DNA from: a bacterium
Lineage (GTDB): Bacteria; Actinomycetota; Acidimicrobiia; Spongiisociales; Spongiisociaceae
DNA: 51,513 nt
Assembly (NCBI GenBank): GCA_028821265.1
Contig: JAPPGU010000025.1
Coordinates: 1-51,513 of the forward strand
Direction of reading: 5' to 3'
In this document: positions 1 through 51,513 of the stretch, piece after piece
How positions within the stretch are numbered: the first letter of the stretch is position 1
Layout of the letters: every line of letters begins with the position of its first letter
The notes under the pieces: model-generated
Databases searched by the model: none
Seen by the model: only the letters and a program-made list of their open reading frames with translations
What the model was told of the DNA's origin: nothing
Program-made: the position numbers and the translations under genes

Positions 1-238
1 ATCGCTCCATCAGCAGCACGATGTGGTGGTAGACCGACGGGATGCAGGCGGTCACCGAGATGTCGAACGGGATCGAAGTTCCGTCGTCCTGGGGCATCTC
101 TACCGTGACCGCATTCCCCCCGAGCCGGTCCCGGGCCTCGAACAGCCTGAAGTCGAACCGGTCTGGATGTTGATGCATCCCCCAGGCGGCGCCCAGCCCG
201 GAGATCCCTCCGCCAACAACAGCAATGCGCCTCGACAT
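1..238 (-). CDS. FAD-dependent amine oxidase-type oxidoreductase, N-terminal part (cut by window edge)
   Basis: Only the first 79 residues are in the window; the gene runs off the left edge. The N-terminus reads as a beta-strand followed by the dinucleotide-binding motif GGGISGLGAAW and then an acidic/Arg segment FEARDRLGG, the classic ADP-binding fold of FAD-dependent amine oxidases, phytoene desaturases and related enzymes. The start ATG at 238 opens the Rossmann fold directly (MSRRIAVVGGG). The substrate cannot be told from this fragment. It lies downstream of the MFS exporter on the same strand with about 200 bases between, so co-transcription is possible but not shown. Confidence 0.75.
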   Translation of the reverse strand, partial: MSRRIAVVGGGISGLGAAWGMHQHPDRFDFRLFEARDRLGGNAVTVEMPQDDGTSIPFDISVTACIPSVYHHIVLLMER

Positions 239-444
239 CGATTAGCCCCAATTATTCATGGATCGGGGTTTGTAGGGCGACGGGAGTGGGTGGTCCGTGC
301 TCCTGACCTGGGGTTATAGCCATTCGGCAGCCTCATCTTCCGGCCGGTGCGCAATCAACGCCGGGTGAATGGCGGCTACTTCGCAAATGATGTGTTGGAG
401 TGGCCTGATCCACGTCGGTGTGCTGGGCACATGAATAATCAGGG

Positions 445-1920
445 CTAGCTCAGTCCTTCGGGACGGCTCTCCGTCATCCCGGTGTCCTCCAGTTTCATCG
501 AAAGCGCCGGCAGGATGGCCAGGAGGGAGAATGTCCCGGCCACCCTGAACAGGCTCTGGAACACCGTAACGCCGGCCTCGATCAGGGGGGCCGCCGTTTC
601 TTCGTACGACCCGCCGATCGTTACATCGGCGGTCATGCTGTAGAACTGCTCTATCCCCCAGGTGGACAGGGCCGCCAGGCCCAGCGCCATGCCCACCATC
701 CGGGCCGCGGTGATCAGCGAGGCGGCGGTGCCCCAGTAGTGGCTGGGGGCTGCGCTGAGAGCTGTGACGCTGATGGGGGGGATGACCAACCCGAATCCCA
801 GGCCCGCCGTCACGAGCGGCCCCGTCAGCTCGAACTGCTGCACCTCGGTTTCCCAGTTACCCATGAAGATCAAGCCCACCCCGATGAGCACCAGCCCGGC
901 GATGGTGGCGGCCCTGACTCCTGTCCAGCGCATGATGTAGCCGCCTATCAAGGCTCCCGGCGGGATGGCGGCCGTGAGGCGGACCAGATGGAGGGCGGCC
1001 TCCCAGGTCGGCTTCTCCATGACGGTGTTGGCCATCAGGGGAACGGCGACCAAGCCGATGATCAGGGCTATACCCACCACGAACTGAACGGCGTTGGCGG
1101 TTACGAACGCCTTGGAGCGGTGCAGGAACGCGGCCACCAGCGGCTGCTCGGCCCGCTTCTCCACCCTGACCAGGAGGGCTACGAGGCATACACCCGCGGC
1201 CAGCATCAGGTACGGGACGATGGACTCGAGAGAGAATATGGCCCGCTGGGACAGTGCGGCGGTGATAATCAGGAGCGCCGCTCCCAGGAGTAGCGCGCCC
1301 AGGTAGTCCATCTTGGCCTCGCGGTTGGGTCGGTTCGGCAGGACGGCCAGAAGCGCCATCAGCAGCAGGCTCTGTGGTACGTCGAACCAGAAGATCCACC
1401 TCCAGCCGATCCACTCGATGATGGCGCCCCCGTAAAGAGGACCGAGGACCGACCCGGCCTCGGCCGCGGCGGCCACGAGACCGAGCGTCACCCCTCGGTG
1501 GCGGGCCGGGACGGCCGCCACTGCCATGGCCATGGCGATCGGCACCGTGGCGCCGCCGCCGGCGGCCTGTAGGACCCTGGCGGAGACGATCCAGGGAAAG
1601 TTGGGCGCCACCGCCACCAATGCCGACCCGATGGCGAACACGAGCAGCGCCAGCTGGAATATCCGCACCCTGCCATGGACGTCGGACAGGCGTCCGGCCA
1701 GCGGCATGGCGACGGTGTAGCTGACCAGGTACCCGGTGATGATCCAGGAGGCCGAGTCCAGGTCCGTCAGAGGGATCTTCAACTCCAGCATGACGGTGGG
1801 CAATGCGGTGTTGACCACCGTCTGATCCAGGGCGGTCGAGAAGACCCCCAGGCAGATGATCGTCAGGATCCCCGTCTGGGAAGACCCCCACGCGACGACG
1901 CGAGACCTGACCGCGTTCAC
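445..1920 (-). CDS. MFS drug/lipid exporter, DHA2 (EmrB/QacA) family, P55-like
   Basis: A 491-residue polytopic membrane protein. The N-terminal helix carries the DHA2 signature (LDQTVVNTALPTVM) and the loop after it holds MFS motif A (GRLSDVHGRVR), so this is a proton-driven exporter of the 14-helix family. It starts with GTG two bases after the stop codon of the LprG-type lipoprotein upstream. That gene order and spacing are those of the mycobacterial lprG-Rv1410c (P55) operon, in which lipoprotein and exporter together move triacylglycerides/lipids to the outer envelope. By context I infer a similar lipid or glycolipid export role; from sequence alone it could equally be a multidrug exporter. 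Confidence 0.85.
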   Translation of the reverse strand: MNAVRSRVVAWGSSQTGILTIICLGVFSTALDQTVVNTALPTVMLELKIPLTDLDSASWIITGYLVSYTVAMPLAGRLSDVHGRVRIFQLALLVFAIGSALVAVAPNFPWIVSARVLQAAGGGATVPIAMAMAVAAVPARHRGVTLGLVAAAAEAGSVLGPLYGGAIIEWIGWRWIFWFDVPQSLLLMALLAVLPNRPNREAKMDYLGALLLGAALLIITAALSQRAIFSLESIVPYLMLAAGVCLVALLVRVEKRAEQPLVAAFLHRSKAFVTANAVQFVVGIALIIGLVAVPLMANTVMEKPTWEAALHLVRLTAAIPPGALIGGYIMRWTGVRAATIAGLVLIGVGLIFMGNWETEVQQFELTGPLVTAGLGFGLVIPPISVTALSAAPSHYWGTAASLITAARMVGMALGLAALSTWGIEQFYSMTADVTIGGSYEETAAPLIEAGVTVFQSLFRVAGTFSLLAILPALSMKLEDTGMTESRPEGLS

Positions 1921-1922
1921 GT

Positions 1923-2666
1923 TCAGGCGGAGGTATCCGGAAGTTGAATGTCGACAGGTGTGTCGTAGTCGGAGAGGATTATCAGACGGCTGGTGCCCTC
2001 CCCATCGTCATCGAAGATCTGGCCGGCTATGCGGATCTGCCGCAGTACCTGATCCGCCTTACCGATCCATAGGCTCAGGTCGATCGGATGACCGGTATCC
2101 GCGGACGTGATGAGGGTGGACAGGTCCTCGGACATCAGCGTTCCGTCAACCCGGAGCGCCGGGCCATCCCCGACCGACTCCGTGGCCGCGATGGCGGCGT
2201 CCTGGACCAGGGGTAACAGGTTGCTCAGAGTGACGCCCAGCCCGACGAAATTGAAGGGAACCTGGTCCAGCGGCAGCGGGTTCCAGGGCGCGTCCGCCGA
2301 GAACTTCATGAAAGCGACGTCACCGACGGCAACGATCTCGATCTCCGCGAACCCCATCGCCGGGGATTCGACCTCCACGACTATCCGGGCGCTGTCGGGA
2401 GACTCCACTACTCCGTCCACGTTCTTCAACGTCGCGCCGAAGAACTTCGATCCCGTCTCGTTCTCGTCGATCATCCGGAACGTTGCCGTCGAGAAGCTGG
2501 CCAGATTCTCTCCCGTGCGCGCCAGTACTTCCTCCAGCGAGAGCTCGGGTTCCGGCTCGGTCGTGGTGGGAGCGGGGTCGCTCCCGCAGGCGGCAACGAG
2601 GAGCAGGAAGGCCATCGCCAAGGCTGCGAGCGATGGGGTCCGGATAGCTGATCCGACTACGTTCAT
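1923..2666 (-). CDS. LppX/LprAFG-family lipoprotein (LprG-like)
   Basis: A 247-residue secreted lipoprotein. Hydrophobic signal peptide ends in the lipobox VAAC with Cys27 as the lipidated residue, followed by a Pro/Thr/Glu-rich linker. The mature part (SLEEVLARTGENLASFSTATFRM, then beta-strands) fits the LppX_LprAFG fold, a half-barrel that holds an acyl chain in its cavity. ATG at 2666 was chosen over upstream codons because it begins the signal peptide. It is the first gene of a two-gene operon with the MFS exporter. In mycobacteria LprG binds triacylated lipids and delivers them with P55; the same job is inferred here. Confidence 0.8.
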   Translation of the reverse strand: MNVVGSAIRTPSLAALAMAFLLLVAACGSDPAPTTTEPEPELSLEEVLARTGENLASFSTATFRMIDENETGSKFFGATLKNVDGVVESPDSARIVVEVESPAMGFAEIEIVAVGDVAFMKFSADAPWNPLPLDQVPFNFVGLGVTLSNLLPLVQDAAIAATESVGDGPALRVDGTLMSEDLSTLITSADTGHPIDLSLWIGKADQVLRQIRIAGQIFDDDGEGTSRLIILSDYDTPVDIQLPDTSA

Positions 2667-2801
2667 CCGCCCACCTCCGTGACCATATCGGCACCGCCCC
2701 GGCATCGAGGCCCTGGTCCGACACGATAGCCGCCGGAGTTGCGCTAGGCGGACGGCTTCGGCCTCGGCACTGTTCGCCGTGTCGGGTTAGGCCACCGCGG
2801 G

Positions 2802-2807
2802 TAGACT
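2802..2807 (+). promoter_or_regulatory. -10 box (TAGACT) for the cation efflux gene
   Basis: TAGACT lies about 40 bases before the GTG start at 2849, in the divergent gap between the lipoprotein and the CDF gene. It matches the TANNNT pattern seen before many genes in this window. No clear -35 element is visible and no metal-regulator operator was recognised. Confidence 0.35.
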
Positions 2808-2848
2808 TCCTGATCGGTAGCCAGACACGTCAGCGAAAGGTGGTTGCC

Positions 2849-4024
2849 GTGGCGGACACACGCCCCGACGCGCACGGATCTCGCGAGCACGATCACTCCG
2901 ACCATGATCACCATGATCATGATGACCATTCGGGCCACGATCACCAGGGGCATGATCATTCCGGCCACGATCACCATGACCATGATCACGACGACCATTC
3001 CGGGCATGACCATGATGACCACGACGACCATTCCGGCCATGACCACCACGGCCACGGCCACCACGGGCATGGCCACGGGCACGGGGGCCATGACCACTCC
3101 CACGACCTGCGAGGTGTCAGCAAGCGTGCCCTGACCATCGCGCTGGTGCTCATTGCCGGGTTCATGTTCGCCGAGGTCATCGGCGGCATACTCACGAAGA
3201 GCCTGGCCCTGCTTTCGGACGCCGGTCACATGGTCTCGGACGCCATGTCGATTGCCCTCGCCCTGGTAGCCCTCCGCTTCGCGGAGAAAGAGGCCACGGT
3301 GGAGCGCACCTTCGGCTACCAACGCCTTGAAGCCCTCGCCGCCATGGTGAACGCCCTCACCCTCTGGGTCGTGGGATTTTGGGTCCTCATCGAGGCCTAT
3401 CACCGGGTGCAGGACGTCCCGGAGGTGGAAGGTGTCGGCATGCTCATCGTGGGCGTGCTCGGGTTGCTGGTCAACGTGTTGGCGGCGTGGGTGCTCCACC
3501 GTTCCGCCAAGGACAGCATCAATGTCGAGGGCGCCTTCCAGCACGTCATGGCCGACCTGCTGGGATCCGTGGGTGTGGTCATATCGGGCATTGTCATCAT
3601 CACCACCGGATGGAATACGATCGACCCCATCCTCAGCGTGGTCATCGCCCTCCTGATCCTCCGGAGTGCCTGGCCGCTGTCGGTCAAGGTCTTCCATGTG
3701 CTGGTGGATTCGGTTCCAGCGGACATCGACGTCTACAGGCTGGGGAGCGACCTCGAGATCGAGGGGGTCACGCTGATCCACGACATCCATGTCAGGGCCG
3801 TGAGCTCGGAAGAGACAACGTTCTCCGGCCACATCATGATCGATCCGGAGTACGAGGGAGACACCAACCAGTTGCTTCGCAGGCTCCGCGACATCATCAA
3901 GGGACACGGCATCAACCACGTCACCATCCAGGTGGACAAGACCATGTCACCGAGCGGCGAACTGGGCTGCGAGGAGAACCACCACGTCAACTACCTGGCA
4001 GCGCGATCCAGAGTTCGTACGTAG
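2849..4024 (+). CDS. Cation diffusion facilitator (CzcD/ZitB-like Zn2+ exporter) with very long His-rich N-terminus
   Basis: A 391-residue CDF antiporter. The first ~80 residues are almost wholly His, Asp and Gly: about 34 His in a 79-residue stretch. Six transmembrane helices follow, with the paired metal-site motifs HMVSD (TM2) and HVMAD (TM5), and a C-terminal cytoplasmic ferredoxin-like domain. This predicts H+-coupled efflux of Zn2+ (or Co/Cd/Ni) from the cytosol. GTG at 2849 is preferred because AGCGAAAGG sits 8 bases upstream; an in-frame GTG at 2840 overlaps that ribosome-binding site. The His tail is far longer than in typical members and may act as a metal buffer. Confidence 0.92.
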   Translation: MADTRPDAHGSREHDHSDHDHHDHDDHSGHDHQGHDHSGHDHHDHDHDDHSGHDHDDHDDHSGHDHHGHGHHGHGHGHGGHDHSHDLRGVSKRALTIALVLIAGFMFAEVIGGILTKSLALLSDAGHMVSDAMSIALALVALRFAEKEATVERTFGYQRLEALAAMVNALTLWVVGFWVLIEAYHRVQDVPEVEGVGMLIVGVLGLLVNVLAAWVLHRSAKDSINVEGAFQHVMADLLGSVGVVISGIVIITTGWNTIDPILSVVIALLILRSAWPLSVKVFHVLVDSVPADIDVYRLGSDLEIEGVTLIHDIHVRAVSSEETTFSGHIMIDPEYEGDTNQLLRRLRDIIKGHGINHVTIQVDKTMSPSGELGCEENHHVNYLAARSRVRT

Positions 4025-4082
4025 CCCGTAGTTTGTAGCTGCTGGTCGCTAGTCCTAGCCAGCGACCAGCAACCAGTGACTA
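4021..4082. repeat. Heptad CTAG-type array, site A (CDF/amtB junction)
   Basis: Between the convergent CDF and amtB stop codons, NTAG/NCAG-like tetramers recur every 7 bases: GTAG at 4021, 4028 and 4035, CTGG at 4042, CTAG at 4049, then CCAG at 4059, 4066 and 4073 and CTAT at 4080. The first and last members contain the stop codons of the two genes (CDF TAG; amtB TAG on the other strand). The two halves are complementary and make a hairpin. Four further copies of this arrangement occur in the window. Confidence 0.7.
4040..4071. terminator. Hairpin between convergent genes
   Basis: Perfect 11-bp inverted repeat (TGCTGGTCGCT at 4040-4050; AGCGACCAGCA at 4061-4071) with a 10-base loop. It could act as a terminator for transcription from both sides, although no T-run follows. 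It is built from the heptad array listed separately. Confidence 0.55.
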
Positions 4083-5471
4083 TTCGTCGTCGAAGTTCTC
4101 CGGCATGAGCACGAACTCCGGGTAGGACTCCATACCGAGTTCGGCCACGTCCTGGCCCATCTGCTCGGCCTGTACTGATACGCGCAGCCCGATGGTCCGA
4201 TCGAGAAGCGTCCAAACAGCCCACGACACGGCGAACACGAACACCCCGACGGCAATGATCCCGACCAGCTGTACCCCGAAGTTGGTATCGGGACTGGCGA
4301 TGGTGGCGGCCAGAGTCCCCCACATGCCGCAGATCAGGTGGGCCGGAATCGCTCCCACGACATCATCGATCTTGAGCTTCTCAAGGGCCCTGATCCCCAG
4401 GGTGCAGAGGACGCCGCCGACAGCGCCGATGATGACCGCCCAGTAGAGATCGTTGTGGGTCGGGGCCGCAGTGATGGAGACCAGACCGGCGATGGCGCCG
4501 TTCAGTCCCGCAAACAGATCGATACGCCCCAGGAGCGGCCTGGAGACGGCCAGGGCGGCCAGCACGCCGGCGCAGGCGGCCAGGTTGGTGTTGACCAGCA
4601 CGGTGGCCATCGCCACCGCGTCGAGCGCCGACCCGAGGGCCAACTGCGAACCGCCGTTGAACCCGAACCATCCCAGCCACAGGATGAACACGCCCAGCGT
4701 CACCGCCAGAACGTTCGAGGGTGGAGTGGGCTTGACCGATCCGTCCTTGCGGTACTTGCCCAGCCGGGGGCCTATGACCAGCACGCCGGCCAGGGCCGCC
4801 CAGCCTCCGACACTGTGCACGATGGTCGAGCCTGCGAAGTCCGAGAACCCCATCTCGGCCAGCCATCCTCCGCCCCACGTCCAAGCGCCGACGACCGGGT
4901 AGATGAAAGCGGCCAGGACGAGCGTGAATCCGAAGAAGGGCCACAGCTTGGCCCGCTCGGCGATCGCTCCCGACACGATGGAGGCGGTAGTGGCTACGAA
5001 CACCATCTGGAAGAACCAGTCGGACAGGACGCTGTAGTTGTTCGAGACGACATCCTCGACTGCCCCGGCGGCGCCGGAGAGCAGGTTGATCTCGGCGTTC
5101 GATGACGAGTAGAAGAGCTGGAAGGACCCGATCACGTCGCCCACGTTCACGTACATCAGGTTGTAGCCGATCACGTAGAAAGCAAGGCAGGCGATCGAGT
5201 AGATCCCGATGTTCTTCAGGCAGATCATCGACGAGTTCTTGGTCCGGACCGCGCCCGACTCCAGCATGGTGAAGCCGGCGCACATCCACATCACGAGCGC
5301 AGCCCATACCAGGAAGGAGAAAGTGTTGAGGATGAAGGCCACCTCGCCCTCCGCCATCTCCGCAGCCGAGGCCACCGTGGGGCGCAGGAGGAGCAACCCG
5401 AGGGTCAGTATCCCTGCCACGATGATCCTCTTCCTCGACTTGGAGCGCCCCCTCTGCGCTACTAGGTCCAT
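4080..5471 (-). CDS. amt: Ammonium transporter AmtB
   Basis: A 463-residue membrane protein of the Amt/Mep/Rh family conducting NH3/NH4+ inward. A Sec-type signal/first hydrophobic helix ends near [10 protein letters not shown], then 11 helices follow. The pore His pair is present (first in [10 protein letters not shown], second in [11 protein letters not shown]) and the binding-site Asp lies just before the first (FSDFAGST). ATG at 5471 is chosen because GGGAGG is 5 bases upstream; a TTG five codons earlier overlaps that site. No glnK/PII gene adjoins it on either side, unlike most bacterial amtB loci. The 3' end meets the CDF gene convergently. Confidence 0.95.
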
Positions 5472-5501
5472 GGAATCCTCCCTCAAAGAACGGATTCGCC
5501 G

Positions 5502-5507
5502 AGTCTA
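5502..5507 (-). promoter_or_regulatory. -10 box (TAGACT) for amtB
   Basis: On the minus strand TAGACT lies about 30 bases before the amtB ATG, identical in sequence to the box before the CDF gene. No clear -35 was found. Confidence 0.35.
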
Positions 5508-5557
5508 GAGGATCGAATTGGGCGGGGCCGGTTACGGAGGCTCGCCATCGCCTCGTG

Positions 5558-5585
5558 TTGCGATTGCGATATCCCGTTCTACACT
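5558..5585 (+). promoter_or_regulatory. Housekeeping promoter for rpmB
   Basis: TTGCGA (5558-5563), a 16-bp spacer and TACACT (5580-5585) fit an actinobacterial sigma-70 promoter. The leader to the rpmB ATG at 5622 is about 30 bases and carries GGGGAG as ribosome-binding site. Confidence 0.5.
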
Positions 5586-5621
5586 GTGGGTCCCGCACCC
5601 GCACCGATCCGGGGAGTCGAC

Positions 5622-5858
5622 ATGTCCAGAATCTGCATGGTCACCGGCAAGAAGCCGACCTTCGGCAAGAAAGTGTCGTTTTCCCACAAGCGGTCCAACC
5701 GGCGCTGGACCCCGAACATCCAGAAGAAGCGCTACTGGGTTCCCTCGCAGCGCCGCTACGTGACCCTCACGGTCAGTACCAAGGGCATCAAGACCATCGA
5801 CAAGAAGGGGATCGAGGCGGTGATGGCCGACCTCAAGCGGCGGGGCATCAAGGTCTAG
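5622..5858 (+). CDS. rpmB: 50S ribosomal protein bL28
   Basis: A 78-residue basic protein starting [12 protein letters not shown], the invariant start of bL28, with [14 protein letters not shown] and the C-terminal [10 protein letters not shown] helix. It is a structural protein of the large ribosomal subunit. The start is fixed by the family N-terminus and by GGGGAG upstream. Only one Cys is present, so this is the zinc-free form, often paired with a zinc-binding paralogue in actinobacteria. It is monocistronic here, with its own promoter and a hairpin-forming array after the stop. Confidence 0.97.
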
Positions 5859-5919
5859 TCTCGAGCCATCAGTAGCTAGTTGTCCTGATTAGGGCTAGCG
5901 ACGTACAACTAGCGGCTAG
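5855..5919. repeat. Heptad CTAG-type array, site B (rpmB/ABC ATPase junction)
   Basis: CTAG at 5855 includes the rpmB stop codon; in 7-base register follow CGAG (5862), TCAG (5869) and CTAG (5876), and on the other side CTAG at 5895, 5909 and 5916, the copy at 5909 including the stop codon of the convergent ABC gene. Inverted arms GCTAGTTGT (5875-5883) and ACAACTAGC (5905-5913) pair perfectly over 9 bp. Same architecture as sites A, C, D and E; may also serve as a two-way terminator. Confidence 0.65.
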
Positions 5920-6703
5920 CGCCCATCGCCTGATAGCGACCGTTCGACGACTCGACCACCAAGGGCATGCCGTAGATGGCGGTCAGGGTTTCCCCCGTCA
6001 TCACCTCCCGGACCGGACCTGACGCCCGCACCCTCCCCCCGGCCAATATCAGGATGTCCTCGAAGCCGGGTGGGATCTCCTCCGCGTGGTGCGTCACCAG
6101 GATCACCGTCAGGCTGCCCGCTCCGTCGCCCATGGCGGCCAGGGAGGAGATCAGGCGTTCCCGGGCTCCGAGATCCAGGCCGGTTCCGGGCTCGTCCAGC
6201 AGCAGGAGCTCGGGTCGCGCCATCAGTGCCCGGGCGATCAACACCCGCTTCCTCTCGCCCTCCGACAGAGTGGCGAACTCTCGGTCGGCCATGGCGGCCA
6301 CCCCCATCATCTCCATCTGCTGCTCGGCGTAGCACCGGTCGTCCAATGTGTAGGAGTGCCATCTGGTGTCCACGAACGCGGCGTGGAGTCCGGTCATGAC
6401 CACGTCCCGGCACGGCAGGTAACGCCGCACCAGCGAGGACGGGGCGGGTCCCACGTATCCGATCCGGGGACGGAGGCGGCGGACGTCGGTGCGTCCCATA
6501 CGTTCCCCCAGGATGGTGGCGGTGCCACCGGTGGGGAACTGGTAGGTCGATATGACCTGAAGGAGGGTGGTCTTGCCGGCGCCGTTGGGTCCGAACAGCA
6601 CCCACCGCTCACCGATGCCGACCCTCCAGTCGATGCCGGAGACGAGCCGCTTGCCGGCCTTCATGACCGTCACATCTCGGAGGTCGATGGCCGGGACGCC
6701 CAA
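5909..6703 (-). CDS. Stand-alone ABC transporter ATP-binding protein (YlmA-like)
   Basis: A 264-residue ABC ATPase. Walker A GPNGAGKTT (about residues 39-47), signature LSEGERKRV, Walker B LLLLDEP with D-loop, and the switch His in VTHHAEE are all intact. No permease or binding protein is encoded next to it, so its partner is unknown; the C-terminal segment resembles the B. subtilis YlmA type. The start is a TTG 10 bases downstream of the dehydrogenase stop codon with only a weak ribosome-binding site, so the exact start is uncertain. It is probably co-transcribed with the upstream dehydrogenase. Confidence 0.85.
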   Translation of the reverse strand: MGVPAIDLRDVTVMKAGKRLVSGIDWRVGIGERWVLFGPNGAGKTTLLQVISTYQFPTGGTATILGERMGRTDVRRLRPRIGYVGPAPSSLVRRYLPCRDVVMTGLHAAFVDTRWHSYTLDDRCYAEQQMEMMGVAAMADREFATLSEGERKRVLIARALMARPELLLLDEPGTGLDLGARERLISSLAAMGDGAGSLTVILVTHHAEEIPPGFEDILILAGGRVRASGPVREVMTGETLTAIYGMPLVVESSNGRYQAMGASR

Positions 6704-6712
6704 ACCCCGGCC

Positions 6713-7633
6713 TCAGTAGCCTTGCCGCGGGTCGTAGACCGGGAAGGGTGCCTCCCCGCGCTCGATACGCCGGATATTGGCGGCGATGAGGGGCGCAGCA
6801 GTCGGCGCCCTCGTGAAGCCGCTGGTGTGGGGGGTGATGCGGACCCGGGGGTGGTTCCAGAGCGGTGAGTCGGGGGGTAGTGGCTCGGTCTCCGTGACGT
6901 CCAGCACCGCGGCCGAGAGGACACCCTGTTCCAGGGCCGATACGAGGTCGGATTCGATCGTGGTCGCGCCCCTTCCGAGGGAGATGTAGATCGAGCCGGG
7001 CGCGAAATGCGCCAGGACGCCCGCATCGATCAGCCTCCGCGTCTCGGGCGTATGGGGAAGGACGTTGATGATGGCCCTGGAGGCGGAGACCATGTCCTCG
7101 AGACCATCACGGCCCCGGTAGTGGGTGACGCCCTCCTCCTCTCCTCCGGTCCGGTTCCAGGCGTTGATCGGGTAGCCGAGCCCGGCCAGGCACTTGCCGA
7201 TGTGACGACCGATGGAGCCGAAGCCGAGGATGCCGACCGGGAAGTCACCCGTGGCGGTGGCCCGGGTCGGCCTCCACACTTTGGCGGCCTGCTGGTCGAG
7301 GTAGAAGTCCATCTTGCGATGGAAGTGCACCACCCAGTGAGCGGCGTAGGCGGCCATTTCCCCAGCCATCGTCTCGTCGGCCAGCCGTACGATCGGGACG
7401 TCCGGGTAGTCGCCGCCGGCGAACTGCTCCACCCCGGCCGTCGTCGCCAGGATGGCGCGCAGGTTCGGGTAGCGGCGCATGTCCTCCGTGTCATGGACCC
7501 AGAAGACCGCGTACTCGACGGAATCGGGGTTGTGGATGTCCGGCCAGAGCTGGATATCCATGTCCGGCAGTTCCCGGGTCAGCATCTCAAACCACTCGGT
7601 CCGTTCCGAATACGGGTTCAGCATGATCGACAC
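6713..7633 (-). CDS. D-2-hydroxyacid dehydrogenase, GhrA (glyoxylate/hydroxypyruvate reductase A)-like
   Basis: A 306-residue NAD(P)H-dependent 2-ketoacid reductase. The Rossmann motif GFGSIGRHIG, catalytic Arg in SLGRGATT, Glu in DVTETEPLP and His in ITPHTSG are present, and SPLWNHPRVRITPH matches the GhrA subgroup closely. The open frame extends 84 codons further upstream, but GTG at 7633 makes the N-terminus (SIMLNPYSERTEWFEML) align gap-free with E. coli GhrA, so this start is chosen; no clear ribosome-binding site is visible. The likely reaction is reduction of glyoxylate or hydroxypyruvate. It is divergent from the HhH-GPD gene. Confidence 0.85.
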   Translation of the reverse strand: MSIMLNPYSERTEWFEMLTRELPDMDIQLWPDIHNPDSVEYAVFWVHDTEDMRRYPNLRAILATTAGVEQFAGGDYPDVPIVRLADETMAGEMAAYAAHWVVHFHRKMDFYLDQQAAKVWRPTRATATGDFPVGILGFGSIGRHIGKCLAGLGYPINAWNRTGGEEEGVTHYRGRDGLEDMVSASRAIINVLPHTPETRRLIDAGVLAHFAPGSIYISLGRGATTIESDLVSALEQGVLSAAVLDVTETEPLPPDSPLWNHPRVRITPHTSGFTRAPTAAPLIAANIRRIERGEAPFPVYDPRQGY

Positions 7634-7716
7634 GGGACAAGTCAACCAGATTGTCGGGACCGTTACGTCGAATGGTCGGACGACCTGCCGCCCGGCGCAC
7701 CGGCTCCAACCGGAGG

Positions 7717-7722
7717 TACCCT
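7717..7722 (+). promoter_or_regulatory. -10 box (TACCCT) for the HhH-GPD gene
   Basis: TACCCT lies about 90 bases before the chosen ATG at 7812. An in-frame ATG at 7734 would be nearly leaderless from this box, but the start at 7812 has a far better ribosome-binding site. Confidence 0.3.
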
Positions 7723-7811
7723 CAGGGCGAGGCATGACGCTTCGGGGCCCACCCGGACGCCTGACTCGATTTGAAGAAACCGGGCAATTGCTCGTCAAGG
7801 AGGGAGGATTC

Positions 7812-8381
7812 ATGCCCGAGATGCTTCCGTGGACCTCTTCGGAGGATGCCAACCGGCTGCTCGCCGCCAGCCCGCTGGCTCTCATGATCGGAATGCTGCT
7901 GGACCAGCAGGTGAGGATGGAGGTGGCATTCCACTCCCCCCATGCCCTTCAGGAGCGGTTGGGGCAGCCGCTGGACGCGGCCCGCATCGCCGCAATCGAC
8001 GGGGACGAGCTGGAGGCGTTGTTCAGGGGCCCGCCGGCCCTCCACCGCTTTCCCAACGCCATGGCTCGCCGCACCCAGGCGCTGTGCCAGGCGCTTTCGG
8101 ATCACTACGACGGTGACGCGGCCGCCGTCTGGAAGACCGCCTCGGACGGCCCCGAACTGCTGAGGCGGCTAAAGAAGCTCCCGGGATACGGCGACGCCAA
8201 GGCTCGCATCTTTGCGGGCATCGTCGGCAAGCGGCTCGGTGAGGGTCCTCCGGGATGGGAGGAGGTGGCCGCCGACTGGCCCTCCATCGCCGACATCGCC
8301 GAGTTCGACCAGATCGACGCTTTGCGCCAGGCCAAGGCGCGTATGAAGGCCGAGCAGAAGGCGGCCAAGGGCCGGCGGTGA
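7812..8381 (+). CDS. HhH-GPD family base-excision repair-like protein
   Basis: A 189-residue protein of the actinobacterial HhH-GPD-like family (LLDQQVRMEVAFHSP near the start; helix-hairpin-helix LKKLPGYGDAKARIF at about 115-130). Relatives are annotated as base-excision DNA repair proteins, but no member known to me has a proven substrate, so glycosylase activity is inferred from the fold. ATG at 7812 is supported by AAGGAGGGAGGA directly upstream. It overlaps the uridine kinase start in a GTGA arrangement, indicating translational coupling of two otherwise unrelated functions. Confidence 0.85.
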   Translation: MPEMLPWTSSEDANRLLAASPLALMIGMLLDQQVRMEVAFHSPHALQERLGQPLDAARIAAIDGDELEALFRGPPALHRFPNAMARRTQALCQALSDHYDGDAAAVWKTASDGPELLRRLKKLPGYGDAKARIFAGIVGKRLGEGPPGWEEVAADWPSIADIAEFDQIDALRQAKARMKAEQKAAKGRR

Positions 8382-9049
8382 AAACGTCCGGCGGGGTCCC
8401 GGCGCGAGCGAGGAACCAGGACCGGCCGGACGGGCGCCCCTTCGTGATGGGTGTGGCGGGCGGGTCGGGCTCGGGCAAGAGCACGATCTGCGAGGCGATC
8501 ATCGACCGGATCGGCCCGGAGCACGTGGCGCTGATCGCCCATGACGCCTACTACCGGCACCGGCCCGAGATCTCGTACGAGGAGCGGACCAAGGTCAACT
8601 ACGACCATCCCGACTCGCTGGAGACCGAGTTGCTGCTGACCCACCTGGAGAACCTGGCGGCCGGGGAGACGATCCAGCACCCCCTGTACGACTTCTCCCG
8701 GCACCTGCGCCGGCCCGAGACCGTCTCCATCCCGTCGCGGCCGGTGATCCTGATCGAGGGGATACTGACGCTGGTGGAGCCCGACCTGCGGGAGGTGCTG
8801 GACCTTCGCGTGTTCGTTGACACCGACGCCGACCTGAGGGTGTTGCGCCGCGTGGAGCGTGACATGCGGGAGAGAGGGCGATCGCTCGAATCGGTGATCG
8901 CCCAGTATCAGGCCACCGTGAAGCCCATGCACGAGCGGTTCGTGGAGCCCTCGAAGCGGCACGCCGACCTGGTCATTCCCGAGGGATACAACCGCCAGGC
9001 GGTCGGCGCGCTGGTGGCCGTGATCCGCGAGGTACTCGACCGTCGATAG
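8378..9049 (+). CDS. udk: Uridine kinase
   Basis: A 223-residue P-loop kinase phosphorylating uridine/cytidine to the monophosphate in pyrimidine salvage. Walker A is GGSGSGKST; the nucleoside-site segments HDAYYRH, NYDHPDSLE, PLYDFSRH and ILIEGIL and the lid region RRVERDMRERGRS match the family. GTG at 8378 overlaps the upstream stop codon (GTGA). An in-frame ATG at 8447 would start right at the P-loop and give the shorter enterobacterial length, so the first 23 residues are uncertain. The hydrophilic N-terminal tail has no recognised function. Confidence 0.93.
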   Translation: MKTSGGVPARARNQDRPDGRPFVMGVAGGSGSGKSTICEAIIDRIGPEHVALIAHDAYYRHRPEISYEERTKVNYDHPDSLETELLLTHLENLAAGETIQHPLYDFSRHLRRPETVSIPSRPVILIEGILTLVEPDLREVLDLRVFVDTDADLRVLRRVERDMRERGRSLESVIAQYQATVKPMHERFVEPSKRHADLVIPEGYNRQAVGALVAVIREVLDRR

Positions 9050-9100
9050 TCTCCCTGGGACGACGTCCTGGCGGAACCGGAGCGGTCCTGCCGGGCGCCA

Positions 9101-9106
9101 TATACT
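9101..9106 (+). promoter_or_regulatory. -10 box (TATACT), leaderless proC transcript
   Basis: TATACT ends 6 bases before the proC ATG at 9113 and no Shine-Dalgarno sequence lies between, so transcription should start at or next to the A of the ATG. Confidence 0.5.
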
Positions 9107-9112
9107 CCGACC

Positions 9113-9931
9113 ATGGATCGGTCTTCCATCGCGATCGTCGGGGTCGGCGCCATGGGCGGGGCCCTGCTCTCCGGGCTGCTCGAGGCCGGCTGGACTCCCG
9201 CCGACCTGACACTGGTCGAGGCCTACGAGCCTCGGGCCGCGGAGTTGCGGGAAGCCACCGGCTGCCGCACCGTGACCGTGCCGTCCGATGGCATCGACGG
9301 CCAGGACATCGTGGTCCTGGCGGTCAAGCCCCAGGACATCCACGGCGCCCTGCTTCAACTGGCTGAGGTGTTGACCTCGGATCAAGTACTCGTGGCGCTG
9401 GTGGCCGGGGTTCCGATCAGCGTGTACGAGCGGGCTCTCGGCGAGGTGCCGGTGATCCGGACCATGCCCAACACGCCCGCACTGGTAGGTGAGGGGATCA
9501 CCGCGTGTGCGGCCGGCGCCCACGCCACCACCGATCACCTGGCCATGGCCCGGACCGTACTGTCGGCCGTGGGCCTGGTCGAGGAGGTAGACGAGGCCCT
9601 GATGGATGCGGTGACCGCGGTGTCGGGGAGCGGACCGGCCTATGCCTACCTGCTCGCCGAGGCGATGGTTGCCGAGGGAATCCGCCAGGGACTCGATCCG
9701 GCGACAGCGCTGCGGCTGACGGCCCGGACCATCAGGGGTGCAGGGACGATGATGGAGACCTCCGATGACGACCCATCCGTGCTGCGCCAACGGGTGGCGT
9801 CCCCGGGCGGCACCACCGCCGAGGCCCTGGCGGTCATGGACCGGCGCGGTTTCGTGGACGTGGTCCGTGAGGCGGTAGCCGCCGCGACGGACCGCTCCAT
9901 AGAGCTCGGAGAGATCGCCGCCGGCTCGTAA
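9113..9931 (+). CDS. proC: Pyrroline-5-carboxylate reductase
   Basis: A 272-residue enzyme reducing 1-pyrroline-5-carboxylate to L-proline with NAD(P)H, the last step of proline synthesis, in the cytosol. The N-terminal Rossmann motif is GVGAMGGALLSG; RTMPNTPALVGEG and the C-terminal family signature (SGSGPAYAYLLAEAM, about 168-182) are present, as is LRQRVASPGGTT. Length is normal for the family. It appears to have its own promoter, and is followed after 70 bases by the Fe-S reductase gene, which also has its own -10 box. Confidence 0.96.
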   Translation: MDRSSIAIVGVGAMGGALLSGLLEAGWTPADLTLVEAYEPRAAELREATGCRTVTVPSDGIDGQDIVVLAVKPQDIHGALLQLAEVLTSDQVLVALVAGVPISVYERALGEVPVIRTMPNTPALVGEGITACAAGAHATTDHLAMARTVLSAVGLVEEVDEALMDAVTAVSGSGPAYAYLLAEAMVAEGIRQGLDPATALRLTARTIRGAGTMMETSDDDPSVLRQRVASPGGTTAEALAVMDRRGFVDVVREAVAAATDRSIELGEIAAGS

Positions 9932-9965
9932 CCTTTTGGTCGACAAGTCCGGCAAGGCTGCGCTC

Positions 9966-9971
9966 TACACT
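9966..9971 (+). promoter_or_regulatory. -10 box (TACACT) for the Fe-S reductase
   Basis: TACACT lies about 34 bases before the ATG at 10005, and a GGAGGGA ribosome-binding site follows in the leader. It is the same hexamer as the rpmB -10 box. Confidence 0.4.
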
Positions 9972-10004
9972 CGGGCGACCGTCCGAAACACGGAGGGAGC
10001 CCGG

Positions 10005-12149
10005 ATGCGCCGCAAGTTCACCGCCGCCGAGATACTGGTGTTCCTGGGAGTGCTGGCGGTGGTCGGAACCCTGGCGAGTTGGTTTGCCGGACAGTTTCCG
10101 GGCCACGCCGAGAGCCCCGTATCCCGCAAGGTGTTCGTCAACGTCCCGGCCGCGGTGGAAGGCATGTTCTACGTGGCGGTGGCGGGCTTCCTCTTCCTGA
10201 CCTTCTACCTGTTCTCGCTCCGCGCCAAGAACTGGCAGCGGGGCGCGCCCGACCGGCGCACCGGTCACTGGAGGGAGCGGCTGGAGGCCATGGGCGCCGG
10301 ACTCCGGATGCAGACGCTCATGCGCGACCGCGGCGCCGGCCTCATGCACTCCATGGTCTACTATGGGTTCCTGGTGCTGTTCCTGGGTACCGTGACCCTG
10401 GAGATCGACCATCTGCTGCCGGCCGGTCTCAAGTTCCTCCAGGACGACGTATACCGGGCCTACTCCTTCATCCTGGATGCGGCGGCGCTGGTGTTCCTCG
10501 GGGGCTTGGCCTGGGCCTTCGTGAGAAGGTATGGACAGGCCCCGTGGCGCCTGCGGTCCAAGACCCGACCCGAGGACTTCTGGATCCTCGTCACCCTGGC
10601 CCTGATCGGCGTCAGCGGGCTGGCCACCGAAGCGGCCCGGATCGCGGTCGAGAACCGGCCGTCCTACGAGGTGTGGTCGTTCGTGGGCTATCCGCTTTCA
10701 CTCTTGGTGCCGCAAGGGCCGGCAGCGGGGATCCATCAGGTCATCTGGGTGATCCACGTGGCCTCCTTCCTGGCGTTCCTGGTCGTGCTGCCCACTACCA
10801 AGCTCCGGCACATGGTCACCTCGCCGGTCAACATGTTCCTCGGTCCCAAGGAGCGGCCACCCGGCGCCATGCGTGAGATGCCCAACCTGATGGAGGTTGA
10901 CGACATCGAGACCGTGGGCGCGTCGCTCGTGGGGGAGTTCACCTGGAAACAGCTGCTCGACACCGACGCATGCACGGTGTGCGGGCGGTGCACATCCGTG
11001 TGCCCTGCCACCGCCACGGGCAAACCGCTGGATCCGCGCGAGATCGTGCTCAAGCTCGGTGAGGTGGCGGCCCGGACCGCCGACCCGGCCGTGACGCCCC
11101 CGGTCTCGGTGGACGAGGCCATAACCGTGTCCGCCGACAACGTGTTCGAGCGGATCACCCCCGAGGAGCTCTGGGCCTGCACATCGTGCAAGGCATGCGA
11201 CGAGATCTGCCCGGTCGACATCGAGATCCTGGACAAGATCCTCGACATGCGCCGCTACCTGGCGTTGATGGAAGCGGACTTCCCGGCCGAGCTGGGTAAG
11301 GCCTACCTGTCGATGGAGAACTCCTCCAATCCGTACGGTATGGCCCAGGCGGACCGAGCGGCGTGGACCGCCGAACTGGACTTCGAGGTGCCGATCCTCG
11401 GCCAGGATGTGGATACGGCCGAGTATCTCTACTGGGTAGGTTGTGCCGGCTCGTTCGATGACCGCAACCGGAAGGTGACGGTGGCGACCGCCCGTCTCCT
11501 CCATGAGGCCGGCGTCAGCTTCGCCATACTGGGTCCCGCCGAGTTGTGCACCGGTGATCCGGCCCGGCGCTCGGGCAACGAGTTCGTCTTCCAGATGATG
11601 GCCATCCAGAATGTGGAGACGCTCGAGGACCGGGGGGTGCGGAAGGTCATCACTCAGTGCCCGCATTGCTTCAACACACTGAAGAACGAGTATCCGCAGT
11701 TCGGCGGCGAGTACGAGGTGATCCATCACAGCCAAGTCCTGTCCGACCTGGTGAGCCAGGGCCTGCTCCGGACCAGGAACGGGCAGTCCAAGACGGTCAC
11801 GTACCACGACTCCTGCTACCTCGGGCGCCACAACGGCGTATACATGGCTCCTCGGGGAGTGGTGGCCTCCATCGGCGGGATCAACGTGGTGGAGATGGGC
11901 CGGTCAGGAACCCGCTCGTTCTGCTGCGGGGCCGGCGGTTCGCAGATGTGGATGGAGGAACGAGTCGGCAAGAAGGTCAATATCGACCGGGCGGAGGAAG
12001 CGGTGGCGACCGGCGCGGACGAGGTAGCGGTGGCGTGCCCCTTCTGCTACGTGATGCTCGATGACGGCGTGCGGGAGCTCGGCCAGGAGGAGTCGGTGGC
12101 GGTCCGGGACATCTCGATGATCCTGGCAGAGTCCGTCTTCGATGACTAG
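10005..12149 (+). CDS. Membrane-bound (Fe-S) oxidoreductase, EtfD/heterodisulfide-reductase-like fusion
   Basis: A 714-residue fusion. The first ~280 residues hold about five or six transmembrane helices like the NarI/DsrM gamma subunit. A ferredoxin region then carries two [4Fe-4S] motifs (Cys323, 326, 329, 333 and Cys392, 395, 398, 402). The C-terminal half has two CCG (HdrD-type) domains, the second with FCCGAGG. This order matches M. tuberculosis Rv0338c/EtfD, which passes electrons from an electron-transfer flavoprotein of fatty-acid oxidation to menaquinone. That role is inferred; no etfAB is in the window. Start ATG has GGAGGGA upstream and begins the first membrane helix. Confidence 0.85.
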   Translation: MRRKFTAAEILVFLGVLAVVGTLASWFAGQFPGHAESPVSRKVFVNVPAAVEGMFYVAVAGFLFLTFYLFSLRAKNWQRGAPDRRTGHWRERLEAMGAGLRMQTLMRDRGAGLMHSMVYYGFLVLFLGTVTLEIDHLLPAGLKFLQDDVYRAYSFILDAAALVFLGGLAWAFVRRYGQAPWRLRSKTRPEDFWILVTLALIGVSGLATEAARIAVENRPSYEVWSFVGYPLSLLVPQGPAAGIHQVIWVIHVASFLAFLVVLPTTKLRHMVTSPVNMFLGPKERPPGAMREMPNLMEVDDIETVGASLVGEFTWKQLLDTDACTVCGRCTSVCPATATGKPLDPREIVLKLGEVAARTADPAVTPPVSVDEAITVSADNVFERITPEELWACTSCKACDEICPVDIEILDKILDMRRYLALMEADFPAELGKAYLSMENSSNPYGMAQADRAAWTAELDFEVPILGQDVDTAEYLYWVGCAGSFDDRNRKVTVATARLLHEAGVSFAILGPAELCTGDPARRSGNEFVFQMMAIQNVETLEDRGVRKVITQCPHCFNTLKNEYPQFGGEYEVIHHSQVLSDLVSQGLLRTRNGQSKTVTYHDSCYLGRHNGVYMAPRGVVASIGGINVVEMGRSGTRSFCCGAGGSQMWMEERVGKKVNIDRAEEAVATGADEVAVACPFCYVMLDDGVRELGQEESVAVRDISMILAESVFDD

Positions 12150-12193
12150 TTTCTAGTTTCTACTAACAACTAACAACTAGCGATTAGCAATTA
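12146..12193. repeat. Heptad CTAG-type array, site C
   Basis: CTAG at 12146 contains the stop codon of the Fe-S reductase, followed 7 bases on by CTAG (12153). The right half runs CTAA 12163, CTAA 12170, CTAG 12177, TTAG 12184 and TTAA 12191, all at exact 7-base steps; the last contains the stop codon of the convergent hypothetical gene. The halves are imperfect inverted repeats (CTAGTTT-type versus CTAACAA-type units). It may terminate transcription on both strands. Confidence 0.7.
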
Positions 12194-12826
12194 AACATGC
12201 GGTGGGAGTGACTGCCACAGGTCGTCGAGTTGCTCATCCAAGAGGTCGGCCTCGGGCGCCACGTATCCGGAGTCACCGCGACGCTTGACGATGACCCCTA
12301 TCTGCCTCAGCCAGCCCAGCACGACATGACCCTGGTAGGCAGGAGGCGTCGAGCCGTCCTCGGAGAGGGCGCTGAAGATGTGCCGGGTGGGGATGGGGTG
12401 GTCGGGCCCTCCGTTGGCGGCCAGGTAGCCGACGATGGCCTCCACCTGCTGCCGTGATGCCCGCACGGTGTAACGGTTCCCGCTCTTCTTCGAAGTCACG
12501 GTTTTGACGAGGACATCGCGGTCCCTGGTGTACCAGGCGGGCGGTCCGGCACTTCTCGCCAGGTATGAGGCCAGCCGCGGGTCCTCGAACTGAGCGTACG
12601 AGATGGCTTGGTGGTTGCCGGATGCTTTCGACAGGCGGACGCTCTCGGCGCGGGTGGCGGTTTCCTTGACCGTTCTGGCGAAGGAGGCCAGGTGGACCGC
12701 GTCGTCGTACCGCGCCTCGGACAGGGCGGTCTCGGCCCTGGCCCGCAGTGTTTCTTCACAGTCGCGAAGGGCGGCCTCGGCCCAGGCCATGGTGTCGGTT
12801 TGTGTCGAAGTGTTTCGGCTTGCCAT
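12191..12826 (-). CDS. Hypothetical protein, possible C-terminal winged-helix domain
   Basis: Not recognised. A 211-residue soluble protein. Residues ~10-75 are helical and charged (WAEAALRDCEETLRARAETA and onward) and could form a helical hairpin or coiled coil; the C-terminal ~90 residues (RQQVEAIVGYLAANGG, then VVLGWLRQIGVIVKRRG and GYVAP) look like a winged helix, which would suggest DNA binding or a role as a regulator. That fold is my inference from the helix-helix-hairpin pattern only. ATG at 12826 is chosen; an upstream in-frame ATG at 12862 is possible. It is monocistronic and divergent from pheA. Confidence 0.6.
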   Translation of the reverse strand: MASRNTSTQTDTMAWAEAALRDCEETLRARAETALSEARYDDAVHLASFARTVKETATRAESVRLSKASGNHQAISYAQFEDPRLASYLARSAGPPAWYTRDRDVLVKTVTSKKSGNRYTVRASRQQVEAIVGYLAANGGPDHPIPTRHIFSALSEDGSTPPAYQGHVVLGWLRQIGVIVKRRGDSGYVAPEADLLDEQLDDLWQSLPPHV

Positions 12827-13088
12827 ACCTGTCCGAGACTGTTGAACGTGTCCGGTCTCCATGGAACTCGATTGACTATGTGATAGGGCGGTTCGGGAGT
12901 CGTGACCTGGCTCTACGAACCTGTCGTTGCGAAGAATCAGGCTCCCGGTCTCTCGCCGGCTCAACGGAGCTACCTGCCGGATCCCGCCGCGTAACCACGG
13001 CCCTAGACCGCGAAGGTAGCACCGAACTGGCTCCATTCACAAGATTTGCACACCCGTCTCGCCTTGCCGAGTGGGCATCCGTTCCGAT

Positions 13089-13094
13089 TACCCT
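13089..13094 (+). promoter_or_regulatory. -10 box (TACCCT), leaderless pheA transcript
   Basis: TACCCT ends 7 bases before the pheA ATG at 13102, with no ribosome-binding site between. The 275-base gap upstream (12827-13101) shows no other gene that I can support. Confidence 0.45.
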
Positions 13095-13101
13095 CCGGCT
13101 C

Positions 13102-13917
13102 ATGAGGATCGGTTATCAAGGCGAAGGCCTTTCGTACTCGGACCAGGTGGCGATCCGGCTCTTCCCGGAGGCCAGACGGGTCGGTTTCGGCAGCTTCGCT
13201 CGAGCTTTCCAGGCGCTCGGGCATGGTGATGTGGATCGGCTGGTGTTGCCGATCGAGAACTCCACCATCGGGAGCATCCTGCCGGTTCTGGACCGTCTGG
13301 CCCGGCACGATGTCTCGATCATCGGCGAGCACCTCATCGAGGTCCGGCATGCGCTGATCGGCCTTCCAGGATCGACCATCGACGGCATCGAGGAGGTCTG
13401 GTCCCATCCCCAGGCCCTGGCACAGGCGGATGACCGGATCGAGCAGGCGGGATGGAACCCGATTCCCTTCTACGACACGGCCGGCGCGGTGCGGGCTGTC
13501 GTCGAGAGAGGAGATCCTTCGGTGGGTGCCCTTGCCCCCAGGCACACGGCCCGGCGGCATGGCGGGAAGGTACTCCAGGAGGACTTCCTGGATCGGGACC
13601 ACAACACCACCCGGTTCGTGATCCTGGCCGCCGATGGATGGGAGGTGAGCGAGGACGCCAACAAGACCTCCATGGTGTTCGAGACGGCTCACTCACCCGG
13701 CTCGCTGGCCCTTGCCCTGACCGAACTCGGCCTGCGGGGCGCCAACCTGACCCACCTGCAGTCGCGGCCTGCGGACGAGGCCTGGAAGTACCGGTTCTAT
13801 GCCGACATGATCCACAACCCCGGTCCCCAAGGGGTGAAGGATGTCTTGGAGCCCCGCCCGGCCACCCTGGCTGCGCTGCGTGTCCTGGGTACCTACCCGG
13901 CGGCCGAGGTCCCCTGA
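13102..13917 (+). CDS. pheA: Prephenate dehydratase
   Basis: A 271-residue monofunctional enzyme converting prephenate to phenylpyruvate in phenylalanine synthesis. It begins with the family start MRIGYQGEGLSYSDQ; PIENSTIGSI and the catalytic Thr-Arg-Phe of NTTRFVIL (about residue 170) are intact. The C-terminal ~85 residues form an ACT domain with the Phe-binding elements SPGSLALAL and LTHLQSRP, so feedback inhibition by phenylalanine is expected. No chorismate mutase domain is fused. The start is fixed by homology. The other aromatic genes, DAHP synthase and tyrA, are 12 kb away. Confidence 0.95.
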   Translation: MRIGYQGEGLSYSDQVAIRLFPEARRVGFGSFARAFQALGHGDVDRLVLPIENSTIGSILPVLDRLARHDVSIIGEHLIEVRHALIGLPGSTIDGIEEVWSHPQALAQADDRIEQAGWNPIPFYDTAGAVRAVVERGDPSVGALAPRHTARRHGGKVLQEDFLDRDHNTTRFVILAADGWEVSEDANKTSMVFETAHSPGSLALALTELGLRGANLTHLQSRPADEAWKYRFYADMIHNPGPQGVKDVLEPRPATLAALRVLGTYPAAEVP

Positions 13918-13988
13918 TAGCAAACGGCCCGACGGGGGTGGGATCGGTTCCACCCCGGTCGATTTCGCCGCCCATGCGTCGAGGGGAC

Positions 13989-14285
13989 TCAGGGCCGGCC
14001 GGCATTCTCGTAGAGGCCGACGCTCTCGATGTAGAAGAGGGCGACGTCGACCGGCCCGTCGCCGGTCTGTATCTCGGCGAAATCGACCCCCACTTCGGTC
14101 AGCACCCCGGTGAAGGACCTACCGCCGGCAGTGCGGAGGCGGACCGGATACCGGAGCTGCTCTGCTTCGATCAGGGAGTCCCTGAGCGTCCGCCGCAGCG
14201 GTGGGGTACGGGCCGGGGGGTTGTGGTCATGTGTAGCACTCATGACGTCAGGGTGCCGAGGATCGGGCCGGGTTTCAATACCCAT
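13989..14285 (-). CDS. Small hypothetical protein, Sm-like beta-rich C-terminus
   Basis: Not recognised. A 98-residue protein: a basic helical N-terminal part (LRRTLRDSLIEAEQLRYPV) followed by five predicted beta-strands (VRLRTAGGRSFTGVLTEVG, DFAEIQTG, DVALFYIESVGLY). The helix plus strand order and the GVLTEVGVDFAEI pattern resemble an Sm/SH3-like barrel, which is inference. The start could be the ATG at 14285 or 14243; GGAG precedes the first very closely. It is convergent with pheA and divergent from clpS. Codon use fits its neighbours, so I treat it as real. Confidence 0.55.
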   Translation of the reverse strand: MGIETRPDPRHPDVMSATHDHNPPARTPPLRRTLRDSLIEAEQLRYPVRLRTAGGRSFTGVLTEVGVDFAEIQTGDGPVDVALFYIESVGLYENAGRP

Positions 14286-14326
14286 GTCTCCAGCGTGATC
14301 CGTGGCCCCATGGCCGGCCGTCCGGA

Positions 14327-14332
14327 TATCCT
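14327..14332 (+). promoter_or_regulatory. -10 box (TATCCT), leaderless clpS transcript
   Basis: TATCCT ends 6 bases before the clpS ATG at 14339, the same geometry as before proC, with no Shine-Dalgarno sequence. Confidence 0.5.
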
Positions 14333-14338
14333 GAGACC

Positions 14339-14665
14339 ATGAACCCGATCATTGGGCGGCCCCCGGGATCGCCGGCTGCCACGATCGCGCCCGAGCGGAC
14401 CGACCTCCCGGAGGTGGACGAGCGAGCCGGCCACGATCGTGGTTGGAACGTGGTGGTCTGGAACGACCCCGTGAACCTCATGTCCTACGTAGTGCTGGTG
14501 TTCCGCCGGATCTTCGGGTACTCGGAGGAGAAAGCGACCCGCCTGATGCTCGAGGTGCACCACGAGGGCCGCTCGATCGTCAGCACGGCGCCGCGCGAGA
14601 AGGCGGAGATCGACTGCTACACCCTGCATCGCTACGCCTTGTGGGCGACCATCGAACGGGCGTGA
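14339..14665 (+). CDS. clpS: ATP-dependent Clp protease adaptor ClpS
   Basis: A 108-residue adaptor that delivers N-degron proteins to ClpCP/ClpAP. After a ~35-residue flexible N-terminal extension the core begins WNVVVWNDPVNLMSYV, with the substrate-pocket Asn-Asp pair, then the Met-containing helix ATRLMLEVHHEGRS and the C-terminal YTLHRYALWATIE strand/helix, all typical. The stop TGA overlaps the ATG of the DUF2017 gene by one base. This clpS-DUF2017 pairing is common in actinobacteria. Confidence 0.95.
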   Translation: MNPIIGRPPGSPAATIAPERTDLPEVDERAGHDRGWNVVVWNDPVNLMSYVVLVFRRIFGYSEEKATRLMLEVHHEGRSIVSTAPREKAEIDCYTLHRYALWATIERA

Positions 14666-15141
14666 TGACACGGTTCAAGGTGTTGGCGGATCGCATCGAA
14701 ATGCGTCCTGTTGGAGACGACCTGGTGGCCCTCTCCCTGATGCAGGACGCACTCGCGTCGGTGGGCGAGGAGCCCGACGACCCGGCGGTCGGGCGGCTGT
14801 CGGTGGCGGCATACCCGGATGATGGGGACGCTCAGTCCGAGTACGAACGTCTCATGAACCCGGAGTTGGATCGCCAGCGCCGCATGGACCGGGACGCGGT
14901 GGCTTCCGTCCTCAAGGCGGCCGAGGGCGGGAGCGTGGACCTCACCCCGACTGAGGCGGAAGCACTGTTGATGGTAATAAACGAGGCTCGCCTGGCTCTC
15001 GGCGCTCGGTTGGGGATCGTGGAGGACGGCTGGGGGTCCGGCGAGAGGCGAACGTCCGATCCGGTGGTGTTGCTCCTCCGGTACCTGACCGCCTACCAGG
15101 ACGACCTGGTCCGAGCGCTGGCGAAGCGGCTCGAGCCCTAG
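14665..15141 (+). CDS. DUF2017 family protein
   Basis: A 158-residue, mostly helical cytosolic protein of the DUF2017 family, whose members usually follow clpS in actinobacteria. The recognisable part is the C-terminal helix bundle (LTPTEAEALLMVINEARLA, then LLLRYLTAYQDDLVRAL). No catalytic motif is visible and the function is unknown; the coupling with clpS (TGATG overlap) suggests a link to protein turnover. A GTG at 14662 is an alternative start. The stop codon TAG is the first unit of the heptad array at site D. Confidence 0.85.
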   Translation: MTRFKVLADRIEMRPVGDDLVALSLMQDALASVGEEPDDPAVGRLSVAAYPDDGDAQSEYERLMNPELDRQRRMDRDAVASVLKAAEGGSVDLTPTEAEALLMVINEARLALGARLGIVEDGWGSGERRTSDPVVLLLRYLTAYQDDLVRALAKRLEP

Positions 15142-15217
15142 TTGCTAGTCTCTAGTCTGTGGCTTCTACTTATTACTAGTTGCTAGCAACTAACAACTAG
15201 CAACTAACAACTAGCAA
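15138..15217. repeat. Heptad CTAG-type array, site D (clearest copy)
   Basis: Seven CTAG tetramers lie at 15138, 15145, 15152, 15176, 15183, 15197 and 15211; all steps are multiples of 7 except the jump across the centre. The first contains the DUF2017 stop codon. The right part is five exact heptamers alternating CTAGCAA and CTAACAA (15183-15217). TAGTTGCTAGCAACTA (15177-15192) is a perfect 16-bp palindrome, and the left units (CTAGTTG, CTAGTCT) are roughly the complements of the right ones. Very AT-rich compared with surrounding DNA. Confidence 0.8.
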
Positions 15218-15230
15218 ATCGGAGGTACCG

Positions 15231-16094
15231 GTGACCCAGGCCATTCGTTACGGGATCTGCACCGATCAGTCGCTGCCCTATCGCACCCTCGTGGACCGGT
15301 GGCAGTACTACGAGGAGCTGGGCTTCGACAGCATCTGGGATTGCGACCATTTCATCCGACCCAGCGATCCCACCAACGACTATTTCGAGGGTTGGACGCT
15401 CCTGACCGCGATGGCGGCGGTCACCAGCCGGGTCCGGGTCGGTTGCCTGGTCGCCAGCAACACCTTCCGCCATCCGGCCTTGCTGGCCCAGCAGGCCATC
15501 ACCATCGACCACGTTTCCGATGGCCGGCTGGAGTTCGGGATCGGAGCCGGGTGGTTCGTGGAGGAGCACGAGCGCTTCGGGATACCGTTCGGCGAGCCCG
15601 GCGAACTGGTTGCCAGGTTCCACGAGGCGGTCGAAGTGGTCGATTCCCTGCTTCGAGGCGAGGCCACTACCTACGAGGGCCGGCACTACCAGCTCCAAGG
15701 GGCGCGCCTGCGTCCTCAACCTGTGCAAAGGCCGCGGCCGCCGTTGACCATGGGCGCCCACCGGCCCCGCATGTTGCGGATTTGCGCCAGGTTCGCCGAT
15801 CGCTGGAACTCGTACGGGACGCTCGACGAGATGGCCGAGCGCAACCGCATTCTCGACGAGGCCTGCCTGGAGATCGGGCGGGACCCGGGTGAGATCATCA
15901 GGTCCTTCTACGGGTGGATACCCAACCTGACCACCTTGGACATGCCCGATCCGTGGACCGGCCCGGAGGCGTTCGCGGAGGTGGTGGGCCGCTACGCGGA
16001 GGTCGGTGTGAACGAGTTCATCTTCGATCAGCCCCGGGCCGACCAACTGGACAATGCGGCGGACATCGCCGCCGAGGTTCTCCAGAGCCCGTAA
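15231..16094 (+). CDS. LLM-class (luciferase-like, probably F420-dependent) oxidoreductase
   Basis: A 287-residue TIM-barrel protein of the bacterial luciferase-like family (RYGICTDQSLPYRTL, then WDCDHFIRP, VGCLVASNTFRHPALLA and GAGWFVEEHERFGIPF). In actinobacteria most such proteins use deazaflavin F420 rather than FMN, so a hydride-transfer reduction or oxidation is expected; the substrate is unknown. The GTG start has GGAGG 6 bases upstream. A strong hairpin pair after the stop separates it from the cox genes, so it is likely a single-gene unit. Confidence 0.88.
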   Translation: MTQAIRYGICTDQSLPYRTLVDRWQYYEELGFDSIWDCDHFIRPSDPTNDYFEGWTLLTAMAAVTSRVRVGCLVASNTFRHPALLAQQAITIDHVSDGRLEFGIGAGWFVEEHERFGIPFGEPGELVARFHEAVEVVDSLLRGEATTYEGRHYQLQGARLRPQPVQRPRPPLTMGAHRPRMLRICARFADRWNSYGTLDEMAERNRILDEACLEIGRDPGEIIRSFYGWIPNLTTLDMPDPWTGPEAFAEVVGRYAEVGVNEFIFDQPRADQLDNAADIAAEVLQSP

Positions 16095-16101
16095 GCGCCG
16101 T

Positions 16102-16148
16102 TCCCCGACTCTTGCTTGGCGGGGAGCCGATCCACCCCGGCAACGGGG
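16102..16148 (+). terminator. Two GC-rich hairpins after the LLM gene
   Basis: First hairpin: TCCCCG (16102-16107) pairs with CGGGGA (16120-16125). Second: CCCCG (16135-16139), tetraloop GCAA (GNRA type), CGGGG (16144-16148). No T-run follows, as is common for GC-rich actinobacterial terminators. Confidence 0.5.
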
Positions 16149-16232
16149 CCGAAACACCGGGCAAATCTCGACAAGAATCCGGCGCTTTTGATACCGTTTG
16201 GGTAGCCAGCCGCTCCGAAAGGAAGACGCTTG

Positions 16233-16730
16233 ATGAAGGTGTCCATGTCAGTCAATGGAAGGCAGGTCTCCGGGGAAGCCGAACCACGTACGCTGCTGGT
16301 TCACTTCCTACGGGAGAACCTGGGGTTGACGGGCACGCACGTGGGATGCGAATCGTCCTATTGCGGTGCCTGCACCATCAGCCTCGACGGCCAGGCCGTG
16401 CTCTCCTGCACCATGCTGGCCGCCCAGGCCGATGGTGCGGAAGTCACCACCGTCGAGGGTCTGGCCCGCAACGGTGAGCTGCATCCGGTCCAGGAGGGAT
16501 TCTGGGAGCGCCACGGCCTCCAGTGCGGCTTCTGCACACCGGGGATGATCATGTCGGCCGTAACGCTCCTCGATGAGAACGACAACCCGTCAGAAGAGGA
16601 GATCCGGCGCGGCATCGAAGGCAACCTCTGCCGCTGCACCGGGTACCACAACATCGTGCGGGCAATCGAATACGCGGGCGCCAAGATGCGCGGCGAAGAG
16701 CCCGCCCCGGCAGAATGGGAGGACGCATGA
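16233..16730 (+). CDS. coxS: Molybdenum hydroxylase small (2x[2Fe-2S]) subunit, CoxS-like
   Basis: A 165-residue iron-sulfur subunit of the xanthine dehydrogenase/CO dehydrogenase family. The N-terminal plant-type [2Fe-2S] motif CESSYCGAC plus a downstream Cys, and the C-terminal motif CGFCTPG ... CRCTG, are complete. It carries electrons from the Mo site of CoxL to FAD in CoxM. ATG at 16233 is chosen for GGAAG 7 bases upstream; a TTG one codon earlier opens the same frame. It overlaps coxL by ATGA. First gene of a coxS-coxL-coxM operon. Confidence 0.95.
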
Positions 16731-19102
16731 GCTCGACAAGTGTGCTGGGCGGCGTCGTAAGGCGCCGGGAGGATCCGGCCCTGATCCAGGGCGGCGGTCG
16801 CTACACCGACGATGTGAAGCTGGCGGGCACCGCCCATGCGGCCTTCGTCCGGAGCCCGTTCGCTCATGCCAACGTCCTGTCGGTCGACACGTCCGCCGCC
16901 GAGGCGATGGACGGTGTTCTGGCCGTCTACACCGCCGCCGACGTGGAGCACCTGGGGCCGCTGGTGGCGCAGGTGCCGGTCGGGGCCCTTCGTCCGCTGC
17001 TCAACAACGGAACCGTGAAGCACGTCGGCGAAGCGGTGGCGATGGTGGTCGCAGTGGATCCGTACGTGGCCCGCGACGCCGCCGATGCGGTCGATGTCGA
17101 CTACGACGCCCTGCCGGCGGTCGTGGACCTGAAGCACTCGCTCAGTGACGAGATGCTCGTCCATGGCGACATGGAGTCGAACACCCTGATTTCCTGGACG
17201 GGCCCGTTCGGCGCGGACGCCGATGCCCTGGCTGCTGTCAAGGCGGGTATCGATGAGCAGAAGTCCAGGGACGACGTGGTGGTGGTCTCCCAGGAGATGA
17301 TCAACCAACGGCTCATCCCGGTTCCCATCGAGCCCCGTTCGGTGCTGGCCGACTACCAGATCGGCTACGGGCGCTTCGACGTCTACTCGTCCACCCAGAT
17401 CCCGTCGGCGCTGGCCGGGGCCATCGGCAAGTACTTCGGTATGGCCCTAAACCAGGTGACCGTCAAGGCGATGGAGGTGGGCGGCGGGTTCGGCTGCAAG
17501 CTCAACGTCTACAACGACGAGGTGCTCGTGGCCTTCGCCTCGAAGCAACTGGGCTGCCCGGTCAAGTGGACCGAGACCCGCCGCGAGGCGGCCAACTCGA
17601 CCATCCAGGGCCGCGGCTGGATAGCCACCGCCACCATGACCGGCACGACGGACGGTGAGATCCTCGGATTCGAGTTGGACGGCATCGCCGACATGGGCGC
17701 ATACTCCCAGAACTTCACCGTCGCCATCCCGTTCCTCGGGGTGTTCGTCGGGTCGGGCCAGTACTCCTTCCCCACGCACTGGAAGATGGACTGCGTCACC
17801 ACCCACACGATGACCACCGATGCCTACCGGGGCGCCGGTCGGCCGGAGGCCGCCTACTACCTGGAGCGGATCCTCGACATGTACTCGAGGAAGATCGGGA
17901 TGGACCCGGCCGAAGTGCGCCGCAAGAACTACATCCCGGCTTCCGAGTTCCCCGGCGCGGTGTCGCCCATGGGCTTCCCCATGGACACCGGGGACTACGA
18001 GGCCAACCTGGATGCCGCCCTCGAATCGGCCGGATGGTCCGGCCTGCTGGCCGAGCGGGACGCCGCCCGCGCCGAGGGTCGCCATGTCGGCGTCGGGATC
18101 GCAACCTACGTCGAGGTGTGCGGCTTCGGACCCTCGGGCCTGGTGGACCTCGGCTTCTCGTGGGCCGAGTACCAGATGCCGTCGGCATTCAACGGTTCGA
18201 GCCTGGTGAGAGTGCATCCGGACGGGTCGGCCACCGTGTCGATCGGCACCGGACCCTCAGGCCAGGGCCACCAGACGACCTGGGCGCAGATAGTCGGAGA
18301 CGGCCTCGGAATGGATGTCGACCGGATCCGGGTGATCCACGGCGACACCGAGGAGGCCCCGCCCAGCATCGGCACCTTCGGGTCCAGGTCCGCAGCGGTG
18401 GATGGCTCCGCTTGCTACGAGGCCACCCAGAAGGTCCAGGCCAAGGCCGCCAGGATCGCGGCCCACCTGCTCGAAGCGTCCGAGGATGACATCGAGTTCG
18501 CCGACGGCGGCGCCCATGTGGCCGGTACCGACAGCTCGGTCGGTTGGGACGAGATCGCCAAGGCGGCCTACCAGCCTCACGTCCTGCCGGAAGGCATGGA
18601 GGGGGGCTTGGAGGCGCATGCCATCTTCAGCCCGGGCAACGCCACGTGGCCGTTCGGGACCCACATCGCCATGGTGGAGGTCGATGCCGCTACCGGGGAC
18701 GTGAGGCTGTTGCGATACATCGGGATGGACGACTGCGGCAATGTGATCAGTCCGATGATCGTGGACGGTCAGATCCACGGTGGCATTGCCCAGGGTGTCG
18801 GCCAGGCCATGTTCGAGGATGCGGTCTACGACATGGACGGGAACCTGCTGTCGGCCTCGCTGGTGGACTACATACTGCCTACCGCGGTCGACCTGCCTTC
18901 GTTCGAGTTGGGCCGCACGGTGACGCCCACCGACATCAACCCGCTCGGGGTGAAGGGCATCGGCGAGGCGGGCACCATCGGCGCCGCGCAGACGGTTGTC
19001 AACGCGGTGGTGGACGCCTTGGAGTCGTTGGGTGTGACCCATATCGACATGCCGTTACGTCCTCAGCGGGTGTGGCAGGCGATCCAGGACGCCCAGGCGT
19101 AG
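16727..19102 (+). CDS. coxL: Molybdenum hydroxylase large subunit, form II CO dehydrogenase-like CoxL
   Basis: A 791-residue Mo-cofactor subunit. The active-site loop reads [10 protein letters not shown], the form II (BMS) signature, not the AYRCSFR of proven form I CO dehydrogenases. The C-terminal catalytic Glu is present ([11 protein letters not shown]), as are the MCD-binding segments GGGFGCK and [16 protein letters not shown] oxidation has been doubtful for form II enzymes, so the true substrate may be another aldehyde, purine or heterocycle. ATG at 16727 overlaps the coxS stop (ATGA) with GGGAGG upstream. The length is normal for the family. Confidence 0.95.
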
Positions 19103-19115
19103 GGAGGAGGAGCCC

Positions 19116-19982
19116 ATGTATCCACGACAGTTCGACTACGTAGCGCCCTCCAGCCTGGATGAGGCGCTGGCTGCTCTCGATGCGAATCCGGGAGCCAAGG
19201 TGCTGGCCGGTGGCATGAGCCTGCTGCCGATGATGAAGATGCGGCTGCTGTCGCCCGAGATGGTGGTGGACATCGGCCGGATCGGCGGGTTGGGCGACAT
19301 CACCGACAACGGTGATTCCATCTCGATCGGTGCGCTGGTGACCCATGCCGAGGTTGCGGCCAGCGGCCTGGTCCAGGACCACGGCGCGGCGCTGGCCACG
19401 GCTGCTTCCTGGACGGGTGATCGCCAGGTCCGCAACCGTGGTACGTGTTGCGGGTCGATGGCGCACGCCGATGTGGCGGCCGACCAGCCGGTTGCGGCGC
19501 TCGCTCTGGGCGCCACGATGGTGGTGGCGTCGTCGGGAGGCACGCGTGAGATCGCGGCCGCCGACTTCTTCGTGGACACCTTGATGTCCGCGTTGGAGCC
19601 CGGCGAGATCCTCACCGAGATGCGGATTCCCAAGGTCGGCGCCGGTACCGGCTCGGCTTATGACAAGCTGGGCCGACGGGGTGGCCATACCGACTATGCG
19701 GTAGCCGGGGTGGCTGCTTCGGTGACCTGCTCCAACGGTTCGGTCAGCGCGGCCACCGTCGCGGTGACCGGCGTGGGCAGCCGTCCGGTTCTGGCCGCCG
19801 GCGTGGCCGATGCACTGGTCGGTTCCGACGGTTCCGACGCCGCCGTCGAGGCGGCTGCGGCCCACGCAACCGACGGGATCGATGTGCTGGAGGACCTGTA
19901 CGGGTCGGTGGGCTACAAGACCCACCTCGCCCAGCTGTTCGCAGCCCGTGCAGTGAAGGCAGCCTTGGCCGCCGCCGGGTAG
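19116..19982 (+). CDS. coxM: Molybdenum hydroxylase FAD subunit, CoxM-like
   Basis: A 288-residue FAD-binding subunit that passes electrons from the [2Fe-2S] clusters to an acceptor, probably quinone. The first FAD motif AGGMSLLP (about 31-38) is normal. The second, usually TIGGS/TVGGD, reads TCCGS (in RNRGTCCGSMAHAD), with two adjacent Cys where hydrophobic and Gly residues are the rule. C-terminal CO_deh_flav_C domain is present. The start has AGGAGG 10 bases upstream, 13 bases after coxL. A perfect 13-bp hairpin after the stop ends the coxSLM unit. Confidence 0.93.
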   Translation: MYPRQFDYVAPSSLDEALAALDANPGAKVLAGGMSLLPMMKMRLLSPEMVVDIGRIGGLGDITDNGDSISIGALVTHAEVAASGLVQDHGAALATAASWTGDRQVRNRGTCCGSMAHADVAADQPVAALALGATMVVASSGGTREIAAADFFVDTLMSALEPGEILTEMRIPKVGAGTGSAYDKLGRRGGHTDYAVAGVAASVTCSNGSVSAATVAVTGVGSRPVLAAGVADALVGSDGSDAAVEAAAAHATDGIDVLEDLYGSVGYKTHLAQLFAARAVKAALAAAG

Positions 19983-20013
19983 CCCGCAAGACCGAAGACA
20001 ACACAGCCAACAC

Positions 20014-20049
20014 AACCGGCCGCCCCACAAGACTCCGGGGCGGCCGGTT
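20014..20049 (+). terminator. Strong hairpin terminator after coxM
   Basis: Perfect 13-bp stem (AACCGGCCGCCCC at 20014-20026, GGGGCGGCCGGTT at 20037-20049) with a 10-base loop. No T-run follows. It separates coxSLM from the ATPase unit. Confidence 0.7.
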
Positions 20050-20143
20050 CGCGTCTGGCATACGAGCCGGAGCAGCCGGGGTCAACTCGCTCCGCCCCGC
20101 CACCTAAGGTGTTCCCGGTGCTTCCCGGAGAAGCTGGCGGTGC

Positions 20144-20222
20144 AAAAGTTGTACTAGAAGCTGTGAAATAGTTGTACTCAGGATGGCGAAAAAGTTGTAC
20201 CCGAAGCTGTGAAATAGTTGTA
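20144..20222 (+). promoter_or_regulatory. Four-iteron array (AGTTGTA, exact 23-bp period) before the DUF4143 ATPase
   Basis: AGTTGTA occurs at 20147, 20170, 20193 and 20216, each start exactly 23 bases after the previous one. Seen at larger scale it is a 33-bp direct repeat (20144-20176 and 20190-20222) with 31 of 33 bases identical. The region is AT-rich. The last iteron ends about 10 bases before the presumed GTG start at 20233. Such spacing suits a multimeric repressor or the gene product itself binding one face of the helix, but no regulator is identified. Confidence 0.7.
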
Positions 20223-20232
20223 TCATGGTGAG

Positions 20233-21459
20233 GTGGCTGAGTATCGAAAGCGCCTGATTGACCGGGTCCTGGCACAGCGATTGGCTGGTTTACCTGCGGT
20301 TATGCTGGTAGGACCCAGAGCCACGGGTAAGACTACGACCGCGGTCAGACACGCCCGGACAGTGGTACGGATGGACAGGCCTGCGGAGGCTGCCGTGTTC
20401 CAAGCCGACCCGGACGCCGCCCTCGGCCGTGACCTTCCTGAACCGGTGTTGCTAGACGAGTGGCAGATGGTTCCCGAGGTGCTGGGAGCGGTGAAACGGG
20501 CTGTCGATCGTGACTCCCGACCCGGACGGTTCATCCTGGCCGGATCGCTACACACGACCCTTGGGACTCCGGGCGGATGGCCCGGCGTGGGGCGGGTCGT
20601 GAGCCTGGAGATCTGGCCGCTCACGGTGTCCGAACAGAAGGCAACCGCCACCAAGCCGCTGATCGAGCGCATCGTCGATGGAGACGACCTGAGACCGGCC
20701 GATCCCCAGTTGGACATCCGTGACTACGTGGCTCTCGCCGTTCTGGGCGGTTTTCCCGAGGTTGCACTGGTCGTGCCCGAATCCGAGCGGCGGGCGTGGC
20801 TTGACGGGTATGTCGACGGGCTGATCGTCCGGGATGTGTCGGGTGGCCGCAACCCCGCGTTGTACCGCAACTTCTTCAACGTATACGCAGCCAACTCCGC
20901 GGGCGTGGTCACCGATCAGAAGATCCGTGAGTCGGCCCGGATCAACCACCGAACCGTCCAAGCCTACGGTCGGCACCTCCTGAACCTGATGGTGGCCGAC
21001 GAGCTACCGGCATGGCACACGAACCGGTTGAAGCGACTGGCCCGATCCCCTAAGCGGTATCTCACCGATTCCGGCCTGCTGGCCGCGGCTCTGGGCGCAG
21101 ACTCGGAAGGGGTGCTTCGCCACGGAGATCTGCTCGGACGGGTCCTCGAGACCTTCGTGGTGGCGCAGATCCGAGGTGAGTCGGTGGCGGTCAGGGGTAA
21201 ACCGGCACTGCATCATCTACGGTCCGGGAACGGGCGGCATGAGGTCGATCTGATCGTCGAGATAGACGCCTGGCAGGTCCTCGGCATCGAGATCAAGGCG
21301 ACGTCCGCACCGGACCGCGGCGACGCCAGGCACCTGATCTGGCTACGCGATCAGATGGGCGAGAGGTTCGTAGGCGGGGTGGTCTTGCACACCGGGCCCT
21401 GGCCGTATCTGATCGACGACCGGATCATCGCGGCGCCGATCAGCACGCTGTGGGCATAG
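20233..21459 (+). CDS. DUF4143-type ATP-binding protein (AAA ATPase with nuclease-like C-terminus)
   Basis: About 408 residues. An N-terminal AAA domain has the variant P-loop GPRATGKTT and Walker B-like LLDEWQ; the C-terminal DUF4143 region has NGRHEVDLIVE ... GIEIKAT, the D-(x)n-ExK pattern of restriction-endonuclease-like folds. The biological role of this large family is unknown. GTG at 20233 is preferred; a TTG at 20218 falls inside the last iteron. It sits alone between two hairpins, inside the cox locus, with its own AT-rich iteron-bearing promoter region, so I infer a later insertion. Confidence 0.85.
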   Translation: MAEYRKRLIDRVLAQRLAGLPAVMLVGPRATGKTTTAVRHARTVVRMDRPAEAAVFQADPDAALGRDLPEPVLLDEWQMVPEVLGAVKRAVDRDSRPGRFILAGSLHTTLGTPGGWPGVGRVVSLEIWPLTVSEQKATATKPLIERIVDGDDLRPADPQLDIRDYVALAVLGGFPEVALVVPESERRAWLDGYVDGLIVRDVSGGRNPALYRNFFNVYAANSAGVVTDQKIRESARINHRTVQAYGRHLLNLMVADELPAWHTNRLKRLARSPKRYLTDSGLLAAALGADSEGVLRHGDLLGRVLETFVVAQIRGESVAVRGKPALHHLRSGNGRHEVDLIVEIDAWQVLGIEIKATSAPDRGDARHLIWLRDQMGERFVGGVVLHTGPWPYLIDDRIIAAPISTLWA

Positions 21460-21466
21460 GCGCGGT

Positions 21467-21485
21467 CGTCCCCTAGCCGGGGACG
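21467..21485 (+). terminator. Hairpin terminator after the DUF4143 ATPase
   Basis: Perfect 7-bp stem CGTCCCC (21467-21473) and GGGGACG (21479-21485) with a 5-base loop, ending 2 bases before the coxD -10 box. Confidence 0.55.
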
Positions 21486-21487
21486 TG

Positions 21488-21493
21488 TATCCT
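21488..21493 (+). promoter_or_regulatory. -10 box (TATCCT), leaderless coxD transcript
   Basis: TATCCT ends 7 bases before the coxD ATG at 21501 with no ribosome-binding site, so the accessory genes have their own promoter after the ATPase unit. Confidence 0.5.
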
Positions 21494-21500
21494 CTTTTCG

Positions 21501-22385
<885 letters not shown>

Positions 22386-22392
22386 TCCTCTT

Positions 22393-23562
22393 ATGGCTGT
22401 TGGTGTGTTCGCTCAGAACGTGATCCACTTCGCGCGTTACCTGCGCGCCAAAGGCCTCGAGGTCGATCCGCGTACCGGCATGGAGTTGCTCACCTCGGCC
22501 CACGTGCTGGGTCTCGATGACGTTCGGGACATCAGGTGCGGGTTCCGGTCACTGGTGGTGACCCGTCCCGATCAGCTACCGGTGTTCGAGGACGCGTTCG
22601 ACCTGTTCTTCGGGTCGGGAGGGCGGAAGCGTCCCCCGATGGAGGCGGAGTCGGACCGGATGGTTCAGTCCTACCTTCCCGTGCTGACCTCGGCCGGCCA
22701 GCCCGACGAGGAGGATACGGAGGACAGCAGCGAGCAGATGGGGGCTTCTCACGCGGAGAGGCTCGGCACCCGCGACTTCGGCGAGCTGACACCCGACGAG
22801 ATGGCCGAGGTGCGGAGGCTGATCTCTCGCATGGTGTGGAGACCCGCCGAGGCGCTGAGCCGCCGCTGGATGCCCGACTCGATGGGACGCCGTCCCGACA
22901 TGCGGAGGACCCTGCGTAATGCGGTCGGTCCCCGCGGCGAGCTGCTGGATATGGAGTTCCGATCCCGCCGGCCTCGCCGGCGCCCGCTGGTGATCATCGC
23001 GGACGTGAGCGGATCGATGGAGAAGTACGTGGAGCTGCTGCTGTACTTCGCCCACTCCGCCCCGGCCCGCATGGGCCGGGTCGAGACCTTCGTGTTCTCC
23101 ACCAGGTTGACCCGCATCACCCACGAGCTCCGCAGGCGGGATCCGGCCATGGCGCTCCGGCTGGTGGCGGGCCGCGTCCACGACTGGTCGGGAGGCACGC
23201 GGATCGGAGAGGCACTGGCAACCTACAATCGGCTCTGGAGTCGACGGGTGGCTAGAGGTGGTCCGATCGGAATGATCATCAGCGACGGATGGGATCGAGG
23301 AGATCCGGCTCTGCTGAGCCAGGAGATGGCGCGATTCTCGCGTTCCGTCCATCGAACCATCTGGTTGAATCCCCTGGCGGGCCGCAAGGGGTACGCGCCT
23401 GAGACGAGGGGACTCAAGGCGGCGTTGCCGTACGTGGACGACTTCCTGCCCGCCGCCCGGCTGGTGGATCTGGGTGGAGTCATCCGGCTGTTGGAGTCGA
23501 TACCTCCCCACCCGAACCAGGCCACGAGAGGATCACCTAGACGAGGAGCCCGGGCATCATGA
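22393..23562 (+). CDS. coxE: VWA-domain protein, CoxE-like
   Basis: A 389-residue protein with a C-terminal von Willebrand A domain. The MIDAS metal site DVSGS (about residue 201), the Thr in [11 protein letters not shown] and the Asp in [10 protein letters not shown] are present, so Mg2+-dependent partner binding is expected. MoxR ATPases typically act with such VWA proteins; CoxE works with CoxD in cofactor maturation. The start lies 7 bases after coxD. The end overlaps the next gene by ATGA. Confidence 0.92.
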
Positions 23563-23867
23563 AGGATGCGCTGAGTGTCTACAACCGATGGATCGAAGAA
23601 GGGAAGCAGGTCGCGGTGGCGACGGTGGTGCGGGTCAAGGGCTCGGCTCCCCGCCCCGAGGGTGCCAAGTTCCTGGTGTCATCCGAAGGTGACATGGAGG
23701 GCTCGGTGAGCGGTGGCTGCGTAGAGAACGACGTGTTCCTCCACGCCCAGGAGGTGCTCGCAACGGGAGAACCTCGCCTGGTGACCTACGGCATCGCCGA
23801 CGAAGACGCCTTCGAGGTGGGCCTGGCCTGCGGAGGGACCATCCAGGTGCTGGTCGAGAAATGGTAG
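23559..23867 (+). CDS. XdhC/CoxF family protein, N-terminal half encoded separately
   Basis: A 102-residue protein equal to the N-terminal XdhC_CoxI domain: [18 protein letters not shown], the conserved SGGCVENDV and [10 protein letters not shown]. XdhC binds molybdenum cofactor, guides its sulfuration and delivers it to xanthine dehydrogenase-type enzymes. In most bacteria this domain and the Rossmann domain form one chain; here a TAG stop ends it and a new gene starts in another frame, overlapping by 7 bases. Since both parts are complete and coupled, I infer a functional split, not a broken gene. Confidence 0.88.
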
Positions 23868-24649
23868 GTGCTCACCTGGAGGCGGTCCGTAGCCTTGTCG
23901 AGGAGGAGCGGCTGGGGGCGGTCATCACCGTCGTCGAGGGTCCCGCCACCGGCGCCAAGGCGGTGCTGGATCGGGCGGACGGGCTGGTGACCGGGACCAT
24001 CCCCGGCGAGATACTCGATGCCGTGATCGCCGACGCGGCCAGCCTGATGGACCGTGAGCAGAGCCGTACCCTCGGATACGGGGAGCACGAGGTCTACATC
24101 GAGACGGTTGCTCCGCAGCCCCGGCTCCTCATCATCGGCGCCGTTCACATCGCGCAGGAGCTATGCCGGATTGCTCATGGCCTGGGCTTCAGGGTGGTCG
24201 TCACCGACTCCCGTCCGTTCTTCACCACGCCCGAGCGCTTTCCCGAGGCCCATCAGGTGATCGTCGGGTGGCCGGGAGAGATCGAGGACCAGCTGGACAT
24301 CGACCGCCGGACCTATGTGGTGATGCTCAGCCATGACGCCCGTTTCGAGGATCCGATGCTGCCCCTCGTACTACCCAGTGAAGTCAAGTACATCGGGGTG
24401 ATGGGAAGCCGCCGCACCCACCGGAAGCGGGTGGAACGGCTGCGCAAGGCCGGGTTCCCCGAGGACCAGATCGCCAGGATCCGCGGCCCGGTCGGGCTCG
24501 ACATCGGCGCCGAGCAACCCGGCGAGGTGGCCATATCCATCCTGGCGGAGATGATCCAGGTCCGGTACGGATCGGGGAGCGGGGAGTCTCTCGTCGGACG
24601 GAAGGGCCGCGTCCACCTCCAACGCACGGAGGACGCCGGAGACCTATGA
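23861..24649 (+). CDS. XdhC/CoxF family protein, C-terminal Rossmann half
   Basis: A 262-residue protein. After ~80 residues that continue the XdhC N-terminal region ([19 protein letters not shown]), the Rossmann domain follows: [20 protein letters not shown] with the V-V-T-D-S-R end of strand 2, then [30 protein letters not shown] and [20 protein letters not shown], all family hallmarks. The glycine-rich loop is GAVHIA where GAGHVA is usual. It acts with the preceding protein in delivering molybdenum cofactor to CoxL. Length and domain content together with its partner equal a normal XdhC. Confidence 0.9.
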
Positions 24650-24701
24650 CCGTTCCTGGTCGGGTTCCGTCCAACCATCAACGCGCAACCGCCCGGTCGT
24701 G

Positions 24702-25292
24702 ATGACTGCGGCGCTCGTCCTGGCCGGAGGTGAGTCGCGGCGCTTCGGCAGTCCCAAGCAACTCGCCGACTGGAGAGGCAAGCCGCTCCTGGCGCATGTG
24801 GTGGCCCGCGTGCGGGGTTGGCCCCAGGTGGACGCGGTCTATGTGGTGCTGGGCGCCGGCGCCGAGCAGATCATGGAGGCGGTCGATCTCGGGGATGCCG
24901 CGGTCATAGAGAACCTCGAGTGGCAGGAGGGGATGGGTTCCTCGCTACGGGTCGGCCTGGACTTCCTGATCGGCGAGCGTTCGGTAGATCAGGCCTTGGT
25001 GGTGCTCGGGGACCAACCGAACGTGCCCGGTGATGTCGTGCCACGGCTTCTCGAGGCCCGGAGGTGCTCCCGGCGGCCGGTGGTCCTCCCCCGGTACCGG
25101 TTCACGCGCGGGCACCCGGTGCTGATCCATCGTTCGCTGTGGCCCGCCCTGATTACCGGGCTGAGCGGTGACCGGGGAGCGCGAAATCTTTTCCTGACCC
25201 ATCCCGAGTGGGTGGAGGAGGTGTTCGTGGAAGGTATGCCTCCCGGCGACGTCGACACGCCCGCGGATCTCCGCCGCATCGACAGATCCTGA
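24702..25292 (+). CDS. Molybdenum cofactor cytidylyltransferase-like (MocA/MobA family)
   Basis: A 196-residue nucleotidyltransferase. The N-terminal signature LAGGESRRFGSPKQ (about 6-19), the metal-binding Asp in VLGDQPNV and the late RGHPVLI motif define the MobA-like NTP transferase fold. Next to an XdhC pair and a CoxL enzyme, CTP:Mo-molybdopterin cytidylyltransferase (making MCD) is the best assignment. GTG at 24699 is an alternative start one codon upstream. Last gene of the accessory cluster. Confidence 0.85.
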   Translation: MTAALVLAGGESRRFGSPKQLADWRGKPLLAHVVARVRGWPQVDAVYVVLGAGAEQIMEAVDLGDAAVIENLEWQEGMGSSLRVGLDFLIGERSVDQALVVLGDQPNVPGDVVPRLLEARRCSRRPVVLPRYRFTRGHPVLIHRSLWPALITGLSGDRGARNLFLTHPEWVEEVFVEGMPPGDVDTPADLRRIDRS

Positions 25293-25377
25293 CGGCCAGG
25301 CCACGTCGCGACGCCCCCGACCGGCCGGGCCAAACACCATGGATGGGGTCAGCGATCTCGATTGCTCCCGTCGGGTC

Positions 25378-25383
25378 TATCCT
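25378..25383 (+). promoter_or_regulatory. -10 box (TATCCT) for the DAHP synthase gene
   Basis: TATCCT lies about 28 bases before the ATG at 25411; the leader holds GCGGAGGA as ribosome-binding site. It probably drives the aromatic pair. Confidence 0.4.
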
Positions 25384-25410
25384 CTCGGGATAACGCGCGG
25401 AGGATGCTTG

Positions 25411-26424
25411 ATGATCATCGTCATGAAGTCGGGGGTTTCACAGGAACAAATCGACCGGGTGGTGCGACGCCTGGCCGAGATCGGATGCGAAGCCCACATA
25501 TCGGTGGGACAGGTCCGGACGGTCATCGGGGCGATCGGGGATCGAGAGATAATCCAGCAACAGCCGTGGCTGGCCATGCCCGGAGTGGAGCGGGCCGTGC
25601 CGGTGCTGAAGCCGTACAAGTTCGTGTCCCGTGAGTTCCAGGCCGAGGACACGGTCATAAAGGTGAGGAACGCCCAGATCGGTGGTGGCGTCTTCGCTCC
25701 GATCGCCGGTCCTTGCGCGGTCGAGACCCGGGACCAGCTGTTCGAGACTGCCGAGGCGGTGCTCGATGCGGGCGCAACCATCCTGCGAGGGGATGCCTTC
25801 AAGCCCCGGACCAGCCCCTTCTCCTTCCAGGGCTTGGCGGAGGACGGTCTCCAGCTCATGGCCGAGGCCCGTGAGGAGTTCGGCATGCCTTTCGTTGCCG
25901 AGGTCCTTGACCCGCGGGATGTGGACCTGGTCGCCGGCTACGCCGACATGCTGCGAATCGGTACCCGGAATATGGCGAACTTCGCGTTGCTCTCGGAAGT
26001 CGGCCGGGTCCACAAGCCGGTGCAGCTCAAGCGTGGGTTCACGGCCACCATCGATGAGTGGCTCAACGCCGCCGAGTACATATACAAGGAAGGGAACCAC
26101 GAAGTCGTCCTGGTGGAGAGGGGCATCCGAACCTTCGAGACCGCCACCCGGAACACGCTCGACATATCGGCGGCGCCGGTCATCAAGCACATGTCCCACC
26201 TGCCGGTGATCATCGATCCGTCCCATTCGTCAGGGCGCCGCCATCTGGTTGCCCCCCTGGCTCGAGCCGCCGTCGCGGTGGGCGCCGATGGCTTCATCGT
26301 GGATGTGCACCCCGCCCCCGAGACTGCCCAGGTCGACGGCGATCAGGCCTTGTTACCGGCCGAATTCGCCGAGTTGATGGACCAGATGCGAGGTCTGGCC
26401 ACCGCTCTCGGCGTCACCATATAG
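25411..26424 (+). CDS. aroF: 3-deoxy-7-phosphoheptulonate synthase, type I-beta (AroF/AroA)
   Basis: A 337-residue enzyme condensing phosphoenolpyruvate and erythrose-4-phosphate in the first step of the shikimate pathway. Residues 1-85 are a ferredoxin-like regulatory domain (MIIVMKSGVSQEQID, then VRTVIGAIGD), as in Thermotoga. The barrel follows with GPCAVET, RGDAFKPRTSPFSFQG, KRGFTATIDEW and the metal-site DPSHSSGRRH. Feedback control through the N-terminal domain is likely. ATG at 25411 is supported by GCGGAGGA. It is followed after 18 bases by tyrA. Confidence 0.95.
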   Translation: MIIVMKSGVSQEQIDRVVRRLAEIGCEAHISVGQVRTVIGAIGDREIIQQQPWLAMPGVERAVPVLKPYKFVSREFQAEDTVIKVRNAQIGGGVFAPIAGPCAVETRDQLFETAEAVLDAGATILRGDAFKPRTSPFSFQGLAEDGLQLMAEAREEFGMPFVAEVLDPRDVDLVAGYADMLRIGTRNMANFALLSEVGRVHKPVQLKRGFTATIDEWLNAAEYIYKEGNHEVVLVERGIRTFETATRNTLDISAAPVIKHMSHLPVIIDPSHSSGRRHLVAPLARAAVAVGADGFIVDVHPAPETAQVDGDQALLPAEFAELMDQMRGLATALGVTI

Positions 26425-26442
26425 GTCTGACCAGCAGTCCCG

Positions 26443-27465
26443 ATGCGTCGCGCCGCTATCTTCGGCACGGGCTTGATCGGTGCCTCGCTCGGCATGGCCC
26501 TCCGGCGGGTCGGCTGGACGGTCGCCGGATGGGACCCCGACCCGACTGCGCTGGAAGTGGCAACGGAACGCGGCGCGGTGGATGACGCGTGCGGGAGCCA
26601 GGAGGACGCTCTGGAGGGATCGGACCTGGTGGTCCTGGCCGGTCCCCTGACAGCCACGCTCGAGACCCTCCCGGGCTTGCGTACCGAAGCCTTGGTGACG
26701 GATGTGGCCGGGGTGAAGCGACCGGTGGTCGATGCGCGGCCGGCGGGTCTACGAATGGTGGCCGGGCATCCGATGGCGGGTCTCGAGCAGGCCGGTCCGG
26801 CCGCGGCCTCACCCTCTCTCTTCAAAGGCGCCGCCTGGGTCATATGTCCCGATAAGGCTGTTCCGGACGATGTCGAGACCCTGGAGTCGATAGTCGAGTC
26901 GGTGGGAGCCATACCGTACCGGCTTCAGGCCGCCGAGCACGACCGGGTGGTGGCCGACATCTCGCACCTTCCCCAGATAATCGCCGTTTCGTTGATCAAC
27001 CTGGTCACACGCCAGGACCCGGCCGCCGAGCGCCTGGTGGCCGGGTCGTTTCGCGACCTGACCCGGGTGGCCGCCTCCGAGCCGCGCTGGTGGCCGGAGG
27101 TATTGGCCGCGAACGAGGCCAACGTCAGCGACTCCATCGAACGGCTGATGGGCCTGCTTGACGAGGTTCGGGAGGAGGTGGCGCGTGGCGCCTCCGGCCC
27201 GCTGACCACCCGGATCGAGGAGGCCAGGAGCAGGCGGCAGGCCATGGCGCCCCCGGTGGTGAGGGTAGGAGTGGTGCTCCAGGACCGCCCGGGCGAGATC
27301 GCCAAGGTGGGGCGGGCACTGGAGCGGAGCGGTGTGGATGTCCGCGACCTCCAGCTGCGGCATGCCCTCCACGGGGGAGGCGGCATCCTGACCCTGTCAG
27401 TACGGCCGGCGGAGGCGGACCTGCTACGCGCCGCGCTCCTGGAGGCGGATTTCTCTCTGGAGTAA
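26443..27465 (+). CDS. tyrA: Prephenate dehydrogenase with C-terminal ACT domain
   Basis: A 340-residue enzyme oxidising prephenate to 4-hydroxyphenylpyruvate for tyrosine synthesis. The Rossmann motif GTGLIGASLGMAL, TDVAGVKRPVV, the active-site AGHPMAGLEQAGP, the helical ISHLPQIIAVSL and FRDLTRVAASEP region are all present. The last ~75 residues (VGVVLQDRPGEIAKVGRAL and following strands) form an ACT domain, suggesting tyrosine feedback. Probably one operon with the DAHP synthase gene. Confidence 0.94.
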   Translation: MRRAAIFGTGLIGASLGMALRRVGWTVAGWDPDPTALEVATERGAVDDACGSQEDALEGSDLVVLAGPLTATLETLPGLRTEALVTDVAGVKRPVVDARPAGLRMVAGHPMAGLEQAGPAAASPSLFKGAAWVICPDKAVPDDVETLESIVESVGAIPYRLQAAEHDRVVADISHLPQIIAVSLINLVTRQDPAAERLVAGSFRDLTRVAASEPRWWPEVLAANEANVSDSIERLMGLLDEVREEVARGASGPLTTRIEEARSRRQAMAPPVVRVGVVLQDRPGEIAKVGRALERSGVDVRDLQLRHALHGGGGILTLSVRPAEADLLRAALLEADFSLE

Positions 27466-27494
27466 CCGTCCCTGGGCCCGTGGCAATCGGCAGG

Positions 27495-27500
27495 TAGGCT
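27495..27500 (+). promoter_or_regulatory. -10 box (TAGGCT), leaderless nadE transcript
   Basis: TAGGCT ends 9 bases before the nadE ATG at 27510, with no ribosome-binding site between. Confidence 0.4.
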
Positions 27501-27509
27501 TCGCGGACT

Positions 27510-29222
27510 ATGGATGCCATCCGGGTTGCCGGAGCGCAGATCAACCTCCGGGTCGGCGACCTCGCCTATAACGAAGCCCGGATTCGAGACGCTATGAGAT
27601 GGGCGGATGCAGAGCATGTGGACGTGCTGCTCCTGCCCGAGTTGGCCATTCCCGGCTATCCACCCGAGGACCTGGTGATCCGCAGGGGTTTCGTGGACGC
27701 CAACCTGGCCGTGCTGGAGCGGCTTGCCGGCTATGCGGGGTCGACGGTCACCGTGGTGGGGGTCGTGAATAGGGTACGGCCCGGCGGTTCGGCGACCGAC
27801 GGTCGTGACTCTTCTCCGGTAGCGAACGCGGCGGCCCTACTCCACCAAGGTCAGATCAAAGGCACCTACAACAAAGTCCTCTTACCCAACTACGGCGTGT
27901 TCGATGAACAACGCTACTTCGTGGCGGGCTCCGTACCGGGGGCGGTCTGGAACGTGGGTGGTGTGGTGGTAGGAGTTTCCATATGCGAGGACATATGGGT
28001 TCCCGATGGACCACCTTCTGCTCAGGTCGCCGCTGGAGCTCAGGTACTTCTCAACATCAACGGATCGCCCTTCCACGTCTCGAAGGACGCGGAGCGGGTT
28101 CGCCACATCGAGCGGGAAGCGGTCAATGCCCGGGTGCCCGTGGTCTATCTCAACCTGGTGGGCGGGCAGGATGAGCTGGTCTTCGACGGTGGGTCGATCG
28201 TCATGGACCGGGAGGGTTCCATCCAGTACCGGGCCCCGCGCTTCGAAGAGGACCTGTTCGTGGTCGATATCGAGGTGGGCGAGCCGGCCGGCAACCGGGA
28301 GGCGGCGACCGTCGCGCGGGTGGAGCCTTCGACCCTCCCTTCCAAACTTCGTTCTCCCAGCCCTGCTCCCGCCGCGGAACCCATCGAGCTCATCTACCGA
28401 GCGCTCGTGCTCGGACTTGGCGACTACGTGAGGAAGAACGGTTTCTCGAAGGTGGTGGTGGGTCTCTCCGGGGGCATCGACTCGGCGCTGACGGCGGTGA
28501 TCGCCGTCGATGCGCTCGGCCGGGATTCGGTCCGGGGCGTCACCATGCCCTCCGCGTTCAGCTCCCAGGGATCGATACGCGACTCCGAGGAGCTGGCGCG
28601 CCGGCTGGGCATTCGCCTTGATCGCATTGCCATCGGTGACCTGTTCGACGAATACCGGGACGCGCTCGAAGCCGTGTTCGACAGTAGCGAGTTCGGGATC
28701 GCGGAGGAGAACCTCCAGCCCCGGATCCGCGGCACCCTGCTGATGGGAATATCCAACAAGCACCACGAGATGGTCATCGCAACCGGGAACAAGTCCGAGA
28801 TGGCGGTGGGCTATGCGACGCTGTACGGCGACATGGCCGGCGGCTACGCGGTGCTCAAAGACGTCCTCAAGACCACCGTCTACGAGTTGGCCGATTGGCG
28901 CAACCGCGCCGAAGAGGTGATCCCGGAGGAGACAATCCGGAAACCGCCGTCCGCCGAACTGAGGCCCGGCCAACTCGACACCGATAGCCTTCCGCCTTAT
29001 GAGGTGCTCGATCAGGTGCTCGCCGCCTACATCGAGGAGGACCGCTCCATCGACGCCATAGTGGATGCCGGGTTCGACCGGGACATCGTCACCCGGGTCG
29101 CGGCCATGGTGGATCGCAACGAGTACAAGCGGCGCCAATCCCCACCGGGAGTGAAGATAACCCCCAAGGCGTTCGGGCGTGACCGTCGCCTACCGATCAC
29201 CAACGGATGGCGGGGTGGTTGA
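27510..29222 (+). CDS. nadE: Glutamine-dependent NAD+ synthetase
   Basis: A 570-residue two-domain enzyme making NAD+ from deamido-NAD+, ATP and glutamine. The N-terminal nitrilase-type glutaminase has the Glu-Lys-Cys triad in LLPELAIPGYP, GTYNKVLLPNYGVFDE and VSICEDIWVPDGP. The C-terminal synthetase has the PP-loop GLSGGIDSAL (about residue 315) and ATGNKSEMAVGY with the later KPPSAELRPGQ. Ammonia is expected to be channelled between the sites. Length falls in the range of the bacterial two-domain form. Confidence 0.96.
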   Translation: MDAIRVAGAQINLRVGDLAYNEARIRDAMRWADAEHVDVLLLPELAIPGYPPEDLVIRRGFVDANLAVLERLAGYAGSTVTVVGVVNRVRPGGSATDGRDSSPVANAAALLHQGQIKGTYNKVLLPNYGVFDEQRYFVAGSVPGAVWNVGGVVVGVSICEDIWVPDGPPSAQVAAGAQVLLNINGSPFHVSKDAERVRHIEREAVNARVPVVYLNLVGGQDELVFDGGSIVMDREGSIQYRAPRFEEDLFVVDIEVGEPAGNREAATVARVEPSTLPSKLRSPSPAPAAEPIELIYRALVLGLGDYVRKNGFSKVVVGLSGGIDSALTAVIAVDALGRDSVRGVTMPSAFSSQGSIRDSEELARRLGIRLDRIAIGDLFDEYRDALEAVFDSSEFGIAEENLQPRIRGTLLMGISNKHHEMVIATGNKSEMAVGYATLYGDMAGGYAVLKDVLKTTVYELADWRNRAEEVIPEETIRKPPSAELRPGQLDTDSLPPYEVLDQVLAAYIEEDRSIDAIVDAGFDRDIVTRVAAMVDRNEYKRRQSPPGVKITPKAFGRDRRLPITNGWRGG

Positions 29223-29249
29223 CCAGGTCCTTGCCCGGTGTGGCAGGGT

Positions 29250-29270
29250 CCGGGGAGTTCGAGTCACCGG
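29250..29270 (+). terminator. Hairpin after nadE
   Basis: CCGGGGA (29250-29256) pairs with TCACCGG (29264-29270) with one mismatch and a 7-base loop. Weak terminator candidate. Confidence 0.35.
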
Positions 29271-29298
29271 AGTGTGTCAATACCGCGCCGGACGGGGT

Positions 29299-29304
29299 TA
29301 GCCT
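29299..29304 (+). promoter_or_regulatory. -10 box (TAGCCT) for the 29.3 kb lipoprotein
   Basis: TAGCCT lies 30 bases before the ATG at 29335; a short AAGGA follows in the leader. Confidence 0.3.
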
Positions 29305-29334
29305 TTGGGCGGAAGGCGATCAAGGACTGATGCG

Positions 29335-29904
29335 ATGATGGCTGCTCGAAGGGCCGTACCGGTTATCGCGGTCGTCCTGGCGCTCGCCGCCTGCGGCGGG
29401 GATGACTCCACGTCCGAAACGACCGCAGCTCCAGCAGGCGCTTCTCTCACCACCAGTACTTCGGTAACCGAAATGGTGGAATCCGGCGCCGATACGTCGG
29501 TCACCACGGTGTCTGCTGCGGAGGACGCTGTCGAGCCGGAGGGTGGGGACGACTCTCAGGAGGAGGGGCCGGACACCACCCTGCCACCGGCCATCCCACC
29601 CTACGAGGTGATACACCGACTCATTGTCGATGATCGCACCACTCTTGTGATCCTGGTCGAGCCCGGCGCCTATTCCACCGTGCAGTTGGAGAACCTGGTC
29701 TACGACATCGTGGATACGTATTCCCCCAACACGGCCATCGTCGTGGACGATCGGGCGGCCGCCGACCTGGCCATCAAGGACGATCTCACCTCTGAGGAGC
29801 AGTCGACCCTCGACGATCGGACCTTCCTCAGGATCGAGAACGGGGTGGACGTGACGTTCCACGGGCCGTATGCCGATGCCGGGGGCATGACAGTCGGCAG
29901 CTAG
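29335..29904 (+). CDS. Putative lipoprotein, unknown function
   Basis: A 189-residue protein with a signal peptide ending in the lipobox LAAC, then a long Thr/Ser/Glu/Asp-rich low-complexity linker (about residues 22-90) and a small C-terminal alpha/beta domain (YEVIHRLIVDDRTTLVILVE, then VYDIVDTYSPNTAIVVDDRAA). I do not recognise the domain. It is probably anchored on the outer face of the cytoplasmic membrane. Two adjacent ATG codons at 29335 and 29338 can serve as start. Its stop codon abuts the stop of the convergent SDR gene directly. Confidence 0.7.
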   Translation: MMAARRAVPVIAVVLALAACGGDDSTSETTAAPAGASLTTSTSVTEMVESGADTSVTTVSAAEDAVEPEGGDDSQEEGPDTTLPPAIPPYEVIHRLIVDDRTTLVILVEPGAYSTVQLENLVYDIVDTYSPNTAIVVDDRAAADLAIKDDLTSEEQSTLDDRTFLRIENGVDVTFHGPYADAGGMTVGS

Positions 29905-30678
29905 CTAGTACATCGTCAGCGCGCCGCTCACGTTGATGGTGGCGCCACTGACGAAACTGGCGTGTTCGGAAGCCAGGAAGGCCACCACCCGGGCCAACTC
30001 CTCGGGTCGCCCCATCCGCCCCAGTGGGCATTGCTCGACTCCGGCCGCCACGATTTCGGGGGGAGCGTCAATGTGCTGCATGGGCGTGTCCACCTGCCCG
30101 GGCGCCACGCAGTTCACCAGAATGTCATGAGGACCGTAGGCCCGGGCAAACCCCCGGGTCATGGAGACCACGCCCCCCTTGCTGGCCACGTAGATGTGGC
30201 TGCCGTGCACCGGCCCGGTCAGCCAAGCTCCGGAGGTGAAGTTGATGATGCGCCCCCCTCTGCCGGTGGCGATCATCGCCTCTCCAACCGCCTTGTTGAG
30301 AAAGAACGACCCCTTCAGGTTCACATCCAGTTGAGCGTCCCAGTCCTCCTCGGTCACATCTCCCAAATCCTTGCGCCTCAGGTACGCCGCCACGTGAGCC
30401 AGCACCCACAGAGGGCCCAGCCTCGCTTCGATTCCGGCCACCATCGTCGGCATCGACCCGCTGTCAGCCAGATCGAAGACCACCGGCAGGTGCCGGTCGG
30501 GATCCTCCAGGTCCCCCACGACTTCCCGCACCGTCTCCTGAACGTCCAATGCCGCCACCCTGGCACCCAGGGCCGCCATGACCTGGGCGGTCGCCTTTCC
30601 GATGCCGCTCGCCGCTCCGGTCACCAGCACCGCTCGGTCTCGGAGACCGGCGCCCAAGGACCAGTCCGGTGCAGTCAT
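29905..30678 (-). CDS. SDR-family oxidoreductase
   Basis: A 257-residue short-chain dehydrogenase/reductase. The cofactor motif TGAASGIG, the Ser in NFTSGAW, the catalytic YVASK and the C-terminal FVSGATINVSGAL ending are classic. The Asp after strand 2 (AALDVQ) suggests NAD(H). The start ATG at 30678 overlaps the stop of the dimethylformamidase-like large subunit (ATGA), so it is the third gene of that operon and may handle an aldehyde or alcohol from the same pathway. The substrate is not known. Confidence 0.9.
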   Translation of the reverse strand: MTAPDWSLGAGLRDRAVLVTGAASGIGKATAQVMAALGARVAALDVQETVREVVGDLEDPDRHLPVVFDLADSGSMPTMVAGIEARLGPLWVLAHVAAYLRRKDLGDVTEEDWDAQLDVNLKGSFFLNKAVGEAMIATGRGGRIINFTSGAWLTGPVHGSHIYVASKGGVVSMTRGFARAYGPHDILVNCVAPGQVDTPMQHIDAPPEIVAAGVEQCPLGRMGRPEELARVVAFLASEHASFVSGATINVSGALTMY

Positions 30679-32960
30679 ACCGGTCCCCATCCGTCGGCGG
30701 TTTCTTCGGACCCGAAGCCCGAGATCATTTCGGCGGGCATCTGGAAGGGCTCGGGATCCAGGAAGCGGTTGAGGACGTTACGGCTCACCGCCGCCACGTT
30801 GTTGTCGTAGCCCGCGGCGCTGAGGCTCCCCGACCAGGCGATCGAGCCCACCGAGAACACCGCGCCGCCTCCGGTGGTCTCGTAGAACACCATGTCCGCC
30901 CGGATGCGGTCAGGGTCGTCGGGATTGCTGGGCGGCAGCGTATCGACCAGGGAGGTGACCATCAGGTCGTACAGGTTGGAGTGGCCCTCCGAGGAGGCGA
31001 CCACCAATGCGTGCCGGGGGGTGCCCATCAGGACGTCGGCGCGGTCTATCTCGTATCCGGCCGCCCCGCCCATCAGCAAGCCGAAGTCGCCGATGAGTTC
31101 GTCGTCCACTCCCTCGAAGATGAAAGCGGCCCGCTCGTCCCCGGAGGCAGGAGTGCGCCGGTAGTAGGAGCACTCGTCGAATCCCTGGGTGATGAAACAA
31201 ACCCCGAGGAAGGTCTCGGGGGGACGGCCCGCCCAGGACCAGGTACCGGCCCGCTCCCCGGAGAACGAGAGATGCCCCTGGCTCACGTCGGCTGCCCAAA
31301 GGCGAGGAGCGTCGGGCCGGCGGACCTCCACTATTCCCGAGCGGGTGGGGTGATAACCGATCACCCAGTACCAGCCGTTGCCTCCCAGGTACATCATCCG
31401 CCCTCCCTGCCTGACATGGTCCTCGGTGGCGTCGAACATCTGGGTGCTGAAGTATTCGGGATGGGAACTGGTGATGACCACCCGATAAGGCGCCAGGGCG
31501 GACAGGCCCTCGCGGTGCACGTCCTCGTCGGTGATCACGTCGTAGTCGTACCCGTCCTCCTCGAGCCAGGAGACCAGCAGCATGTCCTGGCAGAACTTGT
31601 AGATGCGGCCCTTGGGGCGGAAATTGGTGACCGGGCGCCGCATCGAGGCATAGACGACCGTGCTCCCGTCGGTGTGGCTGTCGTAGGTGGAAGAGCCGAT
31701 CTCGGGGAACCGGAGCATCAGCAGATCGGTGTCGTCCAGCACCGTCAACCGGCCGTGGATCAACTCGTTCCATGGGAAGACGACCCGAAGCCTCAGGTTG
31801 GCGTAGGCCCCGTAGGTGGCGGTGGCCAGCAGGAACACCGCATCGGCCTCCTTACCGGGAGTCGGCCGCACCACGAAGGGCACGTAGAACTCGGCGTCCT
31901 CGGCCCGCAGGCGAGCCGCATAGCATCCGCTCTTCCAGTCCTCGGGTACCACCAGCGTGAAGCTGGTCCGCCACCGAGCGTCATCGACGTCGTCGTCGTG
32001 GAAGTGGATGGCGCCGTACTGCTCGGTCCGCAGTTGCCAGTTGTCGGTCTCACCCGCCCAGTTGGAGCCTCCCACCGCGCGGGTGGGCAGGTTGACCGTC
32101 TCTCCGTGACGGCCGTTGCCCGACACGTCGGTGACCGAGTCGGTGTCGATCCCGATCGAGAAGTCCCAGTCTGCATGCGCTCCTCCCACCGGCGCCGGAC
32201 CGGCAACCTTCGACAGGAGGGAGATGTCTTCACCATCCAGCAGCCGGGCAAAGACCCGGGGCCTCTCGATCCGGCCATTGAAAGAGAGCACGGTGTGCTC
32301 CACGCCGCGGTCGTCCACGGCCCGGGCAGCGCCTATGTGGAAATGCCTTCCTCCCGATGCTCCCGGCGCCGCTGCATCCATCCTCTCCCGGGATGACAAC
32401 ACAGATTCGAGGCGATGGCCTTCCATTCCCCGGGCATGGAACTCCACCGTGCCGCTGTCAGGCTCATAGGTGACGGCCACCGCCGTCCAGCGGTGCTCCA
32501 CCGGGGTGATCGAACTGGTGACGATGGTCGTGGACCCCCCACTTCCCACCGCCAGGGCCAGCGCCCCGTCCTCCAGCATCAGGCTGAGGCCCGAGTCGTC
32601 GGTGGGACTGTGGGTGCCCAGGATGCCCTGGCGACCCGCCGATGCCAGGGTGGGAAAGATGTTGGCGCTGAGGGTTACGCCCCCACCAAGGGGAAGACCC
32701 TCCGGCATCGGGACCCGCACCGCCGAGCCGGGATGGATGGGCTGCCACTCCGTTGGATAGTCACCGCAGACCTCGGTACCCAGCTCGATCTCGCAGAAGT
32801 CCGGACAGTCCTCGCCCAGACCCACCTCCGGAGCGATCAGCCGCACGATGTCCGCTCGGTAGGTCTCCGGACCCAGTGCGCTCACCTTGAACTCGATGGG
32901 CTCTCCGGGCCGCACGCTCTGGCGGTCCGCGTACCCCATGACCGCGGCCTTGACGCTCAC
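30675..32960 (-). CDS. N,N-dimethylformamidase-like large (beta) subunit
   Basis: A 761-residue protein, almost the length of the Paracoccus DmfA2 subunit (762). The N-terminal half is beta-rich and contains a LamG/concanavalin-like module (HRWTAVAVTYEPDSGTVEFH, about 160-180); the C-terminal half has the family core (GYDYDVITDEDV, SSHPEYFSTQMFD, GGRMMYLGGNGWYWV). Known DMFase is a mononuclear-iron amidohydrolase cleaving dimethylformamide to formate and dimethylamine; I cannot assign the iron ligands here with certainty. GTG at 32960 overlaps the small-subunit stop (GTGA). The real substrate may be another amide. Confidence 0.85.
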   Translation of the reverse strand: MSVKAAVMGYADRQSVRPGEPIEFKVSALGPETYRADIVRLIAPEVGLGEDCPDFCEIELGTEVCGDYPTEWQPIHPGSAVRVPMPEGLPLGGGVTLSANIFPTLASAGRQGILGTHSPTDDSGLSLMLEDGALALAVGSGGSTTIVTSSITPVEHRWTAVAVTYEPDSGTVEFHARGMEGHRLESVLSSRERMDAAAPGASGGRHFHIGAARAVDDRGVEHTVLSFNGRIERPRVFARLLDGEDISLLSKVAGPAPVGGAHADWDFSIGIDTDSVTDVSGNGRHGETVNLPTRAVGGSNWAGETDNWQLRTEQYGAIHFHDDDVDDARWRTSFTLVVPEDWKSGCYAARLRAEDAEFYVPFVVRPTPGKEADAVFLLATATYGAYANLRLRVVFPWNELIHGRLTVLDDTDLLMLRFPEIGSSTYDSHTDGSTVVYASMRRPVTNFRPKGRIYKFCQDMLLVSWLEEDGYDYDVITDEDVHREGLSALAPYRVVITSSHPEYFSTQMFDATEDHVRQGGRMMYLGGNGWYWVIGYHPTRSGIVEVRRPDAPRLWAADVSQGHLSFSGERAGTWSWAGRPPETFLGVCFITQGFDECSYYRRTPASGDERAAFIFEGVDDELIGDFGLLMGGAAGYEIDRADVLMGTPRHALVVASSEGHSNLYDLMVTSLVDTLPPSNPDDPDRIRADMVFYETTGGGAVFSVGSIAWSGSLSAAGYDNNVAAVSRNVLNRFLDPEPFQMPAEMISGFGSEETADGWGPV

Positions 32961-33295
32961 GACTCCGCTCCCGGGTCGGCGCCGAACATCTCCTCCCAGC
33001 GGCGGCGGAACACGAAGTACTCGGCGTCTTCGATGGTGGTGAAGACGTGCTCGGGCAGAGTCTCGGTGGTCAATGGGTAGGTGGCGCTGAAACGGGCCAG
33101 CGTCCACTCCGAATGAGGGCCGGTCAGCTTCAGGAAGTACTTGCCGGTGATGGGACCGCCGCGCATGTATTCCAACAGCGCCTGCAGGTCGGGAGAGTGC
33201 TTACCGAACGGCTGTCGCCGGAATTCCTCCCACAGATCGCGGCGGGAACCGTCGATGCCGGCAGGAAGTCTGGGGCGTTTCAGAAAGTCGGACAT
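32957..33295 (-). CDS. N,N-dimethylformamidase-like small (alpha) subunit
   Basis: A 112-residue protein placed directly before and coupled to the large subunit, as in the dmfA1-dmfA2 pair. It is mainly helical with a basic start (FLKRPRLPAGIDGSRRDLW) and a C-terminal segment EHVFTTIEDAEYFVFRRRWEEMFG; the family's small subunit is a structural partner in an (alpha-beta)2 enzyme. The start ATG has GGAGGG 8 bases upstream. First gene of the operon small-large-SDR, divergent from the ABC transporter genes across an AT-rich 167-base gap. Confidence 0.75.
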   Translation of the reverse strand: MSDFLKRPRLPAGIDGSRRDLWEEFRRQPFGKHSPDLQALLEYMRGGPITGKYFLKLTGPHSEWTLARFSATYPLTTETLPEHVFTTIEDAEYFVFRRRWEEMFGADPGAES

Positions 33296-33401
33296 CTCTT
33301 ACCCTCCCATGGTACACATTTTGGCGGATCCCCCTTTTCTGGGGAATTGCTGCTTTGGTAATTTTTTGCCCTTTTTCGGGAAGCGCAAACTCCATATTGC
33401 C

Positions 33402-33407
33402 TATCCT
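33402..33407 (+). promoter_or_regulatory. -10 box (TATCCT) for the ABC transporter operon
   Basis: TATCCT lies about 55 bases before the ATG of the binding protein at 33463; AAAGGAG precedes the start. The gap also has an AT-rich hairpin-prone stretch at about 33335-33390, between the divergent operons, where a shared regulator might bind. Confidence 0.35.
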
Positions 33408-33462
33408 GACTCTCAGATGTCTTGTCGCGTATGGACATGAACGACGACAAAGGAGCATTCTG

Positions 33463-35394
33463 ATGAAGAGACTTATCGCACTGCTGGCGGTCCTGGCCCT
33501 GGTTGCGATCGCCTGTGGAGAGGACACTTCGGAAGCTGATGCCGCGGCTGCGGCTGCGGCATCAGCCGAAGCCGCGGCCGAAGCCGAAGCCGAAGCCCGC
33601 GCCGCGGCCGAAGCACAGGCAAGCGAAGCACAGGCGGCAGCCGCCGCCGCGGCGGCCGAAGCCGAAGCCGCGGCCGAGGAAGCTGCCGAAGCGCAAGCTG
33701 CCCTGGATGCGGCCATGGCGGAACTGGAAGACACCAAGATGGCCGCCGAAGAAGGCGATGAAGCAGCCATGGAAGCGTTGGCTGAGGCCGAAGCGGCCGC
33801 AGCCGAAGCCGAAGCAATGGCAGCCGAAGCCGAAGCGGCCGCAGCCGAAGCCGAAGCAATGGTAGCCGAAGCCGAAGAGGCAGCGGCCATGGCCGAGAAG
33901 GAGTTGGAAGAGGCCGCAATGGCAGCGGAGATTCCCCGTGGTGGGACTCTCGTCATCGCCCAAACGGCCGATCCAAACCAAATGCATCCCAACCGGTACG
34001 GATCCACAGCTGGCCGCAACGTCGTCACCAACATGTATGAAACCCTGGTTGAGTTCGACCTGAACACCTACGAGATCAGGCCTTTGCTGGCCACTCACTG
34101 GAATGTCTCAGAAGACGGTCTGACGCATGAATTCCATATTCGTCCGGACGTGGTCTTTCACGACGGCTCGGATCTGGACGCCGTTGACGTTGTTCGCTCA
34201 ATCGAACGCGCGCAGGAGCCCGGGGCGGGAAGGACAGCTTCCTTGCTGACTCGAGTCGCGGAAGTCGTAGCGACTGGCGACCTCACCGTGGAGGTTCGAC
34301 TCTCAGAGCCGGATCGCATATTGCACAGCACGCTGATCGACGTGTATATATCGCCTGCCGAGGACATCGACTTGAACGCGACGCCTATCGGCACCGGCCC
34401 GTACAGGTTCGTCTCCTGGGAGAAAAACCAAAAGGTTGTCATAGAGCGCAACCCCGACTACTGGGGCGAGGCTTACCTGGACAGGATCGAGTACGTCACC
34501 GTTCCTGATGAGAGCGTCCAGTCGCTTCAGCTTCGATCCGGCGAGGTCCACATGCTGGCCCAGGGTCCGTTGCCCGAGTTGGCAGCCCTCAGCGAAGCGG
34601 GCATGGTAATCGCCAGTCCTCCATCGGGGAACACCGGCCTGTATCACTTCCACGTCAACACCCGCAGGGACATCTGGTCGAATCCCCTGGTGCGCAAGGC
34701 GGTCAGCATGGCGATTGATCGCCCTGCGCTGCAACGAACCCTGCTGGGCCACATGCAGGTTATTTCCAACCCCATGGAGAGCAACGCGCAGTTCTTCAAC
34801 CCGGACGCGGCCTCATACAACGCTCCTGACGTCGAGGGAGCGAAGGCTGTTCTCGCGAGTGCGGGGTATGCCGACGGCTTCGACGGCGGGGAGATGATTG
34901 TCTGCGATACTGACCCAGAGCACACCTGGCTGGCCGAGGCCGTTCAGGAGCAGCTGAGATCCGGCTTGAACGTCCAGATCGAGCTGAACATCATGGACGT
35001 GGCGACCTATATCGACAGAACGCTCCCCACGCATACGAATGATCCTGACCAGCTTGGCCTGTACGACCTGGCCCAGTGCGCAATGGTGCCCAAGCCGGAC
35101 GAGTATGACTTGCTGAACCATCCCTACAACAAGCTCTTCGTTGAGACCATGGGATGGATCGACCACAAGCCCGAGTTCTTCGAGTTGCTGGCCAGTGCCC
35201 GATCCATCGCCTCCAACACCGAGTACAAGGAAGCCATCTACCAGTTGCAGGTGTGGGCCATGGAGGAACAGCCCCAGATCGTCCTCGGAGGGCGACTGAA
35301 CCCCATACCCCACAGTCCCGACGTGAAAGGCTTCATCTCGCACACACAAGGGACCCTCTACCTCACCAATGTCTACCTGGCAGACGGTGGCTAA
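33463..35394 (+). CDS. ABC transporter substrate-binding lipoprotein (SBP family 5) with Ala/Glu coiled-coil stalk
   Basis: A 643-residue lipoprotein. Signal peptide with lipobox VAIAC (Cys18), then ~135 residues (about 22-156) made almost only of Ala, Glu and Met, forming regular heptads such as AEAEAMA, and then a normal family 5 (dipeptide/oligopeptide/nickel) binding protein from GGTLVIAQTADPNQMHP on. The stalk predicts a long rigid coiled-coil that lifts or multimerises the receptor. Membrane-anchored outside the cell, it feeds the two permeases and two ATPases downstream. The ligand is unknown. ATG at 33463 has AAAGGAG 7-8 bases upstream. Confidence 0.92.
   Translation: MKRLIALLAVLALVAIACGEDTSEADAAAAAAASAEAAAEAEAEARAAAEAQASEAQAAAAAAAAEAEAAAEEAAEAQAALDAAMAELEDTKMAAEEGDEAAMEALAEAEAAAAEAEAMAAEAEAAAAEAEAMVAEAEEAAAMAEKELEEAAMAAEIPRGGTLVIAQTADPNQMHPNRYGSTAGRNVVTNMYETLVEFDLNTYEIRPLLATHWNVSEDGLTHEFHIRPDVVFHDGSDLDAVDVVRSIERAQEPGAGRTASLLTRVAEVVATGDLTVEVRLSEPDRILHSTLIDVYISPAEDIDLNATPIGTGPYRFVSWEKNQKVVIERNPDYWGEAYLDRIEYVTVPDESVQSLQLRSGEVHMLAQGPLPELAALSEAGMVIASPPSGNTGLYHFHVNTRRDIWSNPLVRKAVSMAIDRPALQRTLLGHMQVISNPMESNAQFFNPDAASYNAPDVEGAKAVLASAGYADGFDGGEMIVCDTDPEHTWLAEAVQEQLRSGLNVQIELNIMDVATYIDRTLPTHTNDPDQLGLYDLAQCAMVPKPDEYDLLNHPYNKLFVETMGWIDHKPEFFELLASARSIASNTEYKEAIYQLQVWAMEEQPQIVLGGRLNPIPHSPDVKGFISHTQGTLYLTNVYLADGG
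33781..33885 (+). repeat. 21-bp tandem repeat coding the heptad stalk
   Basis: Five in-frame 21-base units (33781, 33802, 33823, 33844, 33865) each code one heptad of the type AEAEAxA; units 2 and 4 differ by one base. The surrounding stalk is a more diverged version of the same GCCGAA-rich pattern. Such a repeat could change in copy number by slippage. Confidence 0.8.
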
Positions 35395-35418
35395 GTCCCG
35401 CTAAAGGCAACTGAGGAA

Positions 35419-35444
35419 GGAGGGGACGTTCCGGCGTCCCCTCC
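35419..35444 (+). terminator. Hairpin between the binding protein gene and the first ATPase gene
   Basis: Perfect 10-bp stem GGAGGGGACG (35419-35428) and CGTCCCCTCC (35435-35444) with loop TTCCGG. In binding-protein operons such a hairpin usually lets the receptor be made in excess over the membrane complex, by partial termination or 3'-end protection. Confidence 0.65.
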
Positions 35445-35489
35445 CCTCCTCCCGCCCAAACCTCGCACAGCAAGGTATCTTCAATCTCG

Positions 35490-36500
35490 ATGCAAGTTCC
35501 GTTGCTAACCGTCGAGAACCTCTCGGTCCGGTTCAATATGCCTGATCAGGTGATCAATGCCGTCAATGGCGTGAGCTTCTCCCTCAACACCGGGGAAACC
35601 CTCGGAATAGTCGGCGAGTCCGGATCCGGCAAGACGGTGACGGTGCTGAGCATCCTGGGACTCATCCCCAAACCCCCCGGGGAGATAACCGGTGGAAGGG
35701 CTCTCTTCGAGGGGCAGGACTTGTTGCCCCTGTCCACGGAAGCCCTCCGCTCGATCCGGGGACAGGAGATCTCCATGGTGTTCCAGGATCCCATGACCTC
35801 GCTGAACCCGGTTATCAAGGTGGGGGAGCAACTGCGGGAAGCTCTGTGGACCCACAATCCTTCCGATTCCAGGTCCAATCACCGCCGGCGCGGCGTCGAG
35901 TTGCTGGACATGGTGGGGATCCCGCAGCCGGAACGGCGCTACAACCAGTTTCCCCACGAGTACTCAGGCGGTATGCGCCAGCGGGCCATGATCGCCATGG
36001 CCATGGCCAACCGGCCCAAGCTGCTGATCGCCGACGAGCCCACCACCGCCCTGGACGTGACCATCCAGGCGCAGGTGATCGAAACCCTCAAGGCAGCCCG
36101 CCAGGAGACGGGGGCGGCTTCCATCCTGATCACCCACGACCTGGGGCTGGTCTCCCAGATTGCCGACCGGGTGATAGTGATGTACGCCGGTCGGATAATG
36201 GAGGAGGGACGTATAGGTGACATCTTCTCCCGCCCCCGTCATCCGTACACCATCAGCCTGCTGGCATCCATCCCGTCGATACAGCAAAGGCGAACCAAGC
36301 TCTACTCGATCCCCGGGCAGCCTCCCGACATGGCCAACGTGCCACCCGGCTGTCCCTTCCACCCCCGGTGCGCCATCGGAGGGGATCGGTCGGCCTGCCG
36401 ATCCGATTCGCCCTCACTCCTGGATGTCGGCGCCGGCCAGCGGGCGGCCTGCCATTTCACGGACGAGGCTGCCATTTGGGCCAGGGAGAGGGGCACATGA
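35490..36500 (+). CDS. Peptide-type ABC transporter ATP-binding protein (DppD/OppD-like)
   Basis: A 336-residue ATPase with Walker A GESGSGKTV, Q-loop VFQDPMTSLNP, signature YSGGMRQRAMIAMAM, Walker B LLIADEPTTALD and switch His in LITHDLGLV. The C-terminal extension has the oligopeptide-type Cys motif (CPFHPRC ... CRSDSP ... C), known in some members to hold an Fe-S cluster. It energises import with the partner ATPase. It overlaps the next gene by ATGA. Order receptor-ATPase-ATPase-permease-permease differs from the usual DppABCDF order. Confidence 0.94.
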   Translation: MQVPLLTVENLSVRFNMPDQVINAVNGVSFSLNTGETLGIVGESGSGKTVTVLSILGLIPKPPGEITGGRALFEGQDLLPLSTEALRSIRGQEISMVFQDPMTSLNPVIKVGEQLREALWTHNPSDSRSNHRRRGVELLDMVGIPQPERRYNQFPHEYSGGMRQRAMIAMAMANRPKLLIADEPTTALDVTIQAQVIETLKAARQETGAASILITHDLGLVSQIADRVIVMYAGRIMEEGRIGDIFSRPRHPYTISLLASIPSIQQRRTKLYSIPGQPPDMANVPPGCPFHPRCAIGGDRSACRSDSPSLLDVGAGQRAACHFTDEAAIWARERGT

Positions 36501-37504
36501 AAACCGACGCCGCCCGGAAGCCGATTCTTGACATCCGGGACATCACCACCAGTTACCACATCCGCCGCAGCGGCGCCCAGAAGGCCACCACCCTGGTGGC
36601 GGTGGAGGACGTCACCCTGTCCATCAAGCCCGGGGAGACTGTGGGGCTGGTGGGTGAGTCGGGGTGCGGCAAGTCCACCCTGGGAAGAACCATTATCCGG
36701 CTGCTGGAGCCCTCGGCCGGAATGGTGAGTTTCGCGGGACAGGACATCACCCACTTCAATCACCAAGAGATGCGTCCCCTGCGCCAGGAGATGCAGATCG
36801 TCTTCCAGGATCCCTACGCCTCCCTGAATCCCCGGTTCAGAGTCCGCCAGATCCTGTACGAGCCCTTCCGGATCCATGGCATCTCCAAAGCGGTGGCCAG
36901 CCAAAAGATCCCCGAACTCCTGTCCCTGGTCCAGTTGCCACCCGACTCGCTGCGCCGGTTCCCCCACGAGTTCTCCGGCGGGCAGCGACAGCGGATCGCC
37001 ATCGCCCGAGCCCTGGCTCTGGAGCCCTCTTTTCTGGTGCTGGACGAACCGGTGTCGGCGCTGGACGTCTCCATCCAGGCCCAGATTCTCAACTTGCTGG
37101 AGGACCTGCAAACCGAACTCGGCTTGGCGTATCTCTTCATCGCCCACGATCTATCGGTGGTGGGCCAAGTCTCCGATCGCGTGGCGGTCATGTACCTCGG
37201 CCGGATCGTGGAAGAAGGCCCCCGGGACGCGGTTTTCAACTCCCCCCAGCATCCCTACACGATCGCCCTCCTGTCGGCGATCCCCGACATCTCCGCCGCC
37301 CAGGGTCAACAGACCCGGGAGCGGATAATTCTCACCGGCGACCTGCCCAATCCCCTCGATCCGCCATCCGGCTGCCGCTTCCGCACCCGGTGCTGGCGAG
37401 GCGACCAACTCTGCGTCGACCAGGAACCACCATTGGCGCCTGTCTCCGACAGCTTGGTAGCCTGCCATTACCCGGGCCCCGAAGACTCCGGCGCCCGATC
37501 ATGA
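36497..37504 (+). CDS. Peptide-type ABC transporter ATP-binding protein (DppF/OppF-like)
   Basis: A 335-residue ATPase with Walker A GESGCGKST, VFQDPYASLNP, signature FSGGQRQRIAIARAL, Walker B LVLDEPVSALD and switch His in IAHDLSVV. The C-terminal Cys motif (CRFRTRC ... C ... C) is present. It forms a heterodimer with the preceding ATPase. The ATG overlaps the upstream stop codon, and its own stop overlaps the permease start (ATGA), so the four membrane-complex genes are tightly coupled. Confidence 0.94.
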   Translation: MKTDAARKPILDIRDITTSYHIRRSGAQKATTLVAVEDVTLSIKPGETVGLVGESGCGKSTLGRTIIRLLEPSAGMVSFAGQDITHFNHQEMRPLRQEMQIVFQDPYASLNPRFRVRQILYEPFRIHGISKAVASQKIPELLSLVQLPPDSLRRFPHEFSGGQRQRIAIARALALEPSFLVLDEPVSALDVSIQAQILNLLEDLQTELGLAYLFIAHDLSVVGQVSDRVAVMYLGRIVEEGPRDAVFNSPQHPYTIALLSAIPDISAAQGQQTRERIILTGDLPNPLDPPSGCRFRTRCWRGDQLCVDQEPPLAPVSDSLVACHYPGPEDSGARS

Positions 37505-38448
37505 CCAGATACGTTGCCCGCCGCCTGTTGCACGGCATCCTGGTCATGTGGATCGTCTCGACCGCCGTGTTCGTGATCTTCCGGCTGGTCCCAGGCGACC
37601 CCGCCGCCATGACACTCGGCTTCGACGCCTCACCGGAGGACTACGAAGCACTCCGAGAGGAGTTGGGCCTCAACGACCCCATCCACGTCCAATACCTGCG
37701 CTGGATGGGGAACCTGGCCCGCGGCGACTTCGGGAAGTCGATTACTCACGGCTACGCCGAGGTGTCCAGCCTGGTCTTTCCCGCCTTGGGGAGAACCTTG
37801 GAACTGGCTGCTCTCTCCATACTCCTGGCCGTGATTGTGGCCGTGCCCCTGGGGATGATCTCGGCCATCCGGGAAGGGACATGGGTGGACCACATCGCCC
37901 GGGTGTTCACCACCCTGGGATTCAGCATGCCCACCTATGTGATGGGAATCGGCTTGCTCATCCTGCTGGCGGAAGTGTTCCCCCTTCTACCTCCCGGGGG
38001 GTACGTTCCCTTTGGAGAAGATCCCGTCAAGCACCTCAGTCAACTGATAATGCCGGTGCTCACCATCGCGTCGGTGACCGCCGCCCGGCTGACCCGGTTC
38101 ATGAGAGCAGGGATGTTGGAAGTGCTCAGCGCCGACTACGTGCGCACCGCCCGCGCCAAGGGCCTGACGGAGCGTCGGGTCAACTACTGGCATGCCTTCC
38201 GGAACGCCGCCATCCCGCTGGTCACCGAGGTGGGCGTCAACTTCGGATTGCTGGTGGGAGGGATGGTGGTTATCGAGCAGATCTTCATTTGGCCGGGGTT
38301 GGGATGGCTTATGATCCAGTCCATCCTCACCCGGGCGTTCGACGTGGTTCAGATAGCCGTGCTGGTCTCGGCCGCCACCTTCGTGATCGTCAACCTGCTG
38401 GTGGACCTGACCTATTCCTGGCTCGACCCGAGGATCGCCCGTTCATGA
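37501..38448 (+). CDS. Peptide-type ABC transporter permease (DppB/OppB-like)
   Basis: A 315-residue inner-membrane permease with six helices. The N-terminal MTRYVARRLLHGILVMW helix and VFVIFRLVPGDPA are the DppB hallmark, and the EAA loop (about 217-236, YVRTARAKGLTERRV) contacts the ATPases. It pairs with the DppC-like protein to form the channel. The overlap with the upstream ATPase gene indicates one operon. Confidence 0.94.
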   Translation: MTRYVARRLLHGILVMWIVSTAVFVIFRLVPGDPAAMTLGFDASPEDYEALREELGLNDPIHVQYLRWMGNLARGDFGKSITHGYAEVSSLVFPALGRTLELAALSILLAVIVAVPLGMISAIREGTWVDHIARVFTTLGFSMPTYVMGIGLLILLAEVFPLLPPGGYVPFGEDPVKHLSQLIMPVLTIASVTAARLTRFMRAGMLEVLSADYVRTARAKGLTERRVNYWHAFRNAAIPLVTEVGVNFGLLVGGMVVIEQIFIWPGLGWLMIQSILTRAFDVVQIAVLVSAATFVIVNLLVDLTYSWLDPRIARS

Positions 38449-38470
38449 GCGCACAAGGACCAACCCGGAT

Positions 38471-39328
38471 ATGACATCTGCCGCACAGTTCTCGGAGAGA
38501 CGCAAGATCTGGAGGAGGATCGTCCGCAATCCCCTTCACCTCTTCACGCTCAGCATGGTGGCGCTGCTGGTGCTGACGGCGGTGTTCGCCGATCTCCTGG
38601 CACCTTACGGCGCCACCGAAGTGGTCGCCTATCCCTTCGAGTTGCCTACCGGACAGTTCTGGCTGGGCACCGACTCGATAGGAAGGGACATCTTCAGCCG
38701 TCTCATCCACGGATCACGGGTCTCGCTGTACGTGGGCTTTGCCTCCACCGCCATCGCGGTGGTATTCGGGGTTCCGATGGGCGTTGTCAGCGGGTACTTC
38801 GGCAAGCTCACCGACACCTTAATGATGCGCACCACCGACGGCCTGCTGGCGTTTCCCCCCATCATCCTGGCCATGGCCATGGTGGCGGTGCTGGGAACCA
38901 ACCTGCGCAATACCATCATCGCCATCGGGGTAGTTCAGATCCCCCGCTTCGCCCGTCTGGTGCGAGGAATGGCCCTCTCCCTCAAAGAGAGTGAATTCAT
39001 CACCGCCGGCAGAGCCTTGGGCGCCAGTCATGTGTATCTGATGCAGCGGTCGCTTCTGCCCAACCTGACCTCGATCATCCTGGTGCAGTTCACCCTCACC
39101 TTCGCCACCGCGGTGCTGACCGAGGCGGCCCTCAGTTTCCTGGGTCTGGGCGCTCAGCCTCCCGCCCCGTCCTGGGGCTCCATGCTGCTGGTCGGAAAGA
39201 CCCTGGTCTCCACCAATCCGTACCTGGCGTTGGGAGCGGGAAGTGCCATATTCATTACGGTGCTGGTCTTCACCCTTCTGGGCGACACCCTCACCGACCT
39301 CCTCAACCCCTACCGCACCGACCGTTAA
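38471..39328 (+). CDS. Peptide-type ABC transporter permease (DppC/OppC-like)
   Basis: A 285-residue permease: a short cytosolic N-terminus with a basic patch (ERRKIWRRIVRNP), one helix, the OppC-type loop WLGTDSIGRDIFSRLIHGSR and five more helices with EAA loop EFITAGRALGASHVYLMQRS. It completes the importer. It ends in ...LLNPYRTDR as usual for the family. A short hairpin (39337-39341 with 39350-39354) lies after the stop. Confidence 0.94.
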   Translation: MTSAAQFSERRKIWRRIVRNPLHLFTLSMVALLVLTAVFADLLAPYGATEVVAYPFELPTGQFWLGTDSIGRDIFSRLIHGSRVSLYVGFASTAIAVVFGVPMGVVSGYFGKLTDTLMMRTTDGLLAFPPIILAMAMVAVLGTNLRNTIIAIGVVQIPRFARLVRGMALSLKESEFITAGRALGASHVYLMQRSLLPNLTSIILVQFTLTFATAVLTEAALSFLGLGAQPPAPSWGSMLLVGKTLVSTNPYLALGAGSAIFITVLVFTLLGDTLTDLLNPYRTDR

Positions 39329-39466
39329 GCCTGGATCCACCGATGGGTTGGTGGGGGGTGTGGCTGTTGGTCACGCCGCCGTCCCACCCTCGTAAACTGA
39401 ATCAGGGCTCATTCCGTGGGTGGCCCTTTGGTCGCCTCTTCTCGAGCATCGGTGACGGCAAGTCAA

Positions 39467-39478
39467 GTATTCGAATAC
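39467..39478. promoter_or_regulatory. Perfect 12-bp palindrome GTATTCGAATAC before the second SDR gene
   Basis: GTATTCGAATAC is an exact palindrome 22 bases before the ATG at 39501, in an AT-richer patch. Its place and symmetry fit an operator for a dimeric repressor (GntR or TetR type), but no regulator gene is nearby. Confidence 0.4.
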
Positions 39479-39500
39479 GCACACGAACTGAGAAGTCGAC

Positions 39501-40352
39501 ATGCAACCCAAACCGCTAAACGGAAAAGTGGCAATCGTTACCGGCGCCGGCAGCCCCATCGGCATGGGCCGCGCCATGACGTTTGCCCTGGTGCAGGCCG
39601 GGGCACGCGTCGCGATGTTGGACATCAACGAGGAGTGGCTGGAGCAGTCCGCAGGCGAGGTGCGAGCGGCCGGTGGGGACGACTGTGTCCTGGACTTGGT
39701 CTGCGATATCTCAGACCCCGAAAGCGTGGAGGACGCTGTCCGCAAGACGATAGCCGGGCTGGGCGGGCTCCACGTGCTGATCAACAACGCTGGAACGATG
39801 AACCTTGCGGACCTCGCCGGCGGCAATCTTCCCAAGTTCTGGCACATCACTCCCGAGACGTGGAGCCGGATAATCGCTGTCAATTCCAGCGGATCGTTCT
39901 TCATGGCCCGGGCGGCAGTGGGCCACATGCTCGACCAGGGATGGGGCCGGATAATAGGAGTCACGACCAGCGTCGACACCATGTATCGGCCAGGCTTCTG
40001 CCCCTACGGTCCGTCCAAGGCAAGCCACGAGGCGCTGGTCGCTCTCATGTCCCGTGAATTGGACGGGACCGGAGTAACCGCCAATGTACTCGTCCCCGGC
40101 GGCCAGACCGACACCCACATGATCCCCGATGGCATCGCGGTGGAACGGGCGATCCTCATACGGCCGGAAGTGATGAACGGGCCCGCAGTGTGGCTCGCGT
40201 CAGAGGAGTCGGACGGGATCAACGGCATGCGCCTGATCGCCCACTATTGGGACGAAAGCTTGCCCCTCGACCAACGGCTCGACCAGGCCGCCGCGCCCGC
40301 CGCCTGGCCGCAACTTGGCATGCAGGGCATATTCCCGGGACAAGACTTGTGA
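39501..40352 (+). CDS. SDR-family oxidoreductase
   Basis: A 283-residue short-chain dehydrogenase. Cofactor motif TGAGSPIGMG, NNAG, catalytic Ser in GVTTSVD and YGPSK are present; LDINEE after strand 2 suggests NAD(H). The C-terminal ~50 residues (HYWDESLPLDQRLDQAAAP and onward) are longer than in minimal SDRs. It shares little beyond family motifs with the SDR at 29.9-30.7 kb. It lies 170 bases after the transporter operon with its own upstream palindrome, so it may be a separate unit of the same catabolic region. Confidence 0.9.
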   Translation: MQPKPLNGKVAIVTGAGSPIGMGRAMTFALVQAGARVAMLDINEEWLEQSAGEVRAAGGDDCVLDLVCDISDPESVEDAVRKTIAGLGGLHVLINNAGTMNLADLAGGNLPKFWHITPETWSRIIAVNSSGSFFMARAAVGHMLDQGWGRIIGVTTSVDTMYRPGFCPYGPSKASHEALVALMSRELDGTGVTANVLVPGGQTDTHMIPDGIAVERAILIRPEVMNGPAVWLASEESDGINGMRLIAHYWDESLPLDQRLDQAAAPAAWPQLGMQGIFPGQDL

Positions 40353-40527
40353 ATCGTTCGATCGCGATACCGACGAATCACCTTTCGAGACCCGCCCTCT
40401 TGTCGCTCCATCCGCAATTCACCGCGCATTCTTAAACCTGTGCGGCGAGTGCCTGTAACCTAACCATCGAAGCGAACATACGGTAACCCCGCGTCGGTAG
40501 CGGCGCACCCCAACGAGGAGGCCAACA

Positions 40528-40947
40528 TTGGAAGCGAAGACTGAGCTCCTAGTCCCGAAGGTGGTCCCAGGCGCCGTCCCGATGGTGGTTCGCGGCACCC
40601 GGCCGCCAAGCGACACGGCACAGACTCCCGGCCTGGTCCGCCGTCCCGCAATCGACGCGGCAGCGGTAGGCGCCAGCAAGATCTGGTTCGGCACGGTCAC
40701 CTCAGAGCCCAATCACACGGGTCCGCCCCACATGCACGGTGAGGCCGAGACCGCCGCGTACGTCATTTCCGGCCACGTCCGGGTCTACTACGGCGAGGAC
40801 TTCAAGGAATGGGTAGAGGCCGGACCAGGCGACTTTCTATTCGTGCCTGCCCACATGTGGCACATCGAGGAAAACCCCTACGACGTACCGTCGGAACAGT
40901 TCCTGGCCCGCGGACCGGACAACATAGTTATAAACATGGAGGTGTAG
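40528..40947 (+). CDS. Cupin-domain protein
   Basis: A 139-residue single cupin barrel. Motif 1 reads GPPHMHGEAETAAYVISG with His, His and Glu as metal ligands, and motif 2 PGDFLFVPAHMWHIEEN gives the fourth His, so a bound Fe/Mn/Ni ion is likely. It may be a small dioxygenase, isomerase or binding protein; sequence alone does not say. TTG at 40528 is the start, with GAGGAGG 8 bases upstream. It stands alone after the SDR gene. Confidence 0.82.
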   Translation: MEAKTELLVPKVVPGAVPMVVRGTRPPSDTAQTPGLVRRPAIDAAAVGASKIWFGTVTSEPNHTGPPHMHGEAETAAYVISGHVRVYYGEDFKEWVEAGPGDFLFVPAHMWHIEENPYDVPSEQFLARGPDNIVINMEV

Positions 40948-40991
40948 GGCCTCGGTCCTGCCTCGGAAGGTCGAGCCGATGGCAAGGTTGT

Positions 40992-41105
40992 GTCGGTGGG
41001 GTGGACACGCATAGGGATACCCACGTTGGGGCGGCCGTCGATAGCACCGGTCGGCTGTTGGGATCGGCCCAGTTCCGGACTGATACAGTCGGCTATGGAC
41101 ATCTA
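40992..41105 (+). pseudogene. IS110-family transposase, N-terminal remnant
   Basis: About 38 codons read VGGVDTHRDTHVGAAVDSTG and onward to ... FRTDTVGYGHL, the RuvC-like N-terminus of IS110 (DEDD) transposases with its first catalytic Asp. No start codon context and no downstream transposase sequence exist: the frame runs straight into the heptad array and the mgtE stop codon. Hence a decayed fragment of an insertion element; no terminal repeats are expected for IS110 and none are seen. Confidence 0.7.
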
Positions 41106-41134
41106 GTTTCAAACTACCAACTACCAACTACCGA
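41103..41134. repeat. Heptad CTAG-type array, site E (mgtE 3' end)
   Basis: CTAG at 41103, then CTAC at 41114, 41121 and 41128 in 7-base steps; the last includes the mgtE stop codon (TAG on the minus strand). TAGTTTCAAACTA (41104-41116) is a small inverted repeat. Here the left neighbour is the truncated IS110 fragment instead of an intact gene. Confidence 0.6.
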
Positions 41135-42510
41135 ATCAGCAGAGTGGCGACCATCAGGAACCCGCCGAACCCGACCACATCGGTCACCAGCGTCAGGAAT
41201 ATGTTCGAGGCCAGTGCCGGGTCCAGGCCCAACTTGCGAAGCAACAGGGGGATGCCGGTGCCGGACAGCGTGCCTATGACGAGGTTGACAACCGTTGCGA
41301 TTCCCATGGTCACGGCAAAGTTCACCGTGCCCCCGAACACGAGCCCTACGGTCCCGGCGAGCAAACCGACCGGTATCGAGTTGATCGCGCCGACGGCCAC
41401 CTGATTCATGAGAACGCGCCCGGCTCGACTCGGAGTGACGCCGTCAATCGCCATCGACCGGATTACCACGGCCAGGCTCTGTGCCCCGGCGTTGCCGCCC
41501 ATGAGCGCCACCACCGGCATCAGCGCAGCCAGGACCGGCCCGATGTCGTCGATCACCGCGGATTGTCGCTCGATGACCAGGGCTACAACCAGCGCCATGG
41601 CCAGGTTCACCAGCATCCAGGGAAGGCGCATGCCGGCCGCTCGTGTTACGGGCGTGAACACCGTCTCCTCGGGCCCGGCGCCCATAGCGGCGGCGAAGTC
41701 CTCGGAAGCCTCGGCCTGGACCGAATCCACCACGGCCTCATGGGTGACCATGCCCAGCAGGACACCCGAGTGATCGACCACCGGTAGTCCGAACAGGCCG
41801 TAGCGTTGCGCCAGCTCGGAGACCTCTTCCCGATCAGTTTCGGGACGAACGGCAACCGGTCGGTGCACCATGGTCTCGTCGAGTCCCACCCCGGGGCGCG
41901 CGAACACCAGATCCCGGAACGACACCACGCCGACCAGCTGGCGCCGAAGGTCGACCACGTAGACGTATGAGAGGTCCTCGATCTGGTCGTGGAGCTGCCG
42001 GAGCCGCTCGATGGCCTCGCCCGCGGTAATCCCCACCTGCAGGAACGCCACATCGGTCGTCATCAGCCCGCCTGCCGAATCGGGGGCGTGCTGGAGGAGG
42101 GCGAGCAACTCCTGGGATAACTCGGGATCAAGGCCTGCTAGTACCTGCTCCCGGTTCCTCTCGTCCAGTTGTCCGAGCAGGTCGGCCGCCATATCGGCAT
42201 CCATGGCGGCGACAAGGTCCGAACTCCGAGCCTGGTCAAGCCCTTCAAGAACATCGACGCCCAACTCGGGGCGCATCTCGTTGAGGATCCCGGCCGCGTC
42301 AGCGATGTCGAGGTCGGAGAGCAGGTCGGTAGCCGCGTCGGCGTCCAGTTCCTCGAGGATGTCCGCTGCGTCATGGGGGTCGGCGCTGGCCAGTTCCTGC
42401 CACTCGGCCGTATGGGTGTCCAGGTACTGCTCGACCTCATCCGGCTGGACCCGGGCCGTGCTCCGCAACCGCTGGGCGAGTTCCCTTGGCCTGGGCAGCC
42501 TTATTCGCAA
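41128..42510 (-). CDS. mgtE: Magnesium transporter MgtE
   Basis: A 460-residue Mg2+ channel/transporter. The N-terminal superhelical domain (about 25-140) is made of Asp/Leu-rich repeats (ADILEELDADAATDLLSDLD), followed by two CBS domains (MTTDVAFLQVGITAGEAI; VHRPVAVRPETDREEV) and five membrane helices with the pore signature PVVALMGGNAGAQSL. The cytosolic domains sense Mg2+ and gate the pore. TTG start with GGAGGAG 8 bases upstream. I see no M-box riboswitch in the 160-base leader. The extreme C-terminus ends inside heptad array E. Confidence 0.95.
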   Translation of the reverse strand: MRIRLPRPRELAQRLRSTARVQPDEVEQYLDTHTAEWQELASADPHDAADILEELDADAATDLLSDLDIADAAGILNEMRPELGVDVLEGLDQARSSDLVAAMDADMAADLLGQLDERNREQVLAGLDPELSQELLALLQHAPDSAGGLMTTDVAFLQVGITAGEAIERLRQLHDQIEDLSYVYVVDLRRQLVGVVSFRDLVFARPGVGLDETMVHRPVAVRPETDREEVSELAQRYGLFGLPVVDHSGVLLGMVTHEAVVDSVQAEASEDFAAAMGAGPEETVFTPVTRAAGMRLPWMLVNLAMALVVALVIERQSAVIDDIGPVLAALMPVVALMGGNAGAQSLAVVIRSMAIDGVTPSRAGRVLMNQVAVGAINSIPVGLLAGTVGLVFGGTVNFAVTMGIATVVNLVIGTLSGTGIPLLLRKLGLDPALASNIFLTLVTDVVGFGGFLMVATLLIR

Positions 42511-42605
42511 CGGTTTGTCTCCTCCGGGGTCGGATCCTGCTGCCGGAGCATGATGGGGACCTCTAGAAGCGTGCTGACAAAGACGGGGATGGGTAGGCCC
42601 GCGAT

Positions 42606-42646
42606 CCCTTGACCAAGGGGTTCGCTTTGAGGCCTTCGGGCGAACC
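42606..42646 (-). terminator. Two adjacent hairpins between greA and mgtE
   Basis: CCCTTG (42606-42611) with CAAGGG (42614-42619), and GGTTCGC (42619-42625) with GCGAACC (42640-42646). Read on the minus strand they follow the greA stop codon, so they probably end greA transcription; a role in the mgtE leader is possible. Confidence 0.45.
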
Positions 42647-42671
42647 GGACATTCTTCAGTACCCCCGAGTT

Positions 42672-43148
42672 TCAGCCGTCGTAGGGCCGTACCGCGAGCA
42701 CCGTGACTTTGAACATGCCTCCTGGCGCCTCGTAGGTGACATCATCGCCCGCTACCGCACCCACCAGTGCGGTACCCAAGGGACCCTCCGGAGACGCCAG
42801 CAAGAAGCCGGGAACCCGGTTTTCGGGAATGGCCACGAGATAGTCGTCCTCGAACCCGTCCTCGTCCATCAGCGTCACGACCGAGCCGATCTGCACGGTG
42901 CCGTCGCTGGCGGCCTCGCCGACGGTGGAGTGGTCGAGTAGATGCCGGAGCTTGCGGATCCGGGCTTCCATGAGGCCTTGCTCGGTCTTGGCGGCGTCAT
43001 AGTCGGCATTCTCCCGGATGTCGCCGTGTGACCTCGCCTCGGCCAGGCGCGCGGCGATGTGGGTACGCCCTTCGGTGGTCAGCATGCCGTATTCTTCTTG
43101 GAGTTTCCGGTACGCGGCAGGCGTCAGCCAGGTCTCAGGGGTGCTCAT
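42672..43148 (-). CDS. greA: Transcription elongation factor GreA
   Basis: A 158-residue factor that rescues backtracked RNA polymerase by stimulating transcript cleavage. The N-terminal coiled coil (WLTPAAYRKLQEEYGML, then GDIRENADYDAAKTEQ) carries the acidic tip residues Asp and Glu needed for cleavage; the C-terminal FKBP-like domain (IGSVVTLMDEDG, then LASPEGPLGTALVGAVAGD) binds polymerase. The start ATG at 43148 fits the family; a -10 box lies 7 bases upstream. Divergent from selD. Confidence 0.95.
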   Translation of the reverse strand: MSTPETWLTPAAYRKLQEEYGMLTTEGRTHIAARLAEARSHGDIRENADYDAAKTEQGLMEARIRKLRHLLDHSTVGEAASDGTVQIGSVVTLMDEDGFEDDYLVAIPENRVPGFLLASPEGPLGTALVGAVAGDDVTYEAPGGMFKVTVLAVRPYDG

Positions 43149-43155
43149 ACCGGCC

Positions 43156-43161
43156 AGGATA
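43156..43161 (-). promoter_or_regulatory. -10 box (TATCCT), leaderless greA transcript
   Basis: On the minus strand TATCCT ends 7 bases before the greA ATG, without a ribosome-binding site. Confidence 0.5.
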
Positions 43162-43293
43162 CCCGTTGGGATGGCCGCGCCGGCCGGGCGCCAGACCAGC
43201 CGGGACACCCCGGCCAGGTTCGCTCTGCATCGTGCCAGACTCCTGCCCTGGGCGGAATTGTCCGGCCGGAAGAGCCGTGGAAGGAGGTGAGAC

Positions 43294-44337
43294 ATGTCCG
43301 AGATACGACTTACGTCCTTCTCGCCGGGTGGTGGCTGAGCGTCCAAGCTCGGCGCTGACGAGCTGGCGCAGGTCCTGCGCCCTCTCATGACTCACCTCGC
43401 TACCTCACACCCCGACCTCCTGGTGGGAGCTGCCACCTCGGACGATGGGGGAGTATTCCGCCTGGACGACGACCGCGCACTGGTCCAGACGGTGGACTTC
43501 TTCACCCCGATCGTGGATGAGCCCTACGACTGGGGAAGGATCGCGGCCGCCAACGCCCTGTCGGACATCTACGCGATGGGCGGGCGGCCGCTTACGGCCC
43601 TCCAGCTGGTGGGATGGCCCCGATCCGCGCTGCCGCTCGATGCATTGAGCGAGGTCATGGCCGGAGGGGCTGACGTGATGGCCACCGCCGGGGCCACGAT
43701 CACGGGTGGGCACTCGATAGACAACGAGACACCCGTGTACGGGTTCGCGGTTACCGGAACGGTGTCTCCGGCCCGGGTCGTGACCAACGGCACCGCCCGA
43801 CCGGGCGAGTCGATGGTGCTGACCAAACCCCTCGGAACGGGTGTCGCTGCTTCCGCCCTCAAGGCCGGGTTGGCCGATCCTGCCCTGCGGGACGCGGCGG
43901 TGGAGACCATGGTGGCGCTCAACGGGCCGGCCTCCACGGTGATGGTGGAGGCGGGCGTGACGTGTGCTACCGATGTAACGGGCTACGGGCTGGCAGGTCA
44001 CCTCCGGGAAATAGTGACCGCATCCGGGGTGTCGGCGCGCCTGGACATGGACGCGGTTCCGGTACTCGACGGGATTGCCGACCTGATCGAAGCGGGGGTC
44101 TATCCGGGCGGTAGCCGGCGCAACCTGGAGTCGGCGCGAACTTCCCTGAGGACGTCTCGGAGCAGTACGGAGCAGAAGATCCTGGCGGATGCTCAGACCA
44201 GCGGGGGCTTGCTGATGGCGGTTCCCCCGGACCGGACGGGACGGGTGCTGGAGGACCTCCGGTCGGTTGCGCCGGCGGCTACCGTGATAGGTGAGTTCAC
44301 GGCGGCCGGCGGAGAACCGGTGATCGAGGTGGTATGA
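43294..44337 (+). CDS. selD: Selenide, water dikinase, selenocysteine-containing (in-frame UGA at codon 15)
   Basis: SelD makes selenophosphate from selenide and ATP, the selenium donor for selenocysteine. The stop-free frame starts at 43387 and lacks the catalytic N-terminus. Reading from ATG 43294, which has a perfect AAGGAGGTGA upstream, gives MSEIRLTSFSPGGG-U-ASKLGADELAQVLRPL, with UGA (43336-43338) as codon 15. U15 and K18 align with the catalytic Cys17 and Lys20 of E. coli SelD, and the frame continues into the SelD body (VQTVDFFTPIVDEPYDWGRI, GGHSIDNETPVYG, DVTGYGLAGHL, AQTSGGLL). Total 347 residues. Overlaps the next gene by ATGA. Confidence 0.93.
43365..43381 (+). promoter_or_regulatory. 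Bacterial SECIS-like hairpin in selD
   Basis: GGCGCA (43365-43370), loop GGTCC, TGCGCC (43376-43381): a perfect 6-bp stem whose loop starts 32 bases after the UGA. The loop closely resembles the GCAGGUCUGC apex of the E. coli fdhF SECIS, including the GGU that SelB binds. GAG (43360-43362) and CTC (43382-43384) can extend the stem past a 2-base bulge. Confidence 0.75.
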
Positions 44338-44783
44338 CCGACGTGGCCAGTGGTCCGGAGCGGCTCCGGATGATCGCTTCCTCCCTGTCGATCGGGGGCC
44401 TGCAGCGCCACATCTTCCTGTGCGCCCAGCAAGCCAATCCCCGCTGCTCGACCTACGAGGAGAGCCTCCAGGCGTGGTTGCAGCTGAAGCGGACCGCCAA
44501 GGCGCTCGACATCGCCTCGGCGCCCCCGGCATGGCAGGGGGATCTCTCCCGCCCGGTAACACCGGTGGAGCATGGCAACGGTACGATCCTGCGGTCCAAG
44601 GTGGACTGCCTGCGGGTTTGCGAGCAGGGACCGATAGCGGTGGTGTACCCGGACGGGGTGTGGTACCACTCGGTGGCGGGCGAGGTACTCGACCGGATCA
44701 TCCATGAGCATCTGGTGGAGGGCCGTACGGTCGACGAATACGTATTCGCAGTGGACGACCTGTCGGCCCCCTCCAGAGCGTGA
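44334..44783 (+). CDS. Thioredoxin-like [2Fe-2S] ferredoxin-domain protein
   Basis: A 149-residue protein. It reads RHIFLCAQQANPRC near the N-terminus and KVDCLRVCEQGPIAVVYPDG later, giving Cys30, Cys38, Cys92 and Cys96. This C-x7-C plus C-x3-C pattern with a VVYPxGxWY strand is the thioredoxin-like [2Fe-2S] ferredoxin fold also found in NuoE-type subunits. It presumably carries electrons in the cytosol. It overlaps selD by ATGA and may be linked to selenium or sulfur reduction, which is inference. Its TGA stop overlaps the next ATG. Confidence 0.82.
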   Translation: MTDVASGPERLRMIASSLSIGGLQRHIFLCAQQANPRCSTYEESLQAWLQLKRTAKALDIASAPPAWQGDLSRPVTPVEHGNGTILRSKVDCLRVCEQGPIAVVYPDGVWYHSVAGEVLDRIIHEHLVEGRTVDEYVFAVDDLSAPSRA

Positions 44784-46135
44784 TGCGTCTCCGTGTAGCC
44801 GTCCCGGTCATCGCAGTGGCCTTGGCGGTCTCGGGCTGCTCCCAGCGTTCGCCGGAGCTTCCACCGGTCGATGTCCCCGCCGAGGTCGTTCCCGACCTCG
44901 TCAACCCGGCGGATGTGGACAAGATGTTCCCCCTCGGTGGTGGCTGCCTGCTGGCGGTTGGAAGCGGCGTGCGGGTGCTGGACGTGGTGGACGGTACGGG
45001 TGCCTCCGCTGCGCTCCGGCCGGGCGACATCATGACCTCGGTCGATGGCGTGCCGGTTAGCTCCCGGGAGATTCTGTTACAGGTGCTGGAGGGTCGGCGG
45101 GTAGGGGAGTTGGTGGTTGTGGAAGGAACTCGCGTCGGTGCCCCGTTCAGCGTTTCGATTGCCCTCTCCCCGGTTCCCGGTCAGGCGGGACGGGCCATCC
45201 TCGGCGTAATCACCGAGACCAGGCTGGAGGCTGTCCGGCCGGCGAGCCTTCCCGATGCGGTCATCGACGACCAGATGGCCCGCCCGGTGATCGTGGATGG
45301 CGGGATCTACCGGTACGTGCCCCTGGGCGCGGTCTGGACACCCTATCCGGGGAATCCCGCCGAGCATATGGCGGAGTTGGGATCCGACATCTACGCGGTG
45401 GCAGCCGAGGAGCCTCTCTCCCTTGTTCGGGTGGGCTACGAGGAGCCGATTGCCATCGATCCCGGGCCGGTCGTCTACGAGACGCCGGTAGGCCCCCTCG
45501 AGGTGGTGGCCTCCGGATTCGACGAGGTGGTCGGATCGGTGGGAGGGTTGTTGCTCATAGCCGGTGAGGCGGAGGCCGGGCCCGGAGATACCGCCGCGGC
45601 GGTCCACGGGGTCGATCCCGTAAAGGCGACGGTGGAGTGGATCCGCCCCCTGGGTCTGTCGGATGCCGGGAATACGCTGGCGGCCACCGATGCCTACCGG
45701 AGCCCCTCCGGAGATCGTGCGCTGGTTGCGCTCGTCGAGCATGACGTCGAGGGTGGCGGATCGGAGCTGTTCAACTACTACCTGGTGGACGAGGAGGGCG
45801 AGGGGACGGTGGGTCCTCCCGGCATCGATCAGTTCTTCCCCACCGACGGCGTGACCGGCTGGTACGACGAAGACTCGCTCATCTACCTGGTAGATATTGA
45901 GGTTCCGCAGATAGTCCTGTGGTCGTTGGGCACCGGCGAGCACACCCTGCTCAGGTCATATACGGCTGAGGAGGCCTTCAGCCTGCGTGCGGCGTTTCCG
46001 GTAGGGGACGGAGAGCACATCGTGGAGGTGCGCGACGGCGAGGTGTTTCTGGTTGACGTGAACCGCCCCGAACTCACCCGCCTGATTTCCCGGGGATGCC
46101 GGCACGTGCCCGTAGAAGGCATGAACCTGGGCTAG
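44783..46135 (+). CDS. PDZ-domain lipoprotein with probable beta-propeller
   Basis: A 450-residue exported lipoprotein. Signal peptide ends in VSGC (Cys19). A PDZ-like domain follows (RVLDVVDGTGASAALRPGDI, then TSVDGVPVSSREILLQVLEG, about residues 65-110). The rest is beta-rich with repeated Gly/Asp turns, compatible with a WD40/TolB-like propeller (weak inference). No protease triad is seen, so it is likely a binding or scaffold protein. ATG at 44783 shares one base with the upstream stop. Its stop codon shares CTAG (46132-46135) with the stop of the convergent FtsH-like gene. Confidence 0.75.
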   Translation: MRLRVAVPVIAVALAVSGCSQRSPELPPVDVPAEVVPDLVNPADVDKMFPLGGGCLLAVGSGVRVLDVVDGTGASAALRPGDIMTSVDGVPVSSREILLQVLEGRRVGELVVVEGTRVGAPFSVSIALSPVPGQAGRAILGVITETRLEAVRPASLPDAVIDDQMARPVIVDGGIYRYVPLGAVWTPYPGNPAEHMAELGSDIYAVAAEEPLSLVRVGYEEPIAIDPGPVVYETPVGPLEVVASGFDEVVGSVGGLLLIAGEAEAGPGDTAAAVHGVDPVKATVEWIRPLGLSDAGNTLAATDAYRSPSGDRALVALVEHDVEGGGSELFNYYLVDEEGEGTVGPPGIDQFFPTDGVTGWYDEDSLIYLVDIEVPQIVLWSLGTGEHTLLRSYTAEEAFSLRAAFPVGDGEHIVEVRDGEVFLVDVNRPELTRLISRGCRHVPVEGMNLG

Positions 46136-48438
46136 TCGGTCCCCGGGCTAATCGGTTTCTCAGCGCCAACGGCCTCGGGCGCCGGGGCTGTGACCGGGAG
46201 GCCTCCGTTGCCTTCCACGTCCTCCGGAGCGGCCAGACCGAGGGCCGAGCGATGATCCTCCACGCTCACCGCCGCGAACCCGACGGGATTCTCCTTGGTT
46301 ATCACCCCTGCTTCGAGGCCGATGATCTCGGCAACTTCGTCACCCGAGATGGTCTTCTTCTCCTGGAGCCGGACTGCCACGTTGAACACCGCCGCCTTGT
46401 GCTCTTCGAGCATCTCGTAGACCTCGTCGTAGAGCCGCTGAAGCCTCCGCTCCACCTGGGAGGCCATGGTCTTGGCTATCTCGCCACTCGGGTCGGGCGG
46501 CTGGTCGAGTGCATGGCGGGGCATACCGGCGCTCGAAGCGATATTGTCGCCCATTCCCCAGACCCCGATCATGCGGCTCTCGATAGTGGTTGCGTTCCGG
46601 AGATCACCCCCTACCCCCATCGAGTTGTCGCCCTTGAAGAACATGCGCTCTCCGGCCAGGCTGGCCAGCGACACCTTTATGTCCACCTCCAACTCGGTCT
46701 TCCATTGGACGAACCGGTCCTCGAGGGAGATGTATGAGACGAAGCCGCCGACATCACCGCGGCGCTCGATGGTGGCGACATCGACGTTGGCGTGGGACTT
46801 GAGAAGGTGGGCGGCCACCGCGTGGCTGGACTCGTGGATGGCGACGGCGAACTCTTCGCGCTCCACGTACTCGAAACCTTCGGCCGGGCCCATTTCCTTG
46901 AGGGTCTTGGCCTTCCAGATGTCATCCCACCCGATGATGTCGCGGTCAGCTCGCTGGGCCAGGATGAGGGCCTCATTGACCAGGTCCTTGATCTTGGCGC
47001 CGGAGTAGTACGGGGTCTTGGCAGCGAGCTCCTCGATCTGTTCGTCGGTGATGTCGTGGCTGACCTTGGCCAGATAGCCCTCGAACGTGCGAGCACGGCC
47101 CTCCTTGGTCGGGAATCCGACCTTGTAGATCCGGTCGATCCGTCCCGGACGTAGCAGCGCCGGGTCGAGCACGCTGGGCAGGTTGGTGGCCATCATGATG
47201 AAGATGCGGTACTTGGGTGGAGGCTTGGGCTTCATGCCGAGCATCTTGCGGGCCTTGTTGGTGATCCCGCGGGGCTTCTTCAGCCCGGATATCTCGGTCA
47301 GGAGGGCTTGGAGGGTACCCATACCGCCGCCTCCGCCGCCCATCATCATTACTCGGTTGATCCAAGTTCCGGGAAGCTCTTCCGGTTCGCCGGAAGCCGG
47401 GCTCGTCCGGGCCCCGTCCCCTTCGATGATGCTGAGGGACTGCGGGCTCAGGTACGCGGAAGCGTTGCAACCCATCCCGGCGCTGAGCGGCGTGGCGGGC
47501 TGTGGCGGTCCTCCTCCCTGCGCGAGGGCGCCCCGGTTACCGAGGGCGTCGGCCTCGTCGAAGAAGACCACCACGCCCCCATGGCGCAGGGCCAGCTTGC
47601 GGAGCTTCCGGAACAGACCCTTCACCTTCAGGATGCCGACCCCCATGAACATGGCTTGGAAGGCGCCGGGATCGACGAAGACGAAGGGGAGGCCGACCTC
47701 ACCCGAGGTGGCCTCGGCGATGAGCGTCTTCCCTGTTCCCGGGGGGCCCCACAGCAGGATTCCGCCGGGCACATAGCCACCCTTGGCCTCGATCTCATCC
47801 GGCTTCTCGAGGAACCCGACGTTCTCCCGGACCAACTCGAGCACATGGTCCTGACCCCAGACATCGGAGTACCGGGTCTCTATCTCTTCCGGCATGATCG
47901 TGTCGACGCCCCCTCGGGACAGGAACCAGAAGAGGGCGGCGAATTGCATGATCAGGAAGAGGGGATAGAACAGGAACATGATGAACTGCTGCAGGTTGCG
48001 GGCCAGGATGCGGGGGAGTTGGATCACTGCCTCGATCGGTCCGTTCACGTCGGCCACGAAGTAGTCCACCACCGAGCCCAGGATCAGCAGGAAGATCAGG
48101 ATCCGGACGTAGCGGCCCAGACGGAATCGGGTCCATGGCTTGAAGCGCCGATGGGCCTGGCGTTCCATCCCCCCGAAGAACCCTTGCGCCCAGAACCGGT
48201 TGTATCTACCCCATTTCTCGGACACGAAGTAGTGGATCTGGCGGAGGATTTCGAGCGGCAGGGCGATCATCAGCACCCGACCGAATGTCTCGTTCCAAGT
48301 GTCCTGGAGCGCTTGGCCGAAGGTGGTGAACGGGGCGGTGACCTTGGCGCTGATCAGGATTCCGAGGAAGAACAGGATCAGCACCACGAACTTCATCCGG
48401 TCCCACGTCGGGGAGCGCCTGCGGACGTCTGTCTTCAT
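46132..48438 (-). CDS. Atypical FtsH-like AAA+ membrane metalloprotease
   Basis: A 768-residue protein. Four transmembrane helices lie in the first ~185 residues (FtsH has two). The AAA domain has Walker A GPPGTGKT (Lys237), Walker B FFDEAD (Asp294, Glu295) and the arginine-finger region RPGRIDR near residue 430. The Walker B to Arg distance is about 135 residues against ~60 in FtsH: a Gly/Pro-rich insert of roughly 75 residues lies between. The M41 zinc site is HESSH (535-539, instead of HEAGH) with a candidate third ligand Asp612 (GGDLRNAT). An active membrane-protein-degrading protease is expected. A lipoprotein gene precedes it by 10 bases. Confidence 0.88.
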   Translation of the reverse strand: MKTDVRRRSPTWDRMKFVVLILFFLGILISAKVTAPFTTFGQALQDTWNETFGRVLMIALPLEILRQIHYFVSEKWGRYNRFWAQGFFGGMERQAHRRFKPWTRFRLGRYVRILIFLLILGSVVDYFVADVNGPIEAVIQLPRILARNLQQFIMFLFYPLFLIMQFAALFWFLSRGGVDTIMPEEIETRYSDVWGQDHVLELVRENVGFLEKPDEIEAKGGYVPGGILLWGPPGTGKTLIAEATSGEVGLPFVFVDPGAFQAMFMGVGILKVKGLFRKLRKLALRHGGVVVFFDEADALGNRGALAQGGGPPQPATPLSAGMGCNASAYLSPQSLSIIEGDGARTSPASGEPEELPGTWINRVMMMGGGGGGMGTLQALLTEISGLKKPRGITNKARKMLGMKPKPPPKYRIFIMMATNLPSVLDPALLRPGRIDRIYKVGFPTKEGRARTFEGYLAKVSHDITDEQIEELAAKTPYYSGAKIKDLVNEALILAQRADRDIIGWDDIWKAKTLKEMGPAEGFEYVEREEFAVAIHESSHAVAAHLLKSHANVDVATIERRGDVGGFVSYISLEDRFVQWKTELEVDIKVSLASLAGERMFFKGDNSMGVGGDLRNATTIESRMIGVWGMGDNIASSAGMPRHALDQPPDPSGEIAKTMASQVERRLQRLYDEVYEMLEEHKAAVFNVAVRLQEKKTISGDEVAEIIGLEAGVITKENPVGFAAVSVEDHRSALGLAAPEDVEGNGGLPVTAPAPEAVGAEKPISPGTD

Positions 48439-48448
48439 GCTGGCTTCC

Positions 48449-49087
48449 TTATCGCCGGGTGTTCACGATCCACGACTCGACTGCCGCCACGATCTGCTCA
48501 CCCTCCCGGGCGAAGCATTCCAGGGAGCAGCCCGCCGCCATCGAGTACAACTCGGTGGCTTCCGGGTTGGTGACCGCCAGCACGTAGACGAGTCCCTGGC
48601 TCTGGCCGTCCTGAGCGGTCAGCCCTACCGTGGCGGCGATGCCCTCGAAGTCCCTTCCGAACGTGAAGTCCCACGTGTCGATCTCCACCCCCTGGCCCGG
48701 GTCGGTGATGTCATAGGCCGAGACCGCCATCAAGCGGCGTGAGAGCAAGTCCTTCTCCTCAGGGCTGATCTGGCGGATTATCTGAGCGCCCACCGGGAAC
48801 GGGGAGGTCGCCGCATCGAGTGACAGGTTGTTCAGGTCGCGTCCCGCCGCGCCGTCGAACGCCACGAAGCTGATCGGCCGGTACCCTCCGAGGTCCGGCA
48901 CGAACGGCACCGGGGCGATCTGGGACAACTCGTCGGCCCGGTAGAGGTTCCAATCCTTGGGCAACTCGAAGAGCGAGCGGTTCTCCGTGTCCCGGTAGAC
49001 GGTGATGTCGGGATCGCCCCCACCGCAGGCGGTCAGCAGCATGGCCCCGACCAGTACAAGGATCGCGCTCCTCGAGTGTGCTCTCAT
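48449..49087 (-). CDS. Putative lipoprotein, unknown function
   Basis: A 212-residue protein with signal peptide and lipobox LTAC, so anchored outside the membrane. The mature part (VYRDTENRSLFELPKDWNLY and onward) resembles the fold of PsbP/LpqN-type lipoproteins: a single alpha/beta sandwich with an early SFELPxDWxxY-like motif; this is tentative. It ends with a Cys pair (AAGCSLECF). It starts the operon with the FtsH-like protease, 10 bases upstream of it, and may be a cofactor or substrate-quality sensor for it. Confidence 0.7.
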   Translation of the reverse strand: MRAHSRSAILVLVGAMLLTACGGGDPDITVYRDTENRSLFELPKDWNLYRADELSQIAPVPFVPDLGGYRPISFVAFDGAAGRDLNNLSLDAATSPFPVGAQIIRQISPEEKDLLSRRLMAVSAYDITDPGQGVEIDTWDFTFGRDFEGIAATVGLTAQDGQSQGLVYVLAVTNPEATELYSMAAGCSLECFAREGEQIVAAVESWIVNTRR

Positions 49088-49127
49088 GGGTCTTGCTGTC
49101 CTCGCCGTGTGGTTAGCGCCGTCGGGG

Positions 49128-49134
49128 TATTCTA
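49128..49134. promoter_or_regulatory. Overlapping divergent -10 boxes (TATTCT / TAGAAT)
   Basis: TATTCTA reads as TATTCT on the plus strand (49128-49133) and TAGAAT on the minus strand (49134-49129). It could start transcription towards both the lipoprotein gene (minus) and the small plus-strand frames. Confidence 0.35.
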
Positions 49135-49144
49135 CGCTAGCGGT

Positions 49145-49282
49145 GTGTCTACGGAGGGGCGGTTTGGTGTGGCCGCCGGAGCACGCCGGGCTGTTGCGCA
49201 GACAGACCGCCAGGACGGGGAGCTGATCGGGGCCGCGTGCGACCCCTCAGGCCCACCGGAGATCGATTCGAGAGTGTGGTGA
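49145..49282 (+). CDS. Possible small protein, 45 residues
   Basis: A short frame (MSTEGRFGVAAGARRAVAQ and onward) with GTG start 11 bases after a TATTCT box and a TGA stop overlapping the next GTG (GTGA). No family is recognised and no ribosome-binding site is visible. Listed because of position and coupling only; it may be a leader peptide or not translated at all. Confidence 0.25.
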   Translation: MSTEGRFGVAAGARRAVAQTDRQDGELIGAACDPSGPPEIDSRVW

Positions 49283-49476
49283 TCGTGTCCCTCGTGACCT
49301 TGCTGGCCCACCACCCCTACGACACCGTTCTGGGTTTTTCGATTGCCCTGGCGGGGATAGTCCTGATCATGTGGGCCGAGAGACGGGCCAGGGCGCGGCG
49401 CCAGGGCGAAAGCCAATCCGCGCCACCGGATCGCCAGCCGGCCACCGGCGGGTCCCGCCCACCCACAGACCACTAA
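49279..49476 (+). CDS. Small single-pass membrane protein
   Basis: A 65-residue frame with a GTG start: one clear transmembrane helix (TVLGFSIALAGIVLIMWAER) followed by a basic, then Pro/Ser-rich cytoplasmic tail. The function is unknown. GTG start overlaps the preceding small frame. The stop TAA lies inside the -10 box of the next gene, 10 bases before its ATG. Confidence 0.45.
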   Translation: MIVSLVTLLAHHPYDTVLGFSIALAGIVLIMWAERRARARRQGESQSAPPDRQPATGGSRPPTDH

Positions 49477-49479
49477 CAT
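49474..49479 (+). promoter_or_regulatory. -10 box (TAACAT), leaderless transcript of the 49.5 kb membrane protein
   Basis: TAACAT ends 7 bases before the ATG at 49487, with no ribosome-binding site. It includes the stop codon of the small membrane protein gene. Confidence 0.35.
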
Positions 49480-49486
49480 CCCGCCG

Positions 49487-50677
49487 ATGTCCGATTCACG
49501 TGTGGCCGCTATCGGCGAGATACTGGGAGGCGCTCCCGACCATCTGGTGGAGCGATCGGCAGAGGCTCGCGCAGCGGCACAGGGGATAACGGTCGATGAG
49601 GTGCTGAGCGCCTGGTCCGGCGGGGCGGTCTTGGCCCCTGCGGCTCCACCCCCGGCATCCGATCCGGTCTTGGCAGAGACCGAAGCTCCTCCCGCGCCGC
49701 CACCGCCACCCGCAGACCCGACCCCTCCCCAGGTGCCGCAGCCTGCGCTCGCACCGGTAGCCGTTGCGGCGGTCGAGGCCGTCGAGGACGAGGAAGAGAT
49801 CGAGCCGGTCGATCCGGCGCCGTTGGCGGATCGGGTTCGCTTGGGCGCCAAGGTGGGGGCCGGCTTCGGCGCAGTCCTCGGTCTGGTGTCGTTCGCGGCG
49901 ATGGCGCCGCTGATGCTGACCCGACTCTCGCAGACCACGGCGGCGGGCGCCCCGGCCGGTGAGGTCACCTGGACCTACGTGGCTGCCACAGCCGTGGTCT
50001 GGACGGTGGCGGGTGCCATCATCAACGTGGCCTCGCGGGGGATGGGGCGTTTCAGGTCACCGGCCTTCGATACCGAGACCGGTTGGGTCGGTTCGGTGTT
50101 CTCGGGGGGTTTCCTGGGTCTGGTGGTGGGCGCCGTGTTCGGAGGCGTCCTGTTTGCCACCGGTGAGGCATCCTTGTCGGGGACCCAACTCCTTGCCGTC
50201 AGCCCCCTATCGATCATGTGGACCTGGTTGGGCTGGACGGTGCTGGGGGCGCTGATCGGCGGGCTCGGCCAGGCCATGGCGCAACCGGCCGCCCTGGCCG
50301 GTACCGAGGCCGAGGAGGCCCGCGCGGTCCGCAAGCGTCTCACGGATGGGTTGGCCATGCCGGTGCTCGCGACGCTGGTCATCGCGGTGATCGTGGTTGC
50401 CTTCGGGTCCTTGCTGCTTCGCTACTCAGGGTTCGCCCCGCTGATCGCAATACTGGTCTCCGTCGGAACGATCGGTTTCGCGGCGCTGATGTCATCGCGG
50501 CCCAACCTGCGGGTCACCAAGGCAGAGTTCTTGGTGGCAGCGGCCGGTGTCGGGGTAGTGCTGACCATGCTGGCGTTGATCGCGGCGGCGGTGTCGGGCG
50601 AGGGCGACGAGGGAGGAGCCGGAGAGCCCGCCGGGCATGCTCTGGAGTACGTCATCACGGAGCCGGCGAACCGTTAA
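49487..50677 (+). CDS. Multi-pass membrane protein with Pro-rich linker, unknown function
   Basis: A 396-residue protein not recognised. Residues 1-45 form a small helical module (AIGEILGGAPDHLVERSAEA, then GITVDEVLSAWSG) reminiscent of peripheral-subunit-binding-like three-helix motifs; residues ~50-110 are an Ala/Pro then Glu/Asp-rich linker; the rest contains about seven or eight transmembrane helices rich in Gly and Ala. No transport signature is evident. It is convergent with the partial membrane protein at the right edge. Confidence 0.65.
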   Translation: MSDSRVAAIGEILGGAPDHLVERSAEARAAAQGITVDEVLSAWSGGAVLAPAAPPPASDPVLAETEAPPAPPPPPADPTPPQVPQPALAPVAVAAVEAVEDEEEIEPVDPAPLADRVRLGAKVGAGFGAVLGLVSFAAMAPLMLTRLSQTTAAGAPAGEVTWTYVAATAVVWTVAGAIINVASRGMGRFRSPAFDTETGWVGSVFSGGFLGLVVGAVFGGVLFATGEASLSGTQLLAVSPLSIMWTWLGWTVLGALIGGLGQAMAQPAALAGTEAEEARAVRKRLTDGLAMPVLATLVIAVIVVAFGSLLLRYSGFAPLIAILVSVGTIGFAALMSSRPNLRVTKAEFLVAAAGVGVVLTMLALIAAAVSGEGDEGGAGEPAGHALEYVITEPANR

Positions 50678-50705
50678 CGATCCTTGATGCGGGGCGCGGG
50701 CTCCG

Positions 50706-51513
50706 TCAACCGAGCAGCAGTACCAAGCCCCCGATGGTGAAGGCGATCATCGCCGCCAGCATCGGATACTGGGACCGGACCGCCATCTCCGGGGGGAATC
50801 TCTCCAGCGCCCGATCATGGGCCACCAGCACCGCCACCATATGACCGATGGCGATGGCAGTTGTCTGGGTCCATGCGATGGCTCCGGTCGACAGGATCGT
50901 GTAGTCGACTTGCCATCCAGCCGTACCGAACAGGTTCCATCCGAGCCCGTACGGATCCGAGGCCAGCCTGATCAGGTTCTGCCCCTCGAAGACCAGGAAG
51001 CTGAAATAGTGGGCCACGGTGTAGGCCACCATGATCGGGACCAGTGACGGCCCGAAGAGGTCTCCCAAGTCGTACTCGGGCTCGCCGGTTATCCGCGCCA
51101 TGGCCGCGATGGCCACTCGATACAGTGCCATGACCGCGCCGATCCCGAATACCAACCCGCCGGAGTTCACGGCCGTCAGTTCCCACCCCGATCGGTTGGA
51201 GACGATGTCGAGCCACAGGGAACTCCGCGAGAAGCCGTCGAAGGTGGTGGCGCCTATGACCACCAGAACCAGCCGCACGGTGCCCGGGCCCATGCTCATT
51301 CCTGCGAGCCCGGTCACGGGGTACCGGAGCCGCAATGTTCCGCCGGCGTCCTTGTGGAGGGGCGCCAGGGCGCTGACCGTGCGGAACAGGACGGAGAAAC
51401 CGTCAGCTTGCCGGACCCAGGCCGGTCCGTAGTTCATCGCGCCCGCCACCAACGCGACCGTGTAGAGCACCAGATAGGCGCCGATCGTCCGTGGCGCCGC
51501 ACCCTGGTGGAAA
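50706..51513 (-). CDS. Polytopic membrane protein, C-terminal part (cut by window edge)
   Basis: The frame is open to the right edge, so the N-terminus is missing; about 268 residues are visible with six or seven transmembrane helices. Segments such as NLFGTAGWQVDYTILSTGAI, VAVLVAHDRALERF and the ending SQYPMLAAMIAFTIGGL recall actinobacterial membrane proteins often annotated as fenitrothion hydrolase, a name taken from one characterised relative. I recall this from memory and the match is tentative. Substrate and role are not known. Confidence 0.6.
   Translation of the reverse strand, partial: FHQGAAPRTIGAYLVLYTVALVAGAMNYGPAWVRQADGFSVLFRTVSALAPLHKDAGGTLRLRYPVTGLAGMSMGPGTVRLVLVVIGATTFDGFSRSSLWLDIVSNRSGWELTAVNSGGLVFGIGAVMALYRVAIAAMARITGEPEYDLGDLFGPSLVPIMVAYTVAHYFSFLVFEGQNLIRLASDPYGLGWNLFGTAGWQVDYTILSTGAIAWTQTTAIAIGHMVAVLVAHDRALERFPPEMAVRSQYPMLAAMIAFTIGGLVLLLG

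Follow-up and report, generated by a model that had tools for sequence, protein, structure and literature searches.

Selenophosphate synthetase (SelD) with selenocysteine (Sec) at its active site has been known for a long time and is a standard selenoprotein family. According to the counts given in PMC2398784 the Global Ocean Sampling data hold 357 Sec-SelD proteins, and Table 4 of PMC1794560 lists the SelD of Rubrobacter xylanophilus as a selenoprotein lost in sister organisms. The original prediction for the locus described here took Sec-SelD to be known in other lineages. Changes from Sec to Cys in SelD are reported in the passages of Zhang et al. (2006, PMC1794560) that deal with the family, and changes from Cys to Sec are not reported there. 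SelA and SelB co-occur in most sponge symbiont bins according to PMC5649159, which was the only paper in the literature searched, with most subscription papers outside it, to pair Acidimicrobiia or Acidimicrobiales with selenocysteine. Within the same literature (again with most subscription papers outside it) none paired Actinomarina with selenocysteine, and the selenium passages of the UBA5794 paper PMC12008989, which mentions both Actinomarina and selenium, concern selenate reduction.

Here we describe a selD gene with an in-frame UGA from a member of the Acidimicrobiia, found in a stretch of 51,513 nucleotides (the window). The features of the locus are as follows.

43281-43290, + strand: ribosome-binding site AAGGAGGTGA, assigned from its sequence and found in 8 of 8 distinct upstream stretches (relatives of at least 84% identity, window included)
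43294-44337, + strand: selD, selenophosphate synthetase, with Sec predicted at residue 15; 347 residues and stop
43336-43338, + strand: in-frame UGA, putatively read as selenocysteine, aligned with Cys17 of E. coli SelD
43345-43347, + strand: Lys18 codon, facing Lys20 of the E. coli enzyme
43348-43362, + strand: small upstream hairpin (CUCG...CGAG) with a covarying core, probably a spacer portion of the SECIS region
43365-43381, + strand: SECIS hairpin GGCGCAGGUCCUGCGCC, 7 bp, loop at 43372-43374, 33 nt past the UGA, -11.3 kcal/mol
43372-43373, + strand: GU of the apical loop, the presumed SelB contact, identical in all 42 distinct stretches of the UGA form
43387-43389, + strand: ATG taken by a stop-free gene call; this start is not conserved
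44334-44783, + strand: thioredoxin-like [2Fe-2S] ferredoxin-type protein, overlapping selD by ATGA

The reading frame is as originally predicted, with the ribosome-binding site followed by an ATG at 43294, 14 sense codons (MSEIRLTSFSPGGG), a TGA, and a frame that stays open until the TGA stop ending at 44337. A mechanical listing of stop-free open reading frames gives 43387-44337 (316 aa), which, as had also been foreseen, is a SelD without its catalytic residue. With the TGA of codon 15 passed as Cys for profile searches, the product (348 codons, stop included) scored 386.4 bits against the NCBIfam equivalog model for selD (TIGR00476, cut-off 125) and also matched Pfam AIRS and AIRS_C. Residues 5-314 cover profile positions 1-310 of 311 in TIGR00476, and since the match begins at profile position 1, the residues that precede the UGA belong to the SelD family. 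Cys17 is well established as the catalytic residue of E. coli SelD. When the window protein is aligned with this enzyme (3u0o), its residue 15 faces Cys17 and its Lys18 faces Lys20, so that both the placement of the UGA and the Lys three codons further on stand as predicted, and the window SelD has the catalytic Cys/Sec position and the Lys of the N-terminal glycine-rich loop.

A scan of genome contigs with selD returned 13 loci (7 from Acidimicrobiia, 2 from Acidobacteria, 2 labelled 'bacterium' and 2 alphaproteobacterial). Eleven of these matches, at 99 to 48% identity, cover the N-terminus (L014-L024), and all 11 have TGA at the position of codon 15 with protein similarity on both sides; the alphaproteobacterial loci, L025 and L026, match at 23% identity but not over the N-terminus, and they were excluded from every SelD count. 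In a class-wide search, selD was matched in 206 of 296 genomes of Acidimicrobiia, and among the 150 matches listed a hand count gave one TGA inside in 109 and none in 41. The suggestion that this gene is notable in an actinobacterial background therefore has to be softened, as it is common in the class and Rubrobacter has it too. As a side observation, genomes G232 and G288 have two selD matches apiece, with one TGA inside each of the four.

The codon at the active-site position was read in 82 SelD records, window included, and was TGA in 51 and Cys in 31; the codon finder accepted TGA or Cys only, and 82 of 82 records fitted. Thirty of the loci fetched (L029-L058) were the best-scoring of the class search and 40 (L068-L107) were hand-picked for both forms and several families. 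After removal of five exact duplicates there were 77 distinct sequences, 46 with UGA and 31 with Cys, a split that is no frequency estimate given that the loci were hand-picked or best-scoring. The in-frame UGA is thus kept or replaced by Cys among homologues, the pattern expected of a selenoprotein. The 14 codons that lead up to the UGA encode a single peptide, with silent differences only, across 8 distinct 60-base stretches from relatives of at least 84% identity, which is the outcome of the comparison that had been proposed for this region; L069, from the same genus at 70% identity, has an altered peptide start, MTERP, before LTSFSPGGG. All 77 sequences were used in a codon alignment and a quick tree, from which the site's own columns had been removed. 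The tree has five changes between UGA and Cys, at least four of them forced by the starred (well supported) branches, and the direction of these switches cannot be read from the change counts.

The source genome (2.6 Mb in 87 contigs, 84.6% complete) holds selA, selB, selC and selD, the set by which the Sec-decoding trait is recognised. The selA gene (C8:27352-28677, 422.6 bits) adjoins selB (C8:28689-30458), which was matched in two pieces, the main part with 282.7 bits and 315.8 with its neighbour, and tRNA-Sec lies at C9:70237-70327 (77 bits, cut-off 47; anticodon tca by ARAGORN). The full Sec system implied by the original prediction is therefore present, and neither of the findings named in advance as arguing against it, a lack of selB or selC or unrelated upstream sequence in relatives, was seen in the source genome. 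Selenouridine use in this genome was considered and rejected, the SelU model (TIGR03167) having no match at E up to 1e-8 in any of 26 genomes, among them the source genome at its 84.6% completeness. In the wider class, tRNA-Sec scored above the cut-off in 33 of 40 chosen genomes, including genomes with UGA-type and with Cys-type SelD. Six of the chosen genomes had no selD match, and of these five gave no tRNA-Sec and one (G009) a doubtful match of 71 nt; two genomes with Cys-SelD (G247 and G020) gave no tRNA-Sec, though selA was found in both. Genome G290, of the same genus as the source and 96% complete, has a UGA-type selD; selA was not matched there (E up to 1e-10) and neither was selB (E up to 1e-50), which our guess would put down to an assembly gap. 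G097 has tRNA-Sec with neither selA nor selB matched (selB at E up to 1e-50). selA was found in G058 and, as a fragment, in G280, with no selB match in either at E up to 1e-50.

The bSECIS limits, in the form set out in the relevant part of PMC13188914, are a loop of 3-9 nt, a stem of 4-16 bp, a G in the first two loop positions, a distance of 16-37 nt past the UGA and an MFE of -7.5 or lower. The window hairpin lies inside all of these, with a 3-nt loop that opens with G, a stem of 7 bp, a spacing of 33 nt and an MFE of -11.3 kcal/mol, and the limits are passed by 43 of 51 UGA-form records and by 3 of 31 Cys-form records (L053, L091 and L093). The eight UGA-form records that fail the strict scan are L057, L107 and six of a low-GC group, f12, and in the f12 relative L097 the main hairpin is missing from the fold. 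From the UGA onwards, 54 bases align without gaps in the 42 distinct UGA-form and 31 Cys-form stretches of the RNA alignments, and a two-hairpin structure, picked by eye on the same sequences that were later scored, was set against shuffles. In the UGA forms its pairing holds in 90.7% of 546 cells compared with 81.6% in shuffles, and the covariation score is 0.232 compared with 0.092, neither value being reached in 500 shuffles; pairs changed on both sides number 7 against 4.8, a mild excess equalled in 25 of 500 shuffles. In the upstream hairpin, columns 17 and 23 do not pair in 24 of 42 UGA forms. RNAalifold, unprompted, recovered the cores of both hairpins in the UGA forms and neither in the Cys forms, and the minimum-energy fold of the window sequence has the main hairpin without the small upstream one.

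That nucleotide conservation past the UGA reflects protein constraint alone, with the SelB signal elsewhere, is an explanation we consider very improbable. It could account for the unexceptional stability of the 54-nt window RNA folded by itself (z -1.53, with 16 of 200 shuffles folding equally well) and for the failure of the low-GC f12 records in the strict hairpin scan, but it does not sit well with alignment columns 16-24, 31-45, 33-43 and 36-40, where the UGA forms show several standard pair types and keep the pair despite changes on both sides, nor with the Cys forms, whose pairing is at shuffle level (40.2% against 40.5%). Silent-site identity also argues against it, being raised in the UGA forms and not in the Cys forms: in the 15-codon window past the UGA it is 0.657 in the former, above 299 of 299 later windows, and 0.565 in the latter, where 89 of 311 windows are at least as high. 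Silent-site conservation past the UGA is unexceptional when the comparison is confined to the nine closest sequences (40 of 342 windows as high).

Two further explanations would do without recoding by the Sec system, and we give each of them hardly any weight. If the UGA were a true stop, through a sequencing error or gene decay, translation might restart at 43387 and yield a SelD-like product that lacks its catalytic residue, and a stop-free frame starting with that ATG does exist. Of the 51 UGA-form records, however, only three have this ATG, namely the window itself and its near-identical relatives L014 and L074, which speaks against a restart, and 46 distinct sequences, drawn from many genomes, share the TGA at this codon, which speaks against a pseudogene or an error; the purely silent variation in the codons before the UGA of close relatives also runs counter to a true stop. 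If instead UGA were reassigned, or translated by read-through as a different amino acid such as Trp, with the Sec system uninvolved, the open frame on either side would be accommodated equally well; yet UGA is the normal stop of 9 of 23 long open reading frames taken as genes in the window, selD included, on which ground we reject reassignment, and this explanation also has to contend with the selA, selB and tRNA-Sec of the source genome and with Cys as the other residue at this site across the 82 records.

The UGA in selD is thus very probably read as selenocysteine, as we infer from the frame, homology, UGA conservation, RNA covariation and Sec genes. Translation of selD would begin at 43294, and the hairpin at 43365-43381 would recruit SelB with Sec-tRNA-Sec to the UGA, where Sec would be inserted in place of termination. 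The predicted Sec would sit in the mobile N-terminal selenium-binding loop of an enzyme that is expected to convert selenide and ATP to selenophosphate, from which SelA would make Sec-tRNA-Sec. We regard it as almost certain that these parts belong together, in a SelD that should have a catalytic Sec in its mobile loop, a UGA recoded via SelB and the hairpin, and selenophosphate as its product. Since SelD feeds SelA and would itself need Sec, it would be both a source and a product of the Sec pathway.

Other UGA-containing genes, for which the original prediction had advised a search, were found in the source genome as an FdhA and three peroxiredoxin/thioredoxin-like candidates, making five selenoprotein candidates with SelD from three families searched. 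FdhA, on C58, has a single TGA in the motif SNNIDSCNRTUHAPSVAGL and a hairpin inside the SECIS limits (-8.9). Three of nine AhpC/TSA (PF00578) matches in this genome hold a TGA: L127 on C81 (TRGU), L128 on C82 (UGC) and L129 on C32 (UETC), with TGA-containing counterparts of C81 and C82 in L130 and L131 and of C32 in L132; families named TxxU Prx, UGC Prx-like and UxxC appear among those given in PMC2398784. Only the C82 candidate satisfies the SECIS energy limit (-10.0). C32 (-7.1) and C81 (-4.1) miss it, so these two rest on position, motif and relatives. On C58 we also observed that the UGA-type formate dehydrogenase is split (L067:6320-11117), the catalytic chain (Molybdopterin and Molydop_binding) being without an Fe4S4 domain, which forms the C-terminal end of a separate NuoG-like iron-sulfur protein of 329 aa; the gene for the latter sits behind one with 2Fe-2S_thioredx and Complex1_51K domains, and formate-tetrahydrofolate ligase lies immediately upstream. 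Many other FdhA matches in the class likewise start near model position 50, with one TGA each.

The f12 genomes, which we guess from their size and GC to be Ca. Actinomarina, are about 1 Mb in size with GC contents of 32.4 and 32.5% in two stretches. A UGA-type selD is present in the six f12 records read (L095-L100), tRNA-Sec in 12 of 12 genomes tested and selA in 9 of 10, where two of the matches contain a single TAA. Class-wide selB scores cannot by themselves separate SelB from EF-Tu in f12; by eye, a SelB-like gene lies beside selA in all three stretches read (L122-L124), one of them cut by a contig end. No FdhA was found in ten f12 genomes (best match 90.7 bits), the AhpC/TSA matches of nine held no TGA, and SelU was absent from the nine searched for it. 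SelD was by eye the sole recoded-looking gene in the selAB and selD neighbourhoods read, after many antisense and out-of-frame matches from the recoded-gene scan had likewise been set aside by eye. It is conceivable, but in our judgement rather unlikely, that f12, lacking SelU, keeps a complete Sec system with SelD as its sole selenoprotein, or nearly so, in which case the pathway would largely make its own selenium-activating enzyme; the search covered few families, and SelW-, AhpD-, PrdB- and UGSC-type proteins and others lie outside it. That SelD by itself may sustain Sec use has been suggested before, in passages of PMC1794560 and PMC13188914. If true of f12, what would be new is SelD-sustained Sec use without SelU in so small a genome.

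Directly after selD, the [2Fe-2S] ferredoxin-type protein is a possible electron or selenium partner of SelD. Flanks were available for 20 UGA-form loci: in 10 of these (L014-L021, L023 and L042) a homologue comes immediately after selD, in 3 (L034, L038 and L057) it sits at another place in the flank, and in 7 none was found. Of the 23 Cys-form loci with flanks, none has it. Further along the window, 46132-48438 encodes an FtsH-like protein of 768 aa in which two AAA stretches are combined with an M41 peptidase domain; its score of 271.7 bits is far under the cut-off of 600 bits of the FtsH equivalog model.

On a practical level, gene calls that treat UGA as a stop truncate SelD at its active site and break the four further candidates, so that selenium use is likely to be under-annotated in these organisms. 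The spread of Sec-SelD through these uncultured actinobacteria seems to be little described. As far as our searches show, two things are new. One is how widely Sec-SelD is spread among Acidimicrobiia, where Sec and Cys have switched at least four times; the other is that low-GC members of about 1 Mb have a complete Sec system, with no other selenoprotein in the few families tested. With at least four switches between the UGA and Cys forms of one enzyme, the class offers a good natural test of Sec retention and loss, and one in which an RNA signal and a protein sequence evolve jointly.

The window gene resembles the Sec-containing SelD proteins of TIGR00476 in matching over the full length, in having a UGA in place of the catalytic Cys codon, in its conserved Lys and in its short intragenic SECIS hairpin, and differs in its host lineage, the Acidimicrobiia. 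Its motif is GGGUASK; a Ser lies two residues past the Sec position in the window and in the other records read from the same genus, whereas most other UGA-form relatives have Cys there. The Cys-type SelD proteins of Acidimicrobiia (for example L029-L033 and L088-L094) are alike at 50-59% identity and in the motif (A/G)CKL after the catalytic residue, but have a Cys codon in place of the UGA and an RNA pairing no better than that of shuffles. Two codons encode A-Q in most UGA forms, whereas they encode R-T in most Cys forms and other residues in the remaining Cys forms. Within the source genome, the fdhA hairpin is nearer its UGA than that of selD, with a spacing of 18 nt and the loop GGUCU. 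The SECIS element of E. coli fdhF is an apical hairpin of the GCAGGUYUGC type with GU in the loop. The window selD hairpin is of the same form, again with GU in its loop; in contrast to fdhF, the loop lies farther from the UGA, at 33 nt, and the hairpin is in another frame (codons A-Q-V-L), with an extra small hairpin upstream.
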